From contig JAKSVI010000007.1 of NCBI GenBank assembly GCA_024408095.1, forward strand, positions 1 through 53,570: a DNA stretch of 53,570 nt. The letters are read 5' to 3'. The notes under the pieces are model-generated. The model ran no database searches and had not been told where the DNA came from. It worked only from the letters and a program-made list of their open reading frames with translations. The position numbers and the translations under genes are program-made. Each line of letters starts with the position of its first letter. Position 1 is the first letter of the stretch. Origin of the DNA: Bacilli bacterium. GTDB lineage: Bacteria > Bacillota_I > Bacilli_A > RFN20 > CAG-826. This document shows, in pieces, positions 1 to 53,570 of this stretch.

Positions 1-80
1 CTCAGACTAAATGCAGGATTTCGAGCGAAACCGGAATTTACTTTAAGAATTCACACCTAATTTATTGGGCGCTTTTTTGT
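1..80 (+). other. Upstream tail with weak terminator-like hairpin
   Basis: No reading frame is visible here. Bases 56-60 (CCTAA) can pair with 65-69 (TTGGG, one G-T pair), and a T run follows at 73-78, so this may be the rho-independent terminator of a gene or RNA left of the window. Because mgtE seems to be transcribed from a start at its own ATG, an mgtE riboswitch leader is not needed. I could not match the sequence to a known RNA family. Confidence 0.3.
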
Positions 81-115
81 TTGTTTTTTAAATCTATAAC
101 TCTTATTATAGTGGT
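81..115 (+). promoter_or_regulatory. mgtE promoter, predicted leaderless start
   Basis: TTGTTT (81-86), 17-base spacer, TATTAT (104-109), then exactly six bases to the ATG at 116. There is no Shine-Dalgarno sequence. A start point 6-7 bases after the -10 would fall on the ATG itself. Confidence 0.6.
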
Positions 116-1528
116 ATGGAAGAAGAGATTGAGACATTACAAACTACCCTAATTAAATTAGTCAAAAAGAAAGACAAGGCTACTTTAAAAGAGTTACTTG
201 CCACTACTCCTGTGATTGATGTTGCTGAAGCATTAGACGACTTTGAGGATAAAAAAATTACCTTGAGCGTCATAAGATGTGCTGGAAGCGAATTGGGGGC
301 AGATATTTTTGCTGAGCTCAATACTGATACTCAACAATCTATTATTAGTGCATTTAAAGATAAAGAAATCGTTGCCCTTCTTGATGAATCATTTGCTGAC
401 GATATTGTTGATTCTCTTGATGAATTCCCAGCAAGTATTGTTGATAGAGTTTTAAAACTCGCCCCTAAAGAATTAAGAAAAGACATTAATTTTTTGTTAA
501 ATTATAAGGAAAATACTGCTGGCAGCGTTATGACTACAGAATATTTAGTCCTACGCGAAAATTTAACAGCAAAAGAAGCTTTAGAAAAAATAAGATCTGA
601 AGGAAAAAAGGCTGAAACCATCTACACTGTTTTCGTTAAAGACGCGAAAAGAAATCTCATTGGTACTCTAAATCTTGATGATTTAGTATTTTCCAAGGAC
701 ACTGAGACAGTTGAAGAAATAATGAATCGTGATTTTGTTACGTGTCACGCAACTGATGACCAAGAAATCGTTGCTAATGATTTCAAACGTTATGACCTAA
801 ACGCAATGGCTGTTTTGAATAAGGACAATAAACTAGTCGGCGTTATAACCATTGATGACATCGTTGATGTTATCGTTGATGAAGCCAATGAAGATATTGC
901 AAAATTAAATAAGGTTTCCAATATGGAAACACCTTATCTTGAAACACCGATTTACAAAATAATTCTAAAGTGTGTACCTTGGATTATTGTTCTTATGATT
1001 TTGCAAGTTTTTTCCACTTTAATCTTGTCAAGTTTCGAAGGTGAAATAGCGAAATTAGCCATCTTATCAATATTCACTCCTCTTATTATGGATGCTGGCG
1101 GAAACTCTGGCGGTCAGACAACCACAATTATTGTTAGAAGTTTGGCCTTAGGCGAATTTAATAAAGGTGATATGAAAAGGGCTGTTTGGAAAGAATTTAG
1201 AGTTGCTTCTTGCATTGCTGCGATTGTTGCTGTCTTCTCCTTTGGTTGGCTTATGTTTGAATTAGGTGTTGGAATTGTTCAAATTAATGATCCTCGATTA
1301 ATCGGTTGGGATAAACGAACTCTAATCTGCTTATTAGTTGCTTCTACATTGTTTATTACTATATTAATTTCTCGTATGATTGGCGTATTGCTTCCATTTT
1401 TTGCACGCCTAATTAAAAAAGATCCAGCAGTTATGTGTGGACCACTAACAACGACGTTAGTTGATATCATTTCCTTAACCACATATTTCTTACTCTGGGT
1501 AGGAATCTTTAGAGGGCTGATATTGTAA
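116..1528 (+). CDS. mgtE: Magnesium transporter MgtE
   Basis: Mg2+ channel/transporter of the inner membrane, 470 residues, a normal length for the family. The N-terminal acidic helical domain (about 1-135) and paired CBS domains (about 140-265) form the cytoplasmic Mg2+ sensor. The membrane domain (about 285-470) has five hydrophobic segments and the signature PLIMDAGGNSGGQ (residues 322-334), whose Asp326 corresponds to the pore aspartate of the family. The start is the ATG six bases after a -10 box, with no Shine-Dalgarno site. It converges on the gene ending at 1569 and shares a bidirectional terminator with it. Sure of the family; gating by Mg2+ is family knowledge. Confidence 0.95.
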   Translation: MEEEIETLQTTLIKLVKKKDKATLKELLATTPVIDVAEALDDFEDKKITLSVIRCAGSELGADIFAELNTDTQQSIISAFKDKEIVALLDESFADDIVDSLDEFPASIVDRVLKLAPKELRKDINFLLNYKENTAGSVMTTEYLVLRENLTAKEALEKIRSEGKKAETIYTVFVKDAKRNLIGTLNLDDLVFSKDTETVEEIMNRDFVTCHATDDQEIVANDFKRYDLNAMAVLNKDNKLVGVITIDDIVDVIVDEANEDIAKLNKVSNMETPYLETPIYKIILKCVPWIIVLMILQVFSTLILSSFEGEIAKLAILSIFTPLIMDAGGNSGGQTTTIIVRSLALGEFNKGDMKRAVWKEFRVASCIAAIVAVFSFGWLMFELGVGIVQINDPRLIGWDKRTLICLLVASTLFITILISRMIGVLLPFFARLIKKDPAVMCGPLTTTLVDIISLTTYFLLWVGIFRGLIL

Positions 1529-1546
1529 ATTTTTTGAGAAAAATAT

Positions 1547-1579
1547 CAAAAATAACCGCAAAAATCGGTTATTTTTTTT
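1547..1579. terminator. Bidirectional terminator between mgtE and the DUF5677-like gene
   Basis: Perfect 8-bp stem AATAACCG (1551-1558) / CGGTTATT (1566-1573), flanked by A and T runs, so it can work on both strands. The stop codon of the minus-strand gene (1569-1571) lies inside the stem. Confidence 0.85.
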
Positions 1580-2708
1580 GTTTTTGAGATTCTTGATATG
1601 ATATAAAGTTAAGTGCCTCACGCTTATGAATGTTAACCAATTGAGAATAATAAACAGCTCTTAATTCATCATATTGTCTTAATGCTTGCTCGCTAATTCT
1701 TGCGGAAATAAATGAATAGAATACTTTCTCCAATCTAAAGAATGACTCATAAGTAGATAACAAAGTAATGAAATAAAAATATTTATTATTTGAATAAATT
1801 AACAATGGAGTGCTGTGTAAAATTTCGCTGCTTGTCATATATCTATCACTATATTGAGATAAACCAGCTACTTTTTCTAAACCATCCCTGAAATTAAATT
1901 TTATAGGTTTGTTATTTAAAAAATCAGGAATAGCCGTTAACCAACCGTATTCAATATATTTTTTAATATCCTTGCTTTTGAGATCATATAATTTCATCTC
2001 GTTTTTAATATTTTCAAAAATCTTGTCGGTTGCTTCTTTCGTTTCAAGACCATCACGATATGCAACTCCATATTTCATATGTTTTAAATATGAGTCGATG
2101 GCTGTATCTTTATATTTATCCAAGAGAAGCAAGGTGCATTCACATTCATGTAACGTTCTCCAAGATGCAAATGCTTCAGTGTAATATCCATCATTTAATA
2201 AAGATAAAATACATCTTGTTATGCTTATTGATTTATTAAGCAAATCGCTAATTAAAGTTGTCTGAGGTGAATTTTTCTCATATTTGTTAACAATATTTAT
2301 CATGAAGTTAACATAAATACTCAGTGAAGAAATTGGGGGGAAATATTTATCGATATACTTAGTTTCCTTATAATTAAATAAGGATAAGGATAGATATTTA
2401 TCTGCAACAATGTTTGCCATTTGTTCTTTAACATTTTCATTTGATAAGAATTTTTCAAGGTTTTCACCTTCACGGATTGATGTTGTGTAAATATATTCAC
2501 CAATAATATATAAAATAATTTCAATATTATTTATTGGAGTTTCCTTTGTTATTAAATTAGATTCTTTCATATCAGAGACTACGTCCAAAACAGAAGAATA
2601 AACAGAAAAAATAAAGTTTATATCTAATTGCTGTTTTATATTGAGACTATTGATTAACTTATTAAATTGTTCTCTACTAATTTCCTTGTTTTCCATAGCA
2701 AATCTCAT
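1569..2708 (-). CDS. DUF5677-like protein of unknown function
   Basis: A 379-residue helical protein with no signal peptide. Its central segment (about 165-215), with NDGYYTEAFASWRTLHECEC, resembles the DUF5677 family, in which an Arg-x-x-(H/E)-E helix is conserved; the biochemical role is not known. It is the last gene of the run starting at yigZ: its ATG touches the TAA of glpK (2709), so translation is probably coupled. An internal ATG at 2696 is an alternative start; neither has a clear Shine-Dalgarno site. Nothing links it functionally to glycerol metabolism, and its position may simply reflect read-through. Confidence 0.6.
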   Translation of the reverse strand: MRFAMENKEISREQFNKLINSLNIKQQLDINFIFSVYSSVLDVVSDMKESNLITKETPINNIEIILYIIGEYIYTTSIREGENLEKFLSNENVKEQMANIVADKYLSLSLFNYKETKYIDKYFPPISSLSIYVNFMINIVNKYEKNSPQTTLISDLLNKSISITRCILSLLNDGYYTEAFASWRTLHECECTLLLLDKYKDTAIDSYLKHMKYGVAYRDGLETKEATDKIFENIKNEMKLYDLKSKDIKKYIEYGWLTAIPDFLNNKPIKFNFRDGLEKVAGLSQYSDRYMTSSEILHSTPLLIYSNNKYFYFITLLSTYESFFRLEKVFYSFISARISEQALRQYDELRAVYYSQLVNIHKREALNFISYQESQKQKK

Positions 2709-4187
2709 TTAATTTTTAAAAACTCTGGTCGCTTTAATCGCTGTTTTCCAACCTTTATATAATTTATCAACTTCAGATTTGTCCATTTGAGGAACATATT
2801 TGCAGTCTATGCAATGGACGTGTTTAACTTCATCAAGATTTTTATAATATCCACTATTTAAACCTGCAAGATAAGCAGCACCAAGTGCCGTTGTTTGAAG
2901 GCACTTTGGAAGAATTATATCGCAATTTAAAATATCACTTTGGAATTGCATTAAATAATGGTTGGCGGTAGCACCACCATCAACTTTAAGTGATTTTAAT
3001 GGGAATTTAATTTCTTTTTTAAAAGCTTCATAAACATCTTTGCATTGGTAAGCAATTGATTCTAAACTTGCACGAACAAAAACACGATTGTTTGTACCGC
3101 GAGTCAAACCAAATACAGCTCCTCTAGCATCATCATCCCAGTAAGGGGTTCCAAGGCCAGTAAAAGCAGGCACAACATAAACACCATGAGAATGACAAGA
3201 CAGTGCCATTGTTTCACTTTCTGCGCTATCAGATATCATATGCAGTTCATCTCTTAGCCATTGAACAACAGCTCCACCAATAAAAACAGATCCTTCAATA
3301 GCGTAAGTTGTTTCGCCATTTAATTGCCAAGCGATTGTAGTTAACAAACCTTGGTTAGAAAAAACTGGTTTTTTACCTGTGTTTAAGAGCATAAAACAAC
3401 CTGTGCCATATGTGTTTTTGCTTTCTCCTGGTTCAAAACATATTTGTCCAAATAAAGCTGCTTGTTGATCCCCAGCAACACCACGAATATGAACATCATT
3501 CCCAGAGAAAAAAGTCACTAAACCATAATCATCACTGCTTTGCTTAACTTCTGGAAGCATGCATTTTGGAATATTAAATAAATTACAAAGTTCGTCGTCC
3601 CAGGAAAGAGTATTTATATTAAATAACATCGTTCTAGATGCGTTGCTCACATCCGTTGCATGAACTAAATTATTAGTAAATTTATAAATAATCCAAGAAT
3701 CAATTGTCCCGAACATAAGTTCACCTTTTTCTGCTCTTTCCTGACCATTTTCAATATTGTCTAAAATAAAACGAATTTTACTAGCAGAAAAATATGGATT
3801 TATAAGCAAACCAGTTTTTTTATGGATTAGTTCTTTATTATCTGCGTATTTATCACAAATATCGGCTGATTGACGTGATTGCCAAATAATAGCGTTATAA
3901 ACAGGCATTCCAGTTTTTTTATCCCATATTACTGTCGTCTCACGTTGATTTGTAATACCAATCGAATCAATGGAATCAGGTTGAATATTTTGACGAACCA
4001 TAACACTGGTGACAACGTCTAAAACACTAAGCCAGATTTCTACAGCATCGCTTTCAACCCATCCAGAACGAGGAAATAAGCATTTAACTTCTTTGGAAAC
4101 ACAATTGACTAATTCGCCTTTGTGGTTAAACAAAATTGCTCTTGTAGATGTGGTACCTTGATCAATTGATAAAATATACTTTTCCAT
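2709..4187 (-). CDS. glpK: Glycerol kinase
   Basis: Phosphorylates glycerol to sn-glycerol 3-phosphate with ATP; cytoplasmic FGGY-family kinase. The 492-residue length matches GlpK (about 500). Visible signatures are the N-terminal phosphate loop IDQGTTSTRA (8-17), the substrate segment GITNQRETTVIW, and the conserved GTYGTGCFML and KVDGGATANHYLMQ motifs of the ATP-binding half. The start ATG has AGAGG seven bases upstream and lies 2 bp after the pepP stop, so it is co-transcribed with pepP, mrp and yigZ. No glycerol facilitator or glycerol-3-phosphate dehydrogenase gene is adjacent, which is unusual; the product may serve lipid synthesis. Confidence 0.95.
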   Translation of the reverse strand: MEKYILSIDQGTTSTRAILFNHKGELVNCVSKEVKCLFPRSGWVESDAVEIWLSVLDVVTSVMVRQNIQPDSIDSIGITNQRETTVIWDKKTGMPVYNAIIWQSRQSADICDKYADNKELIHKKTGLLINPYFSASKIRFILDNIENGQERAEKGELMFGTIDSWIIYKFTNNLVHATDVSNASRTMLFNINTLSWDDELCNLFNIPKCMLPEVKQSSDDYGLVTFFSGNDVHIRGVAGDQQAALFGQICFEPGESKNTYGTGCFMLLNTGKKPVFSNQGLLTTIAWQLNGETTYAIEGSVFIGGAVVQWLRDELHMISDSAESETMALSCHSHGVYVVPAFTGLGTPYWDDDARGAVFGLTRGTNNRVFVRASLESIAYQCKDVYEAFKKEIKFPLKSLKVDGGATANHYLMQFQSDILNCDIILPKCLQTTALGAAYLAGLNSGYYKNLDEVKHVHCIDCKYVPQMDKSEVDKLYKGWKTAIKATRVFKN

Positions 4188-4189
4188 GA

Positions 4190-5443
4190 TTAACCTCTAG
4201 TTTTAAATATTTGTTCAATATCATCTATTTCCTTTTTTATATTAGAAGATAAAACTACATTTTTATCCTCTGTGATGAGCACATCATCTTCGATGCGAAC
4301 TCCAATTCCTAACTCTTCAAAATATAATCCAGGTTCAACGGTTATAACATTTCCTGCTTCAAGAGGCTGCTCTCTAAAGGAAACATCGTGAGTATCTAAA
4401 CCAAGATGATGAGAAACGTTATGATAGTAATATTTTTTGATGTCATCATTATCACTCATTAAGCCTAATCTAATTGCTTCGTTTCTTAAAATATCCACAG
4501 CATAATCCTGCAAATCCTTGATGGTGAGACCTTTTCGAGCATATTCAATAACAGCTTTATTACAATTTAAAACCGCTTCATAAACTAGTCTCTGTTTTTC
4601 TGTGAATGTGCCATTAATTGGATATGTTCTTGAAATATCAGCGCTATATCCATTATGTTGAAATCCTAAATCAAATAAAACCATATCATCAGACCCTATA
4701 GTCTCGTTTTGTTGTTCATAAGGGTGATGTAGAACTGTTGCGTTTTTTCCTGATCCAACAATTGTCGAAAATGATAATTTCGCTCTACCATGACTTTTAC
4801 CATATTGCTCAAATCTATCAGATAGAGCATATTCCTTCATTCCAACTTTCATATTTAAAAGCAAATCATTCATACCATCATGGGTCAAGTTTATAGCTTC
4901 TTTTATGTTATTGATTTCGTCTTCTGTCTTAATCATTCTTAGTTTAACCAATGATGGATAAATATTTTTAATTTCCAATTTTGGATATTTTTCTTTTAAA
5001 TCGTTTGCAAAATTTTGAGTGCTATATGAATCACCAATTTTTAATTCATTTGATAAATCTAAGTAAAGATTTTTAATCTCTCCGTATGTGTTATCTAACG
5101 CCAATTCCAAAATGCTATCAAAATTATCTAAAGTATAAACATTTGAAATATTAGAAATTTTAGCAGCCTCATCATTTGAAAGTCGTTTACCAGTCCACTT
5201 TTCTTTAACAGGATTATACTCATCGATAAATAAATATTTTTTATTGTCTGCTAATCCTTTTACTAATAATAAAATCGAATTTTCCTGGCAAATCCCGGTT
5301 AAATAAAAGAAATTTTTGTTAACATTAAAAGGATAAAATTCGTCTTCACTGGAAATTTTTGGCTTCCCGGCGTAGACAATTGCAACGCTGTTATTTTCCA
5401 TTAAATCAAATAACTTTGAGCGACGTAATTCGAGATCTCTCAT
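4190..5443 (-). CDS. pepP: Xaa-Pro aminopeptidase (M24 family)
   Basis: Cytoplasmic two-metal aminopeptidase that removes the N-terminal residue before proline. 417 residues: N-terminal creatinase-like domain (about 1-170) and C-terminal pita-bread domain. Metal ligands are visible in order: Asp in LFDLGF (near 257), Asp in SADISRT (near 267), His in SHHLGLDTHD (near 344), Glu in VEPGLYF (near 371) and Glu in GVRIEDD (near 384). The ATG directly follows the mrp stop codon, so coupling is likely. The complete ligand set argues that it is active. Family certain; whether PepP or PepQ substrate preference applies is inferred from domain layout. Confidence 0.9.
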   Translation of the reverse strand: MRDLELRRSKLFDLMENNSVAIVYAGKPKISSEDEFYPFNVNKNFFYLTGICQENSILLLVKGLADNKKYLFIDEYNPVKEKWTGKRLSNDEAAKISNISNVYTLDNFDSILELALDNTYGEIKNLYLDLSNELKIGDSYSTQNFANDLKEKYPKLEIKNIYPSLVKLRMIKTEDEINNIKEAINLTHDGMNDLLLNMKVGMKEYALSDRFEQYGKSHGRAKLSFSTIVGSGKNATVLHHPYEQQNETIGSDDMVLFDLGFQHNGYSADISRTYPINGTFTEKQRLVYEAVLNCNKAVIEYARKGLTIKDLQDYAVDILRNEAIRLGLMSDNDDIKKYYYHNVSHHLGLDTHDVSFREQPLEAGNVITVEPGLYFEELGIGVRIEDDVLITEDKNVVLSSNIKKEIDDIEQIFKTRG

Positions 5444-6265
5444 CTATTTTTCCTCCATGACTTTATTAACAACTTCATCGAATTCTGGTAAAACAACCTC
5501 TTCAACTCTGCCTTTATCAACTAATTTAGCATTTTCACTAACTAATGGTAATTTTGCCAAAATATTAAACTTCATCTGTTTGGCAAATTTTTCTAAGTCG
5601 CTGGTGCCAAATAACTCTATTTTTTCATTACATTTTGTGCATTTGACATAACTGAAATTTTCAATAACACCTAGAATTTTTATTTTCATCATATTTGCCA
5701 TCTTTATTGCTTTTGTAACAATCATGCTTACTAAATCTTGAGGTGATGTAACAATAATCAAATCATCAATTGGAAGCATTTGGAATGAAGTTAAAGCAAC
5801 ATCTCCAGTTCCCGGTGGCATATCAATGAGCAAATAATCCAAATCTTCCCATAAAACATCTTCGTAAAATTGTTTTACCAAGTTTCCTAAAAGAACGCCT
5901 CTCCAAACAATTGGCTCACTATCATCTTCTAAAAGAAGATTGCTCGACATAATCTTAATTCCGGTTCTTGTTTCAATAGGGAATATCAAATTATCTTCCC
6001 CATATGCTTTTTCAGTGATTCCAAAAGCTTTAGGAATGCTGGGGCCTGTAACATCGGCGTCCAAAATGCCAACTTTAAAACCTTCTCTTCTTAGTGATAC
6101 AGCCAATAAAGATGTGATATAACTTTTACCAACTCCACCTTTTCCGGACAAAATACCTATTACTTTTTTAATGTGGCTTCTATCGTTTAAAACTGCTTTT
6201 TTAATTTCTTCATCACAGTTTCCAGCACTGCCACAGTGTTCACAATCATGATTACATTCAGACAT
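5444..6265 (-). CDS. Mrp/NBP35-family P-loop ATPase (ApbC-like Fe-S carrier)
   Basis: Deviant Walker A ATPase, 273 residues, that in characterised relatives binds and transfers [4Fe-4S] clusters. The N-terminus carries a Cys/His-rich stretch (CNHDCEHCGSAGNC) typical of the Nbp35 branch, followed by SGKGGVGKS (about 40-48), the switch segment LDADVTGPSIP, LLIDMPPGTGD, and the bridging CxxC (CTKC, near 209) where the dimer holds its cluster. It overlaps the end of yigZ by 8 bp and abuts pepP, so it is in the same operon. Having both cysteine sites supports a scaffold role; the cellular client is unknown. Confidence 0.9.
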   Translation of the reverse strand: MSECNHDCEHCGSAGNCDEEIKKAVLNDRSHIKKVIGILSGKGGVGKSYITSLLAVSLRREGFKVGILDADVTGPSIPKAFGITEKAYGEDNLIFPIETRTGIKIMSSNLLLEDDSEPIVWRGVLLGNLVKQFYEDVLWEDLDYLLIDMPPGTGDVALTSFQMLPIDDLIIVTSPQDLVSMIVTKAIKMANMMKIKILGVIENFSYVKCTKCNEKIELFGTSDLEKFAKQMKFNILAKLPLVSENAKLVDKGRVEEVVLPEFDEVVNKVMEEK

Positions 6266-6638
6266 TGTTTTTTACCTCGATTTTTTTAGCTACTTCAATT
6301 GCAGAATTTAAATATGCTCTTAATAATCTAGAAGCTCCAAGTTTTGTTCCGCCAAAATATCTCACAACTACAAGGGCACAATTATTAAGGCCTTTCTTAT
6401 AAAGAAATTCTAAGATTGGCCTCCCTGCTGTACCATGTGGTTCTCCATCATCAGAAGATTTAGATTTTTGTTTTACGCGATATGCATAAACATAATGCTT
6501 GGCTTTTGGATGAGCTTTTTTAATTTGATCTAGTAATTCTTTGAACTTTGTATCATCGTTTAATTCAAAATAAATAGCAATAAATTTGCTTTTATTAATT
6601 TCGGATTGATGAGAAATGTGATCAAAATTTACTTCCAT
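6258..6638 (-). CDS. YigZ/IMPACT family protein, N-terminal domain only
   Basis: UPF0029/IMPACT-domain protein: SSDDGEPHGTAGRPIL and VVVRYFGGTKLGASRLLRAY are the family signatures. Bacterial YigZ proteins are usually about 200-215 residues with a C-terminal DUF1949 domain; this one is 126 residues and stops after the IMPACT domain. The ATG at 6638 is preferred over an in-frame TTG at 6644 because an AT-rich -10-like TTTATATT lies just upstream and no Shine-Dalgarno is present. First gene of the yigZ-mrp-pepP-glpK run. The molecular role of bacterial members is poorly defined. Confidence 0.85.
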   Translation of the reverse strand: MEVNFDHISHQSEINKSKFIAIYFELNDDTKFKELLDQIKKAHPKAKHYVYAYRVKQKSKSSDDGEPHGTAGRPILEFLYKKGLNNCALVVVRYFGGTKLGASRLLRAYLNSAIEVAKKIEVKNNV

Positions 6639-6748
6639 CTGCAATATAAATTAAGAAACAGTTTCCATCCTTTATTTTGATTAAGGATGGGATTAGTGTT
6701 TGATAATTTCTCTTTATTTTAATATTTTTATTGTTAAAATAAAAGCAA
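6639..6748. promoter_or_regulatory. Divergent promoter region with 8-bp inverted repeat
   Basis: Serves yigZ (minus) and the CPBP protease (plus). Minus side: TTTATATT immediately before the ATG at 6638. Plus side: TAAAAT (6735-6740), eight bases before the ATG at 6749, again with no Shine-Dalgarno. Between them CCATCCTT (6665-6672) and AAGGATGG (6683-6690) form a perfect inverted repeat with a 10-base centre, a possible operator for one or both genes. Confidence 0.45.
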
Positions 6749-7549
6749 ATGTTATACAAAAAGACTACATGTACTTCTTGCAATAAAGACTTTGATGAGG
6801 CGTATGAAAAATGCCCTTTTTGCCTTGCTGATAGACAAGGCAATAATGGTCTAAAGTATCAAAATAGATTAGCGTGGTTCCCAATTCTACATCAACTTTT
6901 GTTCTTTTTAATCGGCCTCTTTGGATTAATGGTTTTTAATGTTTTATTTGAAGTGATTTTTCTTCCTTTATATGAAACAAATATCTCAAGATTTACAATT
7001 TTGGTTAACTTTTTAAGTTACATTTTACTTTTCATTGCTTTGCTATTAATATTCTGTTTAAATCGTAAATTTCGTTACTTTTTTTCACACTTTCTTGATT
7101 GGAGATCTTATGTAGCTGGAATCGCCGTATGTGGGTTAATTTATGGTCTCACAGTTTTATACAATATTTTATTATCATTAGGATATAACGTAACTGATGG
7201 TTTGAATCAACAAACGTCAGTAAATATGATCCAAAATTATCCAACGATGTCATTCTTTATGATTGTATTACTTGGACCTATATGTGAAGAGATAACATAT
7301 CGACTTGGCTTATTCACTTTATTATCTAGAGTAAATAGGTATCTTGCATACACAGTAACAATATTGGTTTTCTCATTAATTCATTTTAAATTCAACGCTT
7401 CTAATTTGCTTAACGAATTAGCTAATCTCCCGAACTATTTAATTGCCGGATTTTTTCTCACGCTTGTTTATGAGAAATTTGGAATATCTGCATCATTTAT
7501 CGCGCATATCGCGAATAATTTATTAAGTTTTATATTGATACTATGTTAG
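6749..7549 (+). CDS. CPBP-family intramembrane metalloprotease with N-terminal zinc ribbon
   Basis: Integral membrane protein of 266 residues. The first 25 residues hold two CxxC pairs (CTSC and CPFC), a small zinc ribbon facing the cytoplasm. About six to seven hydrophobic segments follow. CPBP (CAAX protease/bacteriocin-processing, Abi) signatures are present: EExxxR (Glu180-Glu181, CEEITYRLG), FSLIHFKF and IAHIANN, giving the Glu and His residues of the glutamic-type active site. Substrate unknown. Probably leaderless. Its stop overlaps the next ATG by 7 bp, so it is coupled with the TraX-like gene. Confidence 0.88.
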   Translation: MLYKKTTCTSCNKDFDEAYEKCPFCLADRQGNNGLKYQNRLAWFPILHQLLFFLIGLFGLMVFNVLFEVIFLPLYETNISRFTILVNFLSYILLFIALLLIFCLNRKFRYFFSHFLDWRSYVAGIAVCGLIYGLTVLYNILLSLGYNVTDGLNQQTSVNMIQNYPTMSFFMIVLLGPICEEITYRLGLFTLLSRVNRYLAYTVTILVFSLIHFKFNASNLLNELANLPNYLIAGFFLTLVYEKFGISASFIAHIANNLLSFILILC

Positions 7550-8442
7550 AAAAGTCTCAAACAAATCAAAAAAATTTTTTATTTCTCAACTCCTTCATTT
7601 TAAAGTTGGTGGCTCTTTTTACAATGACCTTGGATCATATTGGCGCGGCCATGCAAGTTTTCACTCCATGGAATGTCACCACAATCACTGTTTTAAGAAC
7701 CATTGGAAGATTAGCTCTTCCTTTATTTGCTTTTATGATTGTAGAGGGAATAATACACACAAAAAATACAAAAAAATATTTCCTAAGACTCGGCGTTCTT
7801 GCGTTACTAATTTCTGCAGCTTTATGCGTGTTCGAATATAGCAATAATCCTGACCTATTTCAGTTGTCAAAAGAGGGTAATATTTTTCTAGATTTAATAC
7901 TCGGCGCATTTGGTGTTTGGTCGCTAAAACAAAACAGAAAACCATTGAAACTTTTGGCGATTTTACCACTAGCAATTTCGATTGTGTCTTTTGTGGTTGT
8001 GGCTCTTGAATTTAACTCACATTATGTAATTACCTGGTATCCAATGTTTTTAAGGCTTCAATATGGATGGTATTCAGTTGGACTTATATATGGATTTTAT
8101 GTTGCAAAACTTCTGGCGCCTTTGTTTCTTGAAAGTTTTTATCACGTTGAAAAAGGGAGTTTGACGGAAACAACCACTCAAAAAGTTGCGGAAAATTTGT
8201 TTGATATTTTCTTCCTAGTTGCAATGTCTATGATTTATTATTCCGTGTTTTTCATAAATGCATCTTATGTTTATTGGGATTATAAAACACAAAATTACGC
8301 AATGTTCGCAGGTTTATTAATATTGTTTTATAACCACAAACCCGGATTTCATAAAAAATGGTTCCAAATTGGAACATACTTATATTATCCGGTGCATATT
8401 TTAGTCATTATTCTTGTTTTCGCGTTAATATATGGTTATTAG
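7543..8442 (+). CDS. TraX-family integral membrane protein
   Basis: 299-residue polytopic membrane protein (about eight hydrophobic segments). The opening LVALFTMTLDHIGAAM and the RTIGRLALPLFAFMIVEG motif match the TraX family, named after the F-pilin N-acetylase; chromosomal homologues in Gram-positives are presumed acyltransferases with unknown substrates. It overlaps the CPBP gene by 7 bp and is followed 12 bp later by thioredoxin, so it is the middle gene of a three-gene unit. There is no conjugation gene nearby, so pilin is not the likely substrate. Confidence 0.8.
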   Translation: MLEKSQTNQKNFLFLNSFILKLVALFTMTLDHIGAAMQVFTPWNVTTITVLRTIGRLALPLFAFMIVEGIIHTKNTKKYFLRLGVLALLISAALCVFEYSNNPDLFQLSKEGNIFLDLILGAFGVWSLKQNRKPLKLLAILPLAISIVSFVVVALEFNSHYVITWYPMFLRLQYGWYSVGLIYGFYVAKLLAPLFLESFYHVEKGSLTETTTQKVAENLFDIFFLVAMSMIYYSVFFINASYVYWDYKTQNYAMFAGLLILFYNHKPGFHKKWFQIGTYLYYPVHILVIILVFALIYGY

Positions 8443-8454
8443 GAGGTTCCTGTT

Positions 8455-8763
8455 ATGGTTGAGTATTTAGAGAATGAAAAAGATTTTGAGGAAATCATTA
8501 ATGGCAAAGTACTAATAGATTTTTTCACTACCTGGTGTGGTCCTTGCCGAATGATGAGTGATGAATTATTAGATTTAGATCAAGAAGGGTTTACAAAAGA
8601 AATTAGAATTGTAAAGATTGATGCCGAAAAGTTTCCTAATATTTCACAAAGATTTATGATCAATGCCGTTCCAACAATTATGTATTTTGAAAATGGCGTT
8701 CGTAAAAATGTTTCGGCTGGATATAAAAACAAAAACGAACTTAAAAGATTTTGCGGTAAATAA
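8455..8763 (+). CDS. trxA: Thioredoxin
   Basis: Cytoplasmic protein-disulfide reductant, 102 residues, the usual thioredoxin length. Redox centre WCGPC (Cys28, Cys31) and the cis-proline loop INAVPTIMYF are intact. The start ATG has a strong AGGAGG site and lies 12 bp after the TraX-like gene. A tRNA-Gly gene follows 45 bp downstream with its own promoter. Confident in function; thioredoxin reductase is not in this window. Confidence 0.93.
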   Translation: MVEYLENEKDFEEIINGKVLIDFFTTWCGPCRMMSDELLDLDQEGFTKEIRIVKIDAEKFPNISQRFMINAVPTIMYFENGVRKNVSAGYKNKNELKRFCGK

Positions 8764-8766
8764 AAA

Positions 8767-8796
8767 TTGCTTATTTAATATTGTCTGTTATATAAT
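8767..8796 (+). promoter_or_regulatory. tRNA-Gly promoter
   Basis: TTGCTT (8767-8772), 18-base spacer, consensus TATAAT (8791-8796), 12 bases before the first tRNA base. Confidence 0.6.
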
Positions 8797-8808
8797 AATG
8801 ACCGCAAC

Positions 8809-8882
8809 GCAGGTGTAGTTTAATGGTAGAGCATCAGCCTTCCAAGCTGATTACGCGGGTCCGATTCCCGTCACCTGCTCCA
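8809..8882 (+). tRNA. tRNA-Gly (anticodon UCC)
   Basis: Cloverleaf with 7-bp acceptor stem GCAGGTG/CACCTGC, anticodon loop CTTCCAA (anticodon TCC, reads GGA/GGG), T-loop GGGTCCGATTCCC and an encoded CCA end at 8880-8882. Total 74 bases with CCA. Confidence 0.96.
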
Positions 8883-8892
8883 GAATAAAAAA

Positions 8893-8918
8893 TAAAGGTT
8901 GGGTTTCCAACTTTTTTA
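8893..8918 (+). terminator. Terminator after tRNA-Gly
   Basis: Stem AAGGTTGG / CCAACTTT (one G-T pair) with a short GTTT-like loop, followed by a T run to 8917. Confidence 0.8.
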
Positions 8919-8981
8919 TTTTATTTGATTAAATCGACACTTTTTTATATATTTCATTAAAAACATTTAATAAATTTTGTA

Positions 8982-8997
8982 TAGTCAATATTGACTA
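8982..8997. promoter_or_regulatory. Perfect 16-bp palindrome at the amylase promoter (putative operator)
   Basis: TAGTCAATATTGACTA is its own reverse complement. It covers the whole -35 element (8991-8996) of the amylase promoter, the position of a repressor site. The sequence lacks the central CG typical of LacI/CcpA operators, so the regulator family is open. Confidence 0.5.
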
Positions 8998-9019
8998 AGC
9001 AAAAAAATATAACTACACT
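8991..9019 (+). promoter_or_regulatory. Promoter of the amylase-pullulanase operon
   Basis: TTGACT (8991-8996), 17-base spacer, TACACT (9014-9019). The predicted start near 9026 leaves a leader of about 30 bases with an AAGGAG site (9042-9047) before the ATG at 9056. Confidence 0.7.
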
Positions 9020-9055
9020 AATAATATCTTATTAGACATTTAAGGAGAATTCCCT

Positions 9056-12000
9056 ATGAAGAAAACATTTTTGTTTTTGTTGGCTATTTCTGCTTTTTGC
9101 ATGACCGGGTGTAACGCGAATTACAGCACAATCGTTCAAGAAAGAACAGATGCCATTGAAAGCATTACACTTAACCCAAATGTTTTGGTGCTTAAACCAG
9201 ATGAAACAGCATTTATCGATGCTTTAATCGAAGGAAACGCGACAAATCCTAAAATCACTTGGAAAAAAGGCGGAGAGCAATCAGCGTTCACCATGTCAGA
9301 ACAAGTGAAGCATAATGGATTGCCTGCTGTTTCTATTAAAGCTGATGAAATCGGTGAAGGTACCGTTACAGCAATTTTTGGAGGTCAATTCTCAATTTGC
9401 ACCGTTAAGGTTCAAAGTCAAAGTGAAGTTGTCATTCCTGTTACTTCTGTAAATGTCACTCCATCTAATAAGACTGTTTATTATACTCCTGGTGAAACAT
9501 CAACATTCATGTTAGAAGCTGAAGTTTTGCCAATGAATGTAACTGATAAAAATGTTACTTGGACATCAAACAATACCGATGTTGCTACTGTTAGTGGCGC
9601 CGGAAGTAACGCTCAAGTAACAATAAAAAATAAAGGTAGTGCCACTATTAACGCTACAGCAGGTGGCAAAGTTGGATCATGTTCATTACTTGTTTATGAA
9701 CAAGGTGAAATCGGTGATTTGAAGGTCGCTGTTAATCCTACTAATGCTACTATAGAACTTAAAGAAACATTAAAAATTACTGCAGATACTAACAAACCAG
9801 CAGCATTAACTTGGGAAAGCAATAACCCCGCTGTTGCATCAGTTGTTGATGGAATTGTTACTGGAAATGCTGTTGGAACTGCCACTATTTCAGTTAAAGC
9901 AACTGCAGATGGTGAAGAAGATGCAGCATCATGTTTAGTTACGGTACAAAATAGTTCTCAACCAAGCGATTATGAAAAAGAGATTGCAAAATGGAGTAAG
10001 AAAGGTCACTTATATCTCCATTATTTAAGAGATGAGGCAGACTATGATGATTGGGCAGTTTGGATGTGGCAAAAACTTCCAAAAGGACTTGAAGGTTCCT
10101 TATGGGGCGCTACAAAATGTCCAAAAGATATGATTGCCATGACCACTTCTTGGATGAAAAATTCTGAATGTGGTAAATCCGGTGATGCCATTTACAGCGA
10201 TAAATATGGACAAGTTTGCGACATTGATTTAAATAGAAACGACATTGTCGATGGAAAATCTGGTGAAAATTCACCAATCGTCCCTAAAATCGAAGGAACA
10301 AATGAATGGACAAATTTAAAGAAAGCAAGAATTGGTTTCTTAATTGTTGATCAAACTAAGATGAATGGCGGTTCACACTGGACCAGCGATGGCGGAATTG
10401 AAGCATATATCAAAAACTTGGATGAAAAATTCCCACAAGCGCAGGATTCTTATTTACATATTTTCTGCACCCAAGGAAGTGTTGCAATGTTTACTACATC
10501 AAGTGGTCAACCAGTAGTTCCTAACCCAACTGCTGATGATCAAACTGGTGATTATCGTTCACAAAATGATATTTCCAATTTGAAATTTGATGCATATCCA
10601 AATGGTGTTAAAACAAGCGAAACATTCTTAGAAGATAGACCAGGAACAGGATATCAAATCTTTGTTCCATCTTTTGCTGATGCAGATGGAGATGGAATGG
10701 GAGATCTTCGTGGAATTATCAATAAATTAGATTATTTAGATGAATTAGGAGTAAAAACATTATGGTTGTCTCCAATTCAAGAATCTGGTTCATATCATGG
10801 ATATGATGTTACTGATTATTATAAAATTGATCCAAAATTTGGAACAATTGAAGACTATCAAGAATTATTATATAAAGCTCACCAAAAAGGTATGAAAGTA
10901 TTGATGGATATGGTTATTAACCACACCTCCAAAAACAATGTATTATACACGAAGAGCCAAAGAGCAGAAGTAGAAACAGTCAACGGTAAAATCATTAATT
11001 ATCGTGATATGTACTTATGGAAATTCAAGGGTGACTATGTCACTCAGTGGGATGGAGTCGTACCCGCTGATAAAGATACACCAGCAAAATACGAAAGTGT
11101 TCCAGTAGAAGAAGCTAGTGATTGGTATCAAGATGGAAGCAGTAACTATTACTATTTCGGTAAATTCGGAAGCGGTATGGCGGAACTAAACTATTCATCT
11201 CAAGTCACGAGAGATTATATGACTGATATGTGTAAATATTGGTTAAGTTTTGGTCTAGATGGATTCCGTCTTGATGCTATTAAACATATTTATCTATTAA
11301 GTGAACTCGAACCAGGATATAACCTCGGTAGAGATTCAATTACTTATGACGTTGGTTATAAAGAAGCCTGGGATGAAGAAATGAAACAAGTTGTCAGAAG
11401 CAAAAATGACTACTCTTATGACTTAGATCTCAACGTTGTTTTCTGGAAGCAATTTGCAGGTAGTTTAAAAACCGCTTATCCAAATTGTTTCTTAGTCGGA
11501 GAAAACTTTGATGGCTGGAACAAACGAATTGCTCCATTCTATGAATCAATTGACTCTCAATTTGATTTCTCAACCTACTATCATTTAAACGAAATGCCAA
11601 TCGCCTCAATTACAACCGATGTAAAAGAGACATTAAATTACAATAAAGCATATCGTAAAGATCATATTAACGGTGCTTTCACCTCTAACCATGATATTGC
11701 AAGATTGTTAAATCACGCTGGAGCTAATGGAGCAGCCTCACATACAACAGAAGTTAATGAAAGTAATAAAGCTTTAGCGAACAACCGAGCAAAATATTTT
11801 GCAGCGGTAACTCTATTAACGCCAGGTTTAAGCTGGATTTATTATGGTGATGAAATTGGAATGAGCGGTAATACCGAAGATGTAGTTCCAAATAGCGAAG
11901 GTAAAGTAATCGATGATCACGGTAACAATAAAGATAGATGGTATCGACAACCGATGAGATGGGGAGATACACAAGGTCAAGATCAAGTACCTTTATATGT

Positions 12001-12355
12001 CTTTAATGGCCTTGAAGTTAACTGGGATAAATACAATAGAACAATCGCTAATGTATCCTCACAAAGAATGGACGATAACAGCATGTTCACATATTTTAAA
12101 ACCCTATGTTCAATAAAAAATGATAAATCATATCCAACATATGGTTATGTAAATTGGTCTGGAACAGTCGGTAACGAAGATAGCGCCAGCATGCAAATAA
12201 CAGATGGAACAAGAACAGTTAATGTTTTCATAAATGCTTCAGATAAACCACTCACTATTAATGAAGCTGATCGCGGCTCAAGATGGTTGGGCGGAAGCTT
12301 AGGCAGTAATCAATATACTGTGCCTGCTTATGGCTTCACCGTTGTTGTTTGCTAA
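9056..12355 (+). CDS. Surface lipoprotein alpha-amylase (GH13) with three Big_2 domains
   Basis: 1099-residue exported lipoprotein predicted to hydrolyse alpha-1,4-glucan at the cell surface. Lipobox MTGC at about 16-19. Three Ig-like Big_2 repeats (about 35-118, 128-212, 222-298) act as stalk. A region at about 305-485 (HLYLHYLRDEADYDDWAVWMW) resembles pullulanase-type starch-binding modules. The GH13 barrel spans about 525-1000: GYQIFVPSFADADGDG, nucleophile Asp740 in GFRLDAIKHIY, acid/base Glu816 in LVGENFDGW, and Asp880 in TSNHDIAR, all present. Strong Shine-Dalgarno AAGGAG. First gene of a likely five-gene operon ending at 20245. Product specificity (amylase versus neopullulanase) cannot be set from sequence alone. 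Confidence 0.9.
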   Translation: MKKTFLFLLAISAFCMTGCNANYSTIVQERTDAIESITLNPNVLVLKPDETAFIDALIEGNATNPKITWKKGGEQSAFTMSEQVKHNGLPAVSIKADEIGEGTVTAIFGGQFSICTVKVQSQSEVVIPVTSVNVTPSNKTVYYTPGETSTFMLEAEVLPMNVTDKNVTWTSNNTDVATVSGAGSNAQVTIKNKGSATINATAGGKVGSCSLLVYEQGEIGDLKVAVNPTNATIELKETLKITADTNKPAALTWESNNPAVASVVDGIVTGNAVGTATISVKATADGEEDAASCLVTVQNSSQPSDYEKEIAKWSKKGHLYLHYLRDEADYDDWAVWMWQKLPKGLEGSLWGATKCPKDMIAMTTSWMKNSECGKSGDAIYSDKYGQVCDIDLNRNDIVDGKSGENSPIVPKIEGTNEWTNLKKARIGFLIVDQTKMNGGSHWTSDGGIEAYIKNLDEKFPQAQDSYLHIFCTQGSVAMFTTSSGQPVVPNPTADDQTGDYRSQNDISNLKFDAYPNGVKTSETFLEDRPGTGYQIFVPSFADADGDGMGDLRGIINKLDYLDELGVKTLWLSPIQESGSYHGYDVTDYYKIDPKFGTIEDYQELLYKAHQKGMKVLMDMVINHTSKNNVLYTKSQRAEVETVNGKIINYRDMYLWKFKGDYVTQWDGVVPADKDTPAKYESVPVEEASDWYQDGSSNYYYFGKFGSGMAELNYSSQVTRDYMTDMCKYWLSFGLDGFRLDAIKHIYLLSELEPGYNLGRDSITYDVGYKEAWDEEMKQVVRSKNDYSYDLDLNVVFWKQFAGSLKTAYPNCFLVGENFDGWNKRIAPFYESIDSQFDFSTYYHLNEMPIASITTDVKETLNYNKAYRKDHINGAFTSNHDIARLLNHAGANGAASHTTEVNESNKALANNRAKYFAAVTLLTPGLSWIYYGDEIGMSGNTEDVVPNSEGKVIDDHGNNKDRWYRQPMRWGDTQGQDQVPLYVFNGLEVNWDKYNRTIANVSSQRMDDNSMFTYFKTLCSIKNDKSYPTYGYVNWSGTVGNEDSASMQITDGTRTVNVFINASDKPLTINEADRGSRWLGGSLGSNQYTVPAYGFTVVVC

Positions 12356-12369
12356 GGGAGGAAATGAAT

Positions 12370-13170
12370 ATGAAAATGAGAAAAATGTTAGTGTTTCTAC
12401 CACTATTGAGCTTAATTGGATGTTCATCATCCCCAGTCGCTAATAACGTAACGCCTTATATTACTCACACCAGAGGAATCGCCACTGTTTATACTGAAGG
12501 AAGTAGAGCAGTAGAAGATCACACCACATATTTGATGGTGTCTAGATACGGCTCAGTTAATGTAAATGGAAAAATTACACAAGGCAGTAATTTCACCCTC
12601 GAAACTGCTACATCAACATTATATTTTGAATACGCGGTTAAATGGGTGAGCCCAGTAAATTCGCCACTTCCAACAGCCGAAGAAGTCTCTTCCAGCGTTA
12701 AAGGGGCGACATTTAGAGGCTGGGCTTATTACGCAGATAACGCCTATCCAGAATATTTAAAAACTGTTCCACAACTTGACGGAGAAAGAGTATACGCCAT
12801 TTTTGATGGAGATCAATCTACACCACCAACACCAACTCCAGAAGATTATCAGACCTATTTTATTAATAGTTGTCCAGATTGGATTTGGAATGACGGAGCT
12901 ACAATTTTTGCATGGTGTTGGGGAAGCAGCTCAGCTGACGACTTTTATCCATGCACAAATTTATCCGCCACTTCATTAAGTTTTGAAGCCCCGTTTGATA
13001 TCACAGGATATTTGCTTGTTAGATGTCCAGCAGGAACCCTTTATCCAGATTGGAATGCAAAGGGAGACGTTCCAGGTAGAATATATAACCAAACTGAAGA
13101 TGGAGCTATCTCAGGCGGGCAAACAACTTATATTTCTCCAAGTTGGAAAGAATATAATCCAGAATGGTAG
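12370..13170 (+). CDS. Small surface lipoprotein with C-terminal Trp-rich module
   Basis: 266 residues from the ATG at 12370, chosen because GGAGG (12357-12361) sits eight bases upstream; earlier in-frame starts are poorly spaced. Lipobox LIGC near residue 20. About residues 75-150 look like an InlB B-repeat/Flg_new-type fold (ATFRGWAYYADNAYPEYL). The C-terminal ~100 residues form a Trp-rich module (WIWNDGATIFAWCWG, LLVRCPAG, PDWNAKGDVPGRIYN) also found in the genes at 17429, 20433 and 24767. No catalytic residues recognised. Probably a glucan-binding surface protein; this rests on context. Confidence 0.7.
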   Translation: MKMRKMLVFLPLLSLIGCSSSPVANNVTPYITHTRGIATVYTEGSRAVEDHTTYLMVSRYGSVNVNGKITQGSNFTLETATSTLYFEYAVKWVSPVNSPLPTAEEVSSSVKGATFRGWAYYADNAYPEYLKTVPQLDGERVYAIFDGDQSTPPTPTPEDYQTYFINSCPDWIWNDGATIFAWCWGSSSADDFYPCTNLSATSLSFEAPFDITGYLLVRCPAGTLYPDWNAKGDVPGRIYNQTEDGAISGGQTTYISPSWKEYNPEW

Positions 13171-13180
13171 GATCTAGCAT

Positions 13181-16100
13181 ATGAAAAATAAGTTTTTAAC
13201 ATCAATTATTAGCGTTGCTCTTATCGGACTAATCGCTATCCCAGCAACAATGGTTGCGTTAGCACCTAAAGAAAAGATCCTCGCTGTTGAAGATCCAATA
13301 GAATACGCTCCAGATAAAGAAAGTTTTGTCTCATATAACGCCCCTGACCGTGTTATTAAAGCGGGAGACGAACCAGCTTTTAGAAGCGCAACCAAAGTGA
13401 CAATTCATTACCATAACGATGATAAAGCGTGTGGAACTAGAAGATTTTATACTTGGGTTACCGGAGTAGATGGAAAAGAAAGAAAACCAGATAAAATTGA
13501 AAATGACAACCAAGATATGTCTATTACCTTGGATTTCAATGAATTAACTGATTATTTAGAAATGCCATCCATCTTCTTTATTATTAAAGTGGCTGGTACA
13601 TGGGCTGGACAAAGTGCGGATATTGAGCTTAAATATCAAGATTTTCCTCCTGAAGAAGATGGAAGTCTAGAAGTTTGGACAATCCCTGGAGAAGGTAACT
13701 CCATTGAAATTTATAAAACTGAAGCAGAAACAAAATTCCCTAAAATTAAAACTGCTAAATTTTCAGATTGGAACACAATTCACTGCGAAGCAGATGAAAA
13801 ACCAATGTATTATAAGCTTTATGCTTTTGATAAAAACTATTTAAGATTAAACGAAGACCAACAAATCGCGAAGAAGCAGTTCCACTTATTTAAAGAGGGA
13901 AATCCTTCTAATATGGTTTTCGATATCAAATTTAATTACACCGCTAAAATAAATGTTCAATATGTCATAGAAAGTGAATATGCATCAAATAAAGGTCGTA
14001 TTCAAAGAGTTATTGTTTCTAGTGAATATTTATATGGAACGACTAGATTTGAACAATATTATAACTATCGTGACTCTGATTTAGGTATGACATATAACGA
14101 AGATTATGTCACATTTAAGCTTTGGAGCCCTACAAGTGCATTAGTGAAAGTAAATATTTATTCTAACGGCACCCCTAAATCATTATCCAAAGATGGAAGT
14201 GATGCGTGCCGTAGTTATAATATGAACTATGTTCGTGGAGGCGTTTGGGAATTAAAAATATTAACAGAAACTCCTGATCAATTATTAGGAAAATATTATA
14301 CATATACCCTTATTAACTCTAATGGTACAGTTGAAGCTATGGATCCATATGCTAAAGCCAGTGGAATTAACGGCTTGCGCGCGTATATATATAATAAAGA
14401 AAGCGTTGAAGCTAATCCTGATGGTTGGGATGAAGTTCCACTCCGTTGGGATGGAAAATCTGGATACGACATCGCGACCAGCCAAGATTTATCCATATAT
14501 GAAATTCATATTAGAGATTTAACAATCGACGATACATGGGTTTCAAATCAAGGCAATATCAATGGTACTTTTGGAGCATTCGCAGAAAGCGGAACAACTT
14601 ACACCAAAGATGGTAAAACTGTCTCAACTGGTTATGACCATATTAGAGATTTAGGTGTCAAAGCCATCCAAATTATGCCAGTATTTGACGCTGATAACGA
14701 TGAAAGAATAGAAAAATATAAATATAACTGGGCTTATAATCCATTAAATTACAACTGTGTTGATGGAGCATTCGCCAGTGATCCTTATAATCCACTTTCA
14801 TCAATCAAAGAATTTAAAAATGTTGTTAAATCTTATAGCAATAACGGAAACCACACACGTGTCATTATGGACGTTGTTTATAACCACGTTAGTAGCGCTT
14901 CCTCAAGTTGCTTTAACAAAATTATGCCTAAATATTATTTCCGATATAACGAAAAATGGGAATATTATGATGGCTCAGGCTGTTCTAACGAAGTTAAAAC
15001 AGACGCTACAATGATGTCTAAATTCATTGTTGATTCATTAACTTATTGGGCCACTGAATATAAAATCAAAGGATTCCGTTTCGATTTAATGGGATTAATT
15101 GATTCACAAACCCTTAAAAAAGCTAAAGAAGCATTATATTTAATCGATCCAGATATCGTTATTTATGGAGAAGGCTGGACTTCTGGAGGATATCATGGAC
15201 CAAGCAATAATCCAGGAAGTGAAACTGCAATTTGTTATTCTACACTTTATGCTTCTGAAAGCTCACCAGGAGCTGTTGGAGCCTTTAATGATACAGGTAG
15301 AAACGCCTTAAAAGGTTCTAACGATGATGGATATAATCAAAATCCATATCCACAATGGGGCTTTATATCTCAAGGCTCATCTGATGTTGGCAATAAATCA
15401 TCGATAGTTTCAGATATGATAAAAGGTATCCACACTGAAAAAGGTGCAAACCCAACTCAAACTGTCAATTATGTTTCTTGTCACGATAATTACACACTTT
15501 GGGATCAATTAAATTATTCATTATCTTCTTCTCATAGTCCAACTGACCATCAACCAGGCACAAAACCAAATGTCAGTGACGTTGTTAGAGCCACAATCGC
15601 TAGCCACGCTGCAGTTATGAGCAGTAATGGCATGGCCTTTATTCAAGGTGGAGAAGAATTATATAGAACAAAAACTTACGATAAAGACGAATTAAAGGAA
15701 TTAGAAAAAGAAGGATTAGTGAGACCATATCCTACTTATCCACATTGGGTAGATCCAAAAATATATCCAGATACAGTTATCGCTACTGAAGACGTTTTGA
15801 TGTATGGAGAAGTTGTTTCACATAACTCATATAAAGCTGGTGACTATGTCAACTCATTTAAATGGGATAGAAAAATTTCTGTTGATGGAACTTCTACATA
15901 TGAATATAACGAAGTATGGCAAAAAATGATTAAAACCCATTCATTAACCACCAAATATAGTTATCCAGATAACTGTAACACACCAAAATTAAATTCTTGG
16001 AATGTTTATGATGGCTCGTCCGCTTTCGCTACTTGGGTAGCTGATGCTATTGGAAATGGCGGATATTATTTCGTCATCGCTGGCCGTGGCGGAGGCGAAG

Positions 16101-16213
16101 TCGGTATTGGATTAGACAATACCACCGTTGTTTACAAAACTAGAGACTATAAATATGAAAATGGAAAATTGATTTTAGATCCATATTCATTTATAGCCTT
16201 TAAGGTTAATTAA
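13181..16213 (+). CDS. pulA: Extracellular type I pullulanase (GH13)
   Basis: 1010 residues with an N-terminal signal/anchor segment (about 5-30) and no lipobox, so secreted or membrane-tethered. Cleaves alpha-1,6 branch points. N-terminal region (about 70-190) includes a pullulanase-associated carbohydrate-binding segment (EVWTIPGEGNSIEIYKT); a CBM48-type domain (FKLWSPTSALVKVNIYSNG) precedes the barrel. Barrel signatures: IYEIHIRDLT, YNWAYNPLNYN (YNWGYDP in most relatives), VIMDVVYNHVS, nucleophile Asp635 in GFRFDLMGLID, Glu664 in IYGEGW and Asp769 in SCHDNYTLWDQ. Weak Shine-Dalgarno; 10 bp after the previous gene. Pullulanase call is firm from the YNW..NPLNY and HDNYTLWDQL motifs. Confidence 0.92.
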   Translation: MKNKFLTSIISVALIGLIAIPATMVALAPKEKILAVEDPIEYAPDKESFVSYNAPDRVIKAGDEPAFRSATKVTIHYHNDDKACGTRRFYTWVTGVDGKERKPDKIENDNQDMSITLDFNELTDYLEMPSIFFIIKVAGTWAGQSADIELKYQDFPPEEDGSLEVWTIPGEGNSIEIYKTEAETKFPKIKTAKFSDWNTIHCEADEKPMYYKLYAFDKNYLRLNEDQQIAKKQFHLFKEGNPSNMVFDIKFNYTAKINVQYVIESEYASNKGRIQRVIVSSEYLYGTTRFEQYYNYRDSDLGMTYNEDYVTFKLWSPTSALVKVNIYSNGTPKSLSKDGSDACRSYNMNYVRGGVWELKILTETPDQLLGKYYTYTLINSNGTVEAMDPYAKASGINGLRAYIYNKESVEANPDGWDEVPLRWDGKSGYDIATSQDLSIYEIHIRDLTIDDTWVSNQGNINGTFGAFAESGTTYTKDGKTVSTGYDHIRDLGVKAIQIMPVFDADNDERIEKYKYNWAYNPLNYNCVDGAFASDPYNPLSSIKEFKNVVKSYSNNGNHTRVIMDVVYNHVSSASSSCFNKIMPKYYFRYNEKWEYYDGSGCSNEVKTDATMMSKFIVDSLTYWATEYKIKGFRFDLMGLIDSQTLKKAKEALYLIDPDIVIYGEGWTSGGYHGPSNNPGSETAICYSTLYASESSPGAVGAFNDTGRNALKGSNDDGYNQNPYPQWGFISQGSSDVGNKSSIVSDMIKGIHTEKGANPTQTVNYVSCHDNYTLWDQLNYSLSSSHSPTDHQPGTKPNVSDVVRATIASHAAVMSSNGMAFIQGGEELYRTKTYDKDELKELEKEGLVRPYPTYPHWVDPKIYPDTVIATEDVLMYGEVVSHNSYKAGDYVNSFKWDRKISVDGTSTYEYNEVWQKMIKTHSLTTKYSYPDNCNTPKLNSWNVYDGSSAFATWVADAIGNGGYYFVIAGRGGGEVGIGLDNTTVVYKTRDYKYENGKLILDPYSFIAFKVN

Positions 16214-16226
16214 GGAGGTAAAGAAA

Positions 16227-17432
16227 ATGAAAAAGAATATTAAAGCTTTATTAATTACCGCCTTATTTACATTAACCACAGTTATGGGTTGTAGCCAAAT
16301 CCCTTTAGGCAAAACTACTAGAGATAATTCAGTTGCCTCTATAACCTTAGACCCATCCGCTGTTACTTTAGAGCTCACTCAAATGTTAGAATTAACTCCA
16401 CATGTTGAGATGGCTGACGAAAACGAAACATATGATTTAGATAATTTAAGATGGGTTACATCCAATCCATTTATCTGCGAAGTAGAAAAAGGAATGATTT
16501 TGGCTACTGGTTGTGGTACAGCCTACATCAGCGCAATTGCAAATAATAAATTTGCTACTTGCACAGTTGTTGTTCCAGAAATTGATGTTCCTGTTTCAAC
16601 CTTTACGATAAGCGAATCAAATATCTCTGTTAGAACAAGTTCAACATATCAATTAGCTGCTTTATTAGATGGCTCAGATGTCTCTCTTGGCGCAGAATGG
16701 AAAAGTAGCGATGAGACTATTGCAAATGTCGATATGACAGGTATCGTTACCGGAGTAAGCGAAGGTAACGCTGTTATAACTGCCAGCTTCTTAACTTATA
16801 CTGCGACATGTAATGTGACAGTCAGCAATGATGCTCCTGTTATCTTTACTCTTTCTATCACACCAAGTGCTGTTAATTTAGTAGAAAAAGGCGATCCTGG
16901 CATTGTCAGTGCAGTTATTTCTGATCCAACTTATCCAATATCCTGGGCTAGCGAAAACGAAAAAATCGCTACTGTGGAATATGATTCAACTTTAGGAGTG
17001 GCTATTATTCATCCTATTAAAGAAGGAACAACTAACATCACCGCTACTGCAAATAATAAAGTAGCAAAATGTTTAGTGACTGTCGCTGGAGAAGATGTAA
17101 ATAAAACTGAAACTGTTTATTTCTTCCTTGATGGAAATAATGTTGATCCTGAATTCCTAGATTTAGATGATCCAAATAAAGAAGATGAATCAGGCTCAAA
17201 ATTGTTAGCAAAATTTAAATGGTATCCTGATATTCCACTTAAAAACGCTCCAATTCCAAAAAATCCAACCACACCAAGCGATCCTGCTTTCCCATATTTT
17301 ATCGGTTGGTCCGCTCATAGCGTTATTGACCAAAAATCTGATTTATGGAATATGGAAACAGATTTAATTGGTAATGTAAATTCAATATATCTGTATGGTA
17401 TTTGGTCCGATGTAAAGGAGTTTAGCAAATGA
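16227..17432 (+). CDS. Big_2-domain surface lipoprotein
   Basis: 401 residues, lipobox VMGC at about 19-22. Three Ig-like Big_2 repeats (about 32-115, 120-198, 203-285), each ending in the (G)x-A-x-(I/V)-(S/T)-A pattern. The C-terminal ~110 residues (TVYFFLDGNNVDPEF ... FIGWSAHS) look like an InlB-type B-repeat. No enzyme motifs. Shine-Dalgarno AAGGAGG. Its TGA stop overlaps the next ATG (ATGA), which shows both coupling and that UGA is a stop here. Likely a structural or glucan-binding surface partner of the amylase and pullulanase. Confidence 0.8.
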   Translation: MKKNIKALLITALFTLTTVMGCSQIPLGKTTRDNSVASITLDPSAVTLELTQMLELTPHVEMADENETYDLDNLRWVTSNPFICEVEKGMILATGCGTAYISAIANNKFATCTVVVPEIDVPVSTFTISESNISVRTSSTYQLAALLDGSDVSLGAEWKSSDETIANVDMTGIVTGVSEGNAVITASFLTYTATCNVTVSNDAPVIFTLSITPSAVNLVEKGDPGIVSAVISDPTYPISWASENEKIATVEYDSTLGVAIIHPIKEGTTNITATANNKVAKCLVTVAGEDVNKTETVYFFLDGNNVDPEFLDLDDPNKEDESGSKLLAKFKWYPDIPLKNAPIPKNPTTPSDPAFPYFIGWSAHSVIDQKSDLWNMETDLIGNVNSIYLYGIWSDVKEFSK

Positions 17433-20245
17433 AAAATAAACTACTAAAACTATTTCCTATTTTATTAGGAGGATTCCTATTAACTAGTTGTGGAGCAAGA
17501 ATGCCATTATCTTACACAAAAGAAGATCAAGAAATTGATACTCCTTATGAAGATTATGCTGTTCCTTTATCCTCATTTAATTTAATAGGTGGAAACCAAA
17601 TATCCGTTCAAAAAGGTAAAACTCACCAAATAAAATATAGTTATACCCCAACTACCGCTACTTTATCGACTTTAAAATGGACAAGCGATGCTACAAATAC
17701 CGCTACCGTTAATGAAGATGGAGAAATTCAGGCGATAGAAGGTGGACAAGCTCACGTTACTATTTCAAGTAAAGTAAAGGTATTGTGGAATCCTGTTATA
17801 TTAACAGTCGATGTTACTGTTCCGCTTACAGATTTTACTCTTGATACCTCATCTTTAGATTTGGATTATAACGGTACATATACTTTAATTCCAACATTTG
17901 AACCTACTAACGCCACTAACAAAGAGCTTAATTTTGTTAGTAAAGATGAAAGTATTGTTACTGTTTCTTCTTCTGGAATAGTTACTGCAAAAGCTAAAAC
18001 AGGAACAACCACCATCGAAGTAACAAGTATTGATTTGCCTTCTTTAACTCGCGTTGTTGAAGTTTCAGTTAGAGATAAAACAATACACGTCGATAGCGTT
18101 ACCGCTTCAATTGAAACAGATAAAATCGAAATTACTGATAATAGTAAAAGATTATTAGCGACTGTTTCACCAACAGACGCTAAAGAAGCAAATAATATTC
18201 ATTATTTTGTAACTGAAGCAACAAAAGATGTTGCTTTAATAGATGAAAAAACAGGTTTAATTACTCCTTTAAAAGTAGGAAAAGCTACCTTCTACGCAAA
18301 AGCAGAAGAAGTTAAATCTAATGAAGTGACAGTTGAAATATTTGAAAATGTTCCTTCAAAAATCATCTATGTTGGACTAGAACCAAAACAAATTAATTTA
18401 ACTAATAATGTAGGAGAAACTTCCTTTACTGTCGTGACTGCATATTTAGATGCCGAAGGAAATATCATGACTCCAACATATTCAGAGCCAGTATTTACTT
18501 CTAATGATACAAATATCGCAACAGTCGATGAAAAAGGAAAAATAACTGCAGTTGGAAAAGGAACAACCACTATTGTGGTAAGTGATAATCACTATCCAAA
18601 TTGTATGAGCGATTCATTAAATGTTAATGTCACAATATTTGCAAAATCTTTAGCAATTAATGGTCCAAGCAACATGCAAAAAGGTGATGTTCCAATTACC
18701 TTAACTGCTGTTACAGAGCCAACCAAAGAGAAAATAAGTGACTACAGCATCAAATGGTCTATTATTGGAGGCGAAGATAAAGCTACATTAATAGATAAAT
18801 TAGATGGTACAGCTACCTTAGATGGTTTAAAAGCTGGTACTGTTACTGTTCAAGCTGTTTGTGGAGATGTTTTAGCAATTAAAGATGTCGTTATTACACC
18901 TGCACCATTCGAACAAGATAAAGTTTATATCGTTGGAGATCACGATTATTCAACAGGCACATCAACTATTACCACAGATGAAGGAAGTTGGAACGATCCA
19001 GATAGAGCGTTCAAAATGACTGAAACAACTGGTAAAGAAGGTGCTGTTTATGAATATAAAGCCACAGTTATCTTCAATAAAGGTGATATATGGAAAGCCC
19101 GTATGGGAGATAATTGGAAAAACGAAACCGAATGGGTTGGAGAAGGCGAAACTTGGTATGAAATTGGTAAATATAACCAAGAAGGAACCACTGCTTTTGC
19201 AACTGGATTAATGGAATTCAGCCATGATGAAAATAATAACATCGTCGTTAATGAGGCAGGTAGCTATGATATTTATTATGGTTATTATAATAACGAACAT
19301 CCAGAAGGTTGGTGGCAAATTGATGTTGTTCCAACCCCAACAATTTCAGTTGATCCAACATCATTAACCTTATTTGTTGATGGACCAAGCAGTGATTTAA
19401 CCATTTCACATAATAAAGGTAGTATCACTATTGACGTTGACAAACCAGGTTATGTTAAAACCGAACTTAAAGGTAATATTGTTACTGTCTCCGCTATTAA
19501 AGAAGGAGAAGTAACTCTAACCTTTATGGATGAAAGCAAACATCAATGTACATGTAATATCACCATTAAAACTAAAGTTAAATTAAGAACTATTTACTTT
19601 AACGCTAATTACACCGCCGATAAAGATGGAGCTCATTTATTCGCCCATACTTGGGGAGGAAATGAAGACTTTGATGTTGAATTAACAAAAGTAAGTGGTC
19701 AAAACATCATTTATAGTGCTGCTATTCCAGAAGATAACACATGGGTTACTTTTGTAAGACAAGCAACATCTTCAACTATTGATTGGGATAATTATTGGAA
19801 TAAAACAACCGATCAATTAATTCCAGAAAGTGACAATATGTTTGTGATGACTGGATATTATAAACCTCAAGGTGATTCAGAAGACTATATGGATGGATAT
19901 TGGACCACATATAACTCTCAAACTACCTACAAAAACATGGTAGTAACAATATTCTTCAATGATTCTTGGGCGTGGGATGGTGATATCAAAATGTTTGTTT
20001 CATTATTCGTTCCAGGCGGTAACGCCACATATATCTTAGCGACAAAAGTTGATCAATATTGTCGATTTGAATATGATCCAACTGCCGGAAATACCCATTT
20101 CCTTATCTTGAGATGTCATAAAGACACTGTTACACCAAATTGGAATGTCAAAACAGATTCAGCAGGTAGAATTTATAATAAAGCTAACGCTGCTGATATT
20201 CCTTTAGGAGAAGCTAGATACACTGTCACATTTGTTGACGCTTAA
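17429..20245 (+). CDS. Large surface lipoprotein: Big_2 array plus carbohydrate-binding-like modules
   Basis: 938 residues, lipobox LTSC at about 18-21. Five Ig-like repeats in tandem (about 45-490) are followed by a beta domain at about 492-635 (DKVYIVGDHDYSTG ... GGWW-like end) that resembles starch-binding modules, another Big_2-like repeat (about 637-720) and two Trp-rich modules. Module A (nt about 19586-19870) has DGAHLFAHTWGG, TFVRQA and WDNYWNK. Module B (about 19936-20215) has WAWDGDIKMFV, LILRCH and PNWNVKTDSAGRIYN, closely matching the 12370 gene. No catalytic domain. Last gene of the operon; a strong hairpin follows. Reads as a long-reach glucan-binding surface protein. Confidence 0.78.
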   Translation: MKNKLLKLFPILLGGFLLTSCGARMPLSYTKEDQEIDTPYEDYAVPLSSFNLIGGNQISVQKGKTHQIKYSYTPTTATLSTLKWTSDATNTATVNEDGEIQAIEGGQAHVTISSKVKVLWNPVILTVDVTVPLTDFTLDTSSLDLDYNGTYTLIPTFEPTNATNKELNFVSKDESIVTVSSSGIVTAKAKTGTTTIEVTSIDLPSLTRVVEVSVRDKTIHVDSVTASIETDKIEITDNSKRLLATVSPTDAKEANNIHYFVTEATKDVALIDEKTGLITPLKVGKATFYAKAEEVKSNEVTVEIFENVPSKIIYVGLEPKQINLTNNVGETSFTVVTAYLDAEGNIMTPTYSEPVFTSNDTNIATVDEKGKITAVGKGTTTIVVSDNHYPNCMSDSLNVNVTIFAKSLAINGPSNMQKGDVPITLTAVTEPTKEKISDYSIKWSIIGGEDKATLIDKLDGTATLDGLKAGTVTVQAVCGDVLAIKDVVITPAPFEQDKVYIVGDHDYSTGTSTITTDEGSWNDPDRAFKMTETTGKEGAVYEYKATVIFNKGDIWKARMGDNWKNETEWVGEGETWYEIGKYNQEGTTAFATGLMEFSHDENNNIVVNEAGSYDIYYGYYNNEHPEGWWQIDVVPTPTISVDPTSLTLFVDGPSSDLTISHNKGSITIDVDKPGYVKTELKGNIVTVSAIKEGEVTLTFMDESKHQCTCNITIKTKVKLRTIYFNANYTADKDGAHLFAHTWGGNEDFDVELTKVSGQNIIYSAAIPEDNTWVTFVRQATSSTIDWDNYWNKTTDQLIPESDNMFVMTGYYKPQGDSEDYMDGYWTTYNSQTTYKNMVVTIFFNDSWAWDGDIKMFVSLFVPGGNATYILATKVDQYCRFEYDPTAGNTHFLILRCHKDTVTPNWNVKTDSAGRIYNKANAADIPLGEARYTVTFVDA

Positions 20246-20277
20246 TCCTTATTATTAAATATATATAATAGATATAT

Positions 20278-20310
20278 CAATTAAGGGTGCGAATTCCGCA
20301 TCCTTTATTG
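20278..20310 (+). terminator. Terminator of the amylase-pullulanase operon
   Basis: AAGGGTGCG (20283-20291) pairs with CGCATCCTT (20297-20305), one G-T pair, loop AATTC; the stem extends outward by CAAT/ATTG across one mismatch. The T tract after it is weak. Confidence 0.7.
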
Positions 20311-20360
20311 ATTTTATATTAAAAAGATACGTTATAATCGGAAAAAAATGAATTTTTTGT

Positions 20361-20388
20361 TTGAATTATAAATTTATAAGACTATGAT
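20361..20388 (+). promoter_or_regulatory. Promoter of the 20433 surface-protein gene
   Basis: TTGAAT (20361-20366), 16-base spacer, TATGAT (20383-20388); shifting the -35 to TTTGAA gives 17. AAGGAGG at 20417-20423 sits nine bases before the ATG. Confidence 0.6.
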
Positions 20389-20432
20389 ATTTACATATAA
20401 ATAAATAGGAAAATTTAAGGAGGTCTTTTTTA

Positions 20433-22220
20433 ATGAAGATTAGACGTTTATTTATTGGTATAACTGCTGCGTTGTTCGCGAGTGCTGGACTTGCGTTTGC
20501 AACTACTGCTGGAAGCCAAACAAAAGTTGATGCGGTTGAAGACACAAAAACAGTTTATCTTGAATTAAACAATTTCCAAGGTTGGGAAAATGATGGTGCT
20601 AAATTTGCTCTTTGGTTGCATCAAACATCCACATGGAGCGCAGACATGACCAAACTTAGTAATTATGATCATATATATTCTGTTGAAATTCCTACGAAAA
20701 TTACTAGTTGCAATTTTGTACGTTTTGACCCAAAAAATCCAACAAGAGATTTTAGTGTGAAATGGAACCAAAGCGGAGATGTTAATGTAAATGATTATAA
20801 CTGCTGTGCTATTACAGGTTGGGATGGATCACAAGATCAAAAAAATATCAAAATTGTTGAAGATGGATATTATCTTGTCGGAACTATGAACGAATGGACT
20901 GCTGATAGTTCAAGCAAAATGTCAAAAAATGCTGATAAAGATGAATACACTATTTCACAAGAATTTAAAACTGATGATGAATTTAAAATTGTCAAATACA
21001 GCAGATTTACTGGCACTTGGTATGGATGGGACAAGTTGGAAGATGCCGATGGCTCTGCAAGAAAAGCTAAACAAATCGTTCCAGCAGATGATAAAGACCC
21101 AGAATGCAATATGAAGGTGAGTCTCGCCGGAACTTATTCACCATATTTTAAAGTGGGTGAATCAAAGATTTGGATTTCAGCTATTGAAGTTACTCATACA
21201 TATACACTTACTGTTAACAGTGAAAATCCAGTCACACTTGTTAAAAATCCAGATAATGAAAATGAATATATGACAGAAACAGCATTATCTCTTAAAAAAG
21301 GTGATGTACTTTGTGCTTATTTAGATGGGAGTGTTTTTGAGGCCAACGCAAAAGAGATTGGAAACAATAACTGCTGGAATAATGAAGGGGTCACTACTGT
21401 TTGTCTCAATCGAGAAGGAAAAGTTTATGTTGATGTAAGTGGGAAAACAATTTTCTGCAGTGGTTTTAATCCAAATGCAAAATATATGTTAGTTAATGAC
21501 CTTGTTGTTGACCTAGCACATAATGAAAATCCAGTTGATCCAACTTTTGATGAATTCTATACAACAGGATACACTTTTGCAAAGAACGATGTTGTTAAAT
21601 TTGTCGATACAAATACAGAATATGGCGGAAAGCATGTAGTTGACTTCAGTATTTTAAAAATCAATGAATCAAGCGTTGAAGGATTCACAGTCACTGGCGA
21701 TGAAACCAAATTATTAGTTTGCACTGCCGAAAACGGAATCACAACTAGTGTGTATGCAAAATTCAAAACAGATAATGATGAAGTTTATTTTGGTGATGTA
21801 ACAGAAGATTTGGCAGCCGCTATTAAATATGCACAAGCATTTAACTCTGCTATGAGTGCTATTTGTAAAAATGATAACACTACCAACTTAGAATCTTTAA
21901 AAGGTGAGTGGTCAAATCAAAGCGACTTGTTCAGCAAATTAATCCCTACATCAAAAACAATACTTAAAGAAGTAACTTCATCTTCCGAAAGTTCTGATTT
22001 AGCCAAATTTGCCGATAAATACGACTACATTTATGGTAAATATGGCGGAGATGTTGGAGCTAACTTTGCTGATAGAGCTGTACCAAATTTCTCAAATATG
22101 AGATCATTATTATCTTCTTACAATCAAAATGCTGGCTTAATAGTTGTTATCGCACTTGTTTGTGCTATTCCACTATTAGTTGGTACAGCATTCATCATTA
22201 AGAAGAAAAAACACAACTAA
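20433..22220 (+). CDS. Membrane-anchored surface protein with Trp-rich and starch-binding-like modules
   Basis: 595 residues. N-terminal signal peptide ending near ATTAGS (about 25-28). Trp-rich module at about 38-135 (TVYLELNNFQGW, WENDGAKFALWLH, NFVRFDP, VKWNQSGD), then a second beta module at about 148-255 (YLVGTMNEWTADSS, FKIVKYSRFTGTWYGW) resembling SusE/CBM-type starch binders, and further beta-rich sequence to about 450. A helical region (AAIKYAQAFNSAM) precedes a C-terminal membrane helix (about 566-590) and a KKKKHN tail. There is no LPxTG, so it is held by the helix. Transcribed alone between two terminators. Likely a glucan-binding protein; not an enzyme by any motif I can see. Confidence 0.72.
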   Translation: MKIRRLFIGITAALFASAGLAFATTAGSQTKVDAVEDTKTVYLELNNFQGWENDGAKFALWLHQTSTWSADMTKLSNYDHIYSVEIPTKITSCNFVRFDPKNPTRDFSVKWNQSGDVNVNDYNCCAITGWDGSQDQKNIKIVEDGYYLVGTMNEWTADSSSKMSKNADKDEYTISQEFKTDDEFKIVKYSRFTGTWYGWDKLEDADGSARKAKQIVPADDKDPECNMKVSLAGTYSPYFKVGESKIWISAIEVTHTYTLTVNSENPVTLVKNPDNENEYMTETALSLKKGDVLCAYLDGSVFEANAKEIGNNNCWNNEGVTTVCLNREGKVYVDVSGKTIFCSGFNPNAKYMLVNDLVVDLAHNENPVDPTFDEFYTTGYTFAKNDVVKFVDTNTEYGGKHVVDFSILKINESSVEGFTVTGDETKLLVCTAENGITTSVYAKFKTDNDEVYFGDVTEDLAAAIKYAQAFNSAMSAICKNDNTTNLESLKGEWSNQSDLFSKLIPTSKTILKEVTSSSESSDLAKFADKYDYIYGKYGGDVGANFADRAVPNFSNMRSLLSSYNQNAGLIVVIALVCAIPLLVGTAFIIKKKKHN

Positions 22221-22243
22221 TTGATAAATAGTTAATATCACAT

Positions 22244-22274
22244 TAGACTAGAGGCTTTGCCTCTAGTCTTTTAA
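22244..22274 (+). terminator. Terminator after the 20433 gene
   Basis: Perfect 10-bp stem GACTAGAGGC (22246-22255) / GCCTCTAGTC (22259-22268), TTT loop, followed by a short T run. Confidence 0.9.
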
Positions 22275-22319
22275 ATTGGGTATTATATTTTATATAATAT
22301 AGATTTTTTCACTTTTGTA

Positions 22320-22348
22320 TTGATAATGGAAATTTTAACAAGTAAAAT
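22320..22348 (+). promoter_or_regulatory. Promoter of the SipW/secreted-protein cluster
   Basis: TTGATA (22320-22325), 17-base spacer, TAAAAT (22343-22348). The leader of about 45 bases contains GGAAGGA near 22382 ahead of the ATG at 22398. Confidence 0.65.
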
Positions 22349-22397
22349 AAAAACATAAATTAGAGGTAGCTAGACTATCTCGGAAGGAAAAAGTACA

Positions 22398-22973
22398 ATG
22401 AAAAAATTCAAGAAAATCTTATTGGTTTTCGGAATGGCTTTATGCTTAGGCGGAGGCGTCGGTGCCGCTGTAGCAGCTGTCACTAGTACCCCAGCTACCG
22501 GTTCAGGTACTGGAAATTTTGACCAAGCCATCAACCTTCGTTGGGAACAGGGCCAAGCATCAACCACATTAGTTGCTATGCCTGACTTAAAAGTTAACGA
22601 ACCTAAATATCGTTATTTGACTGTAAGTCCAGAAGCAACAAGTGCTGTCGCTGGTACAGTAAAACTTACATTCACATTAGCTGTTGGCGAAGTTGAAACA
22701 GAAAAAACAGCCACCATTAAAGGTCTCACTGTTGCTGTTTATGAAACGACAGAATTAGCAACTGATGAAACAGTTAAAAATTTAATTAAGGATGTTGATC
22801 CTAAATTTACTCTTGGTGGAGAAAAATTAACCGACACAATTAGCATTACAGTTGAGGCTGGTAAGGCTACTCCACAATCATTCTATGCTATGGAAGTTAC
22901 CTATGACGGTACTGGCGAGCAAGGAAAAGTATTAGCTGGTAAATTAACAATTAGCCAGAGCTTTGTTGCATAA
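22398..22973 (+). CDS. Small secreted protein, TasA/CalY-like candidate
   Basis: 191 residues with a signal peptide (KKILLVFGMALCLGGGVGAAVAA, ending around 25-30) and a compact beta-rich body with few charged clusters and no cysteine in the mature part. It is followed 15 bp later by a second exported protein and then by a SipW-type signal peptidase, the same gene association as the TasA/CalY fibre proteins of Bacillus. Sequence similarity to TasA itself is not obvious by eye. Good GGAAGGA site. Abundant surface-matrix subunit is my inference from size, position right behind a strong promoter and the downstream attenuating hairpin. Confidence 0.55.
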   Translation: MKKFKKILLVFGMALCLGGGVGAAVAAVTSTPATGSGTGNFDQAINLRWEQGQASTTLVAMPDLKVNEPKYRYLTVSPEATSAVAGTVKLTFTLAVGEVETEKTATIKGLTVAVYETTELATDETVKNLIKDVDPKFTLGGEKLTDTISITVEAGKATPQSFYAMEVTYDGTGEQGKVLAGKLTISQSFVA

Positions 22974-22988
22974 GGAGGATAGTGATTT

Positions 22989-23951
22989 ATGAAATTAAAT
23001 AAATTATTAGGAATCGCTGTTGCCTCATGCGGTGTTGTAGCATCTATCGGTATTGCTGCAGCTTTATACGTTTCCCCAGCTAATCCAGTTTCATTAAACA
23101 TTGGTGCAACATTCGAAGCAAAAGATGGAACTGTCGCTTACAAAATTAACGGCAGTGCTTCTGGTACTTTAACACCAAAATATGAACAAATTGATCCTGA
23201 AACATCTGCTATGGTGAAAGATGATGGTCTTGGTGCAAGCCCAGATTACACACAAATCCACTACTCATTTACCATTGGTGCCACTTATGGTCCAACTGAT
23301 CCACAACAAAGATACACAATGGGTAATCTTAAACTTGTATTCTCAAGCATCAACTCAAACCTTTTAGGAAATTTACAAGTTTATGTTGGAATTGACGGTT
23401 ATAAGGCTAAGACTAAACAGGATGAATCAGCTTCCTATGGTTATACCCAATACCATTCATTAGGCGATCACGAAATAACCTCAGATACAAGTACCCACAC
23501 CATTAAAAGGGACATCGGATTCTATTCTGATGGTTCTACCAATACAGTTAATGTTTACTGCAAAATCAAATCATTTGAAGGATTAGATATGGTTACATTG
23601 GCTGCTGGCAAATTATTTGATTTAGGTGTTACCTTAGATAAACCTGAAGATTTCAATTATGCACGTGTCACTGGTGGTCTTATCGGATGGGCTACTAATG
23701 CTGATACAGATATCTACAGAATGAATCCAAATCTCGAAGCAACAAGCTTTGAATGGTGGTTCGATAATTTACCAGGCGAAATGGGAGCATCAAAATGCTT
23801 CAAAATTAATGGTAAAGATGAACAAGGAAAAGATATTCTTGTCTGGTCAGCTGGTGATGATGCTCAATTGACCAAAGGCCATACATATAATGTATCATGG
23901 GCTGGCGGTTCAGGCGACGCTGCTTCTTATCAAGATCAAGCCCAAGGTTAA
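22989..23951 (+). CDS. Secreted protein with SipW-type signal peptide motif
   Basis: 320 residues. The signal region ends in AAALYVSPANPVSLNIG (about 23-40), which resembles the ALFTD-type cleavage region of SipW-dependent precursors and is nearly repeated in the protein from 24767 (FALHISPAQ). The mature part is beta-rich (YTQIHYSFTIGATYG, LGNLQVYVGIDGYK) with a C-terminal domain rich in Trp and Gly (WATNADTDIYRMNPN, FEWWFDNLPGEMG). AAGGAGGAT site upstream. Co-transcribed with the 22398 gene and followed by a strong hairpin. Probably a surface-matrix or glucan-contacting protein exported by the neighbouring peptidase. Confidence 0.6.
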   Translation: MKLNKLLGIAVASCGVVASIGIAAALYVSPANPVSLNIGATFEAKDGTVAYKINGSASGTLTPKYEQIDPETSAMVKDDGLGASPDYTQIHYSFTIGATYGPTDPQQRYTMGNLKLVFSSINSNLLGNLQVYVGIDGYKAKTKQDESASYGYTQYHSLGDHEITSDTSTHTIKRDIGFYSDGSTNTVNVYCKIKSFEGLDMVTLAAGKLFDLGVTLDKPEDFNYARVTGGLIGWATNADTDIYRMNPNLEATSFEWWFDNLPGEMGASKCFKINGKDEQGKDILVWSAGDDAQLTKGHTYNVSWAGGSGDAASYQDQAQG

Positions 23952-23971
23952 TCCTTAAATTTCTATTTTAA

Positions 23972-24000
23972 ACCCCCATCTTCTAAAGATGGGGGTATTT
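23972..24000 (+). terminator. Strong hairpin between the secreted proteins and the signal peptidase
   Basis: Perfect 11-bp GC-containing stem ACCCCCATCTT (23972-23982) / AAGATGGGGGT (23986-23996), loop CTA, followed by ATTTG, a poor T tract. It can end or pause transcription or protect the upstream mRNA; the signal peptidase ATG is only 12 bases downstream. Confidence 0.75.
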
Positions 24001-24008
24001 GTACAATA

Positions 24009-24770
24009 ATGAAAAATAATAGTGAAAAATTAAAAAAGCCTTCAAAAATTAATAAAAAACAGGATGAAGAAAAGCATAGTCCTATTTATTATATTTTGAA
24101 TACTATTTTATGGGTTGTTGTTTTAGGGGTATTTACGTACTCTATTTTGAATACAATTGATCAAAAAACGGGATTTACATTTTTACCAAACCACACTGCT
24201 GTCATTGTTTCTGAATCAATGAGCTATGTTAATGATGCGAATACCTCATATTTAGATAAAAACATACAACATATAAATAAATATGATGTTATATACACCA
24301 CAAATTATAATTCATATGAAGAAATCGACTATTTAGATAGGATTGTATATATGGGCCAAAGTGGAACATTGGTTTGCCATAGAGTTGTTGACAAATACAC
24401 TGATAATGGAATTAATTATATCGTTACTCGCGGCGATGCAAATTCAACAAATGACACACCATTTGCGTATGCTCAAGTTAGAGGCAGAGTTAGTCAGGTT
24501 ATTCCAAAAGCTGGTTATGTTGTTTTATTCTTTCAATCATGGTATTTCATAATGGCGTTATGCTTCTCTATTTTCTTTATCTTATTAGGAACATTTATCT
24601 ATAACATGAAAACAGATAAGAAAAAATTACCAGAAGTCAAAACTGATGATATAGTTGAAACAAATGTGGAAGAAATAAAATCTTCAAAAAGCGGAAAAAA
24701 ATCTTCAAAATCGCTGCAAAACTCAGATATTGAGACAAAACCTAAGGCTAAGAAGGCAAAGAAAAAATGA
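24009..24770 (+). CDS. sipW: Signal peptidase I of the SipW/ER type
   Basis: 253-residue membrane serine protease expected to cut the signal peptides of its neighbours. Membrane helix at about 28-50, catalytic region in between, second helix at about 175-200, then a Lys/Ser-rich cytoplasmic tail (about 50 residues). Active-site candidates: Ser70 (SESM box), His124 (LVCHRVV) and Asp143 (RGDANSTND). A His in place of the bacterial Lys places it in the SipW/archaeal/eukaryotic class. No Shine-Dalgarno is seen; the start is 12 bases after a strong hairpin. Its TGA overlaps the next ATG (ATGA), coupling it to another exported protein. Family confident; substrates inferred. Confidence 0.85.
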   Translation: MKNNSEKLKKPSKINKKQDEEKHSPIYYILNTILWVVVLGVFTYSILNTIDQKTGFTFLPNHTAVIVSESMSYVNDANTSYLDKNIQHINKYDVIYTTNYNSYEEIDYLDRIVYMGQSGTLVCHRVVDKYTDNGINYIVTRGDANSTNDTPFAYAQVRGRVSQVIPKAGYVVLFFQSWYFIMALCFSIFFILLGTFIYNMKTDKKKLPEVKTDDIVETNVEEIKSSKSGKKSSKSLQNSDIETKPKAKKAKKK

Positions 24771-25732
24771 AAAAATTTGTAGCGGCACTATCTTTGTTAT
24801 TGGCTACTGTTGGAGCGATTTTAAGTTTCAACACCGTTTTTGCTTTGCATATTAGCCCAGCTCAATCAGCCAATATGGATATAAAAGTAATACAAGACAC
24901 AACATTCACTGTTAGGTTTTATAAACTTTATAACAATTCCAGCGGATGGTATATGAATGAAGATAAAACAGTGCCTGCAGGTGGAAAAGTTACTTGCCCG
25001 GCCCTTACAAAAGATGGCTTTACACTTAAAGGATGGTCAATAAATGTTCCAGATATGAATCACTACACCGAAACATATACTGTAGAACAATTAAATAATT
25101 TACCCATTACTCAAAACCTGACATTATATCCAATATTACAAAGCAACAACAATCAAGTGTGGATTAACGCTCTAGGCATTGTCGGAGATGAAAATGCTGA
25201 TATAACTATTTCTACATCCACTATTGGCCAAACAATAATTGGAAAATCTTACGTTGGAATTGATAAAATTCCAGTAGCTGTGGCCAGTTGGAACGATAAT
25301 AGAAACTTGCATACCGCTAGTGGAATATATAAATTTACCTCATCTAATAATGCCGCTCTTGTTAAAAGGAAATTGGGATTTAAACCAAATCCGAAATGGT
25401 CTCAAAATAAAGGTTCCGGTACACCAGCATTTTTTGTGCACACTTGGGGAGTACAGGAAGAAGACATTTTATTAGGAAATACTCTTATCGACGGTAAAGT
25501 ATATGGATATATTGACGCTAGAAACATCAATTTTATAATGGTTAGAAAAGATCATAGCGCAACATCATTTAGTTGGACAGATTGTAATCAATCTGCTAAT
25601 TTATCTTTTGATCCATCTTGGTGGTGGGGAGGTTCATCATCTAATCACTATTCTTCATCCACTATTGTTTTAAATAAATGGGATGATTGGATGGATGGAT
25701 GGGGAAGCGATCAAGCAAACTGGATTGCATAA
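24767..25732 (+). CDS. Secreted protein: SipW-type signal, InlB-like repeat and Trp-rich module
   Basis: 321 residues. Signal region ends FALHISPAQSA (about 25-36), the same ALxxSPA motif as the 22989 product. An InlB B-repeat/Flg_new-like segment follows (about 44-115: FTVRFYKLYNNS, DGFTLKGWSIN, LTLYPIL). The C-terminal third is a Trp-rich module (PAFFVHTWGVQEED, FIMVRKDHSA, SWTDCNQSA, KWDDWMDGWG) shared with three other proteins of the locus. Translation is coupled to sipW by ATGA overlap. A good candidate SipW substrate that also carries the locus-specific glucan-binding-like module, so it ties the two halves of the system together. Confidence 0.68.
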   Translation: MKKFVAALSLLLATVGAILSFNTVFALHISPAQSANMDIKVIQDTTFTVRFYKLYNNSSGWYMNEDKTVPAGGKVTCPALTKDGFTLKGWSINVPDMNHYTETYTVEQLNNLPITQNLTLYPILQSNNNQVWINALGIVGDENADITISTSTIGQTIIGKSYVGIDKIPVAVASWNDNRNLHTASGIYKFTSSNNAALVKRKLGFKPNPKWSQNKGSGTPAFFVHTWGVQEEDILLGNTLIDGKVYGYIDARNINFIMVRKDHSATSFSWTDCNQSANLSFDPSWWWGGSSSNHYSSSTIVLNKWDDWMDGWGSDQANWIA

Positions 25733-25808
25733 TTAAATCAAAAGAATTCAAAAATATTTAAAAATGAATCGTATTACCTTAATTTTTTAAGAATTTATCA
25801 ATATTTTA

Positions 25809-25836
25809 TTGAAAATAAAAACAAAAATACTATTAT
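25809..25836 (+). promoter_or_regulatory. malQ promoter
   Basis: TTGAAA (25809-25814), 16-base spacer, TATTAT (25831-25836). A short leader carries TGAGG (25843-25847) about 11 bases before the ATG at 25859. A second TATAAT at 25849-25854 lies too close to the ATG to serve it. Confidence 0.5.
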
Positions 25837-25858
25837 ATTTTTTGAGGATATAATCTAT

Positions 25859-27292
25859 ATGAATAAACAGTTAGGTATTTTATTAGCGGTATCTTCCTTA
25901 CCTGGAAGACACGGAATTGGAGATTTCGGTGATAGCTGCTATAAATTTATTTCGTGGTTAAGCAAAAACCAATATCAATATTGGCAAGTTTTACCGCTTA
26001 ATCCTGTCGGACCAGGATATTCGCCATATATGTCAACGTGTTCTAACGCCTTAGAATATCGATATATATCATTAGATTACTTAGTAAAAGATGGACTATT
26101 AGATAAAGTTCCTTCACATCATAAAAATGATGAAGCTGTTGATTATTATTCAGTTGGTGAATTCAAAAAGAAATGGCTTTATAAGGCGTATAAAAAATTC
26201 ATTAAGTTATATCCAGAAACCTTACATAAATTTAAAACAAGAAACAAATGGGTTTTACCTTATGCTACTTTTGAAGTATTTAAATGGCATAACGATAATA
26301 GACAATGGAATGAATGGAAATTAGAAGATAGGGATTATTTCTTAACCCATAGATGTCCACCTAAAAAATACATGAATGAAATAAATTTTGTTATTTTTAT
26401 GCAATATGAAGCATTGAAACAATGGAAACACGTGATGACTTTCGCAAAAAGAAAGAAAATTAAACTAATATGTGACATGCCATTCTATGTTGGCTTTGAT
26501 GGAGTAGAGTGCTATATGAATAGAGACCAATTCTCTATTGATAAAGAAACTAATAAACTATACGAAGTTGGAGGAGTTGGACCAGATGCCTTCTCCGATG
26601 TCGGGCAACTCTGGGGCACACCAATATATAATTTTAATAAAATGAAAGAAGATAACTACTCATTATTAGTAGATAGAGTCGGTTATTTATTAAAATTATG
26701 TGATATCTTACGTATCGATCATTTTAGAGCATTTGATACATATTATGTTATTCCTGCTGAGGAAGAAACAGCGAGAAATGGTGTTTGGAAAATTGGTCCA
26801 AGAGATGATTTCTTTAATGCTTTATACGCTAAATATCCAAATAGCAACTTAATTGCAGAAGATTTAGGAGATTTAAGACCAGAAGTCTTACAACTTAGAG
26901 ATCAATTCAATTTACCAGGCATGTTTATATGTGAATTCACTATTTATGATTTATATAATAACAGCACCACTAGACAAATTGTTTACCCTGGCACACACGA
27001 TAATGAAACACTTTGGGGATGGTATTTAAATCAAAGCGAAGAAGGTTTAAATTTCATCGCTAATCGATTGGGAGTAACAGATAGAGAAAAATTATATGAT
27101 GAGATAGTAAAATATATTTTCACAATGCCAAGTATGATTACTATCTTCCAATTACAAGATGTTCTTAAATTAGATAATAAGGCCAGAATGAATTATCCAG
27201 GAACAGTAGGAGATCCTAACTGGAAATGGAAATTAAAAGATTTCTCCTGGATAAAGAAAGTTAAATATCCTGATTATAATTGGTTTAACTAA
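25859..27292 (+). CDS. malQ: 4-alpha-glucanotransferase (amylomaltase, GH77)
   Basis: Cytoplasmic disproportionating enzyme that transfers alpha-1,4-glucan segments between maltodextrins, releasing glucose and making longer chains. 477 residues, typical of GH77. Signatures: LLAVSSLPGRHGIGDFGD, LPLNPVGPGYSPYMSTC, nucleophile Asp287 in RIDHFRAFDTYY, acid/base Glu334 in IAEDLGDL, and Asp381 in GTHDNETLWGW. Sits between the secreted starch proteins and the importer genes, as expected for handling imported oligosaccharides. Own promoter. No phosphorylase or glucokinase is seen nearby. Confidence 0.96.
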   Translation: MNKQLGILLAVSSLPGRHGIGDFGDSCYKFISWLSKNQYQYWQVLPLNPVGPGYSPYMSTCSNALEYRYISLDYLVKDGLLDKVPSHHKNDEAVDYYSVGEFKKKWLYKAYKKFIKLYPETLHKFKTRNKWVLPYATFEVFKWHNDNRQWNEWKLEDRDYFLTHRCPPKKYMNEINFVIFMQYEALKQWKHVMTFAKRKKIKLICDMPFYVGFDGVECYMNRDQFSIDKETNKLYEVGGVGPDAFSDVGQLWGTPIYNFNKMKEDNYSLLVDRVGYLLKLCDILRIDHFRAFDTYYVIPAEEETARNGVWKIGPRDDFFNALYAKYPNSNLIAEDLGDLRPEVLQLRDQFNLPGMFICEFTIYDLYNNSTTRQIVYPGTHDNETLWGWYLNQSEEGLNFIANRLGVTDREKLYDEIVKYIFTMPSMITIFQLQDVLKLDNKARMNYPGTVGDPNWKWKLKDFSWIKKVKYPDYNWFN

Positions 27293-27329
27293 TTATACAA
27301 AATCACTATATCCTTATTTCATATAAAGA

Positions 27330-27812
27330 TTATTTAATTAGATCTTTGAGTTTCAAAGGTCTATTTTTATACATAATTACAAAAATGTAATAATCAATAC
27401 AATTCACTAATAAATAAGTAGTAATAGATAGAATTACTAAAGAGGCTGTTAAATATGGTTCTCCATTTTTCGTAAAATATAACACTAAAGATAAAATTAA
27501 TAGTCCAATTCCAAGTAAAGTTCCAACTATTACCGCAATAAGAGGGACGTTGTTCATAACTCCATTTGGATTGTAAGCAATTTTATATAAACTAGGCTCT
27601 TTTTTCCATCCTTTTATCGTAATAATTACTTCTAGAAGTAAAAAGCACATTGTTAGGCATAACGCCACAATAGATAAAACCTTCGTATCAGAATTACTTA
27701 ATATGATACAGATCATGCTAAAAATCATGACTCCAAAAGACAATAAAATCATTAAAACAGCAATAATCCTAAATAATATATTTTTACGTTCATTAAAGTT
27801 AGTAACTTTCAT
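27330..27812 (-). CDS. Small membrane protein of unknown function
   Basis: 160 residues with four clear hydrophobic segments (about 14-38, 44-64, 88-112, 119-145) and no recognised motif. The start has no Shine-Dalgarno; a TACAAT -10 box lies exactly six bases before the ATG, so the message is probably leaderless. Divergent from the importer operon, with overlapping -35 boxes, and convergent with malQ, whose terminator falls inside the last codons of this gene. That placement makes co-regulation with the importer possible, but a transport role is only a guess. Confidence 0.65.
   Translation of the reverse strand: MKVTNFNERKNILFRIIAVLMILLSFGVMIFSMICIILSNSDTKVLSIVALCLTMCFLLLEVIITIKGWKKEPSLYKIAYNPNGVMNNVPLIAVIVGTLLGIGLLILSLVLYFTKNGEPYLTASLVILSITTYLLVNCIDYYIFVIMYKNRPLKLKDLIK
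27340..27367 (+). terminator. malQ terminator embedded in the convergent gene
   Basis: AGATCTTTGA (27340-27349) pairs with TCAAAGGTCT (27353-27362), one G-T pair, GTT loop, then ATTTTT. The hairpin is made of the last coding codons of the minus-strand membrane protein. Confidence 0.7.
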
Positions 27813-27847
27813 ATAGATATTGTAATCAAAAAAACTTTACTTGTCAT
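27813..27847 (-). promoter_or_regulatory. Leaderless promoter of the small membrane protein
   Basis: Reading the minus strand: ATGACA (27847-27842), 17-base spacer, TG-extended TACAAT (27824-27819), then exactly six bases to the ATG. Its -35 overlaps the -35 of the divergent importer promoter. Confidence 0.6.
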
Positions 27848-27869
27848 AAAAAATATATAGATATATAAT
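27841..27869 (+). promoter_or_regulatory. Promoter of the maltodextrin importer operon
   Basis: TTGTCA (27841-27846), 17-base spacer, consensus TATAAT (27864-27869). Predicted start near 27876, at the edge of the palindrome that follows. Confidence 0.75.
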
Positions 27870-27880
27870 TTTTTTGTAAA

Positions 27881-27897
27881 TACCGAAAGGTTCGGTA
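27881..27897. promoter_or_regulatory. Palindrome at the importer transcription start (putative operator or 5' hairpin)
   Basis: TACCGAA (27881-27887), AGG, TTCGGTA (27891-27897): a perfect 7-bp inverted repeat just after the predicted start point, the position of a classical repressor operator. As RNA it could also form a 5' hairpin. Confidence 0.5.
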
Positions 27898-27915
27898 CAT
27901 AAGTAGGAAAAAAAT

Positions 27916-29691
27916 ATGAGAAGAAAATTTTTTAGTTTTTCTTTGATGGCCAGTGTTGGTCTTCTTGTTTTTTCATTTGGCGCGGTTACCGCGTGTAACG
28001 CTAACAATGTCCAAATTGCTTCAGTTAAAATGGATATTAGTTCATTATCGCTCAAAGTGGGAGAATATAAAGACATTAAAGCATCTGTTTCACCAAAAGA
28101 TTTCTTATCCACTACAGCTTATTGGGTAAGTACAAATGAAAATGTCGCTATTGTCGATGAATATGGAAGAGTTTTTGCCGTCGGTGTTGGTCAATGCCAA
28201 ATCCACTGTTATATCGGTGGCGGTAGAGCTATTTGTAATGTTTCTGTTGATAAAAACGGAGACGTTCCAGTTGATCAACCATCATTAAGACTTGTTCCAG
28301 CTTCAAAAACCATTCAAGTAAACGAAGAATTTGATTTATCTTATGTTGTCAATCCTACAGACACGTTAGTCACATTTGTATCAAGCGCACCAAGCGTTGC
28401 TTCTGTATCTACTACCGGACACGTTAAAGGTTTAACAGAAGGTTCAGCCACTATTACCGCTAGCGGTACAAATGGCAAAACTGCTACATCAATTATCACT
28501 GTTACTACCGGTGGAGGCGGAGGAGATGATCCAGAATATCCAGAATACGGATATGGCGGAAATATCAAAATCGGAGCCCCATTAAATCAACAAGACTTTA
28601 TGAAAGGTTTGTGCAGTGATTTCAATAGATTAACAAAATCTAACATTAACTTCACAGTTGTGGCATGGGAAGAAGATAAATCCGCTGATAACATGTCAGA
28701 TCCAGCTACTGGACCAGATATTTATCCATTTGTTTCTGACCAAACATTAAGATTATATTCTCGTAACGCTATTACTAAGATTCCAAACAGCCATGCTGAC
28801 TGGATTGAAGAAGATATGGGAACAGAAGCTCTTGAATATGCTACATTAGCTGGTGTTAACCAGGTTATTGGCTATCCATTCACTTCAGATAATGGTTACG
28901 TTATGTTCTATGACAAATCTGTTGTTAGTGAAGCTGAAATCGATGAAATTGATAAATTATTTGATAAAGCTGACGCTCTTGGCTACGAAGTAGATTTTGA
29001 CTTAGCCAATGGTTATTATAGTGCTGGTACATTCATGACCTATAATAACGGCAAATCATTATATAAATTAACTGCTCGTGATGATGGCACTCCAACTGTA
29101 AAAACAAGCTTTAATTCTGAAGCAGGTTTAAATGCTGCTAGATTAATGGCTAAACTCTTTGGAGAAGATGCTTTAATGGGCTCAATAGAAGTTCCGACTG
29201 CTGCTAATAAGGTATTAGCAACGATTACTGATACAAGTAAAATTGCAGCATTTAAAGCCGTTTTAGGGAGCAATTATGCTGCTGCACCATTACCATTCAC
29301 AGATAGCACCAGAACCACACGTTTAGGAGTTTATCTCGGATATAAATGTTATGGCGTTAACGGAGCTGGTAGAAGCAAAGATAAACTTGATATGTGTTTC
29401 AATATTTGTAAATTTATGAGCGGAAAATACGCTCAAGAACAAAGATTCCGTTCATTCTTTACAAAACCAACATTAACTTCATTGCAATCTATTGCGGCAT
29501 TTGAACCACACATTGCTGCTTTAAATGCTCAAGCATTAGTTAGAGGTTGCATACCTCAAACTGCTGTTGAAACTTCATTATGGAGCCAAACTGCAGATGC
29601 TGCACAGCAAATTCAGCAATTAGGACCTGGAGCAACTGATGCACAATTAAAGAAATTGTTACAGGATTTAGACGACGGTTTAAGTAAATAA
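27916..29691 (+). CDS. Maltodextrin-type ABC substrate-binding lipoprotein with Big_2 domains
   Basis: 591 residues. Signal peptide with lipobox VTAC (about 24-27). Two Ig-like Big_2 repeats (about 35-115 and 122-200) and a Gly/Pro hinge (GGGGGDDPEYPEYG) precede a family 1 extracellular binding domain (about 212-591: NIKIGAPLNQQDFMKG, GPDIYPFVSD, IGYPFTSDNGYVMFYDKS). Binding proteins of this class normally start directly after the lipid anchor, so the two stalk domains are an unusual addition that would lift the domain off the membrane. Next gene is the MalF-like permease, 2 bp on. Ligand inferred from the starch context. Confidence 0.85.
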   Translation: MRRKFFSFSLMASVGLLVFSFGAVTACNANNVQIASVKMDISSLSLKVGEYKDIKASVSPKDFLSTTAYWVSTNENVAIVDEYGRVFAVGVGQCQIHCYIGGGRAICNVSVDKNGDVPVDQPSLRLVPASKTIQVNEEFDLSYVVNPTDTLVTFVSSAPSVASVSTTGHVKGLTEGSATITASGTNGKTATSIITVTTGGGGGDDPEYPEYGYGGNIKIGAPLNQQDFMKGLCSDFNRLTKSNINFTVVAWEEDKSADNMSDPATGPDIYPFVSDQTLRLYSRNAITKIPNSHADWIEEDMGTEALEYATLAGVNQVIGYPFTSDNGYVMFYDKSVVSEAEIDEIDKLFDKADALGYEVDFDLANGYYSAGTFMTYNNGKSLYKLTARDDGTPTVKTSFNSEAGLNAARLMAKLFGEDALMGSIEVPTAANKVLATITDTSKIAAFKAVLGSNYAAAPLPFTDSTRTTRLGVYLGYKCYGVNGAGRSKDKLDMCFNICKFMSGKYAQEQRFRSFFTKPTLTSLQSIAAFEPHIAALNAQALVRGCIPQTAVETSLWSQTADAAQQIQQLGPGATDAQLKKLLQDLDDGLSK

Positions 29692-29693
29692 AT

Positions 29694-31220
29694 ATGACCA
29701 CTATTCGTTATTTGTCCTTGTCTAAGCCAGAAAGAGCGCTCGTTAGTATCGGACGTTTCTTTAAAGGCATCGGCATTGGTATTGCTCATTTCTTCAAAAA
29801 AATACCAAGTGCGATGCTTAAAGTAGGCTATGCAATTTCTAAACCTTTTAGAACATTATTTGATGCATTCAAAAATGGTACCTGGTTCACAAGACTTAAC
29901 TTCTTGTTCATGGGATTTTCTCAACTATTGCATCATGAAATATTTAGAGGAATCTTATATTTAGCCTATGAAGGCGTATTTATTTGGTTTTTAATCAAAA
30001 TTGGTATTTCTAACTTATCTAAATTAGGAACCTTAGGCACATTCTCTCCAACAAGCCAATATATTGGTGATGTCGCTGAAGGTACATTAGTGTCCATTGC
30101 AGGAGATAGTTCCTTTACTATATTACTTTATTCATTAGTGACCATCTTATTCATCATTATTTTGGTAGTTTTATGGTATTTCTCTATTAGAGACGCTAAA
30201 TCATTACAAGATAATATCGCTATTGGCAAAAATAGCAAAAACACTGATTTCTTAAAAGAATTAGTTGATAAGAAATACCATAAATTATTATTGGCCATTC
30301 CACTTGTTGGTTTAGTAGCCTTCACTGTTATTCCAATCATATTTATGATTATTGTTGGATTTACTAACTATGATGGAAGAGCGCACGCTGACTTATTTGA
30401 CTGGGTTGGATTTGATAACTATCATAACTTATTCGCTGGATTTACATCTAACGGATCAAATATTATCGGAGAAGTATTCTGGCAAGTCTTAGGTTGGACT
30501 CTTTTATGGGCTTTAATCGCTACATTTACCAACTATTTCTTAGGAATGATTGTTGCTTTATTGATTAATAAGAAAGGAATTAAATTAAAGAAACTTTGGA
30601 GAACGATATTGATTCTCACTATCGCTGTTCCGCAGTTCGTATCCTTGTTATTAATTAATAGAATGCTCACTCCTGGAGGATTTTTAACTAGATTATTTGT
30701 GCAATGGAACTGGATTCCAGCTAATACATCACCATTTGATAGCGTTATTTTAGCAAGAGCTTTAATTATCATTGTTAACATGTGGGTTGGTGTTCCTTAT
30801 ACAATGCTTATTTGTTCAGGTATTTTAATGAATATTCCAGAAGATTTATATGAATCTGCGCGTATTGATGGAGCCTCAACATTTAAAATGTATACCTCTA
30901 TTACATTACCTTATATGTTATTTATTACCCTCCCGTATTTAATAAGCCAATTTGTTGGAAATATTAATAACTTTAATATTATTTATCTTTTAAGTGCTGG
31001 AGCGCCTAAATTTAAAGGAAACATTCCTACTTTCTATGGGGAAGTTGGACAAACTGACTTATTAATTACTTGGATATATAAGATGAGCATGGAAGGCGAC
31101 GATAAAAGCTATGCAGTTGCCTGTGTTCTCGGCATTTTGATTTTCTTAGTCATCGCTGTAATCTCACTCATCTTCTACGGACGTAGCTCATCAGTTAAAA
31201 ACGAGGAGGATTTCCAATAA
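29694..31220 (+). CDS. malF: ABC sugar permease, MalF-like
   Basis: Inner-membrane permease subunit, 508 residues. The first ~85 residues are amphipathic, followed by early hydrophobic segments (about 85-105 and 135-165) before the core; the binding-protein-dependent transport domain (about 205-500) has the coupling helix ESARIDGASTFKMYTSITLPYM that docks on the ATPase (EAA loop). The length is close to MalF rather than to shorter sugar permeases. It starts 2 bp after the binding-protein stop and is followed 3 bp later by MalG, so the four genes form one transport operon. Confidence 0.9.
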   Translation: MTTIRYLSLSKPERALVSIGRFFKGIGIGIAHFFKKIPSAMLKVGYAISKPFRTLFDAFKNGTWFTRLNFLFMGFSQLLHHEIFRGILYLAYEGVFIWFLIKIGISNLSKLGTLGTFSPTSQYIGDVAEGTLVSIAGDSSFTILLYSLVTILFIIILVVLWYFSIRDAKSLQDNIAIGKNSKNTDFLKELVDKKYHKLLLAIPLVGLVAFTVIPIIFMIIVGFTNYDGRAHADLFDWVGFDNYHNLFAGFTSNGSNIIGEVFWQVLGWTLLWALIATFTNYFLGMIVALLINKKGIKLKKLWRTILILTIAVPQFVSLLLINRMLTPGGFLTRLFVQWNWIPANTSPFDSVILARALIIIVNMWVGVPYTMLICSGILMNIPEDLYESARIDGASTFKMYTSITLPYMLFITLPYLISQFVGNINNFNIIYLLSAGAPKFKGNIPTFYGEVGQTDLLITWIYKMSMEGDDKSYAVACVLGILIFLVIAVISLIFYGRSSSVKNEEDFQ

Positions 31221-31223
31221 TAT

Positions 31224-32087
31224 ATGGAAAAGAAACATTACGCGAGTAAACGCGCCCTTGAAAAAGGTAATAGAATTCTTGTTTACGCTATCCTAATCGT
31301 TATATGTTTGATTTGGGTTTTCCCATTCTTCTATCTCGTTTTCCAATCATTTGGTTTAAATCCTAATCCAAAAAGTATTTTCCCAGGACCAGGAAACTGG
31401 ACGATTAATAACTACGCTCAATTATTTACTAATAAATCTACACCATTCTTCTCTTGGTGGTTAAATACCTTTATTATTGCCTTTTTTACAGCTGCCCTTC
31501 AGACTGTTTTAGTCTTAATGACCGCTTATGCACTATCTAGACTACGTTTCACTGGTAGACAAGCATTAATGAAATTAATACTTATTTTAGGTATGTTCCC
31601 AGGATTTTTAGGAATGTTAGTTATTTATTACATATTAAAACTACTGAATTTAAATACATCGATATATTCGCTTATTTTAGTCTATGCGGCTAGTTCAATG
31701 ATGTCTTATTACATCGCGAAAGGATTCTTTGACACCATTTCTAAGAGTTTAGATGAAGCTGTCTTAATTGATGGAGGAACTAAAAATACAGTTTTCTGGA
31801 GAGTTATTCTTCCATTATCTAAACCAATTATTATTTACACGATTTTAGTTAGCTTTACTGGACCATGGGGTGACTTTATGTTCGGCAAATATATCGCTAT
31901 TTCTGGTGGATTGCAAGTTAATGAATTTACAGTTGCTGTCGGGCTTCAATATCTGACAGGATTTGATGAATATTATGGAGTATTCTGCGCTGGAGCAGTA
32001 ATGGTATCCATTCCTATTACCGCCCTATTCTTCTGGCTACAACGTTATTACGTTGAAGGCATTGCCGGTGGCGCAGTTAAAGGATAA
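31224..32087 (+). CDS. malG: ABC sugar permease, MalG-like
   Basis: 287-residue partner permease with six membrane helices. Conserved opening VFPFFYLVFQSFG, substrate-domain segment YILKLLNLNTSIYSLILVY and the EAA-type coupling loop DEAVLIDGGTKNTVFWRVILPLSKP. The C-terminus ends GIAGGAVKG, the typical MalG ending that enters the ATPase dimer. Shine-Dalgarno AGGAGG lies in the end of malF. Followed by the ATPase after 14 bp with a good AAGGAG site. Confidence 0.92.
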   Translation: MEKKHYASKRALEKGNRILVYAILIVICLIWVFPFFYLVFQSFGLNPNPKSIFPGPGNWTINNYAQLFTNKSTPFFSWWLNTFIIAFFTAALQTVLVLMTAYALSRLRFTGRQALMKLILILGMFPGFLGMLVIYYILKLLNLNTSIYSLILVYAASSMMSYYIAKGFFDTISKSLDEAVLIDGGTKNTVFWRVILPLSKPIIIYTILVSFTGPWGDFMFGKYIAISGGLQVNEFTVAVGLQYLTGFDEYYGVFCAGAVMVSIPITALFFWLQRYYVEGIAGGAVKG

Positions 32088-32101
32088 AGGAGAAAATAAG
32101 T

Positions 32102-34654
32102 ATGGCAAGTTTGAAACTAGAACACATTTATAAGGTTTATCCAAACGGGCATAAGGCCGTCAGTGACTTTAATATGAATATTGAAGACGGCGAATTTATC
32201 GTTTTCGTTGGACCTTCTGGTTGTGGTAAGTCCACTACTTTAAGAATGATTGCAGGACTTGAAGAAATTACTTCGGGTGAATTATATATCGGTGACACAT
32301 TAGTTAACGATATGCAGCCAAAAGATAGAGATATCGCTATGGTTTTCCAAAACTATGCTCTTTATCCTCATATGACAGTTTATGAAAATATGGCATTCGG
32401 TTTAACTTTAAGAAAAGTTCCAAGAACCGAAATTCACGAAAAAGTTATGTGGGCTGCCGATGTTCTTGGCTTAAGAGAATATCTTGACCGTAAACCAAAA
32501 GCCATGTCTGGCGGTCAAAGACAACGTGTCAGCTTAGGAAGAGCGATTTTACGTAATCCTAAAGTCATGCTTCTTGACGAACCATTAAGTAACCTCGATG
32601 CAAAACTTAGAAGCCAGATGAGAAGTGAAATCTCCAAGTTACATCAACAATTAAAAACAACATTTATATATGTTACTCACGACCAAGTTGAAGCTATGAC
32701 TCTTGGCACAAGAGTTGTCGTTATGAAATTAGGCAGAGTTCAACAAATAGATTCACCACAAAATTTATATGATCATCCAATTAATAAATTCGTGGCAGGA
32801 TTTATTGGTACTCCACAGATGAACTTCTTTAACGTCACTTTAAAAGAAGAAAAAGATAAAGTGACTGTTAATTTTAAAGATTGTGAACAACCAAATTTAA
32901 CATTAACCAAAGATCAAGTATTAAAAGCCGAAAAGAAATATCTACAAGGTGATAAAGGTATCATTTTAGGCTTTAGATGCGAGGCCATTACCGCTGAAAC
33001 AGAATTAGTCAAAGGCGATAACATCGTTAATGTCACTATTTCTCACTTTGAAGAATTAGGTAATGAAACTTTAATTTATGGTGATTTAAAAGAAGTCAGT
33101 GGTTTAGGTAACGATTCCACCACTTCGGTAATTATTAAAGCTACCTCAAAACTAGGTTATAAACCAGGTGATGTCATTAAAGCAAAGATTGACGTTCAAA
33201 AGATTCATTTATTCGATGCTGAATCAGAAATGACAATTTTACCTCCAATTCCAGAAAAGAACGTTTTACCAGTTGATATCGTTAACGAAAAAATGAATCT
33301 TTTCTCAAATGCAAGTAAACCAGAAAGCATCCCAGTTGATTTTGTTAAAGATGGCACCATCTCTCTTCCAATCGACAGCATTACCGTTGGTAAAGGCAAA
33401 GAGACTGGCACAATATTAAAAATCGAACAACAAAGAAAAGAATATCTCGCTTTAGTTGAAGCTGGAAATAAGAAAATTTTCGTCCTTGTTAATGATAAAG
33501 CAAAAGTTGGGGATAAAATTACTTTCTCAGTAGATTATTCTAAAGCAACATTTAGAGATGAAAACGATAAACTTATTGCTTCTCCTCTCGCAGATAAAGA
33601 TGATATTTCTGCTACATTTGTTAATTTAAAAACAGCTTATGAGACAACAAAAAATGAATCATTTAATCAAATTAGAGATCAACGTATCAAAGCTGTAAAT
33701 GATGAATATCAACAAAAAGAGACGGAATTTGCAGAGAAATGGAATAAATTATTAGAAGAAGCTAAAGTCAAAGAAGAATCATTAGCCTCTCAAGCCGATA
33801 GCAAAAAAGCTGAAGTTTTAAAAGAAAATGAACAATTAAAACTTGACCTAGCAAACGCTAAAACTAAATACGCTCAAGATAAGAAAGAATGTAAAGCTAA
33901 ACACACTGAAATCAAGAAAACTGAAATTGCTAAAATTGAAAATCAATATAAGCAAATGTGGGCTAAAGAAGCTGATGAATATCATGAATCAATGGCGAAA
34001 AATAAAGATGCTGATTCAAGAAGAAGCAGACGCTTATCTTATCAAGTATTTAAAGAGAGCTTCCCTCAAATGAAAAACAACGATCTTGAAAGAAAGACCA
34101 ACGCTTTAGAGTTTGATAAAGAAACTGAATTAAATGCAATTAAGAGCCAATTTTCTCAATTTAAAAACTTCACAACCGATAAGATTAAACAAAATCTCGT
34201 TAAATTTAATGAAGAATATCATCCATATAACGCTTTATTAGCAAAACAAAAAGAAGAACTCAAAGAACTTCAAAACAAAAAGAAAGATGACTTATTACAT
34301 GCTGAATTGATTTTCTTCTTTAAATATGAGGATACATACCAACTTATCCCAGATGAAATAACAAATAAAATCATTCAAGGATTAGGCAACAAAGTCTTCA
34401 CTAAAATATTCAAAATACGAGTTCCACACGCCAACTTTATTAAGACTAACGACGGCAAAGAGTATAAAGTCGTTAGCTATGTTAACTATGGCGATGTGAA
34501 AATGTATAAGTGCACCACTGACTGTATGGGTGAAAAAATTGCTATTTATATAAATAAAGCAGAAGAATTAGAAATTGGACAAACCATTTCTTTACTTCCT
34601 GATTTATCCTCTACAGAAATTTACGAAACAGAATTAAATATCAGGTTATATTAA
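32102..34654 (+). CDS. MalK/MsmX-like ABC ATPase with large coiled-coil extension
   Basis: 850 residues against about 370 for MalK/MsmK. Residues 1-375 are a standard sugar-importer ATPase: Walker A GPSGCGKST (37-45), Q-loop VFQNYALYPHM, signature MSGGQRQR, Walker B VMLLDEPLSNLD, switch VTHD, then a TOBE-type regulatory part to about 375 (KIHLFDAESEM). What follows is not in the family: a second OB/TOBE-like segment (about 418-500, GTILKIEQQRKEYLALV), a long charged coiled coil (about 508-735, rich in Lys/Glu heptads) and a C-terminal domain (736-850) ending in another TOBE-like strand set. No frameshift or internal stop. Cytoplasmic; the extension may scaffold or regulate the importer. Confidence 0.88.
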   Translation: MASLKLEHIYKVYPNGHKAVSDFNMNIEDGEFIVFVGPSGCGKSTTLRMIAGLEEITSGELYIGDTLVNDMQPKDRDIAMVFQNYALYPHMTVYENMAFGLTLRKVPRTEIHEKVMWAADVLGLREYLDRKPKAMSGGQRQRVSLGRAILRNPKVMLLDEPLSNLDAKLRSQMRSEISKLHQQLKTTFIYVTHDQVEAMTLGTRVVVMKLGRVQQIDSPQNLYDHPINKFVAGFIGTPQMNFFNVTLKEEKDKVTVNFKDCEQPNLTLTKDQVLKAEKKYLQGDKGIILGFRCEAITAETELVKGDNIVNVTISHFEELGNETLIYGDLKEVSGLGNDSTTSVIIKATSKLGYKPGDVIKAKIDVQKIHLFDAESEMTILPPIPEKNVLPVDIVNEKMNLFSNASKPESIPVDFVKDGTISLPIDSITVGKGKETGTILKIEQQRKEYLALVEAGNKKIFVLVNDKAKVGDKITFSVDYSKATFRDENDKLIASPLADKDDISATFVNLKTAYETTKNESFNQIRDQRIKAVNDEYQQKETEFAEKWNKLLEEAKVKEESLASQADSKKAEVLKENEQLKLDLANAKTKYAQDKKECKAKHTEIKKTEIAKIENQYKQMWAKEADEYHESMAKNKDADSRRSRRLSYQVFKESFPQMKNNDLERKTNALEFDKETELNAIKSQFSQFKNFTTDKIKQNLVKFNEEYHPYNALLAKQKEELKELQNKKKDDLLHAELIFFFKYEDTYQLIPDEITNKIIQGLGNKVFTKIFKIRVPHANFIKTNDGKEYKVVSYVNYGDVKMYKCTTDCMGEKIAIYINKAEELEIGQTISLLPDLSSTEIYETELNIRLY

Positions 34655-34655
34655 T

Positions 34656-35450
34656 ATGCGAAAGAAATTACTGCTATTACTTTTATTACCATTAACACTC
34701 ACATCATGTGGTAATTCACATAATACTTTTAACGCTCTCAAAACTAATGTTGATAAAATTGAAAAAAGCAGTGAGCATCCATATTATAAAGTAATTGGTA
34801 GAATCGATTTTAACAACGAAGTAATCGACGTTAACGCTACTTTTGATAAACAACCCAACGGAACAAGTTTCGTGCCTTATGCACGCTATAATGAAGGCTT
34901 CTACTGCGCATATGCTGGAGATAACGCGGTTACTAGTGAGGAAGATGTTGTTATATACGGCATGGCTTCTAGATCATATTGGCTAAGGGTGCCATTAAAA
35001 ATAGATAAAGAAAATTTTTATGTTTTAGACGAGACTAATAGCATTAACCCTACATGTGCATACGCTAATATCACAAAAATAATCGCTAGCTGGGCTGGCC
35101 AAGAAGGCTCTGTTAATCCATCAAATGTATATCCATATTTTGATGTATACGCTGATGGTAGCTTTGCTATTGGGGGAGATAAAGTTCATACTTCCTTCAA
35201 GATTGATAATTATCCTTTCTATCCAGATCCAAATACTCATCCAGAAATTGGACCATGGAAGGAAAGAAATCCATTACCATGTTATTTAAATAAAGTTGAT
35301 GCAAAAGTTAACATTAGATTCGAATACGATAGCGATGGATGGCTAAAAAGAGAATATCTAGCCACAATAGACTACGATTATAACAAGAGCATTCCTTCTC
35401 AACTATGTTTAGAAGCTGTTTATTCATATAAATTTGCTGATTTAAAATAA
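34656..35450 (+). CDS. Hypothetical lipoprotein in the importer operon
   Basis: 264 residues with lipobox LTSC (about 15-18). The mature part is rich in Tyr, Trp and Asn (SYWLRVPLKIDKENFYVLD, ASWAGQEGSVNPSNVYPYFDVY) and probably beta-structured; I recognise no family. The ATG is 1 base after the ATPase stop and its stop overlaps the next ATG, so expression is tied to the importer. An accessory surface component of maltodextrin capture is plausible from context only. Confidence 0.65.
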   Translation: MRKKLLLLLLLPLTLTSCGNSHNTFNALKTNVDKIEKSSEHPYYKVIGRIDFNNEVIDVNATFDKQPNGTSFVPYARYNEGFYCAYAGDNAVTSEEDVVIYGMASRSYWLRVPLKIDKENFYVLDETNSINPTCAYANITKIIASWAGQEGSVNPSNVYPYFDVYADGSFAIGGDKVHTSFKIDNYPFYPDPNTHPEIGPWKERNPLPCYLNKVDAKVNIRFEYDSDGWLKREYLATIDYDYNKSIPSQLCLEAVYSYKFADLK

Positions 35451-36127
35451 TGAATAAAATTTTACCCATTTTACCTATTTTTATCTTAGGTGTTACTGGC
35501 TGTGGTCAAAAACCCGTTTTAAGAAGCGATATAAGTGAATTTATATCGCATTTTTCTTTATCAGAATCTATAAAAGAGTATCGTAAGGCGGAATATAAAA
35601 AAATTGGAACAGATTATAAGAATAAAGATGGGAAAATTGTTACAACAAAAATCACCACTACCGTTGATTTTGATTCGACAGATTTAACTAATATTACCTA
35701 CTCTTATCTTCAAAAGAAAGAAGTCGATGGTGAGCTAAAAGAAACTACTAGTGAGAACTTATATAAAGCAAATGATACATATTATCGAAATTATAACGGA
35801 AATGTCTCAACATGCGTGGAAGACTATGTTTTTCAAAAAATTAATAGCTTTTTTTACACCGAAATTTTGATGGAAACATACCATGTTCCAGAGACCTATT
35901 TTGGTGACTATATTCTGGATCGTGCATTGGATACTCAAAGCTATGTAACTATCGATTCCATCAATCAATTATATATATTTGATGCCGAATATAAAGATGA
36001 CTCTCAAAAAATACTTAGAAAACAAACATATAAGGTTAATAGATTGGGCATGTTAGAAACAAATGTTGGAAGCGATTTTAAAGACGGAGTCGGACAAGAA
36101 TATTTTACAGTTGTAACAAAAAAATAA
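35450..36127 (+). CDS. Hypothetical lipoprotein, end of the importer operon
   Basis: 225 residues with lipobox VTGC (about 15-18). The mature part is charged and Tyr-rich with alternating strands (TTKITTTVDFDSTDLTNITYSY), reminiscent of LolA-like or outer-surface beta folds, but no signature is certain. Overlaps the previous gene by one base (TAATG). No clear terminator follows; the next gene has its own promoter-like sequence. Confidence 0.6.
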   Translation: MNKILPILPIFILGVTGCGQKPVLRSDISEFISHFSLSESIKEYRKAEYKKIGTDYKNKDGKIVTTKITTTVDFDSTDLTNITYSYLQKKEVDGELKETTSENLYKANDTYYRNYNGNVSTCVEDYVFQKINSFFYTEILMETYHVPETYFGDYILDRALDTQSYVTIDSINQLYIFDAEYKDDSQKILRKQTYKVNRLGMLETNVGSDFKDGVGQEYFTVVTKK

Positions 36128-36158
36128 AAAAAATGTTTTATATTTATTAACTCATATA

Positions 36159-36194
36159 TAAAATAGAGGAAAGATTAAAAAGAACACATGTTCC
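36159..36194 (+). promoter_or_regulatory. Promoter -10 and LexA/DinR-like box
   Basis: TAAAAT (36159-36164) gives a predicted start near 36171. Just downstream, AGAACACATGTTCC (36181-36194) matches the Gram-positive LexA consensus CGAACRNRYGTTYC at 13 of 14 positions, only the first base differing. It lies between the start point and the ribosome site of the zinc-ribbon gene. Confidence 0.5.
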
Positions 36195-36212
36195 GAGAAA
36201 GGGGAAAGTTAA

Positions 36213-36437
36213 GTGGAAGACAAAACACTAGTTTGCGTCGAATGCGGTAAAGAATTCACATTCACTGAAGGCGAACAAGCTTTCTATGCTGAAAAAGGAT
36301 TCCAAGAACCAAAAAGATGCAAAGAATGTCGCCAAAAAGCCAAAGAACGTCGTAACGCTAAAAGAGCCGAAGCAAAACCAGCAGAAGAAAAACCAGCTGA
36401 AATTGAAGAAGCAGCAGACGAACCCAAAGCGGAATAA
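36213..36437 (+). CDS. Small zinc-ribbon protein
   Basis: 74 residues starting at GTG, chosen because GAAAGGGGAAAG lies about 8-15 bases upstream and the frame opens directly on the domain. Two CxxC pairs (CVECGKEF and CKECRQK) form the zinc-ribbon known from small bacterial proteins of unknown function, with the FTEGEQAFYAEKGFQEPKRC signature. The tail is low-complexity Ala/Glu/Lys/Pro. A LexA-like box in its leader suggests DNA-damage control. A terminator follows. Role unknown; nucleic-acid contact is plausible from the basic ribbon. Confidence 0.8.
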   Translation: MEDKTLVCVECGKEFTFTEGEQAFYAEKGFQEPKRCKECRQKAKERRNAKRAEAKPAEEKPAEIEEAADEPKAE

Positions 36438-36447
36438 GCAAATATTA

Positions 36448-36477
36448 AGAAGTCCTACAACAAAGGCTTCTTTTTTT
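36448..36477 (+). terminator. Terminator of the zinc-ribbon gene
   Basis: AGAAG-T-CCT (36448-36456) pairs with AGG-CTTCT (36464-36471) with one bulged T, then seven Ts. The T run leads straight into the rdgB -10 box. Confidence 0.75.
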
Positions 36478-36478
36478 A

Positions 36479-36490
36479 TATAATGTATTC
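36479..36490 (+). promoter_or_regulatory. rdgB -10 box, predicted leaderless start
   Basis: Consensus TATAAT (36479-36484) followed by exactly six bases (GTATTC) and ATG at 36491. No Shine-Dalgarno sequence; the preceding terminator T run abuts it. Confidence 0.6.
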
Positions 36491-37090
36491 ATGAATTTTG
36501 AGATATTAGTTGCGACCAATAATGAACATAAATTAAAAGAAATACGATCTATTCTTTCTCCTCATAAAATTACTGTTTATGGATTTAAAGATTTAAACAT
36601 TAAAGAGGGAGAAGTTACTGAAGATGGTAAAACATATTTTGAAAATGCTTTAATAAAGGCCAAATCAGCCGCCAGAGCCACGAAAATACCAATCATTGCT
36701 GATGATTCTGGTTTAGAAGTTGTAGCTCTTAATAATGCCCCTGGACTTTATAGCGCTCGCTTTGCAAAAGAATGTGGCGGTCATAATAAAGCGATGAGAA
36801 AAATCATTGATGAGATAAAAGGAAAGTCTCAAGATGCGAGATTTGTATGTGATATTGTATTAATTAACGTTGAAGATAAGCCCTTATTATTTGAAGGAAT
36901 CACAACGGGAAGAATCGCTAAATCTCCAGAGGGAGAAAACGGATTTGGTTATGATCCTATTTTTATATGTGATGATTTGAACAAGAACTACGCTTTATTA
37001 ACGGAAGAGGAAAAAAATGAAGTTTCGCATCGAGCCAAGGCTCTTAAAAAACTTCTCACATATTTAAGAATCAATGGATATGCACATTAA
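36491..37090 (+). CDS. rdgB: RdgB/HAM1 XTP/dITP pyrophosphatase
   Basis: Cytoplasmic house-cleaning enzyme that hydrolyses dITP, ITP and XTP to monophosphates. 199 residues, standard length. Motifs in order: LVATNNEHKLKEI (6-18), the metal/base region PIIADDSGLEV, APGLYSARFA, EGENGFGYDPIF and SHRAKALKK at the C-terminus. The gene overlaps the convergent TPR-like gene by 4 bp at its 3' end. Leaderless by its promoter position. Confidence 0.95.
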   Translation: MNFEILVATNNEHKLKEIRSILSPHKITVYGFKDLNIKEGEVTEDGKTYFENALIKAKSAARATKIPIIADDSGLEVVALNNAPGLYSARFAKECGGHNKAMRKIIDEIKGKSQDARFVCDIVLINVEDKPLLFEGITTGRIAKSPEGENGFGYDPIFICDDLNKNYALLTEEEKNEVSHRAKALKKLLTYLRINGYAH

Positions 37091-38151
37091 TGTATTGAGC
37101 TACGTTTCTTTTTTAATACAATCTTTCTAATTAAAGCGATCGTTCCAAAAATAAGGCTCAAACCAAATATAGAAGCAGTTATAATTCCACAAATTAAGTG
37201 GGGAACTGCAGTGATTTTGAAATAAAATAGCACAAAAGTCGCAATTGCCAACAATATCGAAATACTTAAGAAAATAAAGAATAGAGGTAAGAATATTTGA
37301 CCAAATTTATTCATTCTACTATGGTCTCTATATATTTGATCTCTAATTGCTAATTTCTTTTTGTCATCTTCAGAAAGAGTCATACGAGAATATCTATAAA
37401 TAGCAATATTGCTCTTGCGCTCACTCCTGCCAAGGACCATATCACGTTTAGAAAATCCTATAAAGGAATAACTGTATCCTTCTAATGTTAAAAGAGATGC
37501 CTTAATTTCTTTTTCTTTTTCTTCAAGAGAATGCGTTAGTAAATTAATTAACACTTGCTTATTAACGTCATTTTCTGTTCCTATAACTTTACATTCTTTT
37601 AGAAAGAATTCCTTTGTGTCAATGCTTTCTAGCAAACGTTTAAAATAGAGTTTAACACAATCAACATCGTAAAAATATCGATGAAGAGTGAGTCTTTTTT
37701 TAATTGTTACTTCATATTCGTTAATAAGTAAAAAGCATCTTTTTATAAAAGAAAAATAATCATCTAAAGCATCTGCATAATGGAAGTACTTAGGAGCTTC
37801 TTCTTTTAATAATGCTAAAAAGTGAGGTAGTTTACTATTTCTAAGAGTAGACAAATATAAAAGAGCCTCTAATCTTCCAAGTCTAGCTTTGTAACAGTTT
37901 GAATCTAGTTCTATTATTGAGCCAAAAGTTTCGTATGCTAAATGATATTCTTTGATGACCCTTGTGTAATAATTGGCATCGCTTAAATGTGAATTAATAA
38001 CATCATTGTAGATTTTAATAGCATGTTTAGGATCCATGCTTTTCATACAATTCGGACAATAACAAATATCAGCTTCTGAGTTTACAAGAAAAATACGATT
38101 TTTTTCGTTATTGGTCACACAGTTTAAACAATAACCTTTTTTAATAGCCAT
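37087..38151 (-). CDS. Zinc-ribbon, helical-repeat membrane protein of unknown function
   Basis: 354 residues. An N-terminal pair of CxxC motifs (CLNC and CPNC, residues 8-35) forms a zinc ribbon; residues about 45-235 are helical and fit TPR-like repeats (YETFGSIIELDSNCYKARLGRLEALL); two hydrophobic helices near the C-terminus (about 277-305 and 315-343) anchor it. No enzyme motif seen. The start is a TATAAT box followed by six bases and ATG, so it is likely leaderless although it lies only 7 bp after the YhhN gene. Its 3' end overlaps rdgB by 4 bp, convergently. Confidence 0.7.
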   Translation of the reverse strand: MAIKKGYCLNCVTNNEKNRIFLVNSEADICYCPNCMKSMDPKHAIKIYNDVINSHLSDANYYTRVIKEYHLAYETFGSIIELDSNCYKARLGRLEALLYLSTLRNSKLPHFLALLKEEAPKYFHYADALDDYFSFIKRCFLLINEYEVTIKKRLTLHRYFYDVDCVKLYFKRLLESIDTKEFFLKECKVIGTENDVNKQVLINLLTHSLEEKEKEIKASLLTLEGYSYSFIGFSKRDMVLGRSERKSNIAIYRYSRMTLSEDDKKKLAIRDQIYRDHSRMNKFGQIFLPLFFIFLSISILLAIATFVLFYFKITAVPHLICGIITASIFGLSLIFGTIALIRKIVLKKKRSSIH

Positions 38152-38163
38152 ATAAGAATTATA
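38152..38163 (-). promoter_or_regulatory. Leaderless -10 box inside the yhhN stop region
   Basis: On the minus strand TATAAT (38163-38158), then TCTTAT and ATG at 38151: exactly six bases. The hexamer overlaps the TAA stop of the upstream gene (38161-38159), so this gene may be transcribed separately from its neighbour. Confidence 0.55.
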
Positions 38164-38815
38164 AAATCAAAATGAACGAAAATGCGATACAAAATTCAGC
38201 AATTAGGTATGTAAGCATTACATAGAAATCTCTTCTTTTGATATCGTTTAAAAAAGTTACATATGATAAAAGTAAATCTGATATCAGGAACATTACATAT
38301 CCCACTATCATAAATGATGCCTTCCATTGAGGAACGTAATTTATAGTTAATATAACTCCAAAAACTATCATCATTATTAATAATGGAAAATAAAATCCTC
38401 CCACCATAGAACATTTAGAAAACATTTTTTTGCCTAAAGGATAACTGACAAGAGTTGTAACCAGTAATATTCCACCAATGATTATGTAAGCCCAGAACGG
38501 AATTGCAAAAGGCAATAGTTTAATTATTTGAATAAAATATAAAATGTGTCCAGAAATAAAAACGGCAGCCCCAAGAACAAACATTTTCCTATTTTTGTTA
38601 TTTAACAAAATAATATCACCAACAAACCCTAAATAAAGTCCTGCATAGACTAATGGATAGGTGGGAATAGCAATAGTTGTAGCAATTGCTAAAGTTAATA
38701 CACAAAGTGGTTTGGTTATTTTTCTTAATGGTTCATTTTCAACAAAAGCAAACATAAGTTGCGCAATCGAAATAAGACCAAAAATGACAAGCAAAGCTAT
38801 AACGACTGTATTCAT
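38159..38815 (-). CDS. YhhN/TMEM86-family membrane protein (lysoplasmalogenase-like)
   Basis: 218 residues with about eight membrane helices. Family marks are LGFVGDIILLNN and the second acidic motif FLISDLLLSYV, which in the TMEM86 family provide the two aspartates for vinyl-ether hydrolysis of lysoplasmalogen; ISGHILYFIQ supports the assignment. Many anaerobes make plasmalogens, so the activity is plausible, but bacterial YhhN function is not generally proven. No Shine-Dalgarno; AT-rich -10-like sequence lies just before the ATG. Divergent from the 38896 gene. Confidence 0.78.
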   Translation of the reverse strand: MNTVVIALLVIFGLISIAQLMFAFVENEPLRKITKPLCVLTLAIATTIAIPTYPLVYAGLYLGFVGDIILLNNKNRKMFVLGAAVFISGHILYFIQIIKLLPFAIPFWAYIIIGGILLVTTLVSYPLGKKMFSKCSMVGGFYFPLLIMMIVFGVILTINYVPQWKASFMIVGYVMFLISDLLLSYVTFLNDIKRRDFYVMLTYLIAEFCIAFSFILIL

Positions 38816-38860
38816 AACTATATTATTGCATAATTTTGATACAAAATCATTTGTATTGTT

Positions 38861-38895
38861 TTGTAAGTGAACACTAATTGGATTACACTATTTAT
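38861..38895 (+). promoter_or_regulatory. Leaderless promoter of the methyltransferase-like gene
   Basis: TTGTAA (38861-38866), 17-base spacer, TACACT (38884-38889), then exactly six bases to the ATG at 38896. Confidence 0.6.
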
Positions 38896-39975
38896 ATGAA
38901 AATAAACTTATCCTCAAACGATCTTGAGAAATTGTATGTTCTTTTAGAAACAAAGGAAATTAACTTGTCGTTGTCCGATATTTTAAATTATATGTATCAA
39001 CCAATAGAATCGATCAATAATCAAACTATTTCTTTATTAATGAAAAACAATGATATTTCTCTTAAAGATGCATACTTAATTTTGATGTGCAATCATTTAG
39101 AGTTAGATATGGAAAATATGGAAAATATATCCATTGTAAATAAATATATACGGCCGTATTTGAACGAAGTAAAAATTCAAGATTTTTCACAAAATCCATA
39201 TTATTTCACGGTTAAAATTAACGAAATTGAAGAAAATGGACTAAAATTATTTACTGACCATTATTCAGAATATGAGTTATTTCCTATTGATGATATTTAC
39301 GTTGATAGTTCTTCGAATTTTGAAGAATTTACACCTGTAGGATTTAGCCAAAAAGCAATACCTTTTATAGCATTAAATGAAAATGGAAAAACATGGATGT
39401 CTATAACACCCAACGAAATTAATACAATGCAAAAAGGTATAAAAGAATCGGATGGAAATGTTTTAGTTGCGGGCCTAGGCTTAGGATATTACCCTTTTAT
39501 GATTTCGCTTAAAGAAAACGTCAAATCAATAACCATTATAGAAAATAACCAAATTGTTATTGAACTTTTTACTAAGTACTTGCTGCCTCAATTTCCAAAT
39601 AAAAAGAAAATCAAAATAATTCATTGTGACGCAATAGAATTTATTAAAAATAACCAAACAAAGTATGATTATGCGTATATTGATTTATGGCACAACCCAA
39701 ACGATGGATTGCCCATTTATCTGCAAATTAAAAAAATAGAAAATAAAAGCAAAGTTAATAAATTTGGATATTGGCTAGAAGAAGGAATAAAGCAATTATA
39801 TAGAAGGTGTTTTTTAATAGTCATAGAAGAAATATTAAATGGTGCTACAGAAAAGGATTTTAAAAAATCATTTAATGATATAGACAAAGTTATCAACAAA
39901 CTTTATTTTGAAACAAAAAATGTCACCTTTAATAGTTATGATGACATTATTAAATTTTTAAACAGGCTTATCTGA
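38896..39975 (+). CDS. Class I SAM-dependent methyltransferase-like protein
   Basis: 359 residues from the ATG at 38896, preferred over an in-frame TTG at 38878 that lies inside the promoter. The N-terminal half (to about 185) is unassigned. The middle has a Rossmann nucleotide site: NVLVAGLGLGYYPFMISL (motif I), SITIIENNQ (acidic end of strand 2), KIIHCDAIEFI and DYAYIDLWHNP (motif IV), an arrangement as in spermidine synthases and related methyltransferases. Substrate unknown. Its last 18 bp overlap the convergent MTA/SAH deaminase gene, a neighbour that also handles SAM by-products; that link is suggestive only. Confidence 0.65.
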   Translation: MKINLSSNDLEKLYVLLETKEINLSLSDILNYMYQPIESINNQTISLLMKNNDISLKDAYLILMCNHLELDMENMENISIVNKYIRPYLNEVKIQDFSQNPYYFTVKINEIEENGLKLFTDHYSEYELFPIDDIYVDSSSNFEEFTPVGFSQKAIPFIALNENGKTWMSITPNEINTMQKGIKESDGNVLVAGLGLGYYPFMISLKENVKSITIIENNQIVIELFTKYLLPQFPNKKKIKIIHCDAIEFIKNNQTKYDYAYIDLWHNPNDGLPIYLQIKKIENKSKVNKFGYWLEEGIKQLYRRCFLIVIEEILNGATEKDFKKSFNDIDKVINKLYFETKNVTFNSYDDIIKFLNRLI

Positions 39976-41256
39976 TTCAGTATCTTTAATAATTCTTTCT
40001 GCAATTTGCTGAACTTCAGCATAGAGCTGTTCTACATCCTCATTGACATAGAATTTATTATCCATATATAAAATTTTGCCATCAATCATGGTCATTTTTA
40101 TGTTTGCTTTTGAACCGCTATATACAATATTATTCAAAACATTATGAACAGGTTGCATATTAGGTTGATGCATATCAATCATGATAATGTCGGCTAATTT
40201 GCCAACTTCAAGAACATCTGCATCGGGTAAGTTCATAGCTTTTGCGCCATTGACTGTTGCCATTTTTAACACTTCATAGGCTGGCATAGATTTTGGATCT
40301 TTATTAATTAATTTTTGCAAACCCCAACATAAAGACATTTCTTTAAAGAAATCTAAACAGTTATTAGATGCTGGACCGTCAGTGCCAATAGCCATAGTAA
40401 CTCCAGCGTCTAAATATTTTTGTAATTCCGCAATACCGCTTGCTAATTTAGTATTGCTTCCCGGATTAGTCACCAAAATAATGTTATATTTTTTGAGTAA
40501 TTCTAGATCATTATCAGTAAGATATACACCATGGAATATAGCGCCGCCATTGTCAAAGACACCAAAACTAATTAAATATTCAAGTTGTGACATGCCATAT
40601 TTCTCAAATGCACTATTATATTCATCATATGTTTCACCTAAATGCGTAAAAAATGGCATCGGCTCAAGAACCTTCATAATTCGATATGTTTCAATGATAT
40701 CTTCTTTGGGAGTTGTGTAGTCAGCATGGATGCAAATTCCCATTCTAACAATAGACTCTTCTGGACGATTATATTTCTCAAAAAGCTTGCGAATCTCGTT
40801 TAATTTTCTCGTTTTTGCATTATAAACGGGAATAAATAAAGATCTCATTCCAAACTCTTTTGCAGCTTTTCCAAATACTTCCGGATAAAAATATTGATCT
40901 AAACATCCAGTTATTCCGCTGGTCAGATATTCTAAAAATGCGAGTTTAGATAAGGGCCCTATATCTTCAGGTTTTAAATGATCTTCATAAGGAAAAATAA
41001 CATTGAACAACCAATCATGTAGAGAAAGATTGTCGCTTTTGCTTCTCACAAACGTCATGGCACTGTGAGAATGTGCATTTTTAAAACCAGGCATCAAAAC
41101 ATTTCCATCGCAATCAATAACGCGATCAAATGTTTCGTTTAATTTATTTGAATCTCCAATAAATTTGATACGATTATTTTCAACCATTAGGTCTCCAAAA
41201 AAGACGCTATCATCCTTCATAGTTATAATACGAGCATTTTTAAACAGTATTTTCAT
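39958..41256 (-). CDS. mtaD: 5'-methylthioadenosine/S-adenosylhomocysteine deaminase family amidohydrolase
   Basis: 432-residue zinc amidohydrolase that deaminates the adenine ring of MTA or SAH to inosine derivatives. Metal and catalytic sites are visible: NAHSHSAM (HxH), CIHADYTT, FFTHLGET (His and Glu) and IGTDGPASNN (Asp). The N- and C-terminal strands (KNARIITMKDD, GKLADIIMIDMHQPN) complete the composite beta domain. Likely leaderless, with TATTAT six bases before the ATG. Alternatives within the family (other aminohydrolases such as SsnA/guanine deaminase) are less like it. Confidence 0.85.
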   Translation of the reverse strand: MKILFKNARIITMKDDSVFFGDLMVENNRIKFIGDSNKLNETFDRVIDCDGNVLMPGFKNAHSHSAMTFVRSKSDNLSLHDWLFNVIFPYEDHLKPEDIGPLSKLAFLEYLTSGITGCLDQYFYPEVFGKAAKEFGMRSLFIPVYNAKTRKLNEIRKLFEKYNRPEESIVRMGICIHADYTTPKEDIIETYRIMKVLEPMPFFTHLGETYDEYNSAFEKYGMSQLEYLISFGVFDNGGAIFHGVYLTDNDLELLKKYNIILVTNPGSNTKLASGIAELQKYLDAGVTMAIGTDGPASNNCLDFFKEMSLCWGLQKLINKDPKSMPAYEVLKMATVNGAKAMNLPDADVLEVGKLADIIMIDMHQPNMQPVHNVLNNIVYSGSKANIKMTMIDGKILYMDNKFYVNEDVEQLYAEVQQIAERIIKDTESDKPV

Positions 41257-41291
41257 AGAAAAATAATACTATTTTTTAAATTAAATTGAAA
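41257..41291 (-). promoter_or_regulatory. Leaderless promoter of mtaD
   Basis: Minus strand: weak TTTCAA (41291-41286), 17-base spacer, TATTAT (41268-41263), then exactly six bases to the ATG at 41256. Confidence 0.5.
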
Positions 41292-41353
41292 TCCAAAATA
41301 GATTTTTTTGAAAATATTACTTTACTCTTAAAAATTATAAAAAAGTATGGTAG

Positions 41354-41359
41354 TATAAT
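41354..41359 (+). promoter_or_regulatory. -10 box of tRNA-Ser(GCU)
   Basis: Consensus TATAAT 17 bases before the first tRNA base; the -35 region is AT-rich without a clear match. The 337-bp gap between mtaD and the phosphate symporter holds only this tRNA unit and the two flanking promoters. Confidence 0.5.
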
Positions 41360-41376
41360 GAACGTTCACAAGAACT

Positions 41377-41467
41377 GGAGTAGTACCCAAGTTGGTGAAG
41401 GGGCGTCCCTGCTAAGGACGTAGATCGGGTAACTGGTGCGAGAGTTCGAGTCTCTCCTACTCCGCCA
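41377..41467 (+). tRNA. tRNA-Ser (anticodon GCU)
   Basis: Class II tRNA with acceptor GGAGTAG/CTACTCC, anticodon loop CTGCTAA (GCT, reads AGC/AGU), a long variable arm (TCGGGTAACTGGTGCG region), T-loop TTCGAGT and encoded CCA. 91 bases with CCA. Confidence 0.95.
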
Positions 41468-41474
41468 TTTATGA

Positions 41475-41504
41475 AAAATGTGTAACTTTGTTACACTTTT
41501 TTTA
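41475..41504 (+). terminator. Terminator after tRNA-Ser(GCU)
   Basis: Perfect stem GTGTAAC (41480-41486) / GTTACAC (41490-41496), TTT loop, A run before and seven Ts after. Confidence 0.9.
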
Positions 41505-41592
41505 TTTTATAAATAATATTGGCAATTAAGAATAATATATTTTAAAGATAAAGTGATTTAAATATCATTAACAAAATGATAAAGTAATAAAT

Positions 41593-43245
41593 ATGGATTT
41601 AGCGAAAAATATTATTTTTCTTTTCGTAGGAATAGCTGTGTTTTTAATCGGTATGACCATGATGTCATCTGGATTAAAAAAACTGGCTGGTAAAAAAGTT
41701 AAAAATTTATTTGATAAAATCGCAAATAATAGAATTGCTGGCTTGGGTATTGGAGCAGCAACAACTGCAGTTATTCAAAGCAGTGCAGCCACAAGTGTCA
41801 TGGCGATAGGCTTTATAAATGCTGGCGTTATGACAATCTTTCAAGCGGTCACCATTATAATGGGTGCATACATCGGGACAACCGTTACAGGATTGCTTGT
41901 TTCGTTATCATCTGTTGGTGGCGGTTTTGATATTTCTATTGCCTTTATGCTCTTAGCTTTTGTTGGAGTTGTTTTAACCTTCTTTAAAAATAAAATAGTA
42001 AAACATATTGGTGAAATTTGTTGTGGTTTAGGGCTCTTGTTCTTTGGTTTATTTACCTTGAAAGAAGCCTTTGCTTATTATGAAATTAAGGATGCTCTAC
42101 AAAATGTATTTTTAAATGTTAGTAATCCACTACTTTTGTTGCTAATTGGAGCATTAATTACAATGCTTGTCCAATCGTCTAGTGCATCTACTGGTATCGT
42201 AATTGTTATGGCTACCGCTGGAGCAGTTAATATATCTGCTGCAATTTATGTTGCAATAGGTGCAACAGTAGGTACAGTTATAACCACTATTTTGGCAACA
42301 ATTGGAGGAAGCACAAACTCGAAGAGAACAGCCTTAATTGTGTTTGTTATGAGAATTGTAATGGCATTGCTTGCACTAACAATTATATGGCCTGTAAATT
42401 CTTCTACTAATTTTTTAGAAAATGCAGCTAATAGTTTCTCATCACCAGCTTGGTTTATTTCTGTTTTTATGGTGATTTATAATGTAATTACAATGTTTTT
42501 ATTGCTTCCGTTTGTCCAACACTTTGTTACTTTATCAAAAAAAATAATTAAAGATAAGAGCGAACAAGAAAAGAAACAATATATTAAATTTATTGATTCA
42601 AAAATGCTTGGTTCGCCTAGTATAGCTCTGATGCAAGTAAAAAAAGAAATTCTAAATATGCATCAATTGTCACACGATAATTTTAAATGTGGCTACAATA
42701 TGATGATTTCACAAGATTTTTCCAAAAAACAAGAGCTTATAGAAATTGAGGATGCGATTGATTATTTAAACATAAATATTACTGATTTTTTAATCTCGCT
42801 TTCTGGAAAAACAGAACAAGACGACATGCGCATTGTTGGTGGCTTATTTCATGCTATAAATGACATAGAAAGAATTGGTGATCATGCATACAATTTTTAT
42901 GAAAATGCGCTCAAAATGAAGGACCTTGGATTAAAGTTCTCACAAACTGCAAATAATGAATTACAACAAATGTATGAAATTATCCTTCAAATGTATGATT
43001 TAACATTTGATATTCTTAATAATCCGGATTCTGAAAAGGTATCCAAATTACACTCTTTAGAGAAACAAACAGATTTATTGCAAACTAAATTAAGTGACGG
43101 ACATTTTGAACGTATTACTAAAAACTTATGTCAAACAGAGCTTTCTCCGTTTTATTCTACTTTTGTAAGTGAATTAGAGAGGGTAGCAGATCACTTAACA
43201 AACATTGGATATTTATACATCCATCCTACAGGAGACGTGGAGTAA
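41593..43245 (+). CDS. Na+/phosphate cotransporter with PhoU-like domain
   Basis: 550 residues, NptA/YjbB (PNaS) family. Two inverted membrane repeats carry the QSSAAT (AVIQSSAATSVMA) and QSSSAST (MLVQSSSASTGIV) motifs, followed by a cytoplasmic helical PhoU-like domain (about 335-545, with paired helices such as LFHAINDIERIGDHAYNFYENAL and FVSELERVADHLTNIGY). Imports phosphate with sodium; the PhoU part probably senses or limits flux. A TAAAGT hexamer lies seven bases before the ATG and there is no Shine-Dalgarno, so it may be near-leaderless. Converges on dfx. Confidence 0.92.
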   Translation: MDLAKNIIFLFVGIAVFLIGMTMMSSGLKKLAGKKVKNLFDKIANNRIAGLGIGAATTAVIQSSAATSVMAIGFINAGVMTIFQAVTIIMGAYIGTTVTGLLVSLSSVGGGFDISIAFMLLAFVGVVLTFFKNKIVKHIGEICCGLGLLFFGLFTLKEAFAYYEIKDALQNVFLNVSNPLLLLLIGALITMLVQSSSASTGIVIVMATAGAVNISAAIYVAIGATVGTVITTILATIGGSTNSKRTALIVFVMRIVMALLALTIIWPVNSSTNFLENAANSFSSPAWFISVFMVIYNVITMFLLLPFVQHFVTLSKKIIKDKSEQEKKQYIKFIDSKMLGSPSIALMQVKKEILNMHQLSHDNFKCGYNMMISQDFSKKQELIEIEDAIDYLNINITDFLISLSGKTEQDDMRIVGGLFHAINDIERIGDHAYNFYENALKMKDLGLKFSQTANNELQQMYEIILQMYDLTFDILNNPDSEKVSKLHSLEKQTDLLQTKLSDGHFERITKNLCQTELSPFYSTFVSELERVADHLTNIGYLYIHPTGDVE

Positions 43246-43281
43246 AAATCCAAAATTTCCCAGCAAATATTGACTATTTTT

Positions 43282-43659
43282 TTAATTTTTCACGAAAAGT
43301 CCATGAATATTGCAATATGCATAGACGCTTTCAACTTTCTCATTTTCATCAAGAAAGAAAGTTGCTTTTGGTTCCTCATTAGGTTTTAAGACACGCCTAT
43401 GAATACCAAAATTTGTATGGACGCTAATCCATTCTATGTAATGTGTTGGAACGCTAGGATGAAGCGTTGAACCAACTTGAACAGTAATTTTATTTTCATT
43501 TAATGTAAAAACAGGAATATGCTTTTCAAAGACCAAATCATCCTTATTTTCAACGACATCTTCCATTGCTTTACCACAACATATTATTGGCGCTCCTGAA
43601 TCAAATACAACTGCAACAACATTGCCACAGATTGGACATTTTTTAAATTTTTGTTTCAT
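43282..43659 (-). CDS. dfx: Desulfoferrodoxin / superoxide reductase
   Basis: 125-residue iron protein that reduces superoxide to peroxide in anaerobes. N-terminal rubredoxin-like centre: CPICG and CC (residues 8-11 and 27-28). Catalytic Fe site: the family's His ligands in EKHIPVF, HPSVPTHYIEWI and the Cys-x-x-His of YAYCNIHGLF. Strong AGGAGG site before the ATG. No rubredoxin or rubrerythrin gene is adjacent. Supports an anaerobic host. Confidence 0.94.
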   Translation of the reverse strand: MKQKFKKCPICGNVVAVVFDSGAPIICCGKAMEDVVENKDDLVFEKHIPVFTLNENKITVQVGSTLHPSVPTHYIEWISVHTNFGIHRRVLKPNEEPKATFFLDENEKVESVYAYCNIHGLFVKN

Positions 43660-43735
43660 GTTTCTTCCTCCTACTCTTACTATATAAAATATCGTTTTGA
43701 AATATTTAAAATATGCTCTTTTTTTGTTTGCGTGT

Positions 43736-43747
43736 TAAAATAATTTT
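43736..43747 (+). promoter_or_regulatory. Leaderless -10 box of the Pr6Pr-like gene
   Basis: TAAAAT (43736-43741) followed by exactly six bases (AATTTT) and ATG at 43748. No Shine-Dalgarno sequence. Confidence 0.55.
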
Positions 43748-44461
43748 ATGTTATTTAATAAAATTAATAGTTCATTCAAAATCAAAACAATTATCAGAAT
43801 TATTGTCTTGTTTATTGTAACTTTTAGCTTTGTTTCTCCTATTGTTATTGATGGAGTCCCATGGCAGTCTAGATTTATACCTTTCACAGGCTTAAGTGCT
43901 TTTATAATTTTCTTAGAATATATCTTTTTAGTTATTTCAACCATTTTAAAATTGGATTCTAATAAGAAAATCATTTTATATATCCGTTTGATATGCACAG
44001 GTGCTATAACATTAACATTCATTATATTTGGATTAATGCTCACCCCAATTGCATTAGCAACTCAAGAATATAATCCATTCACTGTCTCAAGTGTATTTCA
44101 ACATTTTGTTACCCCAACAATATCGATTGTTGAATTTTTCCTTATTGACCCAACGAATTTTAAAATTAAGAAACGAAGTTCTTTCCTGGTTTTGCTTATA
44201 TCTATACCTTATGCTTTAATTATTGAAATACGTGGCGCTATTATTGATTATCCTCATATAAGAACTGGGGGTCCATTCTCTAAATATCCTTATTTTTTTA
44301 TGGATAGTTATTTTATGGGCTGGTTGTTTGAAGGCGGAAATTTAGGAGTTAATTTTGGCGTTATTCCTATACTTTTATTGATGGTACTTTTACATATTTT
44401 CCTTGGATATATATTGGTCATTTGCAAAAACGCTGTATCGACAAAATTATTGCAAAATTAA
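43748..44461 (+). CDS. Pr6Pr-like integral membrane protein
   Basis: 237 residues with six membrane segments. The pattern FQHFVTPTISIVEFFLIDP, PYALIIEIRGA and YPYFFMDSYFMGW is that of Pr6Pr/FAR-17a-AIG1-like proteins, whose eukaryotic relatives are lipid (FAHFA) hydrolases; bacterial roles are not established. Predicted leaderless. Convergent with proS, sharing a bidirectional hairpin. Divergent from dfx. Confidence 0.6.
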   Translation: MLFNKINSSFKIKTIIRIIVLFIVTFSFVSPIVIDGVPWQSRFIPFTGLSAFIIFLEYIFLVISTILKLDSNKKIILYIRLICTGAITLTFIIFGLMLTPIALATQEYNPFTVSSVFQHFVTPTISIVEFFLIDPTNFKIKKRSSFLVLLISIPYALIIEIRGAIIDYPHIRTGGPFSKYPYFFMDSYFMGWLFEGGNLGVNFGVIPILLLMVLLHIFLGYILVICKNAVSTKLLQN

Positions 44462-44492
44462 AAAAATCAGTGCAGTTTTGCACCGATTTTTA
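44462..44492. terminator. Bidirectional terminator between the Pr6Pr-like gene and proS
   Basis: AAAATCAGTGCA and TGCACCGATTTT pair with one internal A-C mismatch around a GTTT loop; A and T runs on both sides allow use in both directions. Confidence 0.8.
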
Positions 44493-44505
44493 ATATTTTT
44501 CTCAG

Positions 44506-45942
44506 CTAATAAGCTTTTGCAAACAAAACAACTTTTTTTGCTTTTTTGCCACATATTGGGCATACATCGTCAAAGGCAATTTGATTAAATGGCATACATC
44601 TAGCAGTAGCATTTGTAAGTTCTTTAATTTTGTCTTCACAGCCTTGTTCTCCACACCACATCATTTTTGCGTAGCCACCTTTTTCTAAGGCTGCATTTAA
44701 TTCTTCAAGATTATGAACTTCTGTCACATGATCTGCAAGATATCTACAGGCTTTCTCATACATTTCCTTATGTATTGTTTTTAAAAGCTCTTTGGCTTTA
44801 TCAATCATATCATCCATAGGAACAGTAAGTTTTGTGCCATCATTTCTTTTTGCAATTATCACTTGTTTATTCTCTAAGTCTCTTGGACCGACTTCTACTC
44901 TAAGAGGAACGCCTTTCATCTCATATTCGGAGAATTTCCAACCAGCAGTTTTATCGCTATCATCAACTTTTGCTCTAAGGCCTGCATCTTGTAGTTTCTT
45001 GGCTATCTCTCTTGCGGCAGGAATAACACCTGGCTTTTGGGCTGCAACAGGAATTACAACAACTTGAATTGGAGCTACTAGAGGCGGTAAAACTAAGCCA
45101 TTATCATCTCCATGAACCATTATTAATGCACCTAACAAACGTGTCGAAACACCCCAAGAGGTTTGATATGGGTTTGTCAATTTCCCATCTCTCCCTTGGA
45201 ATTGGATTCCAAACGCCTTAGCAAAGCCATTACCAAAATAATGGGTTGTGCCACTTTGAAGGGCTTTTCCATCAGGCATTAAAGCTTCAATTGAATATGT
45301 TTCTAATGCCCCTGCAAATTTTTCTTTATCTGTTTTTCTTCCTTTTACAAATGGGATTGCAAGTAAATCTCGTCCACAGTCATCGTAAACTTCTAACATT
45401 TTTAATGTTTCGGTTCTCGCTTCTTCCTCAGTTTCATGCATGGTATGACCTTCTTGCCATAAAAATTCACTGCCTCTAAGGAATGGACGAGTCGTTTTCT
45501 CCCATCTGACAACAGAACACCATTGATTATAAAGTTTTGGTAAATCACGATAACTTGAAATTATTTTTGCATAATGCTCGCAAAATAAGGTTTCGCTTGT
45601 AGGTCTGATGATTAATGGATCATCAATTGGAGCATTGCCCCCAATATTTGCTATTAAACACTCAGGTGCAAATCCTTCAACATGATCTTTTTCTTTCGCT
45701 AATAAACTTTCCGGAATAACCATAGGCATATAAACATTTTCATGTCCCGTTTCTTTGAAACGTTTATCTAAATAATTTTGTATTTGCTCCCAAATAGCAT
45801 ATCCATAAGGCCGATAAATAATAAAACCTTTCACAGAGGAATAATCCATAAGTTCTGCCTTACGACAAACATCTGTATACCATTGAGCAAAATCAACTTC
45901 TTGTGATGTAATTGACTCATTTTTAATTTGTTTGTTGTCCAT
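44506..45942 (-). CDS. proS: Prolyl-tRNA synthetase, archaeal/eukaryal type
   Basis: Class II synthetase charging tRNA-Pro, 478 residues, the short form lacking the bacterial INS editing insertion. Motif 2 (RWEKTTRPFLRGSEFLWQEGHT), motif 3 (VSTRLLGALIMVHGDDNGL), the anticodon-binding domain (VVVIPVAAQKPG) and the C-terminal zinc-type domain (CGEQGCEDK ... CPICGKKAKKVVLFAKAY) are all present. Shine-Dalgarno AAGGAGT eight bases before the ATG. It lies 14 bp after the GGDEF-EAL-like gene, so both share a transcript; no T-box is seen. Confidence 0.96.
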   Translation of the reverse strand: MDNKQIKNESITSQEVDFAQWYTDVCRKAELMDYSSVKGFIIYRPYGYAIWEQIQNYLDKRFKETGHENVYMPMVIPESLLAKEKDHVEGFAPECLIANIGGNAPIDDPLIIRPTSETLFCEHYAKIISSYRDLPKLYNQWCSVVRWEKTTRPFLRGSEFLWQEGHTMHETEEEARTETLKMLEVYDDCGRDLLAIPFVKGRKTDKEKFAGALETYSIEALMPDGKALQSGTTHYFGNGFAKAFGIQFQGRDGKLTNPYQTSWGVSTRLLGALIMVHGDDNGLVLPPLVAPIQVVVIPVAAQKPGVIPAAREIAKKLQDAGLRAKVDDSDKTAGWKFSEYEMKGVPLRVEVGPRDLENKQVIIAKRNDGTKLTVPMDDMIDKAKELLKTIHKEMYEKACRYLADHVTEVHNLEELNAALEKGGYAKMMWCGEQGCEDKIKELTNATARCMPFNQIAFDDVCPICGKKAKKVVLFAKAY

Positions 45943-45956
45943 ATATTAGTAACTCC

Positions 45957-47711
45957 TTATTGATATTTATCTGCCATTGCGGCAATTTTTACCATTTTTT
46001 TCTTTTCTATTGGAAGCAGCATGTCATTACTAGGTGCAATAGCTTCACTACTAATTAAGTTAATTCCAGATTTAACAATCAATTCAATAGCAGCCCAACC
46101 ATCTAGATCGGTAGCAATAATTGGCTTTTTATATTTTAATAGTTTTTCTATTAAAGCGTGAATAGATAATCTAACTCTTCCGTTCTTTTTTATTTCACCT
46201 ATTGTATTAGCACCAGCAACAAAATAATCAAAAGCGTTATAAACAGATGGATCTAATAATAGGTTTCTATCATTCAAAAGCATCGCTAATTCATAGTTAT
46301 TTTCATTTTTTATTGCTCTTAGTGAAACTAAAAATTCGTTAATTTGAGATGAATTTGCATTAACTTCTTGTTCATCAAATACCAGCACTAAATTAACTCT
46401 TGAACTGCTATGAATTTGAGAAATAATTTCATTTAACATAGGGATGTGAAATAAAGATACTTGGAAGAAGAGTTTAGTTTTTGGATCTGATACTTCGTTT
46501 GCGAATTTTGGAATAACCATTTTGCTAACTAATGCTAATAAATCTTTACCTTTACCCATGTTGTATGCATATTTACACATTTCAGAGAACGAAGTAAAAG
46601 GCGAATCATAAGCCTTTACATATTCAAAATATCCTAAGATTGAGGAAGTGCTAACATCAATAATTGGTCTATATAAGTATCTAAGTGTGTCAAAGTCAAA
46701 TAGATGTTTTACTTCATCCTGATATTTATTAACTTCAAACAAAACATCATCATTTCTTTGGAATGAATATACTTTCATATTGTTTTGTTGAGCTTTGATA
46801 CTTGCACGGGTAGAATATTCTAAAATCTTATCAAAATCCTGGTAAAATTGACGATTTTCAACAATTCCAATAGAAAAATCTATTGAATCGCTAAAGCCGT
46901 TTACACTGATACACTTGCCCAAGGAATGGGCCATAGAATTAGCTAGTTGAATCGCCGATTCAGTATTAGAAATTCTTAAATCAAATATAGTAATTTCATT
47001 ATCATTAATTTCAAGAATTTGGCGAGGAATTTTTGAATTGCTTGCAAATGGATAAAGTTCATTTTTTAAAGTCATTGCCATGTAGCGCTCGACTTTATCA
47101 TTAGTTAAAGCTTTTTGTCTAATATAGAAAAATTTTATAGCAAAAGTATATCCATGAAGCGTTTTATTTTTATTAATCATGTCAGCTATAACAGATCGTT
47201 TTAGAACTCCAGTAAAAGCATCTTTTTTCTTTTTAGAATCGTTGTTAGGAGTTATGTAGACAAGAACATGGCTTTCGATATGAATGATGCCTAATTTCTC
47301 GTTATATTTAAGTAGTTTTAGTAAAGAGAAATAAGAGCCTTTCCCATGATGAACAATAATGTCTGCTTCAAGATATTTTTCAGCATTATTTGGGTTAACA
47401 CAAATTGAAAAAATCCAGCTTTTAACTTTTTCAGCATCATTCGGATGGAATTTATCATAAAAGGTTTTTAAATCTATTGTTTGTTTGTTTCGCAAATCGC
47501 TTCTATTGAAATAGGAAACAACATTTCTTTTAACATCAATATCGAAAACGCGAACACTGTTGCTCTCTTCTTTAATTAATTTTGCATATCGTTTTGCAAT
47601 ACTACCATGAATAAAAAAGCTCAATGTTAATATAACAGCACAAAATAATAAGGTGAGTATTATTGAGAACAATATAATGAAGTTAATGTCAGTAAAGTCC
47701 CACCATTTCAT
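45957..47711 (-). CDS. Membrane-anchored degenerate GGDEF-EAL protein
   Basis: 584 residues: one membrane helix (about 12-36), a PAS-like region (about 50-165), a GGDEF-like domain (about 170-325: DAFTGVLKRSVI at its start, FSIGIVENRQF near its end) and an EAL-like domain (about 345-580: YLYRPIIDVSTSSILGYFEYV, VNLVLVFDEQEV). The GGDEF loop and the EAL triad are not recognisable (EYV in place of EAL; Asp-Asp metal motif absent), so it should be catalytically dead for c-di-GMP and may act as a receptor or scaffold. Short leader: TATAAT ten bases before the ATG, no Shine-Dalgarno. Co-transcribed with proS. Confidence 0.7.
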   Translation of the reverse strand: MKWWDFTDINFIILFSIILTLLFCAVILTLSFFIHGSIAKRYAKLIKEESNSVRVFDIDVKRNVVSYFNRSDLRNKQTIDLKTFYDKFHPNDAEKVKSWIFSICVNPNNAEKYLEADIIVHHGKGSYFSLLKLLKYNEKLGIIHIESHVLVYITPNNDSKKKKDAFTGVLKRSVIADMINKNKTLHGYTFAIKFFYIRQKALTNDKVERYMAMTLKNELYPFASNSKIPRQILEINDNEITIFDLRISNTESAIQLANSMAHSLGKCISVNGFSDSIDFSIGIVENRQFYQDFDKILEYSTRASIKAQQNNMKVYSFQRNDDVLFEVNKYQDEVKHLFDFDTLRYLYRPIIDVSTSSILGYFEYVKAYDSPFTSFSEMCKYAYNMGKGKDLLALVSKMVIPKFANEVSDPKTKLFFQVSLFHIPMLNEIISQIHSSSRVNLVLVFDEQEVNANSSQINEFLVSLRAIKNENNYELAMLLNDRNLLLDPSVYNAFDYFVAGANTIGEIKKNGRVRLSIHALIEKLLKYKKPIIATDLDGWAAIELIVKSGINLISSEAIAPSNDMLLPIEKKKMVKIAAMADKYQ

Positions 47712-47811
47712 AACAATTGATATTATAGTTAATTTTTATGAATTTTACCATTCATAATTTTTGAATATAGAATTAATGTTGAAAAAACAAATATTGATAA
47801 CAATTATATGA

Positions 47812-47817
47812 TATAAT
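47812..47817 (+). promoter_or_regulatory. -10 box of tRNA-Ser(CGA)
   Basis: Consensus TATAAT nine bases before the tRNA. The 310-bp gap between the GGDEF-EAL gene and rhaA holds this tRNA, its terminator and nothing else I can identify. Confidence 0.5.
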
Positions 47818-47826
47818 TTTGGAGTT

Positions 47827-47917
47827 GGAGAAATACCCAAGTGGTTGAAGGGGGCAGTTTCGAAAACTGCTAGAAGATGCAAGTCTTGCGTGGGTTCGAA
47901 TCCCTCTTTCTCCGCCA
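47827..47917 (+). tRNA. tRNA-Ser (anticodon CGA)
   Basis: Class II tRNA: acceptor GGAGAAA/TTTCTCC, anticodon stem GCAGT/ACTGC with loop TTCGAAA (anticodon CGA, reads UCG), long variable arm (AGATGCAAGTCTTGCGT), T-loop GGTTCGAATCC and encoded CCA. 91 bases. Confidence 0.95.
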
Positions 47918-47923
47918 ATTTTT

Positions 47924-47950
47924 AGAAGTTCGTGCATTCGAACTTTTTTT
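47924..47950 (+). terminator. Terminator after tRNA-Ser(CGA)
   Basis: Stem AAGTTCG (47926-47932) / CGAACTT (47939-47945), six-base loop, followed by a T run. Confidence 0.88.
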
Positions 47951-48021
47951 ATTTTGGATTTAAAATGCAATAAAAAACACTGCAAAACTCGGATATTTTT
48001 GCCAATTTCATAAATTTATCT

Positions 48022-49257
48022 TTATATTCTTTTTATCAAAACTTCTTGTTCGTATTGTTTAATCTCGCCAAACCATTCTGATTCGTTTTTAACATTTTCT
48101 CTTTCACAATATTCATTCCAAACTTCAGACCACGGTAATGTCTTTAATTCTTCTTGTAACGCTAATACTGCAGTGTGATCGTATGAATCTTGTAATTTTT
48201 TAAGCAAATCCCAGGGTGTCAATAAAGCTCGTAGCAACGCTTTTTCCATATTTCTAGCACCTATAACTAAGGCTGCTATTCTATTAATAGAAGCATCGAA
48301 ATAGTCCAACCCTATATATGAACGAGATAATCCATTGCATTTAACTAATTCATCCGCAACATCTTGCAAATTATCATTTAATTTTAAAACATGATCACTA
48401 TCCCAACGAACCGGTCTTGAAACATGAAATGCTAAACGCGGAAAGAATGTAAACATTGAACTGATTTTATCTGCTACGTTTTCGGTTGGGTGATAATGTC
48501 CAGTATCAATTAAATTTAAAATTCCCCTCGTAGCAGCGTAATTTAAATAAAATTCGTTGGATCCTGTTGTGTATGATTCCACGCCTATTCCAAAAACTTT
48601 TGATTCAACTGAAACATCCATGACTTTCTTATCATATTTATAGCTGGATAAAATAGTATCTAGAGACTTTTTAAGTCTTATTCTTGGTCCAAAGCGATCT
48701 GCAGGGTCATCTTTAAGACCATCAGGTATCCAAATATTCATTAGAGATTTTTGTCCTAATTCTTTTCCAAAATATTCCGTAACTTTTAATGAATTGATGC
48801 AGTGTTTTATCCAATATTTTCTTACGTTTTCATCTGGCGAAGATAGGCTCATTCCATCAACAAGCATTGGGTGAGAAAAAATAGTAGGATTATAATCTAA
48901 TCCTAATCCTCTCCCTTTTGCATAAGCGACCCATTTTTTAAATTGTTCAGGTCCTATATCACATCTATCTACAATTTTTCCCGTCTGATAAATAGCGTGT
49001 AAATTTATTTTTTTGCTACCTGGTATGAATTTAATTGCCATATCCAAATCTTGAGTCAATTCTTCAAAATTTCTAGCTCTTCCAGGATAATTTCCAGTTG
49101 TTTGAATTCCTCCAGTTAATGAACCAGAATTTTCAAAACCTTGAACGTCATCCAATTGCCAGCAATGGATAGAGATTTTAGTTTTTTTCAAATCTCGCAT
49201 TGCTTTATAAACGTCAACTCCATATTTTTTAAACTGTTCAACGACTACTTTTTTCAT
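48022..49257 (-). CDS. rhaA: L-rhamnose isomerase
   Basis: Converts L-rhamnose to L-rhamnulose. 411 residues from the ATG at 49257 (close to the 419 of E. coli RhaA); this start is chosen for the AGGGAG site eight bases upstream, not the ATG at 49275 inside rhaB. Signatures: KISIHCWQLDDVQGFE at the N-terminus, WIPDGLKDDPADR, VESKVFGIGVESYT (metal Glu) and LIDTGHYHPTENVADKIS (metal Asp/His), plus RPVRWDSDHV. Last gene of the rhaD-rhaB-rhaA operon. Confidence 0.96.
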   Translation of the reverse strand: MKKVVVEQFKKYGVDVYKAMRDLKKTKISIHCWQLDDVQGFENSGSLTGGIQTTGNYPGRARNFEELTQDLDMAIKFIPGSKKINLHAIYQTGKIVDRCDIGPEQFKKWVAYAKGRGLGLDYNPTIFSHPMLVDGMSLSSPDENVRKYWIKHCINSLKVTEYFGKELGQKSLMNIWIPDGLKDDPADRFGPRIRLKKSLDTILSSYKYDKKVMDVSVESKVFGIGVESYTTGSNEFYLNYAATRGILNLIDTGHYHPTENVADKISSMFTFFPRLAFHVSRPVRWDSDHVLKLNDNLQDVADELVKCNGLSRSYIGLDYFDASINRIAALVIGARNMEKALLRALLTPWDLLKKLQDSYDHTAVLALQEELKTLPWSEVWNEYCERENVKNESEWFGEIKQYEQEVLIKRI

Positions 49258-49258
49258 A

Positions 49259-50560
49259 TTATTGTCTCCCTGCATTTCTCTGAACTTTTATATTTCCAAT
49301 ACATGTTGCTTCAATAGGCAACGCAACTACTTGTTTACCGGTATATTGCTCAACAAGCCTATTTAAATATTTGTTTTTTGCGCCACCACCAACAATGTAA
49401 ATTGTTTTGTAGTTTTTATTAACCAAACTTTCTAGTTCTATAATTGCCTTATTATACGAATAAGCTAGTGAATGATAAATTGAATTAAACAAATCTATAT
49501 CATTCTTTGGCTTCTTATTTTTTAACAATGTAATGACTGCATTTTTCATATTTTTAGGCGATAAAAGAGATTGATCATTAACATCAAATATTTCTTGATA
49601 ATGAGATTGTTCTAACTTTGAATCCATTTCTTTAAAAGAGAGATTCTCTTGTTCCGAAATTTGATTAACAATCCACATGCCCATTATGTTTTTTAAATAT
49701 CTAATATAGCCAATTCCACCTTCATTTGTAAAATTAGCTTCTAATGACTTAAGGTTGGTCAAAGGTTTATCTAACTTTACTCCGAGTAATGACCAAGTAC
49801 CGCTGCTAATAATAATACTGTCATTTGGATTATCAATTGATTCAAAAGCGCTAGCAGTGTCGTGGGAAGCACACAATATAACGTTTGTTTGTCCACCAAC
49901 TTCATTTGCTATTTCAGGTAACAATTTACCTACGATTGTGCCTGGTAATGATATTTTTGAAAATAAACGTTTTGGGAATCCAATCTTAGATAGCAAATTA
50001 AAATTATAGTCACGTGTATTTGCATTTAGTAAGGATGTTGTTGACTCCTCTGTGTATTCATGACTCTTAATTCCTGTTAACTTATATGTGAAATAACTCG
50101 GGAGCATAAGATAGTCAGTTGCGCTATCCAATCGATTATTTTTTAAATCATCATAAAGCTGATAAATTGTATTAAAATTAGCAAATTGAATGCCGTTTTG
50201 CATATAAATTTCACTAAAAGGAGTGATTTTATGTAAATCATTTGAAGCCTTAATATTTCTCTTGTTTCTATATGAATAAAATGGAGGAATTTCTTGGTCG
50301 CCTTTAAGTAAAACGTAATCCACTCCCCATGTATCAATAGCGAGCGATTCAATACTTTTATATTTTGAAAATGCTAATTTAATTCCTTTTTTAATTTCTT
50401 GGAAAAATAAAGAAATGTCCCATACTTTGCCATCCAAAGAATCTTTCATTCCAGTTTTAAAACGATAAATTTCATCTAAAACTATTTCTTTTCCCTCAAA
50501 ATGGCCAACAACATGTCGGCCGCTTGTTGCTCCAAGATCTATTGCAAGGTAATATTTCAT
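49259..50560 (-). CDS. rhaB: Rhamnulokinase, C-terminally short
   Basis: Phosphorylates L-rhamnulose to rhamnulose 1-phosphate. FGGY kinase of 433 residues with LAIDLGATSGRHVVG (phosphate 1), IDTWGVDYVLL, the CASHDTASAF catalytic Asp region, SSGTWSLLGV and the adenosine motif IVGGGAKNKYLNRL. After EATCIGNIKVQ only six residues remain, whereas relatives continue for about 45-50 more; the stop is 1 bp from the rhaA start, so no frameshift could restore the tail. Active-site residues are present, so it may still work. 3 bp after rhaD. Confidence 0.92.
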   Translation of the reverse strand: MKYYLAIDLGATSGRHVVGHFEGKEIVLDEIYRFKTGMKDSLDGKVWDISLFFQEIKKGIKLAFSKYKSIESLAIDTWGVDYVLLKGDQEIPPFYSYRNKRNIKASNDLHKITPFSEIYMQNGIQFANFNTIYQLYDDLKNNRLDSATDYLMLPSYFTYKLTGIKSHEYTEESTTSLLNANTRDYNFNLLSKIGFPKRLFSKISLPGTIVGKLLPEIANEVGGQTNVILCASHDTASAFESIDNPNDSIIISSGTWSLLGVKLDKPLTNLKSLEANFTNEGGIGYIRYLKNIMGMWIVNQISEQENLSFKEMDSKLEQSHYQEIFDVNDQSLLSPKNMKNAVITLLKNKKPKNDIDLFNSIYHSLAYSYNKAIIELESLVNKNYKTIYIVGGGAKNKYLNRLVEQYTGKQVVALPIEATCIGNIKVQRNAGRQ

Positions 50561-50563
50561 AAA

Positions 50564-51388
50564 CTAGTTTTTTGGCTTATCAATGACACCCGACATAATT
50601 TTTAGATTCCATAATTTGGCTAATCCCAGAATTACTTCATCTGGTATTTCATTTACAACATGCCCTAATGTGAGCATATAAACTTGAGCGGTTTTTTCAA
50701 CGGTCTCAATTAAGCCGAAAGCTTCATCAATGTTTTTTCCAACTCCATATATTCCATGATTTGTCCAAGTAACCACTCTAAAATTTTTAAGTTTTTCAGC
50801 TGTTGCCCTTCCTATTTCTTCGGTTCCGCAGATCATACATGGTAGGACACCAATTCCTTCTGGAAAAACAACAACTGCTTCTGTGTTGCTTTTCCATAGT
50901 TTGCGTGTAAATTCTTTCTCATCAGTTTTTACGCAAGCTGTCATGCATAGCGTATAAGTTGGGTGTGTGTGCATGATGACTCTATTTTCAGGATCTACGG
51001 ATAATCTGGCAGAATGACTCATTAAATGAGCAGGAAACTCTGATGTAAATTTGCCACCATCTTTAAAGCCCCAAAGAAGTTTGGCAGAACAGCCACATTT
51101 ACAAATCTTAACAAGGCCTAAATTCGATTCTGGATCATCTTTGATATTTTTAAAATATTTGCCAGTGCCTGTCACAAGAAAATATTTTTCTCTAATATTT
51201 TCAGGAGCTTCAAATGTCAAGTTTATTTCTCTAATTGCTTTATCTTCTTTAAAATAAGGCCTTATTTCTTCTTCATTTAATAAATAAGAAATATTGCCAC
51301 CATTTCTTTCATCCCAACCTTGTCTATACATATTGGATGAAATTTCAGACAATTGTTTTACAAATAGAGAATCTACAAATTTTTTCAT
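50564..51388 (-). CDS. rhaD: Rhamnulose-1-phosphate aldolase
   Basis: Class II zinc aldolase splitting rhamnulose 1-phosphate into dihydroxyacetone phosphate and L-lactaldehyde. 274 residues from the ATG at 51388, the same length as E. coli RhaD; this start follows TTGAGG, whereas the TTG at 51403 overlaps that site. Markers: QGWDERNGGNISYLL (phosphate and zinc end), VIMHTHPTYTLCMTA (two zinc His) and TNHGIYGVGKN (third His), with the catalytic Glu region before FPAHLMSH. First gene of the rhamnose operon. No rhamnose transporter, mutarotase or regulator is adjacent. Confidence 0.95.
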   Translation of the reverse strand: MKKFVDSLFVKQLSEISSNMYRQGWDERNGGNISYLLNEEEIRPYFKEDKAIREINLTFEAPENIREKYFLVTGTGKYFKNIKDDPESNLGLVKICKCGCSAKLLWGFKDGGKFTSEFPAHLMSHSARLSVDPENRVIMHTHPTYTLCMTACVKTDEKEFTRKLWKSNTEAVVVFPEGIGVLPCMICGTEEIGRATAEKLKNFRVVTWTNHGIYGVGKNIDEAFGLIETVEKTAQVYMLTLGHVVNEIPDEVILGLAKLWNLKIMSGVIDKPKN

Positions 51389-51411
51389 ATTTAATAACCT
51401 CAACGATATAA

Positions 51412-51440
51412 ATTATACATTTATTTATAAAATAAAACAA
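51412..51440 (-). promoter_or_regulatory. Promoter of the rhamnose operon
   Basis: Minus strand: TTGTTT (51440-51435), 17-base spacer, consensus TATAAT (51417-51412). The leader of about 15-20 bases contains the TTGAGG ribosome site. Confidence 0.7.
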
Positions 51441-51476
51441 TTTACAAAAAGAAATGCAAAATATTAATAAATGTAT
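51415..51476. repeat. Pair of 11-bp inverted sites flanking the rhamnose promoter
   Basis: ATACATTTATT (51415-51425), overlapping the -10, and its exact reverse complement AATAAATGTAT (51466-51476), upstream of the -35. Their centres are 51 bp apart, about five helical turns. Possible binding sites of a rhamnose regulator. Confidence 0.45.
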
Positions 51477-51490
51477 TTATAGAAAATAAC

Positions 51491-52486
51491 CTACTCTACT
51501 GGTTTAATAAAGAAGTTGCCGTATACTTGAACTAAAGAAGTTACAGAGATAAATGCGCGCTTATCTGCACTCTTCAAAAGAGCAACAACGCTCTTTACTT
51601 CCATTGAAGAAACAATCATATAAATAATGTATCTATCAGTGCCAGTATAGCCACCTTTTCCGTTAATAATAGTCGTGCCGTGTGGGAAATTTGCAATCAA
51701 AATTGACGACAAATCCTCCCTATTTGTAATAATTTGTATTTGCATTTTCTTATTTCTGATATTAATTAAATCAACAACAACCATAACGGAGAATAGGTAA
51801 ACAAGTGAATATAGGAATGTAACTAAAGCATTGTTCCAACCAACAACATTTCCGGATCCTAATAAGATTACATAAATTAAAACAATAAAGAAGTTTATTC
51901 CAGCAGTATATTTACCTACACTTGTTGATTTCTTAAGTGCGAAATAATAACTGAAAATATCAATGCCTCCGCACGAAATATCGCCTTTAAAAGCTAATGC
52001 AGAAGAAAGACCAACTGTAACACCAGCAAAAATAGCACGCGTAAGTGTTTGTCCTTGAAGTGCTTGTCTGACTTGAGGCAAAAAATCACTTTGCTTAAAC
52101 AAAAAGATAAACAAAGATGAAAGTCCGACATTCACAAATGAGAGAATAGAAAATCTTTTTCCAACTTTAAGAAATGCAAATATCAAAATTGGTATGTTAA
52201 CAGCAAAATAGAAAATTGATTGATATGTTTCTTGATCTATTCCTTTAACTCCGCACATTTCCATAATTAACGCGATATTTTGAGAAATTCCGCCAACACC
52301 GCCAGTGACAATAGTTAGTTCGCTTGATGAATATGGAACTATAAAAGAGCAAAATCCAAAAGCATAGATAGCAGCAGCTAAAATTGCCAAAAACAATGAT
52401 CCCGCATGATTCAAATTTTCTTTTAGATAATAATGATCAAATAAATAATTATTTATTCTCTTTTTGATTTTTTGTGTTTTTTTCAT
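51491..52486 (-). CDS. YitT-family membrane protein
   Basis: 331 residues: cytoplasmic basic N-terminus, five membrane segments (SLFLAILAAAIYAFGFCSFIVP ... VTGGVGGISQNIALIM) and a C-terminal soluble DUF2179 domain (about 250-325: IQIITNREDLSSILIANFPHGTTIINGKGGYTGTDRYIIYMIVS). This is the YitT/YqfU arrangement; function unproven. Weak or absent Shine-Dalgarno. Divergent from the thioredoxin-like gene; upstream of, but apparently not co-transcribed with, the rhamnose operon. Confidence 0.9.
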   Translation of the reverse strand: MKKTQKIKKRINNYLFDHYYLKENLNHAGSLFLAILAAAIYAFGFCSFIVPYSSSELTIVTGGVGGISQNIALIMEMCGVKGIDQETYQSIFYFAVNIPILIFAFLKVGKRFSILSFVNVGLSSLFIFLFKQSDFLPQVRQALQGQTLTRAIFAGVTVGLSSALAFKGDISCGGIDIFSYYFALKKSTSVGKYTAGINFFIVLIYVILLGSGNVVGWNNALVTFLYSLVYLFSVMVVVDLINIRNKKMQIQIITNREDLSSILIANFPHGTTIINGKGGYTGTDRYIIYMIVSSMEVKSVVALLKSADKRAFISVTSLVQVYGNFFIKPVE

Positions 52487-52558
52487 AAAATTTTTACGAG
52501 AATTATTTTATCACTGAAAGTTATAAAAACAAGACAAAACAAAACCGCAATTATTTTA

Positions 52559-52587
52559 TTGAAAATAAAGTGTAATAATGATATGAT
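52559..52587 (+). promoter_or_regulatory. Promoter of the membrane thioredoxin-like gene
   Basis: TTGAAA (52559-52564), 17-base spacer, TATGAT (52582-52587). AGGAGG at 52609-52615 lies seven bases before the ATG at 52622. Confidence 0.7.
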
Positions 52588-52621
52588 ACTAACGCTATAT
52601 GTAAATATAGGAGGTAGCAAA

Positions 52622-53470
52622 ATGGTCGTATTAAGAGCTATTGGAGGATTCTTCGCACGTATTGGAAGATGGATTAGAGACACCGCATGGGTCCAACCAC
52701 TTCTTATTGTTGGAGGCATCTTTGCAATCATATTTTCAATCCCATATATAACAAAATGGGTCCAAAGTTGGTTCGTAAAAGCTGAGGCTGGTGAAGTTTA
52801 TTACAGACAACACACACTCTCATGTGAAGGTGCCGCTGAAAAAAATAGTGAAGTAGATAAATTATTCACTTATATGATGAATGGTAGAGATGATAAAGAT
52901 TTTGCTACTAACGCCAAAAAATATGGAGAAAAATTCTTCTTGATGTTTGGTTATGATGGATGCCCAGGTTGTGAAACATTATATCCTGCTTTTAGCAACG
53001 CTGAATCAGAATGGTACACCACATTTGGTTTTGATAGAACAACAGATGAATATAAGTTCTGGTATATCGACATCGCTTCAACAGACAACGAGGGCAATTT
53101 CTTATTTATTTCTAGTGAAGATAAAAGTATTTATTCACACTATAGTATGATTTTTGAAAAAGCTAACACTGTTGCCATTGAATCCAACTATGCAAAACAT
53201 ACATCAGATCATAGTTCATACATCGATAATGCAGACACAAACGCACACGCCGACAGCAAAGATGCATTTATTACACCAACACTATTCATTGTTGATATGA
53301 AGGCTGATAGCCAAGCATTAGATTATTATGGAATTGAAAACGTCTTATTCAACATTCCAGAAGCTGATTTACCAAAAGGTGAAACTTCTCAATTAAATTA
53401 TATTCAATTCTTAACAACTGCTTGGAAACAAACCGTTCTTTTCTCTGAAAGCGGAGAAGAAGTTAAGTAA
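52622..53470 (+). CDS. Membrane-anchored thioredoxin-like protein (CPGC)
   Basis: 282 residues from the ATG at 52622, chosen for the AGGAGG site and because the earlier in-frame start at 52472 would run through the promoter and the neighbour's start. One membrane helix (about 22-45), then an extracytoplasmic domain with FLMFGYDGCPGCETLYPAF, a thioredoxin-type CxxC (CPGC), and a later FITPTLFIVDM segment that fits the cis-Pro strand. A large insertion (about 125-200) separates the two, unlike simple thioredoxins. Probable thiol-disulfide exchange outside the membrane; partners unknown. Strong terminator follows. Confidence 0.78.
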   Translation: MVVLRAIGGFFARIGRWIRDTAWVQPLLIVGGIFAIIFSIPYITKWVQSWFVKAEAGEVYYRQHTLSCEGAAEKNSEVDKLFTYMMNGRDDKDFATNAKKYGEKFFLMFGYDGCPGCETLYPAFSNAESEWYTTFGFDRTTDEYKFWYIDIASTDNEGNFLFISSEDKSIYSHYSMIFEKANTVAIESNYAKHTSDHSSYIDNADTNAHADSKDAFITPTLFIVDMKADSQALDYYGIENVLFNIPEADLPKGETSQLNYIQFLTTAWKQTVLFSESGEEVK

Positions 53471-53488
53471 TAATTATTTGTAATTATT

Positions 53489-53517
53489 AAAAGGCCTAAG
53501 AAATGGGCCTTTTTATT
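53489..53517 (+). terminator. Terminator after the thioredoxin-like gene
   Basis: AAAAGGCC (53489-53496) pairs with GGCCTTTT (53506-53513), extended by a T-G pair, then more Ts. Confidence 0.85.
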
Positions 53518-53523
53518 TTGGTC

Positions 53524-53570
53524 CTTTCAAATTAAACGGGGAGTAGCGGGGACCAATCCAAAATAATGCA
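53524..53570 (+). ncRNA. Start of a yybP-ykoY (Mn2+) riboswitch, cut by the window end
   Basis: The hallmark GGGGAGTAGC (53538-53547), preceded by A-rich sequence, is the conserved 5' core of the yybP-ykoY Mn2+-sensing RNA. It begins right after a terminator, where a new transcript leader would be expected. The second conserved loop and the controlled gene (typically a Mn exporter or P-type ATPase) lie outside the window, so the call rests on one motif. Confidence 0.5.

Follow-up and report, generated by a model that had tools for sequence, protein, structure and literature searches.

A compact cluster of four genes within a starch locus is best explained as a SipW-type system dedicated to the export of a surface assembly that would bind starch and that donor strands may plausibly hold together; judged from sequence comparisons, this reading was given a probability of about 0.5. 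In the proposed mechanism, the SipW-type peptidase, not the ordinary signal peptidase I, would cut the two exported proteins F2 and F4, and the cleavage would free an N-terminal strand of each. The freed strand would plug into a common acceptor groove, located in the exported protein F1 and/or in F2, as in the donor-strand exchange of TasA and TapA, and the modules of these proteins would keep starch bound to the cell, close to the amylase, the pullulanase and the maltodextrin transporter.

The window, i.e., the whole analyzed stretch of 53,570 nucleotides of contig JAKSVI010000007.1, contains all four open reading frames on the forward strand: the conserved first gene of the cluster, encoding F1 (22398..22973, 191 amino acids), F2 (22989..23951, 320 amino acids), the ER/SipW-type signal peptidase (24009..24770, 253 amino acids), and F4 (24767..25732, 321 amino acids), whose start overlaps the stop codon of the peptidase gene. 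The genes for an amylase (9056), a pullulanase (13181), and a GH77 enzyme (25859) flank the cluster, in agreement with the initial annotation, which had placed a secretion cluster inside a starch locus. A terminator-like hairpin with an 11-pair stem and a T tail (22245..22269, forward strand), just 3' of 20433-22220, and a promoter-like site with 10 of 12 matches (22320..22348, forward strand) precede the cluster; both come from a consensus scan only, and the number of promoter-like sites in the region was not above chance.

The catalytic residues Ser70, His124, and Asp143 (codons at 24216, 24378, and 24435) of the peptidase were invariant among 12 aligned homologues. In the search of its profile against the PDB, significance was reached only by SEC11A and SEC11C (E 3e-10 to 9e-9), which belong to the ER signal peptidase complex. 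With a Ser-His dyad, a conserved Asp, and a SEC11/archaeal-type sequence relation, the protein corresponds to the ER type, as had been proposed from these three residues. It matched NCBIfam TIGR02228 with E 2e-11 and 43.8 bits, under the curated cut-off of 51.85, and scored 29.5 bits (E 5e-7) against the SipW equivalog NF046067, below the cut-off of 190. The gene is encoded together with F1, F2, and F4 in a conserved set, which by gene content supports the earlier suggestion of a SipW-type peptidase with putative substrates of its own. The signal-end motif A-L-(Y/H)-(V/I)-S-P-A, previously noticed in two of the exported proteins, was found in F2 at A25-A31, with the SipW-type end A25-L26-Y27, and in F4 at A26-A32, with the SipW-like end A26-L27-H28; it is absent from F1, the third exported protein. 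An aromatic residue at P2' is cut poorly by LepB and is present in SipW-cut TasA (PMC10269814). All aligned F2 orthologs have Tyr at this position, as would be predicted for proteins cut by SipW; the F4 of the window has His, with no aromatic ring of the usual kind, and F1 has no aromatic P2'. A possible lipobox in F2 (VASC, C14) was rejected, its Cys being unconserved among the orthologs.

The carbohydrate-binding part of the cluster was most evident in the closest relative (genome G315), where F4 carries two CBM26 modules over the cut-off (E 7e-15). The F4 of the window gave no CBM26 match, and the modules of its F2 and F4 scored below every Pfam cut-off. Residues 202-278 of F4 (25370..25600, forward strand) form a divergent copy of the Trp module of the starch locus, with 15.8 bits and 0 of 1992 shuffles scoring as high, and the score ranked at the top of 243 window pieces; the module claimed for this protein thus holds as a divergent copy. 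It was also found in F4 of genomes G141, G117, and G327. Upstream of it, residues 53-106 (24923..25084, forward strand) resemble an InlB/List-Bact-type repeat, with Pfam matches to Flg_new (E 0.0024) and Flg_new_2 (E 0.0015) below cut-off. A conserved Trp-rich C-terminal module, suspected to be of a glucan-binding type, lies in F2 at residues 221-317 (23649..23939, forward strand); W14, M25, and W36 of the module were invariant in 16 sequences. Its profile matches were faint and all to glucan proteins, the one to the surface glycan-binding protein BT3088 SGBPdex having E 1-1.6, below significance. The conservation of this module could not have been seen by the reader who made the initial annotation.

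Within the order, about 17 genomes share the arrangement F1-F2-sipW, often followed by F4, and F2 homologues came after F1 in all loci read through. Scans of viral contigs for relatives of the cluster gave no match, and a scan of genome contigs gave one distant SipW locus. With regard to location, an alpha-glucan gene lay within 3 kb of 7 of the 17 F1 loci compared to 1 of the 21 sipW loci outside this group (P = 0.013), and the sole glucan-adjacent control was a decayed F1 cluster, itself beside a pullulanase. These figures bear on the very unlikely alternative that a general SipW biofilm-matrix cluster came to stand in a starch locus by chance. Such an explanation agrees with the lack of a neighboring glucan gene at about half of the F1 loci and with the non-significant excess at 10 kb (P = 0.19), but it leaves unaccounted for the excess at 3 kb, the modules common to F4 and the starch-locus proteins, and the CBM26 modules that the F4 of G315 carries without an adjacent glucan gene. 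The recurrence in other genera and the true CBM26 in the closest relative argue for the earlier proposal that the cluster combines SipW-type export with a starch function.

The mature N-termini of F2 (segment LYVSPANPVSLNIGAT, 23064..23111, forward strand) and F4 (segment LHISPAQSANMDIKVI, 24845..24892, forward strand) co-vary within genomes. The within-genome likeness covered residues 0 to about 15 with P of about 5e-5, in nine F2-F4 pairs and for an effect that was spotted before being tested. No within-genome match was detected in the protein bodies or the signal peptides, and the N-terminus of F1 showed no co-variation with F2 or F4. The donor strand of TasA is at its mature N-terminus (PMC9674648), and because the co-varying segment sits at the same place, a donor-like strand is proposed for F2 and F4. 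Two other origins of the likeness were weighed. The dedicated SipW may export separate starch-binding proteins that form no polymer, the shared N-terminus being a tag for peptidase recognition or surface retention; we consider this rather unlikely. Gene content and modules fit it equally well, and the sequence searches did not establish F1 as a fiber protein, but the match spans residues +5 to +14 (P = 2e-4), beyond the known reading range of signal peptidases, about P3 to P2'. Moreover, the classical SipW clusters that were studied experimentally form filaments (BsaA, PMC7395162; TasA, PMC9674648). Improbable, too, is the repeated origin of F4 genes by joining the front of a neighboring F2 to a new body, whereby the likeness would reflect recent common descent and be uninformative on assembly. 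F4 is indeed a full-length F2 paralogue in G062 and G373, the segment is short, and the pairs are few; against this, the signal peptides, which would be expected to come along, showed no within-genome match (P = 0.85), the effect persisted without paralogues (P = 1.5e-4), and the codons differed at 31 of 74 identical residues.

A second, classical SipW cluster with a divergent SipW and ALFTD-type ends is encoded in the same genome, beyond the view of the initial annotation. Its substrates share an N-terminal strand of their own, ALFTDKKSAEVSILAG, unlike that of F2 and F4. A more specific form of the proposed assembly, put forward tentatively, is a donor-strand filament or chain of starch-binding subunits in which each SipW cluster would have its own N-terminal strand as an "address," so that the two systems stay unmixed and starch is captured free of sortase and cohesin. 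The co-varying segment would then predict which exported protein joins which assembly.

F1 and F2 were not members of the TasA/CalY families (PF12389, NF046066) by sequence in Pfam, NCBIfam, and PDB profile searches and in hhalign. Across 395 genomes of the class, the F1 profile gave one match outside its order, a SipW matrix protein of the BsaA/PF12389 type. This bridge runs one way only, from the F1 profile to the BsaA-type protein, and none of eight F1 members matched the BsaA family TIGR04090 up to E 10. The single-sequence model of F1 was a jelly roll of low confidence (pLDDT 59), and in Foldseek it retrieved TasA (5of1) at rank 31 with a TM score of 0.47 amid many jelly rolls. Based on this model, F1 is probably a beta sandwich or jelly roll, and possibly a subunit or acceptor of the assembly. 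The designation "TasA-like" therefore did not stand as sequence membership of F1 and F2; it found partial support in the BsaA-type profile match, the low-confidence jelly-roll model of F1, and the co-varying N-terminus of F2 and F4. Nothing in the analysis spoke for the amyloid-like nature or the fibers that the initial annotation had suggested as possible. In the structural comparison of F1 and F2 with TasA/CalY, which had been suggested as a check, the F1 model matched TasA among others and the F2 model was unusable. The Foldseek matches of the latter to pore-forming toxins (TM 0.1-0.2) were rejected due to the poor model (pLDDT 48). A PDB match of F1 to the RNA-phage coat protein 6yfo was taken as chance because it was limited to some 50 residues and its E-value rose from 6e-5 to 0.0024 when the alignment grew from 8 to 16 rows.

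Among known systems, the cluster resembles tapA-sipW-tasA of Bacillus subtilis and sipW-tasA/calY/capP of B. cereus in the ER-type peptidase, the co-encoded exported beta-rich proteins, and the SipW-type signal ends. TasA and TapA (PMC9674648), like F2 and F4, are two co-encoded substrates similar at the mature N-terminus. In contrast to tapA-sipW-tasA, the exported proteins here bear predicted starch-binding modules, the site is a starch locus, and F1 and F2 fall outside TasA/CalY by sequence. The sipW-bsaABCRSD operon of Clostridium perfringens, whose BsaA polymer requires SipW (PMC7395162), likewise lies outside Bacillus and encodes multiple exported proteins together with sipW, and it is linked to the cluster by the BsaA-type match of the F1 profile; it differs in its two-component genes, absent here. 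F1 has no TIGR04090 match, and predicted glucan-binding modules are present here. The known role of SipW is the building of biofilm matrix (TasA, CalY, and BsaA). The route described here appears tied to polysaccharide capture and would extend the role of SipW assemblies to nutrient binding; among the papers searched, those naming both "SipW" and "carbohydrate-binding module" did not, by their titles and abstracts, concern such a link. The amylosome and Sas proteins of Ruminococcus bromii (PMC9112005) share CBM26 surface starch binders and multi-protein starch capture. Unlike in the amylosome, no cohesin or dockerin was found in the scanned starch-locus proteins, and the cluster has a SipW peptidase instead. 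Surface glycan-binding proteins of the SusE/SusF type are alike through the faint BT3088 match of the F2 module, and differ in export route and cell envelope. The proposed system would thus give bacteria another way of holding starch besides cohesin-dockerin complexes and Sus-type proteins.

The set of four genes F1 (22398-22973), F2 (22989-23951), sipW, encoding an ER/SipW-type signal peptidase (24009-24770), and F4 (24767-25732) was interpreted, at a probability of about one half, as encoding a starch-binding SipW assembly. The basis, which was directly observed, is gene content, conservation, a CBM26 starch-binding module in a counterpart, and co-variation of mature N termini. All four gene positions of the initial annotation were confirmed in the window sequence, and its observation of a peptidase amid co-encoded exported proteins in a starch locus was right. 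The genes read as one unit, since only 15 bases separate F1 from F2 and 57 bases F2 from sipW, and the start of 24767 overlaps the stop of 24009; a terminator-like hairpin (22245-22269, from a consensus scan only) lies upstream. Among the neighboring genes, 9056 encodes a GH13 amylase, 13181 a pullulanase, and 25859 GH77; 16227 and 17429 encode Big_2 lipoprotein-type proteins, the 20433 product has a membrane stretch at its C terminus, and 27916 encodes a solute-binding protein, with genes for ABC permeases and an ATPase also nearby. The Trp module of the starch-locus proteins is present in the 20433-22220 product, which also has a second stretch resembling a glucan module (YLVGTMNEW) and a positive tail at its membrane stretch, with no LPXTG motif seen. 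The MsmK-like ABC ATPase (32102-34654; 850 amino acids [aa]) has a charged, coiled-coil-looking C-terminal extension of ~450 aa, and its 845-aa homolog (44% over 863) adjoins the F1 cluster in locus L094.

Among 146 genomes of the family, the peptidase was matched in 48 and F2 in 10. Across 279 genomes of the order, a profile search detected F1 in 21, a number that includes fragments and weak matches; in 395 genomes of the class, F1 was not found outside the order, bar one weak match in genome G615. F1 precedes F2 in the fetched loci, followed by sipW wherever the contig continues; an F4-type exported protein adjoins sipW in nine fetched F1 loci, and lineages G023 and G095 have F1-F2-sipW only. 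F2 of G011 (L044:9392-10297) is interrupted by a single in-frame TGA, which could be due to decay, to an error in sequencing, or to recoding. At a distance of up to 3 kb, 7/17 F1 loci have an alpha-glucan gene, versus 1/21 other sipW loci (P = 0.013), a difference not significant within 10 kb; these P values are only indicative, as related genomes are not independent. The sole exception among the non-F1 loci was the seemingly decayed F1-sipW cluster of G069 (L111, G069:C14, about 177200-178000), which adjoins a pullulanase gene and consists of sipW pieces with stops and an F1 fragment. In G079 and G062 (L049:7615-9486 and L050:9224-11065), a GlgB-type branching enzyme gene adjoins the cluster, in place of amylase/pullulanase genes.

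Ser70, His124, and Asp143 of the 24009 product were invariant in 12 homologs and its profile matched SEC11A/SEC11C in the PDB, so by sequence it is an ER-type peptidase; it scored below the curated cutoffs of both TIGR02228 and SipW NF046067. A generic enzyme exists in this genome, as an ordinary signal peptidase I is encoded on another contig. The F2 signal peptide ends in A-[L/I/M]-Y in all aligned orthologs, placing Tyr at P2', provided the cut follows Ala. An aromatic P2' residue makes a poor substrate for Escherichia coli LepB, and SipW cleaves TasA, which has Phe at this position (PMC10269814). F4 of the window has His in place of Tyr, a poorer fit than F2, and the F1 signal end is without a motif of this type.

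The proposed starch adhesion is well supported, as far as sequence can tell, for this cluster type. The SipW of G315 shares 53% identity with that of the window, and the F4 counterpart there (L096:10625-11644) contains two CBM26 stretches over the cutoff (E = 7e-15); no glucan gene adjoining that cluster was found. F4 of G141, G117, and G327 carries a module of the type found in three proteins of the starch locus: 12349, 17429 (twice), and 20433. The window F4 has a divergent copy scoring 15.8 bits, reached by none of 1992 shuffles and followed by 6.2 bits for the next best among other window pieces; its residues 1-200 are similar to G327 F4 (E = 1e-5). F2 is best conserved in its C-terminal ~95 residues, a module with invariant W14, M25, and W36 (module numbering). 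Its profile had no significant match, yielding in the PDB, at E values up to 10, only two alpha-amylases and two constructs of the dextran-binding BT3088, and in Pfam, at best, CBM53 (E = 0.011, 2/16 members). Because these faint matches are all to glucan proteins, F2 is a probable glucan binder. Adjoining the G011 cluster, a 974-aa protein (L044:12708-15632, minus strand) has six InlB-type repeats and three stretches resembling the CBM26-like part of G011 F4.

The homology implied by "TasA-like" was not established, F1 being negative for TasA membership in family-model and profile searches. Its one profile match outside its own order (E = 4e-5, mostly from the signal region) was a protein adjoining sipW in G615, which, like its neighbor, exceeded the cutoffs of TIGR04090 for BsaA, the Clostridium perfringens SipW matrix protein, and of PF12389. 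The single-sequence model of F1 is a beta sandwich of low confidence (pLDDT 59, pTM 0.54), and jelly rolls are numerous among its Foldseek matches, in which TasA (5of1) ranked 31st (TM 0.47). On these weak indications, F1 is taken as a possible divergent relative.

In the nine genomes having both, F2 and F4 are alike within a genome over the first ~20 mature residues, for example, ALYTGNLPAEKTIQIG and SLYTGTLPADKEMAIG in G316 and ALYQQAAENTGFGIS and ALFTQNANNANFGIS in G117. In partner shuffling of this pattern, which was noticed first and tested afterwards, P was 5e-5, the lowest value that 20000 shuffles can give; it was unchanged after dropping residues one to three and rose to 1.5e-4 when the two genomes where F4 is a full F2 paralog were left out. 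No within-genome match was seen in these nine genomes for the signal peptides (P = 0.85) or the following 70 residues (P = 0.84); sliding windows placed the co-variation at residues 0 to about 15. The F1 N terminus showed none with F2 or F4. Recent gene conversion is unlikely because a common codon was used at only 43 of 74 identical residues having more than one codon and nucleotide identity was 55%. Seven non-F1 sipW loci, taken as a separate set, gave a weaker effect (P = 0.009, residues 0-21). Many other sipW loci of the family (L100, L114, L051, L102, L104, L112, and L113) encode two or three exported proteins each, with A-x-W/Y ends and a common strand; those tested had no NCBIfam or Pfam match, and together these loci encode a large number of undescribed SipW substrates.

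Weak PF12389 matches pointed to another SipW cluster of the same genome, this one of the classical kind, on contigs C14 (L061, 1-3150) and C15 (L054). C14 encodes another ER-type peptidase, over the TIGR02228 cutoff, a 216-aa protein with the signal end ALFTRQTT, and a large protein carrying ALFTDKKSAEVSILAG; a further large protein on C15 carries ALFTDKKSAEIDITAG. The large exported proteins have ALFTDKKSAE- ends and SipW-type signals over the TIGR04088 cutoff. N termini within this cluster aligned with scores of 34 to 78, versus 10 to 15 against those of the starch cluster, whose two N termini scored 34 against each other; the segment is thus cluster-specific rather than genome-specific.

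By analogy with SipW and TasA, the SipW-type peptidase would liberate a strand at the N termini of F2 and F4, this strand would enter a shared groove, and the binding modules would retain starch near the amylase, pullulanase, and transporter. The product could be either long fibers or small complexes, and amyloid, suggested initially, is not needed; the co-variation lends indirect support to the fiber idea. In TasA fibers, the donor strand comprises residues 28-38, i.e., the first 11 mature residues, and the N terminus of TapA is similar to it (PMC9674648). As in TasA and TapA, co-encoded substrates that are alike at the N terminus, F2 and F4 are alike at the mature N terminus.
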